Source: Sacculina carcini (lineage: Eukaryota > Arthropoda > Thecostraca > Sacculinidae). From it: DNA of 64,000 nt. Numbering within the stretch: the first letter of the stretch is position 1; each line of letters opens with the position of its first letter. The notes under the pieces are model-generated. The model saw only the letters and a list, made by a program, of their open reading frames with translations, had not been told where the DNA came from and ran no database searches. Positions 1 to 64,000 of this stretch are shown in pieces. The stretch spans positions 8,602,663 through 8,666,662 of the forward strand of contig OU696579.1 of assembly GCA_916048095.2 (NCBI GenBank). Reading direction: 5' to 3'. Position numbers and translations under genes: made by a program.

Positions 1-475
1 TCACTCACTTACTGACTGACACTTACTGACACTTTGATTCACTGACACACTGACTCACTCACTGACTGACACACTGACACTTTGATTCACTGACTCACTT
101 ACTGACTGACACACTGACACTTTGATTCACTGACACACTTACTGACTGACACACTTACTGACTGACACATTGACACACTGATATACTGACTCACTTACTG
201 ACTGACACACTGATATACTGACACATTGACACACTGATATACTGACTCCCTTACTGACTGACACATTGATTCACTGACACACTGATATACTGACTCACTT
301 ACTGACTGACACACTGACACACTGATATACTGACACATTTACTGACTGACACATTGACACACTGACTCACTTACTGACTGACACACTGACACTTTGATTC
401 ACTGACACACTGACACTTTGATTCACTGACACACTTACTGACTGACACATTGACTCATTGACACACTGATACTTA
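1..475. repeat. Tandem repeat array of CTGACACA-type units
   Basis: Irregular tandem array built from short units such as CACTGACACACTGA, CACTTACTGACTGA and CACTTTGATTCACTGA, continuing off the left edge of the window. No open frame and no gene signal is seen in it. Confidence 0.9.
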
Positions 476-977
476 CACATAATGATAATTACACACACTG
501 TCTGCCGATTTCAGCAAGCCATTAAAAGTTGGCCTCTCTGTATGTGTGTATGTGTGTCAGTGTGTGTGTATGTGTGTCATTGTGTGTGTGCACGCCCTTT
601 TCGCATGCAAATTGTAAATTATTTTTCTAGCACTTACGGTTTTGCCTGTTGAATGTCACAATGTATCATAAGCTTGATAAGTTGGCACAGTCGAAATTGC
701 ACGCGAGTATTGCATATTTAGTTGCATTATTCATTGCACGATCAACGAGCTGAATTGGTGCAGTGTTGTCTGCAGTCTTGATAGATGCATCATGGTGTTT
801 TGCTAGTTCTTCGTGTTGCAACACAATGTTGTGCTTCACTGGGTGAGTGGAGCTCATTCATCATTGCGGTGTTGTTTGGGGACATTATTTGTGTTTATCT
901 GACATTGTGACCGGTTACACTGTGTTTCAACGCACCATTCATCTCTCCCGTCTTCTCACTGTTGATGTGTGATCGAG
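476..977. other. Non-coding stretch with a short TG microsatellite
   Basis: A TGTGTATGTG-rich microsatellite sits near 541-590. The rest is AT-rich single-copy-looking DNA; a 63-codon minus-strand open frame here has no recognisable features and I regard it as chance. Confidence 0.5.
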
Positions 978-1258
978 CAGGGCAGGGTTCTTAACCTTAT
1001 CCCCCTCTCTCTCCCTCTCGCTCTCTCGCTGATGAGCCAAATCTTCATTTTCCACCTCAACAGCGCTGATAAATCAAATAAATTCAGGTGTTTCAGCAAG
1101 CTGACTGTGAGCAAGTCACACTAGAAACGATACTAAACGAATTCTGATTGATAAAAACACACACATATATTTTCCCCTCTGTTCCACCTTTTATTCCCAC
1201 CTGGCAACGCCTGCATTACCCACCAGTGGGCGATTACCCCACATATTCCCGACCACTG
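978..1258. mobile_element. hAT-like MITE, copy 1 of the CCACCAGTGGG family
   Basis: Begins with CAGGG...GGTTCTTAACC and ends with ACCACTG, the kind of terminal inverted repeat seen in hAT elements. Its interior (GATGAGCCAAATCTTCATTTT, CACCAGTGGGCGATT) is shared with the element at 35206-35503. Flanks carry TGATCGAG at 970-977 and TGATCTAG at 1257-1264, a plausible 7/8 target duplication, although the exact ends are ambiguous by a few bases. No transposase is present. Confidence 0.65.
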
Positions 1259-2947
1259 ATCTAGATTGTGTTTTGTCCATGATGTGTATCTGTCACCAAT
1301 TGAGTGTCAGTGTGTGTGTGTGTGTCAGTGTCAGTGTACATAGTTGTATATGTTGGTTATGTTTCACTTCAGAGTTTATCAGTGTTTGCTTCCGTGCTGT
1401 TCTCTGTGCTCTATTGCTAGTCCTATTATACATACAGATTTGTGTGTGTGTGCGTTGAATAGCAGCGATATACCAGTTGTGTGCTTGGAGGAATGTGTTT
1501 AGTCATATATAATGAGAAAGATAGTTGCGAAAGTCTGCTAATCAAACTAACACACTTGATATTGTCAGACAATATAATTATAATATGCTTTTTTGTTGTC
1601 CGCGGTTATTTTTATAATTCATTTCTTGACTTTTTGTGTGGTGTGTGTTTATTTATATATATTTATATATATTTAGATAGATGGTTTATATTGCTGTTAA
1701 ATAAGTTTTGTTTTGCGTTATGGAAACACATTTTAGTTGTTTATGAGTGGCGTTAATGTGTTTATTGTTTGCATTGGCCATTAATTTTAAGAGCTGTATA
1801 TTTATCCATCATTGTGAGTTATGTTCTTATACATTCATTTTGGTTCGTGTTGAGTCCCTGGCTCCATGTATTCTGCTAGGCTCATGCGTTAGACATGTTG
1901 TGTCTCACTCCTCCCCCATTGAAACGATCCATTATTTCCATGTAGAAAACAATGCATCATGTATAGGTTATTTTGCGTGTTGGTCTCGTGTTGTGTTTAC
2001 AAGACAATATGGGAGCTAGCAATGAAACGTTCATTTTCTTTTTGTACTCGACATCTGAATGGTATAGCGCTATAGATGCATATAGAAGCGTTATTTCTTG
2101 TTATCATCCTGTTTCCATGGCTTCATTCCTGCCTGTTTCCATGGCAACGCTAAATGATAACTGATCACTGTAAGATGCTGCATACAGTGTCCAATATTCC
2201 AGTTGACACGCATTTCTCTTTATACACCAGGTTTGCAGTCGTTTTCATTGACTATCATATTTGATTTCAGTTTAATTTAGTGTAGTTTGTTTTGCTGTGC
2301 GTTATTTATTTTTGGTTTAATAGGTTTCATAGTAGCATCATTGCTGTGTGTGTCCGATTGGTGTTTCGTTTCAATTGTCTTGGCTCAGTTTGCTGGTAGT
2401 TCAGGTGACATTGTTACTGTGACACAATGTTCTTTACGATACTAGCGTAGAGTTTTTTCGGGGAGAATTTGACAAATTCCTTCAGCACTACAGCACAAAA
2501 CATCCTTCCTACACTGGCTATGAATTTGACCAATGCCAATCTGTTCTCTGATACTACTGTGCTTTTGTGTGTTTCGCCGCTTTCAAATGTGTGTGTTTGT
2601 ATTAGCTTGTTTCAAGTGTGTGTGTGTGTGTGTGCGTATTTATTCAGATTTTGAGTCGGCTCTATTTTTTCAACCATATCGTTTGCGTGCATTTATCAAG
2701 GAATTTTTGCGATATCGGTGTTTGTATGTATGCGCGTGTGGTTCTGTGTCAACGAGTTTGTGAATTTGCCGAAACTCATTGAGAGTGCTTGTTTAAACTG
2801 GCTGTCTATTCTTTGTGGTGGTTTCCAATTAATAAACATTAATTACACCCCATCCGGTGTTTCGGTTGGAAAATAGCGCTTGTTCTTATTGGGCCGAGCA
2901 GTGTGTTTGTTGACTGCAATGCATTTCAGTCGATCTATTCCGGTAGA
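1259..2947. other. AT-rich stretch without a recognisable gene
   Basis: Several 60-90 codon plus-strand open frames lie here (for example 1481-1756 and 1747-2019). They are low-complexity, hydrophobic translations of AT-rich DNA with no start context, splice logic or family motif, so I do not call genes. Short TG runs occur at about 1312-1330 and 2617-2634. Confidence 0.5.
2135..2148 (+). promoter_or_regulatory. RFX X-box-like palindrome
   Basis: GTTTCCATGGCAAC is one base from the ideal RFX X-box palindrome, and a half copy (GTTTCCATGG) lies about 25 bp upstream. No promoter is recognised next to it, so function is only a possibility. Confidence 0.25.
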
Positions 2948-3166
2948 TCCGTGACACCCCCCCCACACCCCGGCCGGGGGGTGAGTGTTGAGGGGCCTCT
3001 TTGCCTCGTACATGATATTGAAATTTATCATAAACTAGCGCATGAGCGTGTACCGTCTGTCCCCAGAAGACCGAGGGGTTGCTGGCAGCTGCGTATTTCC
3101 AAAGTCGTACCTCTAATTGTCTTCGGTGGAGGCCCACAAGATCTTGTTAAGGCTCATCTTGATCTT
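2948..3166 (+). repeat. Dispersed repeat, copy 1 (paired with 61955-62205)
   Basis: Shares ordered, diverged blocks with 61955-62205: a CCGGCCGGGG/GCCGGGGATGGGG block, a TTTATCATAAA/TTTATCACAAA block, AGACCGAG...GCTG..AACTGCGT, and CTTCGGTGGxGxxCACAAGATCTTGT. No open reading frame is conserved between the two copies, so this is an unclassified interspersed element rather than a gene. Confidence 0.6.
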
Positions 3167-4287
3167 GAATCGTGAACACAATCTGTCTCAGCAGACACTT
3201 GTTTTTGAGGAAGATGTTATTATCAACTCATGTTATACATTATCATTTTAACTTTGATATTAATTGTAATATTATCTCGCATTTGGCTGTGTCACAGTTG
3301 AATTAAACGCCATTTTTGTTCGTTTCCACATTGTGATTTGGTCTGCATCGCCGTGTGTGAGTTCATTCTATCCGAGCGCTTTGTTTGCGAAGAAGCCGTG
3401 CGTTGCCAAAAATCCGGGTCCATTGAGAGCGCCTGATAACACACAAACGTCAATTAAATGCAACCGAATCTAGGATATATTGCTGCAAATTATCATTATT
3501 ATTCAACACTAACATAATTAATTTTGACATAAGCGAATTTTGTGCAGGCAGTGAACTCAAGGACGCGAGATAAAACTGTATATATCTATGTAGATCTATA
3601 TATATCAGCATATTAGTAGGCGACTGACGCTCAAAAAATAATCAATTTAAAAGTATAATTTAATTTAAAAAACCAAAATCAATTTCGACCCAAATAAAAT
3701 CACTTTTAATCCAATTGATTCGGCTGAAACTGAGAAGTTTTATATGAATATCTTGAAAGTCCAAAAGTCTGTTTGAAATTTAATTTAGATGAAATAGCCT
3801 TGATTTTTGGACTTTTGATATTCACTTAAAACGTGTGCTTCGCTTCGGTTGATTGTTTAACTGTGAGTGATTTTTTCAGTTTTATCAATGGAGGTGTGCG
3901 CCTGTGATAAATATCCTGTCCTCATGTCCGATAGATTGTCATCTAGCTGACAAGCTGATTGCTAACCCATCATATCCCGTCATTATATTATTATTATTAT
4001 TTATTATTAATTACAGGCAAATCGAGTAGCATGGGAAGAGTGCAAGCACTATTACCACCCTAAGGTGGCCCCATGTACCGGAAGCGCCCAAAATTCAGTA
4101 CAACTCTGTACAACTCAGTACAACACTTTCAAGCTTTCATATCAATTAATTTAAATATAAAAAATTAATAATACGTTTATATCAAATGAGTGTTCCTAGT
4201 AAATATAACCTGATAATTCAGCATGTGTTAATATAGACAGAAAAACCAAAAAATATTGTAACTTTCAAGTGATCTCATTGATGAGGA
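3167..4287. other. AT-rich non-coding DNA
   Basis: About 1.1 kb of AT-rich sequence with stops in all frames and no tandem structure. Nothing supportable is seen. Confidence 0.5.
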
Positions 4288-4576
4288 ACCCTTTACCCCC
4301 ATATGAGGACCCCTTTACCCCCATATGAGGACCCCTTTAGCCCATATGAGGTCCCCTTTAGCCCATATGAGGTCCCCTTTACCCCATATGAGGCCCCTTT
4401 TAACCCCGTATGAGGTCCCTCTTACCCCATATGGGTCCTTTTTACCCCCATATGAGGACCCCTTTACCCCATATGAGGTCCCTCTTACCCCATATGGGTC
4501 CCTTTTACCCCCATATGAGGACCCCTTTACCCCATATGAGGACCCTTTTACCCCCATATGAGGACCCCTTTACCCC
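4288..4576. repeat. Minisatellite, CCCCATATGAGGACCCCTTTA units
   Basis: About a dozen imperfect 21-22-bp units alternating between GAGGACCCC, GAGGTCCC and GGGTCC versions. It is open in several frames (translating as SSYGVKG or TPYEVPL repeats), which is a by-product of the unit. It would fall in the first intron of the candidate secreted gene at 4600-4930. Confidence 0.9.
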
Positions 4577-4599
4577 GGGAGGTGCTGGGGTAAACTCAC

Positions 4600-4930
4600 T
4601 GTGGCTTCGCAGCGCCGACTGAGAAAAGGCAGCCCGTAGTCCCGGATATCTGCTGATTGCGCGGGCACGGACGTCATTGTTGTTGGCACTGTTCACCGTT
4701 ACTCCTGGCCTTCGAGGACCTGACTGACTGGAGTACGTGGTCGACCTGACAGCGGTGTCTGCCGCGGGGGTGTGTCTGTCACGTGACCCCGCCCCCGCCA
4801 CCGCATGCACGGTGTTGACATTGTTCGAGATTGTCGTGCCTGGAGGCCAGCTGCGACCGCTGCAGCTGCTCATCAAGATGACTGCCACCATCACCAGCTG
4901 TACGTACACCACGCCTCGCCAGCACAACAT
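4600..4930 (-). CDS. Candidate first exon of a secreted protein (hypothetical)
   Basis: Unrecognised. The frame from ATG at 4930 opens with a clear signal-peptide-like stretch: about 20 hydrophobic residues ending MSSCSG, then a polar Ser/Thr/Arg-rich chain of about 85 residues. A good TATA box (TATAAATA) lies only 31-38 bp upstream of the ATG, and a strong donor (ACA|GTGAGT) follows base 4600, so this could be exon 1 of a spliced gene; the open frame beyond 4600 runs into a minisatellite. Just after the predicted cleavage site comes TTISNNVNTVHAV, reminiscent of the Asn motif ending the Cys-rich peptides encoded at 5769, 12456 and 12851. It also lies head-to-head with 5769-5987. No second exon was identified, so it may equally be a chance open frame. 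The leader implied by the TATA position is very short, which counts against this ATG. Confidence 0.35.
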
Positions 4931-4960
4931 GACAGAGGCCTGTGTGTGGGTGCGAGTGTT

Positions 4961-4968
4961 TATTTATA
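4961..4968 (-). promoter_or_regulatory. TATA box of the candidate secreted gene
   Basis: TATAAATA on the minus strand, directly upstream of the ATG at 4930. The short spacing would put the start site within a few bases of that ATG, or would favour a slightly downstream in-frame Met. Confidence 0.35.
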
Positions 4969-5662
4969 CACAGTAAATGCCCTTGGACAGTGGTCGCCCA
5001 AAGTTAGCTCTGCTTGGTAATCCGGGAAATGTTTCTGTTGAGAACAATTGTCACGTGCCAAAATATCTGTGCGTCTTTGTTGAATGTGCTGCGTGCAGTG
5101 GCGTGTAATGCACTGCGCTTATATATGAGTTGCTTTTATATGAACTGAAACGCGAAGATCAACATCAGGCGTGACAACTATGCAGAGGCACTTCCAGTTG
5201 AGAAACGTATCGGTATATTTATATTCCTCAAGATTACCTACATTGTTTCAACATATTGTACACTTTTGCAACAACACGTGTGGCCACTCATTGGGACCAT
5301 CTTGCACGCACCCCAAAATGATCTCAAATTAGTGTAAATGTGACACGTTTTTCGAGCGCTTGTCAAAAAAGCAATCAATAACTAGCTATAGCAAAACAGT
5401 GCAGCGTAGCAGTATACAGGTACTCAAATGATATTGTCACGAGAACTGTGACATAAATAATTCTGGCAATTTTCTCCTTTCTGCGCCAATTTACGTCAAA
5501 CTTTAAGTGCAATTTCAATATATCATCCATCTGTGTGTGTGTGTGTGTGTGTGTCAGTGTAGCTAGCGAACATTGACAAGTTCATTGTCCTTCGCTACTG
5601 ACACGGTAGGCGAAATTTTGAAACCAGCTGAGTGTCGTTAGTTGTCATCTCGTGTGTTGCAA

Positions 5663-5684
5663 TTGACATGCAAGTCTTTATATT
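5663..5684 (+). promoter_or_regulatory. Promoter of Cys-rich peptide gene 1
   Basis: TTGACATGCAAGT is followed three bases later by a TATA-like TATATT, about 85 bp before the start codon. The same TTGACA-(n)-GCA block precedes the TATA boxes of the other two family genes. An additional ACATTGACAAG at 5570-5580 repeats the core about 100 bp upstream. Confidence 0.6.
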
Positions 5685-5768
5685 GGCGTGCACAACAGTG
5701 CCTGGCTCACTCGATGCTACGTTGGTGGCCAGGTTGATGTTTGAATCGCGTCGTTGTGGTTGGACAAC

Positions 5769-5987
5769 ATGAAGACCGCTTGTGTGCTGATGATGTTATG
5801 TTTGGCCGTGCTGCTTGTCACGAGCGCACGCGCCGCCGATGAGGACCACTGCTGGACGCGCTGCTGTTCGAGGAGCGTGTGCCAGAGCAGGTGCATCAAA
5901 CGCTGCTTGACCGGCCGCGTGCATGTCGCCTGCAAACAGATCACGGTTACCAACAACAACGTGAATAAGGCGGTGGCGATCGCCTAG
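5769..5987 (+). CDS. Secreted Cys-rich cationic peptide 1 (novel family)
   Basis: A 72-residue intronless precursor; the start is MKTACV, chosen because it gives a classical signal peptide (about residues 1-22, ending SARA) and sits about 85 bp after a TATA-like box. The mature part is about 50 residues with seven cysteines in the order C-X3-CC-X4-C-X3-C-X3-C-X8-C, several Arg/Lys (net positive), and a cysteine-free tail with the motif TVTNNNVN before a hydrophobic Ala/Val end. The same framework and tail are encoded at 12205-12456 and 12851-13096, so this is a real, locally duplicated gene family. CX3C pairs suggest a disulfide-linked helical hairpin (inference). The odd cysteine count, without the C-terminal Cys of its paralogues, could allow a disulfide-linked dimer. 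Function unknown; antimicrobial, venom-like or signalling roles are possible. I do not recognise a named family. Confidence 0.8.
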   Translation: MKTACVLMMLCLAVLLVTSARAADEDHCWTRCCSRSVCQSRCIKRCLTGRVHVACKQITVTNNNVNKAVAIA

Positions 5988-6078
5988 CAGTGAACACACG
6001 CTCTTCTCTTGTGGTTCCCGGGTACCAGGTGGTTCCTGTATCGGCTTGTATTGGTACAAGTGTTGCTATTGGCTTTGA

Positions 6079-6084
6079 AATATA
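6079..6084 (+). terminator. Possible variant poly(A) signal of peptide gene 1
   Basis: No AATAAA is seen downstream of the stop at 5987; AATATA, a weaker variant, lies about 90 bp after it and is followed by a GT-rich stretch (TTGTGTGTTTGTGT). Confidence 0.3.
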
Positions 6085-6237
6085 CGGTTGATTGTGTGTT
6101 TGTGTCGTTTATCGTGGAAATGCGCAATGCGTGCTCGTTGAGTTGAGTTTTGTTGGTTCGAATTGTGTTTTTATTGCGAACAAGCAGAAAGAGCATGCAC
6201 AATTTACTCACGTGAAATTATCTCACATTAATTGTGA

Positions 6238-6480
6238 ATTTTAACGGAGACTACCCCATTTGAGACATGGACTATTTGAGACAAACCTCACGGCCGCTCT
6301 CAACCTCTACATAATCCGACCCGTGCCATGGGCGCGGCAAGACCGTACCGGAGTTAAAAGTGCACGCTTGAGACAATCCGCTAGAGGACGCTGAAACTGG
6401 CCGTTTGAGACAAAAAGCGAGAGTGCGGGAAATTCGCTAGGCAGAGCCTGTGATAATAAGCCGTTCCTCGCGGTTAACGT
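6238..6480 (+). repeat. Dispersed TTTGAGACA repeat, copy 1
   Basis: About 245 bp containing four copies of (T)TTGAGACA or CTTGAGACA and the block GAGGACGCTGAAACTGG. An inverted copy lies at 10081-10370 with GAGGGCGCTGAAACTTGG and GTTTGAGACA in the same order. It begins about 250 bp downstream of Cys-rich peptide gene 1. No coding potential; element type unknown. Confidence 0.65.
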
Positions 6481-6533
6481 TGTACACTTGACGCAACGGA
6501 GTCTAAATATACGCCGCCATATTTCACTTCTTT

Positions 6534-6618
6534 GAATATATTCACTTATTTATATAGTGAATATATTTACTTATTTATATAGTGAATATATTTACTTATT
6601 TATATAGTGAATATATTT
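6534..6618. repeat. 26-bp tandem repeat with palindromic units
   Basis: About three copies of TATTTACTTATTTATATAGTGAA. The CACT...AGTG ends of each unit are inverted, so units can fold as short hairpins. Confidence 0.8.
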
Positions 6619-7195
6619 ACAGCACTAGCATTAGCATCCTTCTTACAATTCCTTACACTTTGGCATCTGCTTCTCATCTTTTCACTTCCTCTTCATCCTT
6701 TAGTAGATTTTCATCCTCACTTTCATCGTAAATATCTTTTTGCTAAATCTTTTGATCCCACTTCTCGCACTCTTACACCTTACGCTTCCCTATGACTCTA
6801 ATTTACAATTACTTATGTTTTTACTTATTTTCATTTTATTTATCTCCATTTTTATTTTGTTTTTTCTTTTCTGGGAATTTTCTACTTCTTTTCTCACATC
6901 TTGATATCGTGTACTGTTGTTTCTCATTGTTGTCTCTTTCGCGCTTGTTTCTGTGTGAGCGCTATACAAATACATTGTTGATGTTGTTGCTTCCACTTGC
7001 CAAGAAATCAATAAATAAGGAAACGAATAATTAGTTTTCAGTTCTGTGCAAAGCGAATTCGAGAAAAACACCGATAGACCGTTTATATCACGGTTTGACA
7101 TTATACAGCCACCATCAGTTGATTAATTTACTCATTCCCTAACCCAATAGAAAGCCAAAACAAATAAAATATCAATTGTACTAAGTACTATTATT

Positions 7196-7235
<40 letters not shown>

Positions 7236-7542
7236 TTGGTGGTTGTGAATGAATTAAAACTCAACAATGGTGTTCTTGATATTTTACGGCAAAAATCAGA
7301 AAACAAATGAAAACAATATCATTTATCACATATATTCACACGAATTCATCACATGTAACAAAATGATGGTTGAGAGATGCGCGCCGTCGACTCTGAAAGA
7401 GGATAAATATGCACAAAAACAACCCAAAACATTAGTCAAAAGTCAAGACAGTCAATTCAGTAAAATATGAAATTGAATACAATAACAGCTAACCTATACA
7501 GTAATATTGTACTACAACAACACATTGCAACATTGCATAGCA
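6619..7542. other. AT-rich non-coding DNA with a TA run
   Basis: A (TA)n run occupies about 7199-7231. Open frames of 60-100 codons here are compositionally driven (Phe/Leu/Ser-rich from pyrimidine-rich DNA) and unsupported. Confidence 0.5.
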
Positions 7543-7705
7543 AATGACTCTGTCTGCAAGACTATTTACGTAGCATAGACACATTACAAAGTAACACATG
7601 CAACATGAACATAATAACACGGCACCCTAAGCCAGACAGAGCAAATGGCTCTGTCTGCAAGACAATTTACGTAGCATAGACACATTACAAAGTACAAAGT
7701 AACAA
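7543..7705. repeat. Pair of direct repeats about 100 bp apart
   Basis: The block CTCTGTCTGCAAGACxATTTACGTAGCATAGACACATTACAAAGTA occurs at about 7549-7593 and again at about 7645-7690, with one or two differences; both copies are preceded by GCAAATG. A simple local duplication. Confidence 0.85.
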
Positions 7706-7845
7706 AAACATATACTTACAGAGCGAGACTCAAACTCGATACCCACGGGCAAGTGACCGCATCAACCTTTTTGCCTGCCGCCGCGATAGCCCGGTGTCAC
7801 AGAACCGCTTCAACGGGCACGTCACCGGAACAATCGGCGGCGGCG

Positions 7846-8516
7846 GCAGCTGTTGTGTCGGTAAAAACGCCGGCGGCAGCTGCTGTGTCGGCACGAACGT
7901 CGGCGGCAGCTGTTGTGTCGGTACAAACGCCGGCGGCAGCTGCTGTGTCGACACTATTGGCGGCGGCAGCTGTTGTGTCGGTACAAACGCCGGCGGCAGC
8001 TGCTGTGTCGGCACGAACGACGGCGGCAGCTGCTGTGTCGACACTATTGGCGGCGGCAGCTGTTGTGTCGGTACAAACGCCGGCGGCAGCTGCTGTGTCG
8101 ACACTATGGGCGGCGGCAGCTGTTGTGTCGACACAATCGGCGGCTGCAGCTGTTGTGTCGACACAATGGCCGGCGGAAGCTGTTGTGTCGGTACAAACGC
8201 CGGCGGCAGCTGCTGTGTCGAGACTATTGGCGGCGGCAGCTGTTGTGTCGGTACAAACGTCGGCGGCAGCTGCTGTGTCGGTACAAACGTCGGCGGCAGC
8301 TGCTGTGTCGGCACGAACGCCGGCGGCAGCTGCTGTGTCGACACTATTGGCGGCGGCAGCTGTTGTGTCGGTACAAACGCCGGCGGCAGCTGTTGTGTCG
8401 ACACTATTGGCGGCGGCAGCTGTTGTGTCGACACAATCGGCGGCGGCAGCTGCTGTGTCGGCACGAACGCCGGCGGCAGCTGTTGTGTCGGTACATACGC
8501 CGGCGGCAGCTGTTGT
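7846..8516. repeat. GC-rich 30-bp minisatellite, about 22 units
   Basis: Units of exactly 30 bp, built around CGGCGGCAGCTGTTGTGTCG plus a variable ten (GTACAAACGC, ACACTATTGG, GCACGAACGC). Because 30 is a multiple of three and the unit lacks stops, five of six frames stay open: plus frames give GGSCCVGTNA or AAAVVSVQTP repeats and the minus frame gives a QQLPPAFVPT repeat ending in a unique Arg-rich tail at 7730. No frame has an ATG, signal peptide or splice context that singles it out, so I annotate DNA structure, not a protein. It is the only long GC-rich tract nearby and lies between the Cys-rich peptide genes. Confidence 0.9.
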
Positions 8517-9067
8517 GAAAATATATATATTGCTAGTATCCAACGATGTTACCACTAGTGTTTAATGATGACATTACTAGTATTCAATTCGCACATTGAA
8601 AATTTACATGTAGGTGAAGAATCAGATGACCAAGCCAGAATGTACCAGACACCGAAATCGAAACCAATAAAGCACTTGAATATTTCGCAATTAATGAAAT
8701 CCAAGTAATCCAGATCATATGATATAACTTTACTTACCGATACTGAGCAAATACAAAGACGCAGAAATATCCAACAACGAGACACAACGAAACACGACGA
8801 CACAAGAACACAGCGACGCAACCAATGAAACACGTGACAAGTCACAAACGGAAGTTCACCTAATAAGTGTGATGAAAGTGTCCTTGTCACTTATAATATG
8901 TCACTTCAAAAATAATATAACAAATAGCTTAATTTTTAATAATTTTTATGATCAATGGTATAAATAATATGATTAAAATAATACTCTGAAACGTATTGCT
9001 TATCATTATTAACGAAATTAAAATCTTATTTCAAATATTAAATTTTAGAGCTTACTCAGCTTACGAG
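8517..9067. other. AT-rich non-coding DNA
   Basis: No gene, tandem repeat or mobile-element signature recognised. A 111-codon minus frame at 8555-8890 has no supporting feature. Confidence 0.5.

Positions 9068-9147
<80 letters not shown>
9068..9147. repeat. (TA)n microsatellite
   Basis: About 40 uninterrupted TA dinucleotides. Confidence 0.98.
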
Positions 9148-9150
<3 letters not shown>

Positions 9151-10080
9151 ATTAATTTGTTTCAGAATTTACTGAAAGTTTTTCTATTTAATAAATATAA
9201 CGTTATAAAATCAATAGAATATGTTGAAATATTTCAGTAAACGAAAGGAAACACATTTGCCAAATTAACAATTTCCTGGGGCCAATTCCTACACACTATT
9301 GAATTCCTCGTAGATAGTGTATAGTGTCAAGTGCAGCCTATCCATACTGCCATTCTCATTCTCAAAACTTACAACTTCCTGATAAACAGAAATACATATG
9401 TAATGATATAATTGAACTTGAACTTGAATTGAACTATAATTGAACTTGAACTTGAATTGAACTATAATTGAACCATTTATAAACAAAGCAATTAATCATC
9501 TTTTTGAGCTCATTACAGCCACGGCTAACTATTAAAACTACCGCTTCTTACTGTTGAAAAACGGCACCAACTGTGTCGTGAAAATGTGTTCAAGGAAAGG
9601 TAAGGAATAGAAAAGAAAGGTAAGAAAGAAAGAAAGAAAGGAAAGGTACAACAATACTGAAATAAATGTATATTATTTAAAGTTAATTGCTGTGTCAGGT
9701 AAATTAAATTTTACCGTTTTCTAGTATCATATCGTTCATAAATGAGTTTCATTTCATGATGCGACTTGTCGCATTCACATTTGGAAGAGTCGTGTACTAT
9801 AACAAGCCGATGAGCCTTTAAAACACTAATGATGACCAGTATATTCATATTCATTGACATTTCATTATTGCCAGCGCTCGCGTGCTTAATTGAACCCTTT
9901 TCTCATAACCCATGCTAATAACGGTGTTAATACTGAAGCCGCGACTACTCGATGCATACTAGTTTATAACGTGAAATAATTCTTATATCTATCGCAAATA
10001 CAAATCACAGTTTCATATTCATCGCTTCATTTATACTGCGCTAACACGACGACTGTTTACATGTTTGTTATCTCAACCGG
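9148..10080. other. AT-rich non-coding DNA with a short tandem repeat
   Basis: A roughly 30-bp unit (ATAATTGAACTTGAACTTGA) is repeated near 9408-9475. Otherwise no feature is supported. Confidence 0.5.
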
Positions 10081-10370
10081 ATATTCACGCCCGCGTTTTG
10101 ACACCTAGGGGACGATCTGTGTGAGTTGCGCTCGCTTCCCTTACTCGCTCTTTCCCCGACGCATTCTATGCCCTCGGGCGTTCTGTCTCAAACGCCAAGT
10201 TTCAGCGCCCTCTGTAGGATGTCAACTTTTACCTCCATCACAAGTGTAACCTGTGTGCGCCTATGCTGCCTGCCGGATTAGGACGGCACAGAGAGAGTAT
10301 GAGAGCGCAAGGAAATGTTGTCTCAAATAGACTTTGTTCCAATTGGGGCCATGTCCCATTTTAACGCTTG
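10081..10370 (-). repeat. Dispersed TTTGAGACA repeat, copy 2 (inverted)
   Basis: Reverse-complement relative of 6238-6480: on the minus strand it carries CTATTTGAGACAAC, GAGGGCGCTGAAACTTGGCG and TTTGAGACAGAACG in the same order and similar spacing. It lies downstream of Cys-rich peptide gene 2 in that gene's direction, as copy 1 lies downstream of gene 1. Confidence 0.65.
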
Positions 10371-12104
10371 AAAATGTGATCAGTAGGGTTGGGAATTTTA
10401 TGTTATAATTTTCGGCGTTTTATGTTTTTATTACGTGACGAAAAATTCCAAAATTATTTGTTCAAAATTATCAAAATATGTTATTCAATTTCACATATGC
10501 GAATTTCGGACTCTTTCATAGAGTATTTGTATTTCATGCATGTATCCAGCGACATTCTATTGGGAAACTACCCTTAGGGAGGCGACATGTTTTCCTAGGC
10601 AAATTCAACTTCACGTTGAATTCCTTTAACCCTTTGAGCGTGAAGATACACTACAGACAGACAACATTCGAGGAATTTGTGTTGAATTATTTCCCAAAAT
10701 GTAACTATGAAGTACATGTATGATCCTACCTTCCTAAAATGCCAATGGCACGTGTAGCTTGGAGCGATTGAATCACACCAATTTATCCACAAATCATACG
10801 GTAGTTAACCAGGAATATAACACCGTGCTACGCTCTTGGTGTCCAGACTTGAGAAGCTATCAGGAACGTTCCAATATTTCCATTGTTAGCGTTGCTGGCG
10901 TTAATATTGTACCTATATACAGTGTTTGAGTGTATCATAACATCCTAAATCCGTGATTTGTGTAATTTCAATTATTAAACAGATGCATTAATTCAAAACA
11001 CAACATATATAATTATATATTTGGACATTTTTAAGTGGAAATGGCATTTTATGTTTTTTTTCATTAAAAACGGCATTTTATGTGAAAAAATATTTTTTTG
11101 TGTGATCACATAAAATTCCCAACTCTAGTAATCAGATTAGAAGTAAATAAATCACTTATATACTCCCATATTTCGAATGCTTCTCTACATTTTGTTGTTT
11201 TATGGCATTTTACAAAAGACATATATAGTCGACGATAAAAAATATAGTTCGCTTTGCTCAATACAATCGCATTTGCTTCTCAACGTTTTTTGAGAATCAA
11301 TTAATTTAATTTAAATAACTTTATTGTTTTAGAATCCGTAACTGCGTGGATTTTTATACCAGTAATATATTATTTCAATTTCACTAGAGTATTCATAAAG
11401 AAAAGGAATTCTAAAGCACACAGACATATATTCTGGGGGTATGGGGGTATATATACCCCGACAAATTGGCTGGGGGTATGAATATGGAATTATACCCCAG
11501 ATGATTCTGCTCAGTTTAATTCATTGTGTATATTATCATCAAAATAAGTATAGCAAAAACGAAAAATACACTACAAATGTGTTTATGCAATTATATGCAA
11601 TATACTTCTCATTGAGGTAAGTGTGTTGTAATTGACTAGGCATAAAATAGTTGAGGGTCTCATGTAATTGACCAACTGAGTCAACTTTGAACAATAATGC
11701 AGGATGGCTGTCATCCCCCCGAGCCTCGACGCAAATCTACGCCCTTGCTTATAAACAAGAATATAATATATTTTGCTACGAATGTCTTTTACATCGTGAG
11801 TTTGTGAGGCAATTTCTAACTTCGAACATGCTCTCTCAGTAAACACTTATATATTTATTTTCGCCACTCATATACTCATATTTACGCCGTTCATATATTT
11901 TATCAATATATACTTATTTGTACACTTATACATTTATTATATGGGTATCCAATCATAAAATTTTCCAACTACAATTTCGGTAATTTTGTTGCAAATTTAG
12001 TCCGAATTAGACGGACACTTTTTAGAGAGACATTTTCAATTTTATGTGTATTTATTGTTGTGTCCAGGCAGTACGATTGATCACACAGTAAACACACAAT
12101 ACGT
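10371..12104. other. AT-rich non-coding DNA
   Basis: About 1.7 kb without a supportable gene. GGGTATGGGGGTATATATACCCC near 11436-11460 is a small inverted repeat, and a TTTTATGT-rich tract at about 11046-11110 resembles the sequence near 10394-10430. Open frames are short and unsupported. Confidence 0.5.
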
Positions 12105-12110
12105 TTTATT
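12105..12110 (-). terminator. Poly(A) signal of Cys-rich peptide gene 2
   Basis: AATAAA on the minus strand, 95 nt after the stop codon at 12205. Confidence 0.6.
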
Positions 12111-12204
12111 CAGCGCTTGAAAGCATCGTTTGTGCATCGTTGCTGCTTGTCGGTCGATGTGTGAATGTTTTCTGGCCGAAAGTTTCAGCGTTTTAGGGCA
12201 TTCA

Positions 12205-12456
12205 CTAACAAGCCTCTGCAGCTACCTGGTTCACGTTATTGTTGTTCACCACGACGCTGCACCCTGCTGGCTTGAAATGAGTCTGACACACTCGAATGCA
12301 TCTGCGTAGCTTGCGCCGGCGATTTCTTGTATCCACCGTATACTTGCTGCACAGATCGCTGCAATGAGAATGTGCGATGGCCTTCGGCAGGAGATTAAAA
12401 GACAGCAGCATCCCCAAGAGACATACAATCAGAAAATTCAGCTTGAAAGTGTTCAT
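12205..12456 (-). CDS. Secreted Cys-rich cationic peptide 2 (novel family)
   Basis: An 83-residue intronless precursor; MNTFKL is preferred over an upstream in-frame Met because it starts a typical signal peptide (about residues 1-28, ending KAIA) and lies about 60 bp after a TATA box. The mature part has the spacing C-X3-C-X16-C-X3-C-X8-C, then VVVNNNNVNQ and a terminal Cys. Relative to peptides 1 and 3 the two central cysteines are missing and that loop is a strongly basic Arg/Lys stretch, but the outer CX3C pairs, the X8 spacing and the Asn motif are kept. Six cysteines including the C-terminal one give even parity. C-X3-C...C-X3-C is the signature of disulfide-clamped helical hairpins (family knowledge); that fold is inferred here. 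It is transcribed divergently from peptide gene 3, with the two TATA boxes about 250 bp apart. Function unknown. Confidence 0.8.
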   Translation of the reverse strand: MNTFKLNFLIVCLLGMLLSFNLLPKAIAHSHCSDLCSKYTVDTRNRRRKLRRCIRVCQTHFKPAGCSVVVNNNNVNQVAAEAC

Positions 12457-12516
12457 ATTTGAGTTGCACACTCACACGAATGAATTTCAATAGTGACGGT
12501 GACGCATGGTCGCTTC

Positions 12517-12538
12517 AATTTATAACTTGCTTTGTCAA
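12517..12538 (-). promoter_or_regulatory. Promoter of Cys-rich peptide gene 2
   Basis: On the minus strand TTGACAAAGCAAGT runs directly into TATAAATT, with further TTGAC copies upstream (CATTGACAAA at 12548-12557, TGACATTGAC at 12561-12570). It matches the block in front of peptide genes 1 and 3. Confidence 0.65.
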
Positions 12539-12746
12539 CATTTTCTGTTTGTCAATGCCAGTCAATGTCACATCTGCCATTATACATTCTGTCGTTGAAT
12601 TGAATGACGGGCTTATGTCACACCACGATTAAATTGCACACTTTGCGAAACTGGCAAGTCAACTTCACTGGCCCAATTTACACTCTAAACAAGCGACAAT
12701 TACGATTACGATAGAACGCTCAATTTGTTGCTATTATTCGCTGACA

Positions 12747-12780
12747 TTGACAAGATGCACTGCGGCGGCGGTTATATAAG
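12747..12780 (+). promoter_or_regulatory. Promoter of Cys-rich peptide gene 3
   Basis: TTGACAAGATGCACT is followed by a GCGGCGGCGG spacer and TTATATAAG, about 75 bp before the start codon. It belongs to the divergent promoter region shared with peptide gene 2. Confidence 0.65.
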
Positions 12781-12850
12781 GCTGAACGCACTGTCGAATA
12801 AATTAGCTGAACACACGACGAACTTACGCGACAAACAGGAGTGTGTGGGC

Positions 12851-13096
12851 ATGTATTGTGGCGCGCTTGCAAGACTGGCGTTGATCGTGTCTGTTGCAAT
12901 GTTGCTGGCACGAGAGACGGAGGCTGATTTCCACCCGGGTCCTGCGTGTTTTGTCGCTTGCTGCCGAGGACAAAAATGCCCTCAAAAATGCCTCAGGGGC
13001 TGCATCCGGGAGTACGGCGAGGCTATTTGCACAGATGTTATCATCAACAACAACAACACCAACATTGCATTTGCGTCGGCAGGTTGCACCGGCTAG
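12851..13096 (+). CDS. Secreted Cys-rich peptide 3 (novel family)
   Basis: An 81-residue intronless precursor. The frame is open upstream, but MYCGAL at 12851 is chosen: it begins a signal peptide (about residues 1-25, ending ETEA), and the earlier Met at 12755 lies before the TATA box. The mature part has C-X3-CC-X4-C-X3-C-X3-C-X8-C, exactly the spacing of peptide 1, then DVIINNNNTN and an AGC end, giving eight cysteines. Outside the cysteines, Gly/Gln/Lys choices differ widely between the paralogues, so spacing and Asn motif are what selection seems to keep. Net charge is only slightly positive, unlike peptides 1 and 2. It lies between divergent gene 2 and the convergent astacin gene. Function unknown; a secreted effector, toxin-like or antimicrobial peptide are all possible. 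Confidence 0.8.
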   Translation: MYCGALARLALIVSVAMLLARETEADFHPGPACFVACCRGQKCPQKCLRGCIREYGEAICTDVIINNNNTNIAFASAGCTG

Positions 13097-13218
13097 AAAA
13101 AGTCCAACTGTCAGAGCTATCCAACGATGCTGCCTCACTTCCCAGCACTATGTTTAATGCGGGCACATCATCAGTTTTGTCTTTTGTCTGATGATCAAAC
13201 CATGCAATTATCGTGCGA

Positions 13219-13224
13219 AATAAA
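13219..13224 (+). terminator. Poly(A) signal of Cys-rich peptide gene 3
   Basis: AATAAA about 125 nt after the stop at 13096. Confidence 0.6.
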
Positions 13225-13420
13225 TACGCGTGAAAATGTTTTAAATAGCACATGTGCTTATCTGCGTTATCGCGCAGTATTGCTCCAATTTGAGTGCTGT
13301 TTTTGAGCTTGTAAATTCATAAACCTCATAAGTTTTTTGGACGCAATTTACCACGTGCTTATGCTGCTCTAGCTTACTGCTGGTGCTTGAGCTGCGGCTA
13401 GAGGTAATTGTTAAATTTCG

Positions 13421-13426
13421 TTTATT
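13421..13426 (-). terminator. Poly(A) signal of the astacin gene
   Basis: AATAAA on the minus strand about 40 nt past the stop at 13467; it lies only about 200 bp from the poly(A) signal of the convergent peptide gene 3. Confidence 0.55.
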
Positions 13427-13466
13427 CGAAATCCTTCACATTTGGTGTTGCAGACTGATATCTTAT

Positions 13467-14702
13467 TCACTGCGCCAAATAGGCAAACGAAAGCGTCATA
13501 ATTAGAGGCAACAAGAGCGTGCTCGTTCTCGACTCATTCAGCGTGTTGTGCGCCCGACTTGGGCTGCCCACACTGTGTGGTGATATAGCGGACCGTGTAA
13601 CACTCGAGCACTGAGCACAAGAACGTCTGCAGTGGACCAGCATGTAGTTGGGATTTGCACGACATTCTCCCGTGCTAGCCCACCAGGCACAGTTGGCGTG
13701 GCCGTCTTGACAGTCGCCAGTAGAAGTGTGGGGCGAGTGAGGCTGTGGCGTTGCCGTGACATCGGAGCAGCCGTAGAGCAGGTTCAGCTTGCGCACGTCG
13801 CTGGCACTGAGGCCGCGACGCTGTCCCATTTGCTTTGCGTCGACTGTCGACACCGGACTTATCGTCGGATATCGGGGATTGGTGGCGAACGCGAACGGTC
13901 CGTAGTGCATAATCGACCCTGTATCGTAGGGCTCGGTGAGCACGCGACGCTGGTGCCAAGTGTACTTCTGGAAGTTGGATTGTCGCTGCGACTTGATGTT
14001 GTTCCAGTGAATGGTCACGTGCTGGTCTCGATCAGGTCGCGACTGCTCGTGCCAGAAGCCGGCCGCGTGCATGAACTCGTGCTGAATGGTGCCCGTATGA
14101 ACGCAGCCGTCCGCCAGCGACACACGCTGTCTGCCTCCTTGTCGTCCGACCGCCGACGAGCACCCATCACCTCGAACCACGAGCACGTGATCCGTGCTGC
14201 CTGGGTCCTGCGATGTCGAGGGTCTCCAGGGCTTTACTTGCAGGCACGAGACCCGAGCAAAAGCGGCTACGGCAGCCTCAATTGTTGCACTTTCAGTCGA
14301 CGTAAAGTCGCTGGAAATGATGTACGGAATGATATTGTCGCGCCACAGAAACGATTCATCGGCCACGACGTGTCCAGACCTCAGCGGCGAGGAGCACACC
14401 TCTGGCAAAATGATGTCGCCTTCAAAGTTGTCTCCTCCTTCACGCAGAGCCCAGACAGCGTGAGCACGCCTGGTGTGTGCCGATGGTGTAGCAGTTCGTG
14501 CCGATATCACCACAGACTCGTTGTTAGCGGCCGTTGAGTCAGCGTCACCGAAGGTCGATTCATTAACGGAGTGAAGGAACGAACGAAATACGTTGCAACT
14601 TCGAAATGTAGCTGCATTTTGAACACTGGATATTGTCTCAAATGTAATCATCATTCCGACAATCAACAACCAATGATTTCGCTTGAAAACCAAGAACGTC
14701 AT
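13467..14702 (-). CDS. Secreted astacin metalloprotease with ShK domain
   Basis: A 411-residue M12A zinc metalloendopeptidase in a single exon. Start 14702 is preferred over an upstream in-frame ATG (14831) because it opens directly into a signal peptide; the upstream part lies in a TG-rich repeat. In order: signal (about 1-27); propeptide with the FEGD aspartate switch at 93-96 that plugs the zinc site; catalytic domain from about 120 with HEFMHAAGFWHEQSRPDRD at 208-226, which supplies the three zinc histidines and catalytic Glu, and the Met-turn SIMHYG at 263; the usual four disulfide cysteines (153, 181, 200, 312); a six-Cys ShK domain at 331-365; then a Ser-rich linker and a hydrophobic 15-residue end (about 395-409) that could be a GPI or membrane anchor. 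All catalytic residues are present, so it should be active. It converges with Cys-rich peptide gene 3. Whether it processes those peptides is speculation. Confidence 0.94.
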   Translation of the reverse strand: MTFLVFKRNHWLLIVGMMITFETISSVQNAATFRSCNVFRSFLHSVNESTFGDADSTAANNESVVISARTATPSAHTRRAHAVWALREGGDNFEGDIILPEVCSSPLRSGHVVADESFLWRDNIIPYIISSDFTSTESATIEAAVAAFARVSCLQVKPWRPSTSQDPGSTDHVLVVRGDGCSSAVGRQGGRQRVSLADGCVHTGTIQHEFMHAAGFWHEQSRPDRDQHVTIHWNNIKSQRQSNFQKYTWHQRRVLTEPYDTGSIMHYGPFAFATNPRYPTISPVSTVDAKQMGQRRGLSASDVRKLNLLYGCSDVTATPQPHSPHTSTGDCQDGHANCAWWASTGECRANPNYMLVHCRRSCAQCSSVTRSAISPHSVGSPSRAHNTLNESRTSTLLLPLIMTLSFAYLAQ

Positions 14703-15088
14703 TTCGATGGGAGTTTTGAACGGAATGATGCAGTTCAATGAGGAGCGTGTGTTAGCTAGTACGATGTATATCTCGGTCTCTAGTAGTGCATGTGTATGTT
14801 CTTGTGTGTATGTCTGTGTGTGTATGTTCACTCTTCGCTGGTGTTCTGTGGGCTAAATGTCTGCACAATATGTTCGTCCAGCTTTTTATTCAATTTCCAC
14901 CTTGGTAACTGCAATCTAAGTAATTAGTTACCGGGAAAACTTCCTCAGTGGAAACTTGATTGAGATGAAAAATCGATTGCAGCGCCAAACTCATTACGTA
15001 TGTTCTTACTCTACTTGGCTTGCAAATGAGCTTGTGCAACATCGATTCTCTCTATAAATAACACGCATAAGACCTGCGAGGTAGTTAT
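14703..15088. other. Upstream region of the astacin gene
   Basis: Contains a short TG-rich repeat (about 14790-14826) and, on the minus strand, an AATAAAAAG near 14882 that could act as a weak TATA element. No further gene is seen. Confidence 0.4.
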
Positions 15089-15328
15089 CAGCGGCGGTTC
15101 CAAGAGGAGCTTGGTGGGCTGGAGCCTGCCCCAAATATGTCAACCACTGTAAATGAAATCCTGTAATTTTGGTTCAAGTTCGAGGACTGAATCAGTGTGC
15201 CCCAGTCCCTTATTGAAATATTATGTAGCCAGCGCTCGAGTGTAGCTCTTCATGCTTCGCCAAGCCCCCTCAACTTTTTCCTTAGCCCCCTCTCAGCCCT
15301 CATCGGAAAAATCCTGGCGCCACCACTG
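15089..15328 (-). mobile_element. hAT-like MITE, CAGTGGCGG family, complete copy
   Basis: 240 bp bounded by CAGCGGCGG...CCACCACTG and flanked on both sides by the identical 8-bp target duplication GTAGTTAT (15081-15088 and 15329-15336), which is diagnostic of hAT insertion. Interior blocks (TTGGTTCAAGTTCGAGGACTG, ATGCTTCGCCAAGCCCCC, CATCGGAAAAATCCTGG) recur at 18620, 30810, 45103 and 47682. No transposase. Confidence 0.9.
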
Positions 15329-15336
15329 GTAGTTAT

Positions 15337-16431
15337 TATTGCAATTTGAGCTCACAAATTATCCTGCTCAAATGCTGTTTTGGTGGAAATCTATGCTGTT
15401 TTGCTCAAATGTTGTTTTGGTGGAGGCGTTTGTGTGTTTGACGGTAGCAAGTCATCTTCAAAAAGAACACCACACCTAGATAACACCGATGTTTGCGCAC
15501 GAAAATAGTCTGGAATTCGGATGTTTGCTTGCTTGTCGTCAGAAGGGCAATTATCGTTTTGTACGTTAGCAGTGGGGCTCCAGGGGGCTCCAGCAATGCC
15601 ACCTAGATACAAGGCCGTTTCACGATTTTGTGACGTCACAGCGTTCGGCCAACGTCGGTGCAGTGTGTATGTGTTGCGGTGCACTGTTAGTTGATATTAT
15701 GCGTACGCCGGTGCATTATTTTCACAAATACTCCCAGTTTTAAATGAAACCTTGCATTTAGAAGCTGTATAATGCTTAACAATTCTTTTTACAACCTAAT
15801 ACAAACAAAATTTAGGAGGTTTACGATCATGTATTGTACCAAGCGTGCGAATTAACAACAAGAAAACGGTCAAATATAGAAGCCAATATGACATGTTTCA
15901 TTAATTACTTGCCACAGTGAATTCAGACACGGGTACGTTATTTAATTCATCATTCACAACATGCTGCAGCCCATCAACATGTCAACAAAAACGTGTTTAC
16001 ACACTTCACGAATACAACATTGCGAAATACAAAGCCAATAACTGAGCATAAATTCCAGCATTGACAAACAACAATAAATGTGATGGTTAATTATGCTTAA
16101 ATATCACATAGAACAGCGGTCCGAAACATTCGCTAATTATCCGCTGATAGATATTGTAAGTGTGTTTGTAAGTGTTGATTTGTCAATTGTAAGTGTCGCA
16201 AAGTGGGGAACTAATGTCGGATAGAAGGACAAATGCGTGTATTTATCAATCCGAAATCTTTCATTTTCGCTTATATCGACTTCCTGACATTAAATTTGTT
16301 CGAACCACTGGATTCATGAGATTTCTCAGCGGTGCGAAGAAATCAATGAATTGACACGCTTTCACATGAGAATATTGAATAATCGATCTTAAAGCAAATC
16401 CATGGGCAATATTCACTCTATATCAACGATA
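15337..16431. other. Non-coding DNA with a fragment shared with 18598
   Basis: The reverse complement of about 15590-15620 (GGCCTTGTATCTAGGTGGC) recurs next to the MITE at 18598, pointing to another short repeat. A 97-codon minus frame (15391-15684) overlaps this and is not supported as a gene. Confidence 0.45.
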
Positions 16432-16620
16432 ATGACACACGCAGATATACACCATACCACACATTAACACCATATCACTCATCAACGATAATGACACACG
16501 CAGATATACACCATACCACACATTAACACCATATACCACCATTAACACCATATCACACATTAACACCATATCACAAATTACCACCATATCACAAATAAAC
16601 ACCATATCAGAAATCAGAAA
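16432..16620. repeat. Minisatellite with CACATTAACACCATAT units
   Basis: Irregular array of ACACCATATCAC / CACATTAACACCATAT units. It lies on the 3' side of the LINE fragment at 16815-17279 and may have grown from its tail. Confidence 0.85.
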
Positions 16621-16814
16621 TCAGAAATGTATTACCACTTTATACAACAAAGTATTGGCATGGATGAAAATATACATACAAATCACACAATGTACACACA
16701 AATGAAAATGCATCATAAATAAACTTGGGCTCACAGCGGAATAAGACAAACAAGAGTCACACAAAAACACGTATACTACAGAAAAACGAATAATATAGGT
16801 GTGGGCTCAAGAAT

Positions 16815-17279
16815 CTATGTACACATCCAAAAGATATTTATATGATTTGCTGCTGAAAGATTTATAGGAGCTGGAAGATGTAATTGAACGCGGAAGTTTA
16901 TTGAACAGACGGGGGCAATGTATTGGAAGGATTTGGAAGACCATGATGATTCGGAAACTGCTCGGGGTTCTAGAAGGGCACTAGATGATCGAGTGTTAGT
17001 GTTGTGTGAGACTGGCACTACCAGCTCCTTCAGATAGGGTGGAGGGTAGGGAGAGTTGATCAATTTGAAAGTGAGACAACATATTTTGTGTTGGGTCATA
17101 TATTTAAAAGAAAGCCATCTCAATGTTTTTAGGTATCGAGAGGTGGGATGACGGATAGGAAGTCTGAAAACAAAACGGCACGATTGGTTGAGAATAGATT
17201 GGAAGGAAGAAATGTCTTTTTTTTGGTAGATAATAAAACAAAGAGGAGCAATAATTGAGATGGGGGAAAATAAAAGCAT
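16815..17279 (-). pseudogene. LINE reverse-transcriptase C-terminal fragment
   Basis: A 154-codon open stretch resembling the region just after the catalytic core of non-LTR (CR1/L2/Jockey-type) reverse transcriptases: an RFVFRLP..HPTSRYLKTLRWL block followed by LTFKLINSPYPPPYLKELV and an RSSSALLEPRAVSESSW...F block. This matches the familiar CR1/L2 C-terminal pattern (LHWLPV.., PPYL.DLL, RS..LL.P). Endonuclease and the YxDD region are absent, so it is a 5'-truncated, dead copy. Clade assignment is uncertain. Confidence 0.75.
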
Positions 17280-17539
17280 TAATTAGAGCAATGGAGGAAC
17301 GAGGAACGAGGAAATATCACACATTAACACACAATTTGCACGCATCAACATTTACATATATATTATTGTATATTGGTATGTCTTGTTTGATAGCTGTCAT
17401 CCATTTCTTTCGGAGCACCTCCTCTTTCGGTGAACAGAAAACGCTCACTTTGGAGCCACTATTGTAATTGTCCTTGCACCCGGACACATCACTTATCTGG
17501 CATGTTTCCTGAACAACATAATAACAAAATATTGATACA

Positions 17540-17620
17540 CTATACTTGGGGTACCTTTTGAACCTTTGAACCTTTGAACTTTGAACCTTTACCTTTTGAA
17601 CTTTTGAACCTTATCAACCT
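17540..17620. repeat. TTTGAACC short tandem repeat
   Basis: About ten imperfect CTTTTGAAC / CTTTGAAC units. Confidence 0.85.
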
Positions 17621-18597
17621 TTTGATGGTTCCATACCACCAATGTATTGTCCAATATGGTTCAATCTTCATGTCTTCCAGATCCACGAATATTGCAATCG
17701 CTTGAATTTACTGTAATTTAGATACGGATTACTAGGAAATAGCCAATGATATATTTGTTATTTTATTATTATTTGACTTATTTTATTCACTTTGTTACTT
17801 TTAATATTATTATAGCTATTGCTAATTTATAGCGGTATCCAGATATTTAATCCCATACCTCCGACCTTTGATTCCCATTCCACCAAGGGGTATGGATTCT
17901 CCCGGCTAATAACCACTGGACTAAACAATCACAACGCAATACCAGCTTTTTCAAACAATGGGAGTAAGAATCGTAAGATGTAATAGATAATGTCATTATT
18001 AAGATATAAAATGCAGCGCATAAAATGATCAAATATTTCAAAAAGATTGAAACATATCTTAACTAATTCAACAAAATCAGGTTCAAGGGAAGAGATAAAT
18101 GAGTGAGCATTTATTGACTTACCTTTCACTCCGAAAGGTGAAATTCTCCGGAATACACCAATCTAATAATACTTGTAAACTTGCGGGAAACACTACAACA
18201 CTGCTTAAAGTATGATAGAAGCAACAGCGAATGCAAACGCTCAATGCCACTACAATTGTGAACGCAATACTAACATAAACACGTCGAACCAACTACGCTG
18301 CACTGAAAATATAATGCGCACAACGCCACAAATAATTATCACAGCGAACACACGTACAATCGCAAAACGCGCAACGCCACAAATACACACAACACCACAA
18401 ACACGCGCTGACAACGAACTGACAACGCTACACTGACAACGAACTGATCACGTGATCAGCGATGCAGCGTCAGCGTTTCAATGGTTTGTAGCTGAGTCAT
18501 TAGCATCGGTTTATAGATGAGTCATAGCAAGATGTGATACCCAGGTAGCGTTAGGACGGACGAGCTGACGTAACACCCCCCATGGGGAGGGGATGGA
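17621..18597. other. Non-coding DNA
   Basis: About 1 kb with only short unsupported frames. An ACGCCACAAAT-containing motif is repeated two or three times near 18322-18395. Confidence 0.45.
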
Positions 18598-18881
18598 AGG
18601 GCCTTGTATCTAGGTGGCGTTGGCTCCAGTCCCCCCCCCCCCCAAATATGTCAAGCCCCCCAAAAATCATGATCATGGACATAAAAATTTCTTACCGCTG
18701 TAAATGATGTCCTGTAATTTTGGTTCAAGTTCGAGGACTGAATCCGTGTGCCCCAGTCCCTTATTATAATATTATGTAGTTAGCGTTCGAGTGTAGTTCT
18801 TCATGCTTCGCCAAGCCCCCACAACTTTTTCCTTAGCCTGTTCTCAGCCCCTACATCGGAAAAATCCTGGCGCCGCGACTG
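18598..18881 (-). mobile_element. hAT-like MITE, CAGTGGCGG family, copy 2
   Basis: Same interior blocks as 15089-15328 (AAATATGTCAAGCCCCCC, GGTTCAAGTTCGAGGACTGAA, CTTCGCCAAGCCCCC, CGGAAAAATCCTGGCGCC), ending GCCGCGACTG at 18881. The left end is unclear because a C homopolymer and a second short repeat (GCCTTGTATCTAGGTGGC) abut it. Confidence 0.8.
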
Positions 18882-20177
18882 TACTGAAGTTTTATGTCGA
18901 TGTTCTCATTGAATTATTGCGATTTAGCGTTTTTTCACACACCAAATCAATCATGATGTATGACTTCGATTTTTGCTATAAATGCCAATCAATTTGGTTT
19001 AAGCCAATATATTTACCCTCTATTTACATTGACTTAATCATGACATCAGATTTGTGTATTTTGTATTTTGTTTTATCACCGCGTTTCATCGTGTTTCATT
19101 GACTGGGGAGCGCCATATGGTCTGGTGCGCCCCATATACACCAATTATCATCCTCATCATGTGAATGTGAATGAAGAAACGTTCAAGGAGTTGACCACGC
19201 CGGAACATGCTGAATGCCAGCTTTGACGACAGGTGTGGATATCGGACTTGAAGCGCACCTGCTCTCAGCAACCGACTGCTGAATTGGACAGGTGAATTGG
19301 ACAGGTGAATTGGACAGGTGAATTGGACAGGTGCACGGAAATGTGGCTCAGCTTGAGCGCTTCCTGGGGAACGAATTGTCAAGCTGATGTCTTGTGGACG
19401 CGTTGTGTTTTTGCTTGAATTCGCTTCAAAGTCAGTTTGAAAATTCGCACATGCAATTTGCATGTTATATGCATGTGAATTCATGATTCATGCAATACAT
19501 CTAATCAAGTGTTTTATTCTATATACAAGATCCAGTTTTACAAAACACTGTTTGTGTGCGTTGCTAACAATACATGCAGCGTTATATAAATAAAATATAG
19601 TATTGGACTATAGGAGACATTTTCTGAATTGAACTTGAGAAATTTACGCGAATAATGCTTGAGTGATTGTCAAGTTACCAATATTGAATTAGAACTATCA
19701 CTGGATAATTGCTACTTTTTCAGCGCAATTATTTAAATTGGCCTACAATATAAGCCGTTGCTGGGAAAATTGATCTTTGGTAACGGTTACTGGACGCATT
19801 CACCAGCGCTTGACAAGTGCACAGCTCACTGTAATGCTCGTGAACAAGATAGCTCTGCACTCAACAGTGAAATTGCTCGTGAGTTGTATCTGATAGAACG
19901 TGATTGTCCGCTATGTCGAGGCTGAGTGCTTTGAGAGTGCGTGTGGCTCTTGTGATCATGGCAGATTCCATTGATCCGAGCGTGGAGCCCAGTTGAAATG
20001 TGGCACATTCAAGTCATTCCAGAGCGACGACAATACCTGGCCACCTGAATCATCAGCCTCAAATGCTGCCTCGCTGCAGGGAGCCGCTTCTACAAGACGT
20101 TTCTGGTTCGGCCGTGAAATGATGCACCCGGCACCTGTTATTAAAAGCCTGCCAAGTAGCGGCTCACTGCTGGTAGC
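18882..20177. other. Non-coding DNA with a 13-bp tandem repeat
   Basis: AATTGGACAGGTG is repeated four times at about 19273-19332. A 132-codon minus frame (19086-19484) runs through this repeat and has no supporting feature. Confidence 0.5.
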
Positions 20178-20616
20178 ACATGGTGGCGTGTGGTGGCGTG
20201 TGGTGGCGTGTGATGGCGTGTGGTGGCGTGTGGTGGCGTGTGATGGCGTGTGATGGCGTGTGGTGGTGTGTGGTGGCGTTTGGTGGCGTGTGGTGGCGTG
20301 TGGTGGCGTGTGGTGGCGTGTGGTGGCGTGTTGTGGCGTGTGGTGGCGTGTGATGGCGTGTGGTGGCGTGTGGTGGCGTGTGGTGGCGTGTGGTGGCGTT
20401 TGATGGTGTGTGGTGGCGTGTGGTGGCGTGCGGTGGCGTGTGGTGGCGTGTGGTGGTGTGTGGTGGCGTGTGGTGGTGTGTGGTGGCGTGTGGTGGTGTG
20501 TGGTGGCGTGTGGTGGCATGTGGTGGTGTGTGGTGGTGTGTGGTGGCATGTGGTGGCGTGTGGTGGTGTGTGGTGGTGTGTGGTGGCGTGTGGTGGCGTG
20601 TGGTGGCGCGAGGTCG
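20178..20616. repeat. 10-bp minisatellite TGGTGGCGTG, about 43 units
   Basis: Ten-base units with interspersed variants (TGATGGCGTG, TGGTGGTGTG, TGGTGGCATG, TGGTGGCGTT). It yields long open frames in several frames (CGGVWWRVVA or TPPHATTRHH repeats), which are artefacts of the repeat. Confidence 0.97.
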
Positions 20617-20727
20617 CCGGGTCAGCGGTGGTTGTGGCGATTAGACGCCGCACGAGGTCTGACCGGCCATTAACTTGGCTTCGGCAGATGTAATTAACGG
20701 CTATCTCACCAGCCTGCCCTCTGCCTG

Positions 20728-21255
20728 TTGTGTGTGTGTATGTGTGTGTGTATGTGTGTGTATGTGCTAGTGTGTATGTGCTAGTGTGTGTATGTGCTAG
20801 TGTGTATGTGCTAGTGTGTGTGTGTGTGTGTATGTGCTAGTGTGTGTGTATGTGTGTGTATATATGTGTGTGTGCGTGTGTATATGTGTGTGTATATGTG
20901 TGTATGTGTGCTAGTGTGTGTGTGTGTGTATGTGTGTGTGTGTATGTGTGTGTGTGTATGTGCTAGTGTGTATGTGCTAGTGTTTGTGTGTGTGTATGTG
21001 TATGTATGTGTGTGTATGTGTGTGTGTATGTGTGTGTGTATGTGTGTGTGTATGTGCTAGTGTGTGTGTATGTGTTAGTGTGTATGTGCTAGTGTGTGTG
21101 TATTTGCTAGTGTGTGTGTATGTGCTAGTGAGTGTGTGCTAGTGTGGGTGTGCTAGTGTGTGTGTGTGTGTGTGTGTGCTAGTGTGTGTGTGTGTGTGTG
21201 GGTGTGTGCTAGTGTGTGTGTGTGTGTGTGCTAGTGTGCTAGTGTGTTTGCATGT
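20728..21255. repeat. Compound TG microsatellite with TGTGCTAG interruptions
   Basis: TGTGTATG and TG runs interrupted at irregular intervals by the octamer TGTGCTAG, more than fifteen times. Confidence 0.97.
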
Positions 21256-21938
21256 GTGTATGCGTAATATTTTGCTGTGGATTCATGAGTGCTATTCACA
21301 TGCATATCATTTGTCGTAGATCAGAAGACGCATTTATTTATCTGTAGGATGTGTGACAATGACAAGAGCTCAAACGTTATAATTTACATGCATCTTGATC
21401 ATCAACAGACACTGATAGAAAATAAGTTATAATTGTAAAAACACACGTGGGAAATGAAATATTTACAAATGTATTTGCTGATTAGAAGACACGTGACATT
21501 TTGGGCAAAACTCGTCTTTTAGCGGATTAGATTTTTACTCGAAAACCATACCGAATTTGATTGTGAAAAATATGTGAAGCAAATAATACCAACATTACCT
21601 ACTGTCATGCACTGTCTTGAAATATATATAAAAATGTTACGCAACGAATTTATATACACGTATATGTGTACGTGTGTGTGTGAGTATCTATTGTGCATGT
21701 GCGTGAAAATGTGAGGCTGAGCTTGGATGAGCTTATCAACGAAACACAAAATATCTATACGATTTTGCATAGAATTACACTATGACCCGTACAGACGTAC
21801 ATATGCCAATACATGCACACACGCTATTATATACAGGCTGAAGGAGGCTTGTAAATCCGACCTCGTGAACCAGGGTCGTAAACCTTTGACTCGGTCGATT
21901 GTGCCAGCCTGTTGTCTCCACCTCCCGACGCCATCATG
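21256..21938. other. Non-coding DNA
   Basis: No supportable gene or repeat; a short TG run at about 21670-21684. Confidence 0.45.
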
Positions 21939-22012
21939 TGACCTTTGACCTCGGCAGCGACCGTTGGTGACCCTTGTCTCGACAAGTGCACCCTCGTCGT
22001 GACCTTTGACCC
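21939..22012 (+). promoter_or_regulatory. Paired DR1 nuclear-receptor motifs
   Basis: TGACCTTTGACCT at 21939-21951 is a perfect DR1 (two TGACCT half-sites one base apart), the site type bound by RXR, HNF4 and COUP-TF receptors. TGACCTTTGACCC at 22000-22012 is a second, near-perfect copy 61 bp further on; CCTTTGACT at about 21893 and AGGTCAAATCA at about 22115 are partial sites. No adjacent promoter is identified, so this is a motif-only call. Confidence 0.4.
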
Positions 22013-22622
22013 TCGACCTACCGGGGGCGCCGGGTGAGCGGCCGCCGAGGTCACAGCGTCTTCTAAATGCGAACGTTAGTGACCCGACCTGCAGTGACCC
22101 CAAAAGTGGCCGGAGGTCAAATCACCGCTCAATTGCCACGCTGGAACGCCACGAGAAGTCCAAGTGATGGTACTTGTCGGCAACTCGAACCGCCCGCTAA
22201 ATTTATCAAGTCAAAAATACTGTGTATTTCAGATATAAAACGTATTTATGATGATCATATATTTTGGTTCGATTTTTCGTTGTGCTTCTAGGATTAATTT
22301 TGCTGCGTTTTTGTCGTAGAACCCGGTATCCGGCATGATCAGACCTCAATCATGACATCTGCTTCTCTACGTCAACACGGAATCACCGCACAACTTCACT
22401 ATTGTACAATACCACAAGAATATCCTTCATTATATCTGTCTAGACCAGAGATCACCAAGCCCCGGCTCGCTACGGCACCTGAGTCTGTTGGATAAAACTT
22501 GTGGAACACGGAAGTTTGTCTTCAAGCTGTTCATTCGAACCGGACATATTTATCAGTGGCGTGCCGTCGGGATTTTTTGCTGCTTAGCTAGTAGGATTCG
22601 GATAATATGTGCACACTATGTG

Positions 22623-22957
22623 TTAAAGGTTAAAGGTTAAAGGCCTCAAGTGACAGCTGCTACACGGTAAGAAGCCGAAGCTTATGAACACACACAGGTG
22701 TGTCCCGTGCAGCTCGCTGCCACCGCAGAACCGACCCTCTCCACGCTATGGCGCCACAAGGACGGAAGACGTATTAGAGAGGGCCACCTCCCCAGAATGC
22801 ATGACACAACACATGACTGATATCTGGTACTATTTACTGCTGGGTGGATAGGGGTTGTTGGATTATAGGATTCACCCAAAGTAATTCTGCTCCGCCGGGT
22901 TTTGAACCACGGACCTCCCGCTTGTGAGGCGGGTGTGCTACCGCTACACCAATGAGT
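22623..22957 (-). mobile_element. tRNA-derived SINE, full-length copy
   Basis: About 335 bp. On the minus strand the head (22957-22888) reads like tRNA-Val(CAC): A box GGTGTAGCGGTAGCA, a stem CCCGC/GCGGG around the loop CTCACAA (anticodon CAC), and B box GGTTCAAAACC. A central body (AATCCAACAxCCCC, CCAGATATCAGTCATG, CATTCTGGGGAGGTGGCCCTCTC) and a tail of CTTTAAC units follow. Three other copies occur at 41573, 53742 and 60685. Pol III transcription is expected from the boxes. Confidence 0.88.
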
Positions 22958-23078
22958 ATGTTTGTGTGTGTGATATCAATATATTTTGCAAACGTCGCTT
23001 CGTTGATAATTGTTTAGTAGAAGACCTGATGCTGCACATTCCCTCCCACACACACCGTGCCATTGATGAGTGTTGGTA

Positions 23079-23386
23079 CAGTGGCTGCCAACCTTTTTGT
23101 CATCGAGTACCACTTGGAGGTACTGTACAGTCGCCGCGTACCACCTGGTTCCCGAGAAACTCTGCAACCTTACTTACGTAATTGTTCAAGTAGAAAACAT
23201 AAATAAACTGAAAAACTAACTGAATTTGTGGGCTGTATTTGCCTCTTCTCCACCAGTTGATTAATGAGGGACGTTACTTTGCTCACAGTACATCGGAAAT
23301 CATGATCTGATGTTATTGTTCTTCACACCGAAAGTGTTCGCGTATCACCTAGAAGTTCCTTGAGTACCACAGGTTGGGAGCCACTG
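23079..23386. mobile_element. hAT-like MITE with near-perfect TIRs
   Basis: Starts CAGTGGCTGCCAACC and ends with the inverse of CAGTGGCTCCCAACC (14 of 15 matching). Flanking octamers TGTTGGTA and TGCTAGCA match at 5 of 8 positions, consistent with an old target duplication. Confidence 0.75.
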
Positions 23387-23764
23387 TGCTAGCAGTAGTA
23401 ACGCTCAGAGCTGATAACTGCATAACAAGCGATGCTGCTGGAGCATGTGAGACAACACCATATGTGCTGTTATATCGTTCATTGATCGTCACACACACTC
23501 TCTCTCTTTCTCTCTCTGTCTCCCGTAACTGCACCATGCTTCTTTGTTGTATATCTCGGCAATGTGCACGAGCTCACTTATAATTATGTATTGGAGCGAT
23601 CGTCTTTACAACAGCGGCAGCGGCGGCTACATGGCCCGCTATCTGATGAGATGGTTACGGCGGCACGTGCCAGCTTCTCTCACCACACAGCCCCGGGCGC
23701 TGCCCGACAAGTTTATGAGACGAACAGCGACGCATCAGCCCGAGGCCCAAGACCGGCGTCGGTG

Positions 23765-23804
<40 letters not shown>

Positions 23805-23851
23805 GATGGCCGTAGACACACAGATGCAGACGTACAGATAATCATACACAC

Positions 23852-23890
<39 letters not shown>

Positions 23891-25169
23891 GCACGCCGGC
23901 TAAACACACAGCGCAATGGGTTGTTGTCTTGTTGGCGCGTTGATGCACGGCTGCGAGCATTAAATTCGCCGCCACTCGAGCAGCCAGCTACTGCAGCACC
24001 GGCACGTCGTCTCGGCCAGCCAGGTCGTAAATGTCGCCCTCGTGCAGTCAACACACCAACACAGCAACACACCAACACAGCAACACACAGACACACCTGG
24101 TCGACATTGGTAGCTACAAGCGCCATGTGTGTCTGCATGTGAGAGCGGGATGCATGCAGATTTGTGTGTGTTTATGAGTGGATGCATGTACGAGAGCTAG
24201 ATGGGCGAATGAGACTTGGTCATGTGTGCGTGTGTGTGTGTGTGTTTCAACGGTTTGTAAGACACGACCTGCAACTAACTCATTACAACAACATTCCTCT
24301 CAAATCACTGCCGTTATGCCAATTGTGTGCCAGACATCTGGGAAGGTTGGCACAATTTTACGTTGAATCAGTGCATGATACGGTGTTCATTTTTGTCTTT
24401 TGCCATTCTCTGCTTGCTGTTCACATTTTCTTGTACAAAGTGGAAGGGCGAATCATGTATTTCTCTACTGTTTTGTAACTGGGACATGAGAAACTCAAGA
24501 AATTGAAGATGCACGAGACTACACTCATCTCAGTTCCTCTGATATCGACCTTCACATGTCATTTTCGTAATTTCACTCACAACAAACAACAATGATAGCG
24601 ATTCAACTATATTTGTAACTGATACAATAGTATTTGCCACGTTTAACCAATAACAACACAATATATATACGCTACCTGGAATGCCTCAATAACAAACGCA
24701 GAACAATACTTTCACATACAAATACACTTCACAAATCTGTTGGTGTGTTAATCCTCGACTTTTAGTCAACTACAACAACGAATATACACCTGATGGAACA
24801 GTCAACATGCAATTTCTTGTTATTCATAATACTGTGTAAATAATATCACAGACATGTTTATATATATATATATCCCTCTCATTGTGGCTGCATAAATGAG
24901 CCGATTAAATTCGTAATCAGGACACTGGAATCAGGTGATAATCCTGAGTGACAGTCCAGTTGTGCCTCCACAATATTATCGTTCACAGAAGCGACAACTC
25001 CTTGCTCAAGCCGTCGGATACGTCATCAAAGCCAACTCACTAGTGTCGGCTGCTGAAATACACGCGACCACCAGAGTGGACCAAGTAAGCAGGAGATTAA
25101 AAGCACACTTCCATCGGCCAGTGTGCGTGTGCGTGTGTTGGGCAGGGGCTGACTGACATCTAGCCGTGA
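23387..25169. other. Non-coding DNA with TG and CA microsatellites
   Basis: (TG)n at about 23763-23802, (CA)n at about 23846-23888, a CAACACACCAACACAG repeat at about 24050-24085, and TG at 24228-24245. No gene is supported. Confidence 0.5.
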
Positions 25170-25236
25170 ATCTTCTAGACTCTAGAAGATACACTCTAGA
25201 AGACTCTAGAAGATATCTTCTAGACTCTTCTAGAAT
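25170..25236 (-). other. TCTAGAAGA palindrome array in a 3' UTR
   Basis: Six TCTAGA sites in 67 bp, arranged as nested inverted repeats. ATCTTCTAGA-C-TCTAGAAGAT has perfect 10-bp arms, and TCTAGAAGATATCTTCTAGA is a 20-bp perfect palindrome that extends to about 17-bp arms with one mismatch. It begins about 38 nt past the stop codon of the SAM-domain gene, so it would be transcribed as a very stable 3' UTR hairpin cluster. Confidence 0.8.
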
Positions 25237-25273
25237 ATAGCGGGAAAAGCTGGACGCTATGTCTTTGTTGTCA

Positions 25274-30809
<5,536 letters not shown>

Positions 30810-30833
<24 letters not shown>

Positions 30834-30905
30834 CTGAGGGGGGTCCAAGGAAAAAGACGCGAGGTCTTGGAGAAATATGAAGAACTACACTAGAAAGGCT
30901 CATGG
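30810..30905 (-). mobile_element. MITE fragment at a SAM-gene exon edge
   Basis: CCAGGATTTATCCGGTG, GAGGGGCTGAGGGGGG, CCAAGGAAAAAG and ATGAAGAACTACACT match, in order, the CAGTGGCGG-family MITE (compare 45115-45200). Read on the minus strand it supplies the pyrimidine-rich CTTTTTCCTTGGACCCCCC tract and CAG acceptor in front of 30833. Confidence 0.75.
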
Positions 30906-30922
30906 TCAGGATTTTTGGGGTT

Positions 30923-31250
30923 TCAGTGGTGCCTGACATCAGAGACGTTGCGAGTAATTATGCACTCCCCCGAAGGCAGCACTTGGGGCCCCATTATAAA
31001 TAAAGCACCAAATAATTTATTTATTTATTAGACATAATCACATAATACAAGCTCAGGTGAAAACATCTGATCAAAAAGGTAAAGCCTATACATAATAAAT
31101 ATGATACATTTTAATATCATACGTGAAGCAACGGGGCCCCTCAACGTTCGGGTCCCCCCCGGGGGCGTACGGGGGCGGTTGTTACGGCTCTGCCTAACAT
31201 ATTTTGGGTAGCTTGAGCCCCCTCCTAGCCCCCCTTGGCGCCGCCACTGT
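30923..31250. mobile_element. Possible further CAGTGGxGxC element
   Basis: Begins CAGTGGTGCC and ends GGCGCCGCCACTG with C/G-rich near-terminal tracts, like the CAGTGGCGG MITEs, but the interior is not shared and no target duplication is seen. Confidence 0.35.
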
Positions 31251-31374
31251 CACTGAGTATATTGAAATAAACCAGCTTAGCTTATTTTGGCTATGGCAAG
31301 GTTTTATGTTTGTTTCTCGATGCAAACAACAACATAGAGGGATTCATCTGTTGTAATTAACCACATATCTCAAT

Positions 31375-31592
31375 AATCAACAACCTATTTCAATAACCAA
31401 CAACATATTTCAATAACCAACAACATATTTCAATAATCAACAACATATTTCAATAATCAACAACATATTTCAATAATCAACAACATATTTCAATAATCAA
31501 CAGCATATTTCAATAATCAACAACATATTTCAATAATCAACAGCATATTTCAATAATCAACAACATATCTCAACAATCAACAACATATTTAA
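31375..31592. repeat. 20-bp tandem repeat CAACATATTTCAATAATCAA
   Basis: About ten units with few substitutions (CAGCATATTT, AACCAA variants). It lies upstream of the SAM-gene exon, perhaps in its first intron. Confidence 0.93.
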
Positions 31593-32103
31593 TAAAAATA
31601 CATATTTTATTTAAAATCAGATGTACTGACCACAGATATTCAAAGGTTAAATACAAAAGTCACGGATCATAAAGGAATGAAATTTTGCTTTCAGATCAAG
31701 CTACTGGATTTGCTCGATACTGGAAGGTTCGATTCTCTCAATTGAACGAATGAAATACAGAATTAAACACTCATGCTCGGATAATTATTTTTCCAGTAGT
31801 AATGTAACCTTAGAGTGAAGCGTAAGCGTATAATACTGACAGACGCACATTTCGTAAAAGTAGACCTGAGTACCCTTTTTAAATACAAAAATGAAGTGAA
31901 GTATAAAATTAGTAAAACACAAAAACATATATTTGATATAAAATAAGAGACATGTTATCAAGACATGAGAGTAAAATAAAATAATACATTTATAACAAAA
32001 GACAATTTTAACTCAAAGGGTAAATTATTAAATTTAAATATAATGATGCAGAGGAATCTAGAATTTGACTAGCACTGTAGAAAATGCAGATGTATAAGCT
32101 TAC

Positions 32104-32158
32104 CAGCATAGCACCACTTGGGCCAGATAACTGGCGTGCTGGAGTCCAGTTCTGACAT
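32104..32158 (-). CDS. Candidate first coding exon of the SAM-domain gene
   Basis: ATG at 32158 opens MSELDSSTPVIWPKWCYA and ends at a strong donor (GCTG|GTAAGC) in phase 1. Joined to the acceptor at 30778 (GGCAG|GTGTTG) the frame runs on as GVDGGKAS into the exon described above, giving a 407-residue protein with every phase consistent. That supports, but does not prove, the link; another exon could lie between. A GC-richer region follows upstream (32160-32600), as expected of a promoter. Confidence 0.4.
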
Positions 32159-32529
32159 CGGACTGATAGCCAGCTTGTCCGTCTAGCGATGCACCACAAC
32201 AGTGTACAGTGGATGAGTGCGAGAGAGACGGAGCGACACGTCCGACCGCGACGACCGCTGCACACAGACTGAGCCTGCTAGGCGGTCGCCACCAGCACGC
32301 GCACACGACAGCTGAGACATTGGCCAATCAGGACGCTGCTGCCACGACACGGGCGTGCGCAGGAAGTGCACCAATTCCAGGAGGGCACGCAGGTGAGACA
32401 GGAAACACACACACGCACCAGTGCACATCAACATTCACACATGAACGCTCACACACGAGCGGAAACGCTGAATTCACCTGTTTACATTGCGGTCAGCCTG
32501 CCGTCAATGTGACGTCGATGTGATTACCA

Positions 32530-33715
32530 AAAGCCGTGTTGTAGCGATCATTTCCGTGGCTGTGGCCGTCTCATACACCTGCCCACCTCCACTGTGTGTT
32601 CACCTGTCTCCCACGCTACCTGTCACACTGATCCATTGCTCCTACAAATGCTTGATATTATTGATTAAAAACAATTATTATGTTGACTATGTTATGTATG
32701 TTATGTTATACTATTATGATACAAATATAATGCACAATACAACACTATATCATAATATCTTAATATCTGAGTATGATTATATTTTAAATACATGATAATC
32801 ATACTGGCTAGAGATGTTTTTATTTATTTATAATCCAACAATTGTCATATGTTTGAAACACGCCAGCTGTGCTATGAAAAATTTCATCAGAAATTATCAA
32901 CCAAATTTGTCATCTCGAAATGTATCGAACAACAAACGGCTCAAATTGGCGGCGAATAAAATTGTGAATTCGTGCAATTCTATTGAATATGTCTTGACTA
33001 TTTGTTTGTGCTTTTATATATTTTTAATTTATTCAATTGCCATGTTATGCTAGAAAGATATTGAAGTGAGGTTTGTTATTCAGCTCCGCAGTTCTCATTC
33101 AACTTTACCTCATTCCGTTTGCACGCTGTGTTTTTTTCTTATGTTGTTGATATTTTTTCTCTGTCTCTTGATAATTATTTGCATAGACATTGCATTAAAT
33201 AATAATGATAATAAAAATATATCATAACAACCGTGTTCTTACCATTTTACCCATTTTTTAAATTAACCCTCCAGAAGTCAAGGTGATATCCTGTATCCTG
33301 TGTGCATCAGCTGTTTCCCTCCATCCCTCAGCAAGCTGTAGTGGCGTATTTGTTCAATAGATGTGATTTTTATGTTGCACTCGTTTTACTCCGGGTTTTG
33401 GTGGTGATATTTTTTAAGTGTTATTGTTCTTTGGCATGTTATACTCTTGAAACAACTTATGAAACAAATGTTACATATGTGTAACATGGCTTCTAGAGGG
33501 TTAATATTAATAATAATGATAAATAAACTAACAAAATATATCAATTGTCAATATTTTGTTGCAGCTTGCCATCACATATTTTCTGTGTGGACAAACGTGC
33601 TATTTGAACGACAAAAAACGACTACTTCCTATATGATGACTTGCAGTCATATTCACACAAAAACAGGCCGACACACAGACATACACGGAAGCGGGCATAC
33701 AGGCATTCACCAAAT

Positions 33716-33784
<69 letters not shown>

Positions 33785-33872
33785 AACACATAGTTCACAC
33801 CGGAGTTTTCCCACAGAACCGGGCACTTTAACAGCAACTTCCACTCACACGACACAAATGGGCCTGTCTGAG

Positions 33873-33915
<43 letters not shown>

Positions 33916-34162
33916 ACACACACACAAACACACACGCACACACACACTGACACGCGTTTCCATGTGTACGTGAACATATGCGAGTTTGGGTCATTGTAAT
34001 TTTGGAAGCGTGCATGTGTGTGTGTGCATGTGTGTGTGTGCGTGAGATAGTGTGTCGGTGGTATGTGCGGGCACGCGTGTGTGCTTCTGCTCGTGCGTGT
34101 TTCGCGTGCTAGCGTGTGACGTTCGGAAGCGGTCAGCTTCCGAACTTCACGTCCTGTTTCTC

Positions 34163-34210
<48 letters not shown>

Positions 34211-35001
34211 GCTATATGATACCTGTGGTAAATACATCCAATTTTTCTGACCAATGGACATAAGAAAATTTGGCAATGTTAAAACAAGCAAATTGTCTTA
34301 AAACGTGACATTTTTTAATATCATCCACTTATGAAAGCAAAATATAATTCAGGATGAAATTACACATTGGTAATTCGATGAATTTCCTTGATAAATTCTT
34401 TTTTAACGTATAAGAAATTGAACAATTATTTCAGCCGTTTTCAATACTTGTTTATATTCAGACATGACCAATCGATTTGTCACTAATAATTCGCTTATTG
34501 GACTTAATTCCTCTGGAACAAGTTAATCTCATTAAAACACTCGCAAGAACGGTGAGTCTTCAGTTATTTGCGACTCAATTGAGGCATTGTGGGTGAAAAA
34601 TCCCAATGAGTTTCTCAGAGAGCCGGCAAGGTAATGTTCCAGTCTGATTTACGAGACTTGAACGCTGATTGAAATGTCACCTGCCAGCAATAAGCCGGAG
34701 CCTAGCTGGGCCGATGTTTCACGGTAGCCTCATGTCAGAGGCTTCACACGTTCTTCCAGTGAGCCAGCGTTACTTGCACCGTCTACTGTGCCAGACTTCA
34801 TGGCTAGATATTGAGTCATCTCGCCAAACGATAGAATATCACCACTAAATGTTCCTGCATTCCTTCAATCGTTCCTTCTCTTTAAATCTGCTTTCCTTTC
34901 ATCTTTTTCATATTTTTAATTCACGTAGAATATTTATTGTAGTACGATTATATTGTTTTTCACGTGTTTTTTCTCTCTGCACGCTTGTATCACTGTTGCA
35001 G
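32530..35001. other. Gene-poor stretch with CA microsatellites
   Basis: AT-rich DNA with (CA)n at about 33720-33791, 33877-33947 and 34166-34207, and mixed TG at 34015-34045. Open frames here (for example 33447-33950) are repeat-driven. No gene recognised. Confidence 0.55.
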
Positions 35002-35118
35002 ACAGCAGTGGCACATTGCAAGCATCAATCATGCATGGCACAGTGCACAGACAGTGATGGCGTGTCCGTGAGAATTAGCACACTCGTCACAGTCAAGCGA
35101 TTGTACGACAGCTCATAA
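35002..35118 (+). CDS. Weak candidate terminal exon, Cys-containing
   Basis: A strong acceptor-like tract (TTTTTTCTCTCTGCAC...TGTTGCAG) precedes an open 38-codon stretch with three cysteines (HCKHQSCMAQC), a stop at 35118 and an AATAAA at 35192-35197. The C-X4-C-X3-C spacing equals part of the Cys-rich peptide framework, but the Asn motif is absent and no upstream exon was found. It may be chance. Confidence 0.2.
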   Translation, partial: TAVAHCKHQSCMAQCTDSDGVSVRISTLVTVKRLYDSS

Positions 35119-35205
35119 CGGGCCATATGTCGACCGTTGCTCTCAAATGACGATGAAGGAAGAAGTAGACGCTTCATTTTGCTCGGACTCGAATAAAGAA
35201 TATAT

Positions 35206-35503
35206 CAGTGGTTCTCAACCTTTTTTCTCCCTGATTCCCCACTTCTTAATGAGCCATCTCTTCATTTCCACACAACAGCACTAATTCATTAAATAAATTC
35301 AGTTGTTACATTAAAGTATATGTCAAGCGGTTATCAGAAACAAAAACAAAACAAATTTTAATTGATAAAAACACACATATTTGTTCTGTCCGACCTTTAG
35401 CTTCCCACTTGGCAACTCTTCTATTCCCCACCAGTGGGGAATTGCCCACATATCTCACTGATTCCCCACCAGTGGGGAATTCCCCACAGATTAAGAACCA
35501 CTG
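35206..35503. mobile_element. hAT-like MITE, copy 2 of the CCACCAGTGGG family
   Basis: Terminal CAGTGGTTCTCAACC and its inverse AAGAACCACTG; interior shared with 978-1258 (AATGAGCCATCTCTTCATTT, CACCAGTGGGGAATT). AT-rich flanks hide the target duplication. Confidence 0.8.
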
Positions 35504-36066
35504 ATATAATTCACGAAACATATTAAATATTTTATTTATATGTGATGTCATTATATGCAAGCGCGTTTCTACTCGGCAATTAAATTGTTCTTGTATAACG
35601 TATGATTGCGTGTGTTATGACAGTAATATGCAATAATTTTCAGACTGAAATACAGATGGAATAACGTGCGACATGTCAGCGCAAATTTGTATGTGTGTAT
35701 GTGATTTATTCATATGCAATAAAATATACAATATAAAATTGTGCCAAAAATTGAGGTATGCATTGGGTTTGAATTGTAGACATATATTTTTGTGTGCGGA
35801 AAAATGGTATAAAAGTGGGCAGGTATCCAGTTGTAAATGCAGTATACCTGCATACCATGGCCATACCACACATCACATACCACACAGCACATACCACACA
35901 TACGCCCCTGTGTTAGACCATGCCATGTCGCCTGGGATATCCCAGTATTCACTTGAGTGCGGTTTTATTTGGAAATCGTGTGACAAAAACACTGCTATTC
36001 GACGACATACCCTCACGCATCACTCTAGTGTTCTGTAGTCTTGTCACACACACTCACACACACTCA

Positions 36067-36106
<40 letters not shown>

Positions 36107-36552
36107 TTTCACACGCTCACACCACCATAACAATACACGTGCGTGTGTGTGTGAGTGAGTGTGTCGGTGACACGATGGGCAGGCGACCTCATACTGAGTG
36201 CTGTATGTGCACCTGACTAGACCTGCTGATTGATATATACGGCCACAGCGATTGCAGTTAATTTTTTGTGTGTCAGCGCGTCAGTTTGAGTCGCAAGTCG
36301 CAGTGCGTGTGCAGTTGTGACTCAGTTGTGTCTGTGTTGCCGCCGACTCACGTCAAGGAGCACTCTACTGCCCCGCGGCTCTCGTGCTCACCTGCTCATG
36401 CTATATCTGTCTGTGTGTGTGTATTGACCGGTCGTGGTAGCCGGCGGACATAGGTCACGCACTGACACGCACTCACAAACACGCACGCACAGACTTGCAC
36501 GCGCTCATCGGCCGATTACGATCGAGACGGCCGGCGGTGGCGTTTTTGCACG
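35504..36552. other. Non-coding DNA, GC-richer toward the right
   Basis: CATACCACACA repeats at about 35866-35900 and CA runs at about 36046-36102. From about 36250 the sequence becomes GC- and CpG-richer but yields no recognisable coding exon. Confidence 0.45.
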
Positions 36553-36566
36553 GTTGCCATGACAAC
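36553..36566 (+). promoter_or_regulatory. RFX X-box palindrome
   Basis: GTTGCCATGACAAC, one base from the ideal X-box GTTGCCATGGCAAC, inside a CpG-rich tract. Just downstream CATGTCACGCGG-type 12-mers are repeated three times (36585-36622). RFX factors act at ciliary gene promoters in animals, but no gene start is recognised nearby. Confidence 0.35.
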
Positions 36567-36622
36567 GCAGCGGCCCTGCACGCCGCATGTCACGCGGCAT
36601 GCCACGCGGCATGTCACGCGGC

Positions 36623-37567
36623 AGCAGCCACGACGCCACTGTAATTAAACTGGCGCGCGTGGTCGTTGCTGAGACGGCGGCGTGTATCTGGACCGTCTCT
36701 CTCTCTCTCTCTATCTCCCGCTATCTCTCTCTAGCGGCCCTCAATAAGAGAACTGGCACGTGTTCGACAGCGCTGACATGAATGTATGTGTATGTGTGTG
36801 TGTGTGTAGGTGCCCTGGATGAGTGGATGGCAGCTAGCACGTGCACGGCTGGCTCCTGAACACAGCACGCAGCTCACCGCCGCACTGACACCGACCGCAC
36901 GACGCTCCGGCTCGCCCAGCAGAATGCGTTTTTATGCGACCACCTCAGTTGCAGCGGCCCGCTTGTAATTAAACTCGCCACCATGCCGATATAATGAAAG
37001 TGCACACACACACACACACACACTGACACACACACACACATACACACATACTGACACACATACACACACACACACACATACAGACACACATACACTCACA
37101 CTGACACACACACTGACACACACTTACACTGACACAAACACACACACTGACACACACACAATCTTAAGCAACATCTGAACGCAGTCCACAAGAATGTGTA
37201 TAAAAATAGAATAAAAAACACCTGCTTGAGCAACAAAACAACAAATGTGTCCGAATGTGAACACCGCTGAACATGCGTATTTTGTTGCACGTTTTGTACT
37301 TATTTATATTGTCATGTTTCCACGTGTCTACTCACAATTGTCGATGATGTCATTCATAGTATACACTTTCATTGAGTGAACTTATTCAATTGATATATTA
37401 TCAGATCAGAGTTTATTAAACTGTGTTGGTACAATTGCATGTAATGTTGAAATGTTTATGTCAATCTTTTCGTCCAGGAGCTGTTCAGCTCGACCGTAAC
37501 TATCGCCGCAATATTTAGCTACTTGTTTTGTTGTTTTCTTGCTTTCTTGTTGTTTTGGTTGTGACAA
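36623..37567. other. Non-coding DNA with CT and CA repeats
   Basis: CTCTCTCT-rich 36693-36732 and a compound CACACACTGACACACA repeat at about 37001-37160. No gene supported. Confidence 0.5.
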
Positions 37568-37598
37568 TACACTTACTTACTTACTTACTTACTTACTA

Positions 37599-37637
<39 letters not shown>

Positions 37638-37686
37638 AACTTACTAACTTACTAACTTACTTTCTTTCTTTCTTTCTTTCTTTCCT

Positions 37687-37746
<60 letters not shown>

Positions 37747-37805
37747 ACTTACTTACTTACTTACTTACTTTCTTTCTGATTTACTTACTTACTTACTTAC
37801 TTACG

Positions 37806-37841
<36 letters not shown>

Positions 37842-37850
37842 CACACACTG
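37568..37850. repeat. Tetranucleotide array (ACTT)n/(TTTC)n
   Basis: About 70 tetramers that switch between TTAC and TTTC blocks: ACTT at about 37570-37660, TTTC at about 37661-37745, then TTAC again to 37840, ending in CACACACTGACACA. Confidence 0.98.
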
Positions 37851-39029
37851 ACACACTGACACACAGACGAGTGTTATCAGTTGCTCCCACATTTGGCTGG
37901 CTTGCGCTGTTGTTTATATGATTGATGGGGTGATGGTGATGTCAACGTGAAGTTGTAGATGACTGCGATTTTGTGATGAACATCAGGTGTAAAGCTGTCC
38001 GGCTGTATTAGTGATTGCCCGGGTAGAACTAACTTTATAGCAACATGATATTGATGAAATTACATCATTGGTTTATTCTATATATATACTACACATAATA
38101 TTTCCGCAAGTATATTCTGTTAAATATTATTCATAATTGGCTCATATTGATTTTTATTCATGAATTAAGCCATAAAATTTCATAAATAAGTTATTGTTTA
38201 CAAAATAAAGTATAATTTTGCGTAAATATTGAGTTTTATTGATAGATTTATAAATGTGATTTTGCAAAGTTGAAGTATTGTTGCAAACTGCAGACATACT
38301 TGTACACACAACGATAACAATGCCAGTTTTCAATTGACCTACTCAGCATTTTTGCTTGACAATGGAAACAGTCACCGCACCAGACATCACAATTCACCAA
38401 TGATAAGTCACCGGGTATAAGTTGTTACCCTGGCCCGTCTGCTAGGTACATACTGTGTTCTGCTGAGTCTGTCAGACCTAGTTGCCTGCTTGTTTGTGTC
38501 CAAATGCTACCCTGGTTCTTTACCAGCAGAAATGGTTGACTCAATGCGCTTGTAAATATTGGAATTCTTGGCTGAATACTGCTGAATTTCTTCATCTGTG
38601 CTATTTACGATAAATTATATTTTTACCAAATTAAATTCATACATTTCCACCTTGATTTTTGTATATTTCAGTTATTATTTATTGAATTTTATTGATTCAT
38701 ACAGTTTTATTAATTTTTCCAATTGTGTATATTGGCGCTTTAAATACAAAATACTCACGCACACACAATATAGACATTTGAACACGTCTTAAAAATGCCA
38801 AGTCAAAAACCTTAAGTTCTTGTGGCCCATTATATTTTCATCTCTCGGTCAATTTAGCGTACGATGTGTATGTATGTGTGTGTGTGTGTGAGTGTGTGTG
38901 TGTGTGGTTCGTTAGTAGCGGCGGTGTGTGACGTCACGTGGTCTGTCTGTCATGTCTGTCAGCCTCACTGCCTGGCGGGGTGTCCCTGTTCTTCACCTGA
39001 TACCGAGCTGGTCAACTCAGCTACACCAG
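37851..39029. other. AT-rich non-coding DNA
   Basis: No gene, repeat array or mobile element recognised apart from a TG run at about 38876-38906. Confidence 0.45.
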
Positions 39030-39298
39030 CATACACATACACACACACACACATACACACACAAACACATACACACACAAACACATACACACACACACAA
39101 ACATACACACACATACACACACAAACACATACACACACACACAAACATACACACACATACACGCACACACATACACACACAAACACATACAAACATACAC
39201 ATACACATACAAACACACAAGCATACACATACACACACACATACACACACACACACACATACACACACACACATACACACACACATACACACATATAC
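39030..39298. repeat. Compound CACATA/CACAAA microsatellite
   Basis: CA runs interrupted by ATACACAC and AAACACAT hexamer-type units. Open frames rich in Thr/His or Cys/Val across it are artefacts. Confidence 0.97.
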
Positions 39299-39484
39299 AA
39301 CGCGCGCATGTGTGCGTGCTTAATTGTACATTATTATAAAATGAATACGTGATTGTAACTACATGTGTGTGTGTGTCAAAAAAACAAAAAAAAAAAACAC
39401 ACATACACACACACACACATACACACGCAAACACAAACAGCGTACAGCTACACGTGCTATTGCTACTGGCGAGCCCCGGCTTAG

Positions 39485-40075
39485 AATGATTGGTTGAGAA
39501 TGATTGAATTGTTTGAGAATGATTGGTTGAACATGATTGGTTGAGAATGATTGGTTGAGAATGATTGGTTGAGAATGATTGGTTGAGAATGATTGGTTGA
39601 GAATGATTGGTTGAACATGTTTGGTTGAGAATGATTGGTTGAACATGGCTGGTTGAGAATGAGTGGTTGAGAATTATTGGTTGAGAATGATTGGTTGAGA
39701 ATGATTGGTTGAGAATGATTGGTTGAGAATGATTGGTTGAGAATTATTGGTTGAGAATGATTGGTTGAGAATGATTGGTTGAGAATGATTGGTTTAGAAT
39801 GATTGGTTGAACATGATTGGTTGAGAATGATTGGTTGAACATGGCTGGTTGAGAATGATTGGTTGAGAATGATTGGTTGCGAATGATTGGTTGATAATGA
39901 TTGGTTGAGAATGATTGGTTGAGAATGATTGGTTGATAATGATTGGTTGATAATGATTGGTTGAGAATGATTGGTTGAAAATGATTGGTTGAGAATGGCT
40001 GGTGAGAATGATTAGTTGAGAATGACTGGTTGAGAATGATTGGTTGTGAATGATTGGTTGATAATTGTGATTGGT
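39485..40075. repeat. 14-bp minisatellite GATTGGTTGAGAAT, about 40 units
   Basis: Highly regular ATGATTGGTTGAGA units with scattered variants (GAACATG, GATAATG, GGCTGG). It gives open frames of type NQSFSTNHSQPIIL on the minus strand, which I treat as artefacts. Confidence 0.97.
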
Positions 40076-40389
40076 AAATATTTATTAAGATATGTTTGTT
40101 CTGTGCCGGCTTATGCTCAAATTTATACAAAAATCGCCGTGGGAAAATGGTAAATTTTATACAGTGACAATTAACAGTGGAATTATTAACGTCAAATGGA
40201 ATTAATTCAATGCGGCAGTGAATGCACGCCATATAATAATTAACCCAAATATAGTCAGAAGCCAAGAACCTGTGCACTATTATAGTGGTATATAGGCATA
40301 TAGCAGATCCTATAAGTACATGCTTATGTATATGTACGTGTGCCTGTGTGTTTGTATGTTTTTGTATGTGCACGAGTATATGTATCATG

Positions 40390-40576
40390 TGTGCGTGTGT
40401 GCTTGTGTGCCTGTGTGTGTGTATGTCTGTGTGTGTGTGTCTGTGTGTTTGTGTGTGTGTGTGTGTATGTGTGTGTTAACAACTAGACGCGTATCTCATG
40501 CATATCAGTAGCATGTGGCTGGTGTGCAATAACACCAGGTTGCATATACCTCATCACAGGTGAGTTGTGTGTGTGT

Positions 40577-40652
<76 letters not shown>

Positions 40653-40962
40653 GATGCATATCTCAGTTGGCTCATATTACTGGGTGATATCAGTGAGGTG
40701 GGCGCTGTTATCAGAACACGCAAGTCATCTCGCTCATCTCAGCCGTCACTGTATGGCCACGCACACAGTAGCCCAACGTATCATCAGCCAGTCGGGCCGA
40801 GCTGCAGTGTCGAGTGCGTGGGAGAAGATAGATTGACCGACGAAAAAGCCAGCCAGCCAGCCAGCCTTCTTATCTCGACCAACAGGCTCATCGTACTGCA
40901 CTTTCACACACACACTGACACACACACACACACACACACTGACACACACGCACACACACACA

Positions 40963-41001
<39 letters not shown>

Positions 41002-41015
41002 ACACACACACTGGT
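40390..41015. repeat. TG and CA microsatellites around 300 bp of unique DNA
   Basis: Mixed TG at about 40390-40476, long TG at about 40566-40648, then CA with CACTGACACA interruptions at about 40905-41011. The DNA between has no recognisable exon. Confidence 0.9.
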
Positions 41016-41572
41016 GCACGTAGATGAACATACACGCAGACAGACAGACAGACACGCTGACACACAAAGCACACAGGAGTAAACACGCAGTCATGAGCAA
41101 GAAGGCATAAGCACCCATACTGGCGCAGACGCACGTGCAAGCAGGCACACACGAACACGGAACTGGCAGATGCAGTGATAGGCAGGCAGGTGAAAAAAGC
41201 CCGGACAGAGAGAAGGAGAAAGAGAGAGGGCGTGATGTATCTCTGCCTGATCTCAGTGTGCGGTTTTTGTGCCCGCGGAGCAGATGAAGTGCGTGCATTG
41301 AATTAGCTGCCTCACCTGACTGACGGCTACCTGTCTGTCTCAGCTCGTGCAAAAACGGCGCCCTCACTCGCGTGTCTGTTCACTGTGTCATGAATTTTCT
41401 ACACCGATGTGATTGCATGCTGTATGTGCTGTATGTGTTGGTGATTGTGTTGTTGTTGTTGTTGTTGTTGTTGTGTGGGCTTTCATACAGTGGTGCCTGC
41501 ATATTAACATCACAAATATTAACAAGTATTTGCGAAAGACGAAATACAGGCGGGGAGAATCAACTAATAAAG
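41016..41572. other. Non-coding DNA
   Basis: CAGACAGACAGACA near 41035-41052 and a TTG trinucleotide run at about 41448-41474. No gene seen. Confidence 0.45.
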
Positions 41573-41842
41573 CCGGCGGAGCAGAATTTCATTGGGCGAA
41601 TTCTATAATCCAACAGCCCCTGCCCACCCAGCAGTAAATGATGGTACCAGATATCAGTCATGAGTTGTGTCATGCATTCTGGGGAGGTGACCCTCTCTAA
41701 CACGTCTTCCGTCCTTGTGGCGTCATATCGTGGTGAGGGTCGGTTCTGTGGTGGCAGCGAGCTGCACGGAGCACACCTGTGTGTGTTCATAAGCTTCGGC
41801 TTCTTCCCGTGTAGCAGCTATCACTTGAGGCCTTTAACTTTT
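41573..41842 (+). mobile_element. tRNA-derived SINE, head truncated
   Basis: Body and tail of the SINE at 22623-22957, starting at CCGGCGGAGCAGAATT (the end of the tRNA-like part) and running to CTTGAGGCCTTTAACTTTTAG. The Pol III boxes are missing. Confidence 0.88.
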
Positions 41843-43807
41843 AGTACACCAGCAAAATGTTAATAAGCAAAGTGAAATGAACAAATGAGAATTAGTGAGC
41901 GTGAAGTTGAGTGTTGGACGAAGCGAGAATTAGCAAGAACAAAACAAAACAGAGTAAGCAAATAGCAGCAGAATAAAGACACAGCACAAATGATAGAAAA
42001 CACATTGTCAAAGAGTAGATAGACAAAAAAGAATACGCAAAAACAAGAAATATTAAGTAGTGGTTGTTAATTTTTTTTCCGTTAGTTACTAGTTAAATTC
42101 GTAGTTTAATTTCTATATATTATTCACTCTTGAATTGTGCTTGTTGTGCTGTATGGCGGGAGAGGTGGAGAGTTGATATCACGAGAATCACATCACAATC
42201 CCCAGACATCTGGTTCCCACGACACATTCCGATGTTGCCTCTGATAACGTGACTTACTGGCCGGGACACCCCGCTCTCTAGCAGCCTGTATTCGCGTTTT
42301 TACTAGCTCCGGCTAACTGTCAACCTGTGTGTCACCAACTCGAAACACACACACACACACACACATGTACATGCACATATACACCCACGTTCTCAGATGT
42401 AGTTGAAAAAGATTACAGACATTGTGCAAGCAAGGAATTGTATTTGAGCCTCTTATACACGCAGCCTCATAATTCATCACGAACTTAATTGTCTCTTAAG
42501 ATAATGCGGTATGTAAAATTTAAAACTCTTCGTAATGAAAAAATACATTTGTCTCGTAATTGATCAAGTGTTAGATATTTGCAAATATCATTATATAAAA
42601 TTGTCATGAATTCACAGGCCGCTTTTCACTTCCTCCATTGTAGACCCATAAAATGATGCATTTATGAAATACACAGCTTCAAAACCAGTCTAATTTTAAT
42701 AACTCAAGCCATATCATTCAATCTATATACAATCCATATGCTTTATGTGTGTGTATGTATGTATGTGTGTGTGTTTGTGTGTATGTATGTGTGTTAATGC
42801 TTTATGATGTAATAGTGAAATTGTTCTTTTTTAATTCTACAATGCGCTTGCTTCGGGTTTTAAATTACGCATCTGTAAAAGAGGATTTATCATACATTTT
42901 ACGTGTAAATGATTGCACAACTATCATCACATTTTCACCAGCATTCTTTAATGCGACAGTGTTGATTTACCAGCAGAGGCGCATGCAAGAGATGAGACAC
43001 GTGCATGATCTGTCTGTCTGTCTGCCTCACAGACGCCGGTCAACCGTGGTGTCACACCTGGCTGTTTTTGTGCTGGCGACAGGTCATACGGTACCCACAC
43101 GCTCCCAGCAGCAAACACCGGTTTGTGTCCAGGCATTCACCTGTCAGTTCTGTACTTTTTGCTGCCTGACACACCACGCTGACAACATCCTCTCGACAAA
43201 CGTCATTTAAATTAAATCTCCTGGGATAAGCTCATTAGATTTTTGGGACAAAATTAGCCGCTTGTATATAAAAAAGGTACATTTTCCACCAGGGTCAATT
43301 TAGAACCACAGGAATATACAGTTGAGATGAGTATATTACGCGAAATACTCACCGGGATATTACTTAATATTTATATTACAGGCTGTAACGTGGGTAAAAC
43401 AACTGTATTACTTGTTAATATAGTAATTATGAGCATATATGTGGCGTAATGTCTTGAAATTATCATAGTAATATGTTAATTTTCAGTATATAATACGTTT
43501 ATGTTTTATATTGCGGTTTAATTGTGACAATTGCCCGATATTTTCGAGTGCAGCAGAATATTAGCATGTAGATCGGGGCATGTTTCAGAGGTTGAATGTT
43601 GTTCTCGCGTAAGACTGCGTGTACCGCTGGCTGTGTTTGACCCGGACCACAGTTTCAATTAGCCATTAATACAATTGGATGTATCGGGGTCCACCCATTT
43701 CACTGCCTCACTGCGCTGTGTGGTCGCGCCCGCAAGCCGGGATATATCTGGCACCAGAGAAGATCAGAACACAGAACATATGAACAGAGAAAATCTAGAT
43801 CACAGAT
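41843..43807. other. Non-coding DNA
   Basis: Almost 2 kb without a supported gene. A 153-codon plus frame (42749-43210) starts in a TG repeat and shows no family signature, conserved spacing or signal peptide. Small CA runs at about 42346-42364. Confidence 0.5.
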
Positions 43808-44208
43808 GATCAACAGATGGTGAATCTTGAGATTGGTGTCGTGATTGGTGGCATGATTGATGGTATGATTGGTGACGTGATTGGTGGTGTGATTGATGGT
43901 ATGATTGGTGACGTGATTGGTGGTGTGATTGGTGACGTGATTGGTGGCATGATTGGTAGCATGATTGGTGGTGTGATTGGTGACGTGATTGGTGGCGTGA
44001 TTGGTGGCATGATTGGTGGCGTGATTGGTGGCATGATGGGTGGCATGATTGGTGGCGTGATTGGTGGCATGATTGGTGGCATGATTGGTGGCATGATTGG
44101 TGGCATGATTGGTGACGTGATTGGTGGCATAATTGGTGGCATGATTGGTGGCATAATTGGTGGCATGATTGGTGGCGTGATTGGTGGCATGATTGGTGGC
44201 GTGGTGTG
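43808..44208. repeat. 12-bp minisatellite GATTGGTGGCAT, about 31 units
   Basis: Units of 12 bp with variants GTGACGTG, GTGGCGTG, GTGGTGTG and GATGGTAT. All frames without stops stay open (IGGMIGGV, HQSCHQSR or NHATNHAT repeats); none has other gene features. Confidence 0.97.
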
Positions 44209-44308
44209 AGAGCGGAGTCGTGATCGAATGAGACAGACAATGTCGACTTGTCTCATATCTCGAGCGGCCGCACCTCTTAATCACCACTACCTCCCTAGTT
44301 GAACTCAG

Positions 44309-44356
<48 letters not shown>

Positions 44357-44957
44357 GCACGTGGGCGGGCCAGCGCGTCGCAACTAGTGTGTTTGTATGC
44401 GTGTCTGCATTGTGAGCAGGTGTGCACCGTCATGTAGAACCACACCCAAACTCATTATGAACATTGCACTCTAACACACACACACACACCCATTTACACA
44501 AACACTAGCAAACACGCACGAATAAATGACATATGTGTGTTCGTGTGTTTGTGCAGGCGGAAGTCTTCTAGATGTCTCCTGATTAGTGTTACCGGGTCGT
44601 ATACATATGCACCAGTATTCAACAGGTGAAATATTGAAGAGCGGTGTTTACATTGTGCTGAACTTCATATACTGCATACTGATACTTACATAAATACTTC
44701 ATACTCGCGTTGTATGCATTTCCCAGTATTTTGACTTATTCTTAATTTTAACCGTATTTTCATAACTTTTCAACAATCCATTTTTATGTCTTTCAGAGCT
44801 GTTATTTGGACACATAACTTACACAACTTTCATGCACCGTTGATGCATAGATAATTATCAACATTTGGTTGCATACCAAATTATAATTTGATATGCAACC
44901 AAATGTGTGGTTTTTGTGTGCTGGAGCAGATCGCACTTGTGTTTTATTTTTCGGCAG
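44209..44957. other. Non-coding DNA
   Basis: CA runs at about 44311-44355 and 44475-44490, and an inverted repeat ATTTGGTTGCATACCAAATTATAATTTGATATGCAACCAAAT around 44862-44904 (arms of about 19 bp) that would form a strong hairpin. No gene supported. Confidence 0.5.
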
Positions 44958-45091
44958 ACGAAATGATCGTTATGACTGGTGCTTTACTTGAAAATGGTGA
45001 CTGCACATTTAAGCACCAGTGCCGAGGAAGGCATTATAAGTTTCACCGCGACAATGTGAGACTGTGTGAGATAATAGGAAAGCGGGAATGA
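44958..45091 (+). CDS. Weak candidate terminal exon
   Basis: Acceptor-like TTGTGTTTTATTTTTCGGCAG precedes a 44-codon open stretch ending at TGA, with three Cys (GDCTFKHQCRG...RLCEIIGKRE). No upstream partner exon and no poly(A) signal were found, and a MITE has inserted 11 bp after the stop. Could be chance. Confidence 0.2.
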
Positions 45092-45102
45092 TTCATGACA
45101 AA

Positions 45103-45372
45103 CAGTGGCGGCACCAGGATTTTTCCGATGTAGGGGCTGAGGGGGGCTAAGGAAAAAGTTGAGGTGGCTTGGCGAAGCATGAAGAGCTACACTCAAACGC
45201 TAACTAACATGATATAATAAAAGGGACTGGGGTACACTGATTCAGTCCTCGAACTTGAACCAAAATTACAAGACTTCATTTACAGTGGTAAGAAATTTTT
45301 ATGTCCATGATTATGATTTGGGGGATGGGCTTAGGGGGGCTTGACATATTTTTGGGGAGGCTCCAGCCACTG
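45103..45372 (+). mobile_element. hAT-like MITE, CAGTGGCGG family, complete copy
   Basis: 270 bp from CAGTGGCGGCACCAGG to GGCTCCAGCCACTG, flanked by ATGACAAA (45095-45102) and ATGGCAAA (45373-45380), a 7/8 target duplication. It is the longest intact member and a good reference for the family. Confidence 0.9.
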
Positions 45373-45776
45373 ATGGCAAAGCTGAATGTGACTGCTGCAC
45401 CAGACTAGCTTGACAGTCAGCCCAGACAGAGACATCACGCCACTGGCATATGACACACCGCTAGATCGACAACATCAACACATCAGGCACACAGCCACTG
45501 ACTGACTTCACAACTGGTACTGCCGTATAAAACTGCCCCCAATACACGTGCATTTTCAACACAGGACACACGTGACGAACAAGTGCATACAAACACGACG
45601 CGTCAACTGCAAATCTTGCGCGTGCAAATAAACGCGATAAAAATTCGAATTGCTAAAAAGCATGGTGGAAAAACAGAAAATTCGGAATGTAGAAACAGTG
45701 AATGACACACAAGCACACACATACACGTTATTGCAGACACAAAAATGTCCCGCGAAACATGTTGACTGTGCGAATT

Positions 45777-46805
45777 TCAGTTGTCTTTTTTCTGCATCTC
45801 CCTGTGTTGCAGCAGTCGCATGATCGCCTGGTTCCACGAGCGATGCTGCCACAATATGGCCAGGCGCAGCAGCGGCCAGCAGAACAGCTGCGCCAGCACT
45901 TGCACGAAGCTGTTGGCCGGCGCAGCTGCCAGCGCCAACGTCGAGCTGATGAAACCCTCGAGGCCGAGCGTGCAGCTGAAGCGGCCGCACATGGTATCAT
46001 CGAGCAGCTGCTGGGCCATGCGGTCGGCGGTCGCCAGGCCTGCGCTCTCACACACCAGCCGCGTCTCGTCGGGCTTGTCGCGGTTCTCGGTGGCGAAGCC
46101 GGGAGTGTCGGTGTCGGGAGGACAGCACACGGTCACCGACACGCCATAAGCTCGCACCTCTTGCTGCAACACCTCGGCCAGACCGACCAGTGCGAACTTG
46201 GAGGCGCAGTAGCCCGAGAACCCCCACAATCCCACCAGTCCGCCCAGTGAGGACACGACACACACGCGGCCCGCACGACGCTCACACATGGCCGGCACGA
46301 GCGCGTGCAACACGTGCATGGCGCCGAAATAGTTGACGTCCATGAGCCGCCGGTGCTCAGACACGCTGAGCTGGTCAAAACGGCGCGCCACGGCATATCC
46401 GGCGCAGCAGATGAGCGTGTCGACAGGTTGTCCCAGATGTTGCTGGGCTCGCTGCACGGCGGCCGCCACGATGGAAGGATCGGCCGCCACGTCGCACGAG
46501 ATAGTTGCCACGCGCTGCTGCACCGTCGTCTCATCTTCGTGCAGGGCGCCACCTGCCGCCGCTACTTGTCGCTTCGCCGCCGCCAGCCGCTGCTCGTCCC
46601 GCGCCACTATTGTCACACGTGCGCCGTATTTGGCGGCCAGCACGGCCACACTGAGACCGATGCCGCTCGAGCCGCCCGTCACCAGCACGTGTTGTCCACG
46701 AAGTCGCCTCCTACCCGCCGCCACGGCCAGGCGACGCCACAACACGTGCGTCGCGACCGCCACGCACAACACGCACGAGACCAACACCCAGCACGCAGCC
46801 CACAT
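45777..46805 (-). CDS. KDSR: 3-ketodihydrosphingosine reductase
   Basis: A 342-residue short-chain dehydrogenase/reductase in one exon. The enzyme reduces 3-ketodihydrosphingosine to dihydrosphingosine with NADPH, the second step of de novo sphingolipid synthesis, on the cytosolic face of the ER. Start 46805 is chosen because it gives the hydrophobic N-terminal anchor (about 1-22) expected of KDSR; an upstream in-frame ATG (46901) begins in a CA repeat. Visible motifs: cofactor loop VTGGSSGIG (42-50), CCAGYA (133-138), Asn158, SS at 185-186, catalytic Tyr199 and Lys203 in GYCASKFA, and the family-specific PPDTDTPGFATENRDKPDET (229-248), which separates KDSR from other SDRs. The C-terminal hydrophobic region (about 295-320) is also typical. 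Length matches the human enzyme closely (about 332). The GC-rich coding sequence contrasts with its AT-rich surroundings. No intron is seen, unlike vertebrate KDSR. Confidence 0.95.
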   Translation of the reverse strand: MWAACWVLVSCVLCVAVATHVLWRRLAVAAGRRRLRGQHVLVTGGSSGIGLSVAVLAAKYGARVTIVARDEQRLAAAKRQVAAAGGALHEDETTVQQRVATISCDVAADPSIVAAAVQRAQQHLGQPVDTLICCAGYAVARRFDQLSVSEHRRLMDVNYFGAMHVLHALVPAMCERRAGRVCVVSSLGGLVGLWGFSGYCASKFALVGLAEVLQQEVRAYGVSVTVCCPPDTDTPGFATENRDKPDETRLVCESAGLATADRMAQQLLDDTMCGRFSCTLGLEGFISSTLALAAAPANSFVQVLAQLFCWPLLRLAILWQHRSWNQAIMRLLQHREMQKKDN

Positions 46806-47681
46806 GTCGACGTGCAGTGACACGACCGTGACAACACCGACTGACACCGCTGACAACCAGCCAACAAGCACCCATACATACACACAAGCACACACACACA
46901 CACATAAACGAGTTAATGAGACATTACTGCCTGGTTTATGTGTATTATTGCACTAATTCAGGCGATTGTACGGCGAACATAAAGAACATGTGTGTGCGTC
47001 AAGTGATGGAGCTAATTGAAGACACACAAACAGATGATACGCCCCCCTAGCACGTAATTAGCCACGCGACACACTTGTTGAAACAACACAACAATGATAA
47101 TTAGCACTGCTCAAATCAATCAGAAATATCAGTGTTAACTTATATATCCAAACAGAAAACTAAGAGAAAATACGGGCGGCAAAAAAATCTTACACGAAAA
47201 ATCGCTTTGGTTATAGATAAAATTCCTCTAGTTCTAGAGCAAACCGTAATTGTATCACCCCAGCAGTTTTGAGTATAATTTGTTGAATATGAAAATTTAT
47301 GCATTTGTCAAACTAGCATCTAAGGGCACTACACGCCTATTATTATATTTAAATGATTAACGCAAACACTAATTGAGAGTAAACGAGTGATAACCAGATA
47401 TTAATGCAGGACTTAAGCAAATGAAATAAATGACCGTTCGCCACTGTTTCCAACATTAACTCCATTTATATTTTCAACGTCAATGTAAACTTAGCAAGTA
47501 TTTCATGAAAATTATCAGAACATGGCCGTTGATTGGAAGATATACAAGCCCTGCAAGCACGTGTATTAGCCATACAAATTTAATTCCACTCGCCAATTTA
47601 GATGAATTACTTATTTGTTTATTCGACGGCAGATTGGGCTAAGCGGCTTTCTTTCTATTTCTGCTTTCTTATCCTCGCAGC
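46806..47681. other. Upstream flank of KDSR, AT-rich
   Basis: A CA run at about 46881-46903 borders the gene; further upstream is AT-rich DNA with no gene. No clear TATA box for KDSR. Confidence 0.45.
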
Positions 47682-47870
47682 CATTGGTGGCGCTAGGATT
47701 TTTCCGATGGGGGCTGAGGAAAAACGAAACATGAAGAGCTACACTCGAACGCTGACTACATAATATTATAATAAGGCACTGGGGCACACTGATTCAGTCC
47801 TCGAACTTGAACCAAAATTACAGGACTTCATTTACAGTGGTAAGAAATTTTAATGTCCAAGATTAGCAGA
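47682..47870 (+). mobile_element. hAT-like MITE, CAGTGGCGG family, truncated
   Basis: CATTGGTGGCGCTAGGATTTTTCCGATGG, then ATGAAGAGCTACACTCGAACGCTG and the GATTCAGTCCTCGAACTTGAACC block, ending after AAGAAATTTTAATGTCC; the 3' terminus is missing. Confidence 0.82.
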
Positions 47871-48376
47871 TTTAGCAGATTATGACCGATAAATGTAAAC
47901 ATAATAAGTGTGTGCACATGGTCGTGTTTTAACACAGTCAATACGGCCGCTATTATAAAAACACACTGCGCCAATGAACAACCACAACACCAAGGCACTC
48001 TACAATGTATTTGTGCGCACAAAGGATAACACACAAACATTAACAATACACACGCGGACATTAACACCAACAAACAAACAAACAAACATGGTACACACAG
48101 GCACACAAAAATGACAAAAAAACAAAATTAAACACACATACACACACAGGAAAAATGGAGGGAAAAAAGTAGAACTGAGAGAGAAAATCAAATGACTGGC
48201 AGAAATAATATTAATACGTGAAAATAGGCGACAATGCAGTCGCAATGAAAACCGTTCGTAAACTGGCTGACTGAACGACTAATAAATCAACTAGATCAAC
48301 AACACGCAGCCTCACACAACACGCTGAACATCACTGGAACAAGGGAAGGCAGGATGACACTGCTGGAGGAGCCAGT

Positions 48377-49051
48377 TCACCTCCTGGACGAGCGGCGTGC
48401 TGAGCGACGCAGTGTGCAATATCCCTCCACTGACGAGTGTTCATCACCACCACGCCTCCTCCGTCCGCCACTAACAACAGCGCCATCTACCGGCCAAGTG
48501 GCCATCTCCTCGTCCTCGCTGACCTCGCGTGACACGCCGCTGCACGTGCTCATATCAGCTGACTGGCGGCGTCTCGCGCCACGACGATGATGACGACGAT
48601 GATGGCGCGGCCCCTCCTCGAGCTCGTCACTGATGGCGGCCAGCACGTGGTCATCACGTGACCCGGCTCGACCACGTGCCGCGGGCATGTCACACACGTC
48701 GTTGACGCTGTAACTGCGTCGCAACTGAGTCACCAAACCACTGCCGCCCGCCAGCGCTGTCTGCAGTAACATCTGTACATACACACACACACACACACAC
48801 ACACATACACCGTCACATGCGTCGCAATAAAACCAGCCTCGATAAGGCCATTCCTCCAGCGAGTATAGCTGGAAAAACGACTAAACGGCCACACACATAC
48901 ACCCACACAGACAGACATACACAAATTCAAACACATTCAAACACACGCACACACACACTCAAACTCAAATACACACACACACACGCAAACTCAAACACAC
49001 ACACAAATTCAAACACACACACACACAGACATACACAAATTCAAACACATT

Positions 49052-49085
<34 letters not shown>

Positions 49086-49297
49086 GACATACACAAACTC
49101 AAATACACACACAAATTCAAACACACACACAGCCATACACACAATACACAAACTCAAACACATTCAAACACACACATACACAAACTCAAACACACAGACA
49201 TACACAAACTCAAACACACACACACAGACATACACAAATTCAAACACATTAAAACACACACACACACACACACACACAAAGACATACACAAACTCAA

Positions 49298-49335
<38 letters not shown>

Positions 49336-49765
49336 ACGCACAGTGCGACAAGTAAGCAGTAAGCACACGCACCTGAGTGGCGTAGGAGACGCCTCGTGAG
49401 CCCAGTGTCATGACGGCAGCGTAGCCATGCTGGCGCGCCTGCTGTACACACTGCTCGATCTCGGCCTCGTTGCGACGCAGCCACGGGTGCAGCAGGTGCT
49501 TGTAGAGCAGCGACGAGCCGTGCGTGGCCGGCGACATGAGCCACACCACCAGCGCGATCTTGATCTCGTAGTAGAACGGCAACCAGCTGAGCAGAATGTC
49601 GGTGAATGTCTCGACCGTGATGAACAGCGCAAACACCACCCAGTACATGGTCCACTTGACATAGCCTTTGATGTCCTTGCATCGAATCGCCTTGTACGAC
49701 GCGAACGCAGGGTACAACGTGCCGAACACGAGGATCACGAGCCGTGACAACAGTGCCGTCAGCAT
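48377..49765 (-). CDS. REEP: REEP1-4 family ER-shaping protein
   Basis: Two exons, 49765-49373 and 48772-48377, joined in phase 0 (CAG|GTGCGT to TACAG|ATGTTA), giving 262 residues. REEPs are hairpin membrane proteins that bend tubular ER and, in the REEP1-4 branch, bind microtubules. Exon 1 holds the whole TB2/DP1/HVA22 domain: SRLVILVFGTLYPAFASYKA, DIKGYVKWTMYWVVFALF, ETFTDILLSWLPFYYEIKIA, then the amphipathic stretch around EAEIEQCVQQAR and GSRGVSYATQ. Exon 2 carries TQLRRSYSVNDV, equivalent to the RSFSMQDL motif of REEP1-4, and a basic disordered tail rich in Arg, His and Ser. The tail motif places it in REEP1-4 rather than REEP5/6. The start at 49765 matches the family N-terminus; an in-frame ATG 33 nt earlier lies in a CA repeat. 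Vertebrate orthologues have many more introns. Confidence 0.95.
48780..49345. repeat. CA-rich minisatellite filling the REEP intron
   Basis: Nearly the whole 600-bp intron consists of CA runs separated by ACAAATTCAAACACAT / ACAAACTCAAACAC units with AGACATAC variants. The acceptor of exon 2 (48773) directly abuts a CA run, which serves as its pyrimidine (TG) tract on the coding strand. Confidence 0.93.
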
Positions 49766-51155
49766 CGTGTCAACGTTCACACACAAACACGCGCACACAC
49801 AGATCGCCCCAGCTCACCTCTCACATGATCAGAGCACGTGCGCCACCTTAACGCTCACATTCGTCAAACCTGTGAAATCAGACATAACCACTCGTGAAAA
49901 TGTTAGATCAGCTAAATTCGTCCACCTGTGTCATTCGTCATTGTCCCTCGTGTTTCGCTTCGTTTTTGATATTCTCCATCTGTCAATTTTGTCAAAATTA
50001 CTCAATATGTCCTCATTTTGTTCTTTTTAGATGACAGGATAACAAATCTAAGCAGAAATGTCATTGAGTAACGACCACAGACTCTGCGTTCAACACCATC
50101 AATATAGTAAATAATTCCAAATTTGAATGGTGAAAATCATTCGCCAGCTGCTTAATCTTCATATATATCGCTGCTCCTGAACAATTCGACCGCAACATTC
50201 CACTATTTCCCTACAAACAAGCTCGTTAAGAGTAACGTCTTCTAACACTCCCTTTCCCAGCAAGATAAATATCACGCTAATATCAACAAACAATTGAAAC
50301 ATACACCAATCATACCAAACAGCATACTGAAAACAACCGACAAGAAGCAATGCCACGATGAAACACAAACGTAACGACAAAATACCAACAAAGTAAACCA
50401 CGATTTCAATTGTAAACAATTACGTTGGAATCCTTACCTGAGGAATTTGGCATCCCTTCTAACTTCACTTGTGCCAATTTCACCAAATGTTATCTCTGAA
50501 ATGTACCTAACGGCATAACATCAATTAAATTCGCGTATAATTATAACGAATGTTATCTTTCTGTAATTTATAAGCTTAATTATAATTATTTCAGCTTTGA
50601 ACAAAAACTTTTCTCGTTATATTAGTCGAACGGCAGTATGTATTCATGTATTTTAAACATGAGTGTCAGTCCCACTGTTTTGTGGTGAAAATCTTCACCA
50701 CAAAATCTGTCGTTTTACAGACACACTAATGCTTTTGAGTCGGAAAACACCAGCTGCACAAAAATGCATTTTCAAACTTGCAATAACACGCGGACCACTC
50801 AAATATTGCAAAAACAACCACACACACACACACACAAACAAACTACTAAACAAACTAAAACAAAAAAACAAAAAAGGCAGTAAAATGCTATTTGACATGT
50901 GGAAAACCAAAATTGTGCAAGACGTGGAAAGCGACATATAATAGTGACATGAAAGCACACACACACAGCTACATACATACATACACATACATACATACAT
51001 GTTAGTTGTCATAGTGTCAGTTGGTGCCTGTTGGTATAGTTACTGTGCCCTAGCAGCCAACAATGTGCTAATTAATAGCGGCAGCTCCAGTTAACATGCA
51101 TAATAGTTGAAAAAACACACTGCCAATTAATATGATCATTACCAAACAACAAACT

Positions 51156-51195
<40 letters not shown>

Positions 51196-51485
51196 TTGAC
51201 CCTGTACATGACCCTGTTTGAAAACCACTGATATACTTGAGAAAAAGTAACACTCAGAAGCAAAATATAATAGTTAGATGTCAGTTCACGTGCACAGTGC
51301 TGACAAGCACCTCTCATCAATAAAACACACTCACACACACACACATATAGATGTGATAACTTATCACAATCTTAGCTGGTATAATCAAGCTGCTAATTGT
51401 CACCACGATCTATGCTGCCGCTTTGACCCACCACTTGACCTGAACAATAAACAATAGCGGAACAATGAACAATTACACTGGCAAA

Positions 51486-51518
<33 letters not shown>

Positions 51519-52113
51519 GCTCAATCAATGACCGTAATTCAGTATATAAACACTGACATCAAAAACAACACACACACACACAAACACGAGAGAGCTGCGT
51601 GACACACAGAAATAGCACAATGATGGCGAATGATCTAGTAACTAGAGCTCAATGAACATGCTAATTGCACAAAAGCAAATTCTTTGGCTAAACATGTACA
51701 CACACACACGCGCACATAGCGTGAAGCAGCCGCGTCTGCACGAGGTGTGAGTGTTAGTGATGGCAGTGAAAACATTAAGCCGAGCTCAAGAGAAACACAA
51801 TGTTGACCGCTACTACTGCTAGTCTTGATGTCTAGACAACTTGCTAGACGAGCAGCAAATACTGGCCACAAATAGAGCACAAACAACTGAAAACAATGCC
51901 AGTCTGTTGCATAATGTTGCATTGTAGTAGGCGCCCTAATAAAAAAACCAAGGTAATAGCAACATACACACACAAACACACACACACACACACACATATA
52001 TACGGCAGTTAGGCAGTAGTTCAAACAGTGAAACAGTGAAAGAGACAGTGAGAGAGAGAGAGAGACAAATAGAGCAGATACAGCGGGGAGATGCGAGGGA
52101 AAGCTGGCACGAG
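49766..52113. other. Intergenic region between GRB and REEP
   Basis: About 2.3 kb between the GRB stop codon and the REEP start. CA microsatellites at about 50817-50836, 51160-51192, 51325-51345, 51488-51517 and 51967-51997; TACA repeats at about 50973-51000. CTGTTTGAAAACCACTGATA at 51212-51232 looks like one end of a hAT-type MITE. No gene supported. Confidence 0.5.
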
Positions 52114-54470
52114 CTAGCAGCTCTTGGCGTGACCGTTATGAACTCGTGTCACGTAGTGAGTGAGTCTGGTGGGCAACACGCCCGCGTTCAGCTGATAAAA
52201 CTCCACCAACTGCAGCAGATCATAGAAGCGCGTGCGACCTGCGTCCAGTGATAATAATGACCGCTTCTGACCTCCACCATTAACACCGACATCACCACGC
52301 TGACACACACACACACACACACACATAGCGTTACGTTTCATCAAAGTTTTAAGCATAGCATTGACAAGGACAAAGTGGATAGTTGGAAAGTTGGGTAAAT
52401 TGGACAATGAAATAGGAATGGAACCGGACACAATATAATTATCAGGCAGGACAGAATGATTGCAGGGATATTAAAACAGCTATTTTCCCAAATAGGCGTG
52501 TCGACAGTTGGCATAAAGGTCTGCAAAAAGATGTGTAGTGGAATCAAGCAATATTGAACAGTCTTGCTAATCTCTTGTACACCAGTGAGTGCATGTATAG
52601 AGCCGGGAGACACGTAGTAGTAGTGATAATGCTCCAAGACGCCACACTCACCGGTATAATCTGAGCGTGGTAGATTTTGTTGCAGTAGATGAAACATAGC
52701 ACGTAGGCGGCGGGGTTGCTCCTGCTTCCTCGCACCAGAAACACACTGCCACGAGACAACAACACCAAACACACAAACAAACAAATGACTGACCAGATCA
52801 GGTGATATATTTCACTAAGCAGGCGTGCATGTATGTGTGTCAGGGTTTAAGTGTGTGTGTACACATGTGTATTTGGGTATGTGTAAACATGCATATATAT
52901 TGTTTAAGTGTATATAAGTATGTGTATTTGTGTATATGTATATATGTACGAGTGTATGTGTGTGTGTGTGTGTGTGTTTAAGTGTATATAAGTATGTGTA
53001 CTTGTGTATATGTATACATGTGCATGCATGTGTGTGAGAGTGTGAGTGTTTAAGTGTGTGTGTGTGTGTATAAACATGTGTATTTGGGTATGTGTAAACA
53101 TGCATACTCATTGTTTAAGTGTATATATAGACACGTATGTGTATGTGTATGTGTGTGAGAGGCTGAATATGAAGAGAGACTGACCCGTTGGTGTCGCAGT
53201 ATCGGTCCAGTAAATGAGCCGCCTCGTCTCCACTCAGTGAGCCATGATACCACGGCTGAGTGTTGTGAATGCCACACGACACCACCTCGGCACTGGCTAC
53301 ACACTCACCTACACACACACACACACATACACACACACATGAGAATATGGAGCAAGTACACTATGCTTTCCAGGCAGACCTGATTGAGTGGTCACATACA
53401 AGAGTGACACAGTACAGCATCACATGGTAACACACACACACACACACACACACAGAACAGTGGTAATTATGATCGTGAACGGCTGCTTGGAGATAAGAGA
53501 CACACACACACAGAGAGAGAGAGGGCTGAAGCTGCGTGAATAAGCAGAAACAAAACCCAGCCAAACACTGGTGAGATAACAGCAGCTATTGTACGTACAT
53601 GATCTGTTCATTTACAAGTGCCATGCTGAAATTTCCCTTGGCATTTGTTCACTGCCTTTCAGTGCACACTCAGCGAATTCTTGTATTGTTGTGATGCGTA
53701 AAAATTCAACCGTCGCCCTGTGTGTGTTTGTTGAAATGCGTGGGAGGTCAGTGGTTCAAAACCCGGCGGAGGGGAATTTCTTTGGGCGAATTCTATAATC
53801 CAACAGCCCCTGTCCACCCAGCAGTAAATGAAGGTACCAGATATCAGTCATGTGTTGTGTCATGCATTCTGGGGAGGTGGCCCTCTCTTATACGTCTTCC
53901 GTCCTTGTGGCGTCATAGCGTGGAGAGGGTCGGTTCTGCGGTGGCAGCGAGCTGCACGGGGCACATCTGTGTGTTCATAAGCTTCGGCATGTTCCCGTGT
54001 AGCAGCTGTCACTTGAGGCTTTTAACCTTAAACCCTCAACCCCCGTGGCTCAACATGAATGTCGCTACCACGTGATATCACCTGGCGTGCGGGCCTCGGC
54101 GGTGCTGGCCGATGAGCCGAGTTGTCTCAGAGCCTCGGTGAGTCTGCCGACCACGCCGACCGAGTGAGAGCCGCTGTTACTGTTGCTGTTACTGTTGCTG
54201 TTACTGTTACTGTTGCTGGCAGCCGCCGCGGTGCTGTTGTTCAACAACGATGATGCTCTAGTGTTGTTGTTGTTGTTGTTGGACGAGGAGAGTGAGGAGC
54301 AGGATGAAGAGCTGGGTGCGCTGTACAACGCCGCATTCAACGCCAACACAGACCGCACGCTTTGCTGTCCACAAACACAACAAATACACGCACAGAATTT
54401 AGAAGAACAATCTAATGATATGTATGAGTATCTATCTATAATATATATCTATAATAATATATCTAATATA

Positions 54471-54558
<88 letters not shown>

Positions 54559-57500
54559 TATAATATATCTATAATCTAATGTATGAGTACAGGACGATCA
54601 TAAATACACAAACACACACGCACATACAAAATGTATACTAAACCTAGTGATCTAGTGATCTAGTATGCACACAGAAAGACAAAAAATTGTCTGGTGTAAT
54701 GGTAGACAGCGGTAACTCAGGACATCAAGACATCAAGCATACAACAACACTAATTGCCCATCAAACAGGATATATAGCAGTGTTTCTCAACCGTTCCCAG
54801 CGCTAGCACCTCCATTATAACAGCAGTCAGTTCAAGCAGCGCCTATATTCTTGATAATTATATAGAAAAATATACAAACACTAACGACGTAATAATAAAA
54901 CTTTATTATTCAATATTCATTCATACAACTCCTTTGAGAGAATCAAGCAAAACTACGTTTTTCAAGAAAAATATAATGCATATGTTAAACATATAATTTC
55001 TTTAAAAATTCACAGAGCACTTACACCCCATAGGATGCAGATTAGCACCCCCGGTTAAGAGCCCTGGTCTATAGCTACAATAGTTGACTCAAATGCATAT
55101 AAGGATACGTATGTTTAACCAGGGTTTGTGTGCGGGTATTAGGGTGTAAGAATGTGTGTGAGTTAGACTGACAGCGGGCAGTTGGTGAGTGGAGCAGTTT
55201 CGAGTCAGGGCGGACGAGCCAGGCCGTCGAGGACGTCTTGTGCCACGACCCTCACCCGCCACACCGATGTTGGACGAGGAGCGAGCGCGAAACTCTCCTC
55301 CATTAACAGCAGCAGCAGCGCCTACACTCTGATGTCCACTGAAACTGTGCACGCGCGCACGAGCCCCGCCTGTCCCCCCACCTCCCCCTCCTCCTCGCTC
55401 CATTTCCAACTGACAACGCTGCTGGTGATAACTGTCGTACAATTTGGCTCCATACTGACATACACAAACACGACCGGCAATCTACACCACAAGCGTAGAT
55501 ACTATTGCAAACGCTGTTGCTACCAATGCCGGAACACAGATAGGAAGCGAAACACACACATATACTTATCTGACAACACTACATCACTATGAGAGTCCAG
55601 CAAGTTGAGAAACTGATAACTGATAAAACAGGCTCAGTTTGCAAGCGACAGGAACAGTTTACGATAACAACAGAAAGACACAGTATGAACACAGCAGAAA
55701 GATACAATATGAACACAACAGAAAGATACAGTATGAACACAACAGAAAGATACAGTATGAACACAACAGAAAGACACAGTATGAACACAACAGAAAGATA
55801 CAGTATGAACACAACAGAAAGATACAGTATGAACACAACAGAAAGATACAGTATGAATACAACAGAAAGATACAGTATGAACACAACAGAAAGATACAGT
55901 ATGAACACAACAGAAAGATACAGTATGAATACAACAGAAAGATACAGTATGAATACAACAGAAAGACACAGTATGAACACAACAGAAAGATACAGTATGA
56001 ACACAACAGAAAGATACAGTATGAACACAACAGAAAGATACAGTATGAATACAACAGAAAGATACAGTATGAACACAACAGAAAGATACAGTATGAACAC
56101 AACAGAAAGATACAGTATGAACACAACAGAAAGATACAGTATGAACACAACAGAAAGATACAGTATGAATACAACAGAAAGATACAGTATGAACACAACA
56201 GAAAGACACAGTATGAACACAACAGAAAGACACAGTATGAACACAACAGAAAGACACAGTATGAACACAACAGAAAGACACAGTATGAACACAACAGAAA
56301 GATACAGTATGAACACAACAGAAAGACACAGTATGAATACAACAGAAAGATACAGTATGAACACAGCAGAAAGATACAGTATGAACACAGCAGAAAGACA
56401 CAGTATGAACACAACAGAAAGACATAGTATGAATACAACAGAAAGACACAGTATGAACACAACAGAAAGACACAGTATGAACACAACAGAAAGATACAGT
56501 ATGAAGACAACAGAAAGACACAGTATAAATACAACAGAAAGATACAGTATGAACACAACAGAAAGACACAGTATGAACACAACAGAAAGATACAGTATGA
56601 ACACAACAGAAAGACACAGTATGAACACAACAGAAAGATACAGTATGAACACAGCCGAAAGACACAGTATGAACACAGCAGAAAGATACAGTATGAACAC
56701 AACAGAAAGATACAGTATGAACACAACAGAAAGACACAGTATGAACACAGCAGAAAGATACAGTATGAACACAACAGAAAGATACAGTATGAACACAGCA
56801 GAAAGACACAGTATGAACACAACAGAAAGACACAGTATGAAGACAGCAGAAAGACACAGTATGAACACAACAGAAAGATACAGTATGAACACAACATAAA
56901 GACGACGGTCTGGCGCACCTTTGCTAGTCGCAGGGCGGCCAGCCAGCATCGTCGTGCCGAGGCCGAGTCGCAGGCGAGACAGCGCAGTTGACTGGCAGCT
57001 GACTGGCCGAGCTGGTCGTCGTCGCTGTTATCGCTCGTTGTTCGACACAACACGACAGCCAGGTCACAGGGAGACTTGAAGTCGCGGCGTGCATTATCGG
57101 CCGAGTATACGGCGTGTTCATCAAGTCGTGCAAATTGTGTCATCTGCGTCACATCCGTCTCATTGCCACAATCCATCGCCTCCTGTAACAAACACGCCAT
57201 CAGCCAGACATCAACTGCAAGGCTCAAATTGACCTTGTTTCATGTTATGCTTGTGAATATGTAGTGTGATTGTGTGCAGTGAGAGAGTGTGTGTGAGAGA
57301 TTGTGTCTACGTTGACTGAGATTATGTGTGCGTGAACGTGTTAATGTGTGATCGTGTACAGTTGAATTGCGTATTGCGTGCGAGAGTGTATGAGCGAGTG
57401 TGTATAGTTGTTGTTGTTGTTCCTCAGGTTGTCTGGCCGAGCAACCTCGAGTGTGTTTAGTTGTGTATAGCTGTGTGTGTATGCGTTTGTGAATTGTCCA

Positions 57501-60500
57501 TGCCCCGCGGCGGCGAGCGAATTACCGGCTCGCCGCTGATTGGTTGTTGCGGCGGGTGAGGACTGTGCGCGTGTGTGTGTCCGTGTGTGTTCCCGTGTGT
57601 CACCGTGTGAGCTTGGAGTCGTGTTCGAAGTGTTGTCGTCGCGTGACGTCTTGTGGGCGCGCGTGGGGCAGTGATGCCCACGCGCGCCTGTCTGAATATA
57701 TCTTAGTGTTTTTGTTTTTGTTACAGAATATCTAGCCGGTGTTACCCCACCAACACCCCACTGCGCTCGTGCCAGCAGCTCGGCCCGCTCACCTCGCCAC
57801 AGTCCAGTGAGTAGTAGAGAACGTGTTGTTTGAGCACGAACCAGGCCCGTCTCCACACGCGACTGTCACTGCCACATATCCACAACCAGCCGAACACGAC
57901 CGGCGTTGATGTGCACGTGCTCAACATATTCTGCAACATACACACATACACAAACACACACAAACAGGAGTTATTACTTGCCAAAACCATATTCAGTCGA
58001 TCAGATCAGTGAGTTAAAATACCAATAGATAATGAAAAGCGGCACAACAGACAGACTGAAAGATGGAAAGAAAAAGAAATACAGAATACAATACAGAAAG
58101 ATACAGACACAGACAGAAATATACAGACAGAAATATACAGACAGAAATATACAGACAGACAGAAAGATACAGATACAGACAGACAGAAAGATACATATAC
58201 AGACAGAAAGATAGAGACACAGACAGAAAGATACAGATACAGGCAGAAAGATACAGACACAGACAGAAAGATACAAATACAGACAGAAATATCGGTCAGT
58301 GAGCTAGTTAAAATGTCAATAGATAATAAAAGCTGGCACAATATGCGAGACAGACGGACAGACAGACAGATATTACCTGCAGGATCATGTCACGTTGCAC
58401 GGCAGTCATTGATGTCTCGTTGACTGTGGCACCGGGGAGGCGACTCATGGTGCGCGGGAAAAACGCCTGCCACACACACACACACATAGAGAGAGAGATA
58501 TATAGAACAATGCCAGTGGTGACACACTGAGCTCCTGGTCAACCGTAACCACGTCAACATACGATTATATCAGGGGCTCTTAACCGGGGTATCGCTACCC
58601 ATTGGGGGTATGGGACTCGATTTCTGGGTACTAGCATAAATTATTAGTGGTATATGAATAATAAAATTATCAACGGTTATGTTTTTTCCTATTAATCCGT
58701 ATCTGGATAACAGTGAATTCAAGCGATTGAAATACTCGTGGATCTGGAAGACATATTGACAAATGATAGGATTGGTGAGAATTATTTGAACAGTCAAGTA
58801 AAGTCGGGGGACCATAATCAACAATCCATTTGCAGGTATGGAGAAAGAATAAGAAACCCTGGATTATATACTCGTATGTGATATATTTTTCACTAATAAA
58901 CAACGGGGACGTGAAGCGTTGAACTAAAACTCAAAGTTCCCAGAATAAGTAATAAGGTGATGGTGATGGGGTAGCGCCGGGAATGGGGTCCAACTCTCCT
59001 GATATCAGTAGCAACCAGAGCAGTAGTAGTGGTGGTACACACCTGCGGCTCCCGGAACAGCTCGTATTTGTCAGGCTCGCGCTTGAAGTAGAACACGCCG
59101 TTGTAGTGCAGTGATTGCATGGTACGATAAGCAGTCAACACATCCTCACTATCCTCCACCAGACGCGCTGTCAACACAACCACACACATACACACATACA
59201 GCAATGAATATAGCCATGAATATACATACACATACACGGGCGGCTCAGGGGGTTGAAGCCCCCCCCCCCCCCAAATGTTTCCATCAACCTTCATATCCAC
59301 TAGAAGATTCACTAAAAGAGGTCAAGAAAAATATCTTTCTGTAGAATTTGTTGATATAAGCATTATCGCAATGCATATTCGCGCATAATGGTGTGTGTAA
59401 ATGTATGCGTGTATATCAACGAAAAATGCCCCAAGTCATGACCTTCACAAGCTACCTAGTCACTCTTACACGAAATTCAGTCCCCCAAAATTACACTCTG
59501 GATCCGCCACTGCATACACAGGAATAAATATACCCATGAACACATACACACACACACACACACACACTTGCCAATGAAACAGCTTGAACAATTTCATAGT
59601 ATTTACAGAAAGAACGGCGATAGAATCGATGACAACAGTAACACGAGCAGTGAGAAGCGAGGAACAGGAAAAATTCACTGAATTCTAACTAATAACACCA
59701 ATAACAATGAAAACTAAACGCCCATATTACCAGTGTGATTTCAAACAACAAACTTTGCATATTCATTTAAGCGCTTCACAAAGGACAAATCACGTGATAT
59801 CTACTTATACCAGCGTTTCTCAACCGTTTTCCGTGTTCGAACTGTGCAAGAAATGACTTCTGATTAGAAAAAAAACATGAATTCTTCATAACTATATGAA
59901 AAAATGAACATATAACGAATTAATAACAACATATTCTAAATTCATGATTCACTCATACAGCTTAAATTCATTGTAAGAAAAGTCTTTTTCAGGAAAAATA
60001 TACAACAAGGGTAAAACATAATTTTTACAGAATTATTTGCACCCCTCAGGAGCTAGGCTCCCAGGGAGTAAGAACACCCCGATTTAGAATCGCTGAGTTA
60101 CACAGTTCTAGCGCCTAATAAACCAAGTTTCCACAGCAGTATGTAGCTTGCAATGAGCGCATGTATATGTCACGATCTGGTGGAGGGTGCAACATCTCAC
60201 CAATGGCCGGAGTCTGCCATTTCTCCACCAGAGTCCAGCTGTGATCTCGCGCCACGTGGTTCTTCACTGTCATCAGCTCACAGAAGTCACACGTGCGTAA
60301 ACCCTCGGCCACCGAGAGAGACCGACATGCACCGTCCTCGTTGTACACAAACAACTCGGTCTGAACAGCAACAACAGCGACGCAGGCGCATTATCAGCGG
60401 CGGCGATTAACTAGCCAGATAAATGAGGTTCCCTAGCGTGACTGATAGCTCAGTTGGATACGCTGCTTTTGTAGCTATGCAGAGGTGGCCGGTTCAAATC

Positions 60501-61186
60501 TCGGATTGTATCGGAGTTTTTTATATTAAAAATTCAACCATTTGCAACTCAACACGCTCAGTGGTGAATACGGTATTAACTTTAAACAAAAACAAGATAT
60601 GACAATAACAGCCCGTCATTCTCAACACAATGTGTATGACAAAAACTCAATACGCTCGTTTGATCCGAACACACATGTTTCTTAAAAGTTAAAGGCTTCA
60701 AGTGACAGCTGCTACACGGGAAGAAGCCGAAGCTTATGAACACACACAGGTGTACCCCGTGCAGCTCGCTGCCACCACAGAACCGACCCTCTCCACGCTA
60801 TGACGCCACAAGGACGGAAGACGTATTAGAGAGGGCCACCTCCCCAGAATACATGACACAACACATGACTGATATCTGGTACCATCTGGTTGTTGTAGTT
60901 CAATATGTTTCCAAAACGCACTGCACACTTCACAATAGCACGCAGCAATAAAACGGCTTAAACACACGTCTCAGTCGGAAATAACCGCATATTATCGACG
61001 CATGCATTGTGGGTGCACGTGCAAACTCAGTACCGTGTCGTCGGCGCCGTCAGAGCAGGCACTGTCACCGTTGGCCGAGCATGACGCAGAGCCGGAGAGA
61101 GGCTCACTGAGCTCTCCCCCGCCGGGAGACCAACCACCGTCCCAGCAAGCGACCGCAGCGCTAGCAACAGACGTGTTCACTGCCAT
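52114..61186 (-). CDS. GRB10: GRB7/GRB10/GRB14-family adapter (RA-PH-BPS-SH2)
   Basis: Eleven coding exons, minus strand: 61186-61034, 60360-60201, 59167-59043, 58466-58377, 57930-57793, 57182-56919, 55454-55173, 54364-54082, 53308-53185, 52745-52652, 52299-52114. Phases agree throughout and total 633 codons (632 aa). The family docks on activated receptor tyrosine kinases such as the insulin receptor. RA domain about 52-146 (ELFVYNEDGACRSL, HSWTLVEKW, NGVFYFKREPDKYELF); PH about 177-310 (FGWLWICGSDSRVWRRAWFV, RRCWLAALRLAKYG); a divergent BPS with RSVLALNAAL and long Asn/Ser runs about 405-498; SH2 about 518-610 with PWYHGSLSGDEA, the phosphotyrosine Arg545 in VFLVRGS, and TRFYDLLQLVEFYQLNAGVLP. 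Weak donors: GTACTG (exon 1), GTCAGT (exons 7 and 9). An acceptor at 61196, 10 nt before the ATG, implies an upstream non-coding exon. Probably the single invertebrate co-orthologue of GRB7, 10 and 14; the symbol is approximate. Confidence 0.93.
52835..53160. repeat. Compound TG/TATA repeat in a GRB intron
   Basis: TGTGTGTATAAACATGTGTATTTGGGTATGTG-type units about 200 bp apart (52850-52895 and 53057-53103), with TG runs between; in the intron between the two SH2 exons. Confidence 0.85.
53742..54030 (+). mobile_element. tRNA-derived SINE in a GRB intron, partial head
   Basis: Starts within the tRNA-like part (GGGAGGTCAGTGGTTCAAAACCCGG, keeping the B box but not the A box) and runs through the shared body to CTTGAGGCTTTTAACCTT. 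Antisense to GRB. Confidence 0.88.
54430..54575. repeat. (TA)n microsatellite in a GRB intron
   Basis: Imperfect ATATCTATAATA units lead into about 70 bp of pure TA, then AATATATAATATATCT. Confidence 0.97.
54778..55068. mobile_element. hAT-like MITE in a GRB intron
   Basis: CAGTGTTTCTCAACCG at one end and CCGGTTAAGAGCCCTG at the other, flanked by ATATATAG and GTCTATAG (6/8 match). Confidence 0.8.
55665..56898. repeat. 24-bp minisatellite in a GRB intron, about 51 units
   Basis: Units of CAGAAAGATACAGTATGAACACAA, exactly 24 bp, varying almost only at three sites (GATA/GACA, AACACA/AATACA, ACAACA/ACAGCA). No stop occurs in five of six frames, producing open frames up to 522 codons on both strands. 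These are artefacts: the array lies wholly inside the intron between the PH exon and the next GRB exon, whose splice sites are clear. Confidence 0.97.
58085..58290. repeat. ACAGACAGAAAGATACAGATA tandem repeat
   Basis: Irregular 8-22-bp units of ACAGACAGAAAGATA / ACAGACAGAAATATA in a GRB intron. Confidence 0.93.
58571..58861. mobile_element. hAT-like MITE with perfect 8-bp TSD, in a GRB intron
   Basis: CAGGGGCTCTTAACC to the inverse of CAGGGTTTCTTATTC, flanked on both sides by GATTATAT (58563-58570 and 58862-58869). The identical octamers make the insertion boundaries certain. Confidence 0.92.
59237..59513. mobile_element. hAT-like MITE, GGGCGGCT...GGATCCGCCACTG ends
   Basis: CGGGCGGCTCAGGGGGTTGAAGCCCCCC at one end and CTCTGGATCCGCCACTG at the other, with CATACAC on both flanks (possible target duplication, but the locus is CA-rich). 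Interior not shared with the other MITEs here. In a GRB intron. Confidence 0.6.
59811..60095. mobile_element. hAT-like MITE in a GRB intron
   Basis: CAGCGTTTCTCAACCG at the left and GATTTAGAATCGCTG at the right; flanking ACTTATAC and AGTTACAC match at 6 of 8. Interior resembles 54778-55068 (TTCTCAACCGTT; CACCCC..AGGA near the right end). Confidence 0.75.
60434..60520 (+). tRNA. tRNA-like sequence, probable pseudogene or SINE head
   Basis: A box TAGCTCAGTTGG (60446-60457) and B box GGTTCAAATCT (60491-60501) are at tRNA spacing, and a T run follows at 60513. But the 5' and 3' ends do not pair into an acceptor stem and the anticodon arm does not fold normally (CTGC/GCAG around 12 bases). So this is a decayed tRNA or the head of a different SINE, inside a GRB intron. 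Confidence 0.4.
60685..60885 (-). mobile_element. tRNA-derived SINE, 5'-truncated, in a GRB intron
   Basis: Tail (TTAAAGGCTTCAAGTGACAGC) and body of the SINE at 22623-22957; identity stops after the CTGATATCTGGTACCAT block, so the tRNA head is missing. Same orientation as GRB. Confidence 0.88.
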
Positions 61187-61196
61187 GCCATCCAGT

Positions 61197-61954
61197 CTGT
61201 GAAATCAAGCACGCCAGGCGTGAAAAACAGTAGACAACACGTGCATACCATCATTTGATACCCACGTTAGCGGTTCTAATTCTGATTAACTGAAGAAACA
61301 ATAACTCAATGAGAATCACAGCCTCGGCACATCTTAGCCGACAAATTGCGATACGTCAATAAAAGTGTCAAAATTAATAGGTTATACAAATATCAAGAGC
61401 AACACATAACCTACTATAACAATATAAATATACTTCAAATACTCACCCCATCAGCACTGATAACAAATCCACCGGATTGCTGTTTACTACGCATTTGTAG
61501 CAAATTGCCGCCCAGTAGTGGGCGGATGACGTCACACTACTGTTGACCGGGGATCGATAAATTGATTTAATCCACCCATACGTGATTTAAGTAGCTATTT
61601 TAACCATTTTTGGGATTTTCCCTGTTGTATCAGCATATAAAAACTGGTCAAACGTAAAAATACGGTTAGGTCAACGTAGGTCAAGGCACACATCCTTATA
61701 AAAATGTGCGCCATACAAGAATTAATTACGAGTTGAATAAATTTACGGTATTATTGAAAATAAAAAAATGAACTAAATAATCATAGTTATAAGATCCAAC
61801 TGAACCATCTTCATGTTTAATTCAAGGTCAAATGTGACTTACAGTATTTGCATAAATGTCATTATCGATACATTGATACTGTGCTCAATCACAATAGTCG
61901 AGCCACCCGCACCCGTCTGAAAAGGCGAGTGGCAGTTGAAAAGTGACTCGAGGT
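61197..61954. other. Upstream intron or flank of GRB
   Basis: Carries the acceptor tract CTTGATTTCACAG in front of the first coding exon; the upstream 5' UTR exon was not located. Otherwise AT-rich without features. Confidence 0.45.
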
Positions 61955-62205
61955 AATTTTGGGGCCTAATACACAACCACCCCCGCACCTCACAGCCGGG
62001 GATGGGGCGAGCGTTGCAGCACGCATGCTATTAAATTTTATCACAAATTTGCGCACACAGCTACTGCATAAATCCCAGGAGACCGAGAAGCTGCTCGTAA
62101 CTGCGTTTTCTCAGTCGTATTTTTATTATAATAGTATTTCTATAATTTCCAATGGGGGCTCAATTATTGCCTTCGGTGGGGCATAAGATCTTGTAACGGC
62201 TCTGA
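61955..62205 (+). repeat. Dispersed repeat, copy 2 (paired with 2948-3166)
   Basis: Ordered blocks shared with 2948-3166, including CCCCCGCACCTCACAGCCGG, TTTATCACAAATTTGCGCA, AGACCGAGAAGCTGCTCGTA and CCTTCGGTGGGGCATAAGAT. Same orientation, roughly the same length. Confidence 0.6.
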
Positions 62206-62715
62206 CATCATGTAGACCTCAATCCGACCCTGATGACGCGAAACGGATCACACGCACGAGTCTCGCACCACGCCCTTGTTTCTACCCGTCAGACGCGTAC
62301 CAAAATTACTCTCGAAATACCTGAGCCGACGCACGAAGAGATAAAAGCAAACCAACAAACGATAAAGTATATTTCTATGCGTTAAAGACTAGCAACGGCA
62401 CTTACGAGTCACTCAACGTAACAAGGGTAAACATAAACTTGAAACACGAAAACGCCGTGAAATCAATGCAATCCCAGAACGAAAATCTTGCATTCATTTA
62501 CATTTACATTACACATTCATTTACAAACACAGGAACATGGAAAGAACACGGTAAGTATAGAAGCGGACAATGTTCTGCAACAAATCCAGCCGCTTGAACG
62601 AAACTCCTTCTATGTCTGCGACTCAGCAAAACAATGGTAAGTTCTCGAGCAAACTCAACAGTCCTTCTTATTCAACAGTCCTAGTCATTTTCTCATCTGC
62701 GTTTTCACTGTGAGT
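62206..62715. other. Non-coding DNA
   Basis: No gene or repeat recognised apart from a short CATTTACATT duplication near 62492-62525. Confidence 0.45.
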
Positions 62716-62721
62716 TTTATT
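62716..62721 (-). terminator. Poly(A) signal of the heptad-repeat protein gene
   Basis: AATAAA on the minus strand 51 nt after the stop codon at 62772. Confidence 0.6.
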
Positions 62722-62771
62722 GATATCAGAAGTTTGTTCTTACGTGTCATCACAACTTGACTTCGGCAGCA

Positions 62772-63998
62772 CTAACACAGCACTGACTTCTCACTAATAA
62801 TATCAGCCTTCTCACTAACACTATCAGCCCTCTCACTATCATCCTTCTCACTAACACTATCATCCTTCTCACTAACACTATCAGCCTTCTCACTAACACT
62901 ATCAGCCTTCTCACCATCAGCCTTCTCACTAACACTATCAGCCTTCTCACTAACACTATCAGCCTTCTCACTAACACTATCAGCCTTCTCACTAACACTA
63001 TCAGCCTTCTCACTAACACTATCAGCCTTCTCACTAACACTATCAGCCCTCTCACTATCAGCCTTCTCACTAACACTATCAGCCTTCTCACTAACACTAT
63101 CAGCCTTCTCACTAACACTATCAGCCTTCTCACTAACACTATCTTCCTTCTCACTAACACTATCAGCCTTCTCACTAACACTATCATCCTTCTCACTGAC
63201 ACCATCAGCCTTCTCACTAACACTATCAGCCTTCTCACTAACACTATCATCCTTCTCACTAACACTATCAGCCTTCTCACTAACACTATCAGCCCTCTCA
63301 CTAACACTATCAGCCTTCTCACTAACACTATCAGCCTTCTCACTAACACTATCATCCTTCTCACTAACACCATCAGCCTTCTCACTAACACTATCAGCCT
63401 TCTCACTAACACTATCATCCTTCTCACTAACACTATCAGCCTTCTCACTAACACTATCAGCCTTCTCACTAACACTATCAGCCCTCTCACTAACACTATC
63501 AGCCTTCTCACTAACACTATCAGCCTTCTCACTAACACTATCAGCCTTCTCACTAACACTATCAGCCCTCTCACTAACACTATCAGCCTTCTCACTAACA
63601 CTATCAGCCTTCTCACTAACACTATCAGCCTTCTTACTAACACTATCAGCCTTCTCACTAACACTATCTTCCTTCTCACTAACACTATCTTCCTTCTCAC
63701 TCTCTACATCATCAGTGTCCTCACCAATGTGCGAATTTTCTTCTTCATTAGTTTCACCTTCACGTTGTGTTTCATCGATTTCTTCATTAATCTCGGATAC
63801 ACCATGGTCCTCTGCTTCTTGCTGTTGTTCTCTCTGATCAGAGGTTTCTTCATCATGACACGAAATATCCGGTTCATTCTGGACGTGAGGCGTGTGTTCG
63901 TCGAGTTTTCTTTCACCAGCAGTCTCTGATGAACCAATATCGATGGTGCCAACGTGCCGGTCATTGACCTCTTCCTGATCCACCTCTTCCTCTTCCAT
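62772..63998 (-). CDS. Acidic heptad-repeat protein, 5' end possibly outside window
   Basis: A 408-residue open frame from an ATG two bases inside the window edge, so the true start may lie beyond it. Residues 1-105 are strongly acidic and non-repetitive (EEEEVDQEEV, SHDEET-like Glu/Asp/Gln-rich segments). About 40 copies of the seven-residue unit SVSEKAD follow, then the short end DIISEKSVLC. Variants stay charged (SEKDD, SERAD, SEKED, SKKAD), and every indel, including the short units DSERAD and DGEKAD, is a multiple of three, which suggests the frame is under selection. Val and Ala recur with 4-3 spacing, compatible with a long coiled coil or amphipathic helix, though Glu-Lys-rich disorder is also possible. 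A poly(A) signal follows at the right place. No signal peptide is visible in what is present. I do not recognise the family. Confidence 0.65.
   Translation of the reverse strand: MEEEEVDQEEVNDRHVGTIDIGSSETAGERKLDEHTPHVQNEPDISCHDEETSDQREQQQEAEDHGVSEINEEIDETQREGETNEEENSHIGEDTDDVESEKEDSVSEKEDSVSEKADSVSKKADSVSEKADSVSEKADSVSERADSVSEKADSVSEKADSVSEKADSVSERADSVSEKADSVSEKADSVSEKDDSVSEKADSVSEKADGVSEKDDSVSEKADSVSEKADSVSERADSVSEKADSVSEKDDSVSEKADSVSEKADGVSEKDDSVSEKADSVSEKEDSVSEKADSVSEKADSVSEKADSVSEKADSERADSVSEKADSVSEKADSVSEKADSVSEKADSVSEKADSVSEKADGEKADSVSEKADSVSEKDDSVSEKDDSERADSVSEKADIISEKSVLC
62783..63715. repeat. 21-bp minisatellite (coding), about 42 units
   Basis: AGTGTTAGTGAGAAGGCTGAT-type units on the minus strand, forming the heptad region of the overlapping gene. 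Unit-to-unit identity is very high, so the array is probably polymorphic in length. Confidence 0.95.
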
Positions 63999-64000
63999 AT

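Follow-up and report, generated by a model that had tools for sequence, protein, structure and literature searches.

Three paralogous genes for cysteine-rich, apparently secreted peptides that share an asparagine motif

Three short open reading frames in a window of 64,000 nucleotides (the whole stretch of DNA analyzed here) raise the question of whether they form one family of secreted peptides and, if so, what such peptides might do. The original prediction, made from the letters and translations of the DNA, placed the three frames where they are given in Table 1. Translation confirmed all three, each with a signal-peptide-like start. Genes 2 and 3 lie head to head, with TATAAA located 68 bp upstream of the gene 2 ATG and TATATAAG 78 bp upstream of the gene 3 ATG. 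For gene 1, the TATA and poly(A) matches are variants of the consensus; all TATA and poly(A) calls are consensus matches only, made without a chance control. Open frames longer than 400 aa hold 17 of the 19 astacin matches; a long frame without interruption is thus nothing unusual in this DNA.

Table 1. The three genes, their products and their candidate flanking signals (net charge is K+R-D-E).
Feature	Positions	Strand	Description
Gene 1	5769..5987	+	72-aa precursor; mature chain ~50 aa, 7 Cys, net charge +5
Gene 1 signal peptide (predicted)	5769..5834	+	cleavage placed by eye after residue 22 (SARA); hydropathy peak
Gene 1 Asn motif NNNVN	5952..5966	+	
Gene 1 candidate poly(A) signal, variant AATATA	6079..6084	+	91 bp past stop; weaker than those of genes 2 and 3
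Gene 2	12205..12456	-	83-aa precursor; mature chain ~55 aa, 6 Cys, one of them being the C-terminal residue; net charge +7
Gene 2 signal peptide (predicted)	12373..12456	-	cleavage placed by eye after residue 28 (KAIA); hydropathy peak
Gene 2 Asn motif NNNNVN	12229..12246	-	
Gene 2 AATAAA	12105..12110	-	94 bp past stop; first of several within 400 bp
Gene 3	12851..13096	+	81-aa precursor; mature chain ~56 aa, 8 Cys, one of them close to the C-terminus; net charge +1
Gene 3 signal peptide (predicted)	12851..12925	+	cleavage placed by eye after residue 25 (ETEA); hydropathy peak
Gene 3 Asn motif NNNNTN	13046..13063	+	
Gene 3 AATAAA	13219..13224	+	122 bp past stop
Intergenic stretch between genes 2 and 3, head to head, 394 bp	12457..12850	.	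TATA-like box toward each gene

The translated frames display a common cysteine framework, as had been proposed. Peptides 1 and 3 both read C-X3-CC-X4-C-X3-C-X3-C-X8-C, and peptide 2 reads C-X3-C-X16-C-X3-C-X8-C, without the two central cysteines. The two CX3C steps are thus separated by 9 residues in peptides 1 and 3, two more cysteines lying inside, and by 16 in peptide 2. All three peptides then carry [VI]-[TN]-NNN-[VT]-N, with NNN beginning 6, 5 and 6 residues past the last framework cysteine. The joint pattern is therefore a signal-like start, CX3C...CX3C-X8-C, three to four residues, and the Asn motif. The earlier cysteine inventory was right for the framework but overlooked the extra C-terminal cysteine of peptides 2 and 3, which is included in the counts of Table 1. 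Across 252 kb (the window plus twenty 10-kb stretches, after overlaps), the seven-cysteine framework is expected by chance 0.0004 times in six-frame open reading frames. Four frames contained it, namely those of genes 1 and 3, a TG-repeat frame, and gene 1 counted a second time in an overlapping locus. The DNA of the Asn motif is by itself undistinctive, its 21-base version occurring at 426 places in the genome, versus 83 for the pattern reversed.

On sequence comparison, the three frames are homologous, i.e. paralogs. In a whole-genome search, gene 1 retrieved gene 3 (E 6.2e-4) and the reverse search gave E 3.0e-3; with mature chains alone, the values were 6.0e-3 and 1.3e-2. BLASTP of peptide 1 against peptide 3 gave E 3e-4, a value for that one comparison. 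Gene 2 aligned in hhalign with a profile built from the other two peptides (E 3.7e-7, probability 93%, 32 columns), a match that covers the Asn run, which may inflate its score. BLASTP of gene 2 against gene 3 was weak (E 0.11). As a genome query, gene 2 recovered neither gene 1 nor gene 3, and gene 2 was not recovered by gene 1 or gene 3, whether precursors or mature chains were used. Shuffling of the mature chains gave z-scores of 11.9 (1 versus 3), 4.8 (1 versus 2) and 8.3 (2 versus 3). With cysteines held fixed these became 4.5, 4.2 and 6.5, and with both cysteines and asparagines fixed, 2.2, 2.2 and 3.0, the score being then reached by 68, 91 and 23 of 3000 shuffles, respectively. This decrease indicates that much of the similarity signal is the Cys/Asn frame itself.

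At the DNA level, little similarity is left. By blastn, locus 1 shares four pieces with loci 2 and 3, the longest (21 bp) lying inside the Asn motif, and no similar piece was found between loci 2 and 3. The NNN run had been described as encoded by different synonymous codons; this holds for gene 2, which has one AAT, and not for genes 1 and 3, both of which use AAC AAC AAC. Over the aligned region, identical residues have different codons at 5 of 14 positions (1 versus 3), 9 of 17 (1 versus 2) and 8 of 15 (2 versus 3). Differences are more frequent at third codon positions than at the first two (one-sided Fisher p 0.011 for 1 versus 3, 0.098 for 1 versus 2 and 0.034 for 2 versus 3). Between genes 1 and 3, codon positions 1, 2 and 3 differ at 20, 22 and 31 of 45 codons, which corresponds to ordinary coding constraint near saturation, so that these counts do not support rapid divergence in the sense of positive selection. 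What stands of the original interpretation, a rapidly diverging effector family, is a divergent, Cys-rich, probably secreted family with no named relative found.

We looked for further members and for relatives elsewhere. A three-peptide profile found no fourth member in the 252 kb, the next-best hit (E 0.17) being close to the best reversed-sequence control (E 0.20). A screen of the same 252 kb for signal-like Cys-rich frames returned 21 rows, of which four belong to the three genes, gene 1 appearing twice. None of the other 17, many of them TG-repeat or hydrophobic sequences, displayed the framework by eye. One candidate, the frame at 4505-4930 on the minus strand, begins with a signal-like sequence and contains TISNNVNTVHAVAGAG, yet it runs into a tandem repeat, and its tail-profile values (E 20 for the whole, 4 for the best stretch) do not rise above noise, the best reversed control having reached E 2.6. 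Two genome matches, L005 (C19, E 0.16) and L007 (C29, E 4.6 and 1.7, one stop), were also set aside, their translations being devoid of the framework. A DNA search with 12100-13250 matched itself alone. COX1, also searched for, had no match in this assembly.

Among Pfam families searched up to E 10 with all three proteins, nothing rose above the curated cut-offs, in a search where the HMMER filters drop most matches above ~0.1; New_glue, at E 0.75 and confined to residues 1-24, fell below its cut-off, as did Phage_lambda_P at E 0.086. NCBIfam gave no match, which says little since the library is bacterial and archaeal, and PDB sequences gave no significant match (all E 0.28 or higher). In a set of 5.8 billion proteins including those of Pollicipes and Amphibalanus, none of 14 word-sharing candidates aligned at E <= 10, by a method that requires shared 5-residue words. 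The barnacle proteins in this set are distant from the source animal, at ~45-55% identity on two enzymes. Two further genes in the window suggest a thecostracan crustacean as the source. The Asn tail had been described as unfamiliar from any named peptide family; indeed it had no match in Pfam, NCBIfam or PDB sequences, and none was found in the literature searched. Altogether, this looks, from its sequences, like a real but small orphan family of Cys-rich, apparently secreted peptides.

What could these peptides look like? Each gene would yield a two-part peptide, probably secreted, with a mass of about 5.5-6.3 kDa. The first may be a helical hairpin with one CX3C per helix, its cysteines cross-linked first to fourth and second to third. 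That CX3C...CX3C marks clamped helical hairpins is in print, with Cys1-Cys4 and Cys2-Cys3 as the pairing rule, including in the plant defence alpha-hairpinins EcAMP1 and VhTI; the same source also states that the cysteine pattern alone is insufficient to predict the fold (PMC7191063). In genes 1 and 3, a third rung within the hairpin would join the second Cys of CC to the Cys that follows the next four residues. Both cysteines missing from gene 2 form this inner pair position, and the C-terminal cysteine brings the counts to even numbers, 6 in gene 2 and 8 in gene 3. The odd number in gene 1 counts against the disulfide-pairing model.

The second part would be a loop or beta-hairpin with the Asn run at its tip. 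In genes 2 and 3, a disulfide from the last framework cysteine to the C-terminal one would close it. The closed loops of peptides 2 and 3 (16 and 18 residues) have the same midpoint, the junction between NNNN and [VT]N, which leads us to propose that a disulfide closes the tail into a loop. Gene 1 does not have the C-terminal partner, so its last cysteine would be free or dimer-forming. Mean beta propensity of tail versus core is 1.16 versus 1.04, 1.11 versus 1.02 and 1.06 versus 0.99 in peptides 1 to 3. In two of the three, the tail exceeds the core in alpha propensity as well. All these gaps are small, and such simple propensities do not discriminate between structures for the tail.

Comparison with known systems points to several helical hairpins as the closest. 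Like the three peptides, alpha-hairpinins have two CX3C steps with Xn between. They are plant peptides with four motif cysteines and unstructured ends, whereas ours are from an animal, with 6-8 cysteines, and add the inner Cys pair (genes 1 and 3), the C after X8 and the Asn-rich segment. Four framework cysteines are the rule in plant alpha-hairpinins and two to four disulfides are described in animal relatives (PMC7191063, PMC11591084); the counts of 7, 6 and 8 depart from the plant number. No sequence match between alpha-hairpinins and the three peptides was found in Pfam or PDB.

The kappa-KTx / CS-alpha-alpha scorpion peptides also have the CX3C-Xn-CX3C spacing; they are not known to carry an Asn module. 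The PDB match to kappa-KTx 5.1 (2ndd_A) was non-significant (E 2.6 with the profile, and 3.5). Kappa-KTx peptides are shorter than ours (26 residues in 2ndd) and have two or three disulfides (PMC11722136). Acrorhagin I of a sea anemone and neurotoxin B-IV of a ribbon worm, both from marine invertebrates, combine two helices with four disulfides (PMC11722136), an architecture that we also propose for peptide 3. Neither of the latter two appeared among PDB sequence matches.

A conserved Cys frame and Asn tip, with the remaining surface varying among paralogs, would suit a stable extracellular scaffold with changing surfaces. The likeliest job would be chemical defence, or some other way of dealing with foreign organisms, either microbes or, if the animal is parasitic, its host; the Asn tip, being conserved, may serve for contact or for folding. 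The near neutrality of gene 3 (+1) argues against a simple cationic antimicrobial role. For the reading as a whole, a cluster of three paralogous single-open-frame genes encoding secreted peptides with a helical hairpin and an Asn-tipped loop, most likely for defence or contact with foreign organisms, we estimate a probability of roughly 45%. A bolder version seems doubtful to us: a new two-module family confined to one crustacean lineage, in which a disulfide-clamped helical hairpin, its surface changing quickly, is fused to a conserved, disulfide-closed, Asn-tipped beta-hairpin. The latter would stay constant as the element for binding or assembly, and a barnacle, whether parasitic or sessile, would employ the peptides against microbes or against its host.

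The best placed alternative, itself unlikely, is that of a parasitic barnacle, rhizocephalan-like, whose secreted peptides would act as effectors on the host or be venom-like. Venoms do include helical-hairpin peptides with two to four disulfides (PMC11722136), and 852 classical excretory/secretory proteins were predicted in Peltogaster reticulata (PMC9664023). Sacculina carcini is a rhizocephalan with a 298-Mb draft genome (PMC9582164).

Ranked after it, and improbable too, is an adhesive or structural role in cement, cuticle or egg coat, where V-x-V-NNN-V-N-x-A-x-A would form a self-assembling beta strand (an Asn ladder) and the Cys part would cross-link. The animal is barnacle-like, and barnacle cement includes Cys-rich proteins. 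The segment combines beta-formers with Asn and Ala, its mean beta propensity slightly exceeds that of the core in all three peptides, and the unpaired cysteine of gene 1 could serve cross-linking. However, the modules are short, single and without repeats, and tail alpha propensity exceeds the core in two of three as well. No relative was found in the protein set that contains barnacle proteins, and cement proteins were absent from PDB sequence matches. Silk-like barnacle cement proteins have been described (PMC5099703).

Lower still, we place lineage-specific peptide hormones or receptor ligands, for instance a far-diverged CHH/ITP relative. CHH/ITP and their HAND toxin derivatives are helical disulfide-rich peptides of arthropods, the source here is a crustacean, and the peptides are small and disulfide-rich. 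The last cysteines of CHH are spaced C-X3-C-X8-C as at the end of our framework; the rest of the spacing differs. No hormone family, CHH/ITP/HAND included, had a curated Pfam model matched by the three proteins up to E 10, although weak matches (above ~0.1) are mostly filtered. The paralogs also diverge strongly, which is unusual for a conserved hormone. HAND toxins are mentioned in PMC5577568.

Finally, decaying paralogs or chance frames with signal-like starts would account for the absence of homologues among the 5.8 billion proteins from outside this genome, but we consider this very improbable, as the genes preserve their open frames, the Cys frame and the Asn motif though DNA similarity is nearly gone, differences are in excess at third positions, and the framework is far more frequent than chance.

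By the searches above, the family is new and orphan, and the kind of secreted peptide is already known; at present it is another lineage-specific Cys-rich peptide family, of a sort that genomes often reveal. If expressed, it would add one more animal family to the candidate disulfide-clamped helical hairpins, with an Asn-run module that had no match in the Pfam, NCBIfam, PDB and literature searches. If the animal is a parasitic barnacle, these peptides would be concrete candidates for contact with its host or with microbes.

The three short open reading frames of the original prediction are indeed present and translate as it described. They encode precursors of 72, 83 and 81 residues (peptides 1, 2 and 3, numbered as their genes), all three starting with a hydrophobic segment typical of signal peptides, as judged without a dedicated predictor. 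We consider the three genes to be a genuine, small, orphan family, which is apparently new. In whole-genome protein searches, gene 1 retrieved gene 3 (E 6.2e-4) and gene 3 retrieved gene 1 (E 0.003); with mature chains as sole queries (cleavage points estimated by eye), the reciprocal matches had E values of 0.006 and 0.013, and direct BLASTP between the two genes gave 3e-4. Gene 2 was retrieved by neither query and, used as query itself in the whole-genome search, retrieved no family member; its BLASTP match to gene 3 was weak (E 0.11). When genes 1 and 3 were combined into a profile, this matched gene 2 with an E value of 3.7e-7 over 32 columns, among them the Asn run ([VI]-[TN]-NNN-[VT]-N, after the last framework Cys). 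Compared with composition shuffles, mature-chain scores reached z values of 11.9 (1 versus 3), 4.8 (1 versus 2) and 8.3 (2 versus 3). These dropped to 2.2, 2.2 and 3.0 respectively when Cys and Asn positions were held, so that the common content of the three peptides is mostly their Cys and Asn frame.

Features of the window (contig C11). TATA-like boxes and AATAAA are consensus matches, made without a chance control.
Feature	Position	Strand	TATA-like box, bp upstream of ATG	AATAAA, bp downstream of stop	Remarks
Window	C11:8602663-8666662				Genome of 264 Mb, 43 contigs
NN-rich ORF	4505-4930	-			
Gene 1	5769-5987	+	90 (weaker variant)	91 (weaker variant)	
First tandem repeat	7675-8565				
Gene 2	12205-12456	-	68	94	
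Gene 3	12851-13096	+	78	122	
Astacin metalloprotease	13467-14702	-			ShK domain, hydrophobic C-terminus, single open frame; next gene after the three peptide genes
3-ketodihydrosphingosine reductase	45780-46799	-			
Second tandem repeat	55574-57239				
Third tandem repeat	62750-63929				

The exact seven-Cys framework of peptides 1 and 3, C-X3-CC-X4-C-X3-C-X3-C-X8-C, has an expectation of 0.0004 occurrences in the six-frame ORFs of the DNA screened (the window plus twenty 10-kb stretches, 252 kb once overlaps are removed). It was observed in gene 1 (counted twice in the 252-kb screens because of an overlapping locus), in gene 3 and in one TG-repeat ORF. Screening the same 252 kb for a signal-like start and a Cys-rich mature chain yielded 21 rows; four of them belong to the three genes, gene 1 being counted twice, and the 17 others lack the framework. 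No fourth member was found in the 252 kb with a profile of all three peptides, nor in the whole genome by single-sequence searches, where 2-3 candidates were scored each and remoter members could escape. Among known families, Pfam gave only two matches to the three peptides, both below their cut-offs, NCBIfam, a prokaryote library, gave none, and PDB sequences gave no significant match. Of 14 word-sharing candidates from 5.8 billion proteins, barnacle proteins included, none reached E <= 10.

Peptides 2 and 3 end with an additional Cys, overlooked in the original prediction, hence mature Cys counts of 7, 6 and 8 for peptides 1, 2 and 3. The pair absent from peptide 2 (C-X3-C-X16-C-X3-C-X8-C) is the inner one, as if one entire disulfide had been lost. 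The last framework Cys and the C-terminal Cys delimit a stretch of 16 residues in peptide 2 and 18 in peptide 3, the midpoint of which falls in both at the NNNN|[VT]N junction. On this reading, the Asn run would be the tip of a loop or beta-hairpin closed by a disulfide and not a free tail. Peptide 1 has no C-terminal Cys and therefore one odd Cys, which may be free or serve dimerisation. Alternatively, an Ala-rich helix could possibly lie downstream of the Asn run. Beta propensity is higher in the tail than in the core for all three peptides and alpha propensity for two of three, with small margins throughout; such simple propensities do not decide between hairpin and helix. As for the whole chain, the nearest fold candidate would be the disulfide-clamped helical hairpin. 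Alpha-hairpinins are described in PMC7191063 with two CX3C steps and Cys1-Cys4 and Cys2-Cys3 pairing, and the same paper cautions against predicting the fold from the Cys pattern alone; PMC11722136 gives scorpion kappa-KTx, sea-anemone acrorhagin I and ribbon-worm B-IV as animal helical hairpins. Our peptides likewise have two CX3C steps; they differ from these known examples by their 6-8 Cys and Asn module, and because of these differences, and since no sequence relation was found, we do not class them as members.

Genes 2 and 3 are head-to-head, with 394 bp between them. DNA similarity among the three loci has almost vanished: blastn of locus 1 against loci 2 and 3 gave four pieces, the best of which (21 bp, E 0.028) lies where genes 1 and 2 encode their Asn motif, and no piece matched between loci 2 and 3. 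Genes 1 and 3 differ at 31 of 45 third codon positions versus 42 of 90 first and second positions. This third-position excess (p 0.011 for 1 versus 3, 0.098 for 1 versus 2, 0.034 for 2 versus 3) fits coding constraint and an old duplication, and is no demonstration of positive selection.

Upstream of gene 1, the NN-rich ORF has a signal-like start, is preceded at 38 bp by a TATA-like box and contains two stretches, TISNNVNTVHAVAGA and VTVNSANNNDV, similar in look to the peptide tails; these score no higher than noise, and the ORF was rejected as a relative. It continues into a tandem repeat of CATATGGGG type. The first tandem repeat holds five listed open frames (three +, two -; e.g. SCCVGTNAGG, QQLPPAFVPT), probably spurious, one of them Cys-rich and mistakable for a secreted protein. 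The second and third are long, of NTTERYSM and VRRLIVL/SLTLSAF types, with several open frames across the two strands; their nine listed ORFs (187-526 aa) are probably spurious as well. The enzymes closest to the astacin are from barnacles: Pollicipes pollicipes supplies its two best matches, with 52% and 48% identity across roughly two thirds of the query, and Amphibalanus proteins come next (45-47%). It has 19 genome matches at E <= 1e-5, own gene counted, some mutually close on contigs C18, C36 and C2; since open frames of >400 residues contain 17 of these matches, long uninterrupted frames are ordinary in this genome. The Sacculina draft measures 298 Mb (PMC9582164). For the reductase, among the 8000 most word-sharing candidates scored, Pollicipes is the second-best named match (55% over 72% of the query), below two unnamed metagenome proteins and a leafhopper entry. 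Together, the matches of astacin and reductase make a thecostracan crustacean likely; a COX1 search of the assembly gave no match.

What follows on function is inferred. Net charges are +5, +7 and +1 for peptides 1, 2 and 3; a cationic antimicrobial role would fit the first two and not clearly the third. The peptides may instead be adhesive or hormone-like. Aligned residues differ at 31/45, 27/44 and 29/44 positions among the peptide pairs, the Cys frame and Asn tip being conserved, a pattern matched by a stable secreted scaffold in which frame and tip would be fixed and contact surfaces would vary. In our judgement, its likeliest use would be defence against microbes or, should the animal be parasitic, contact with its host.
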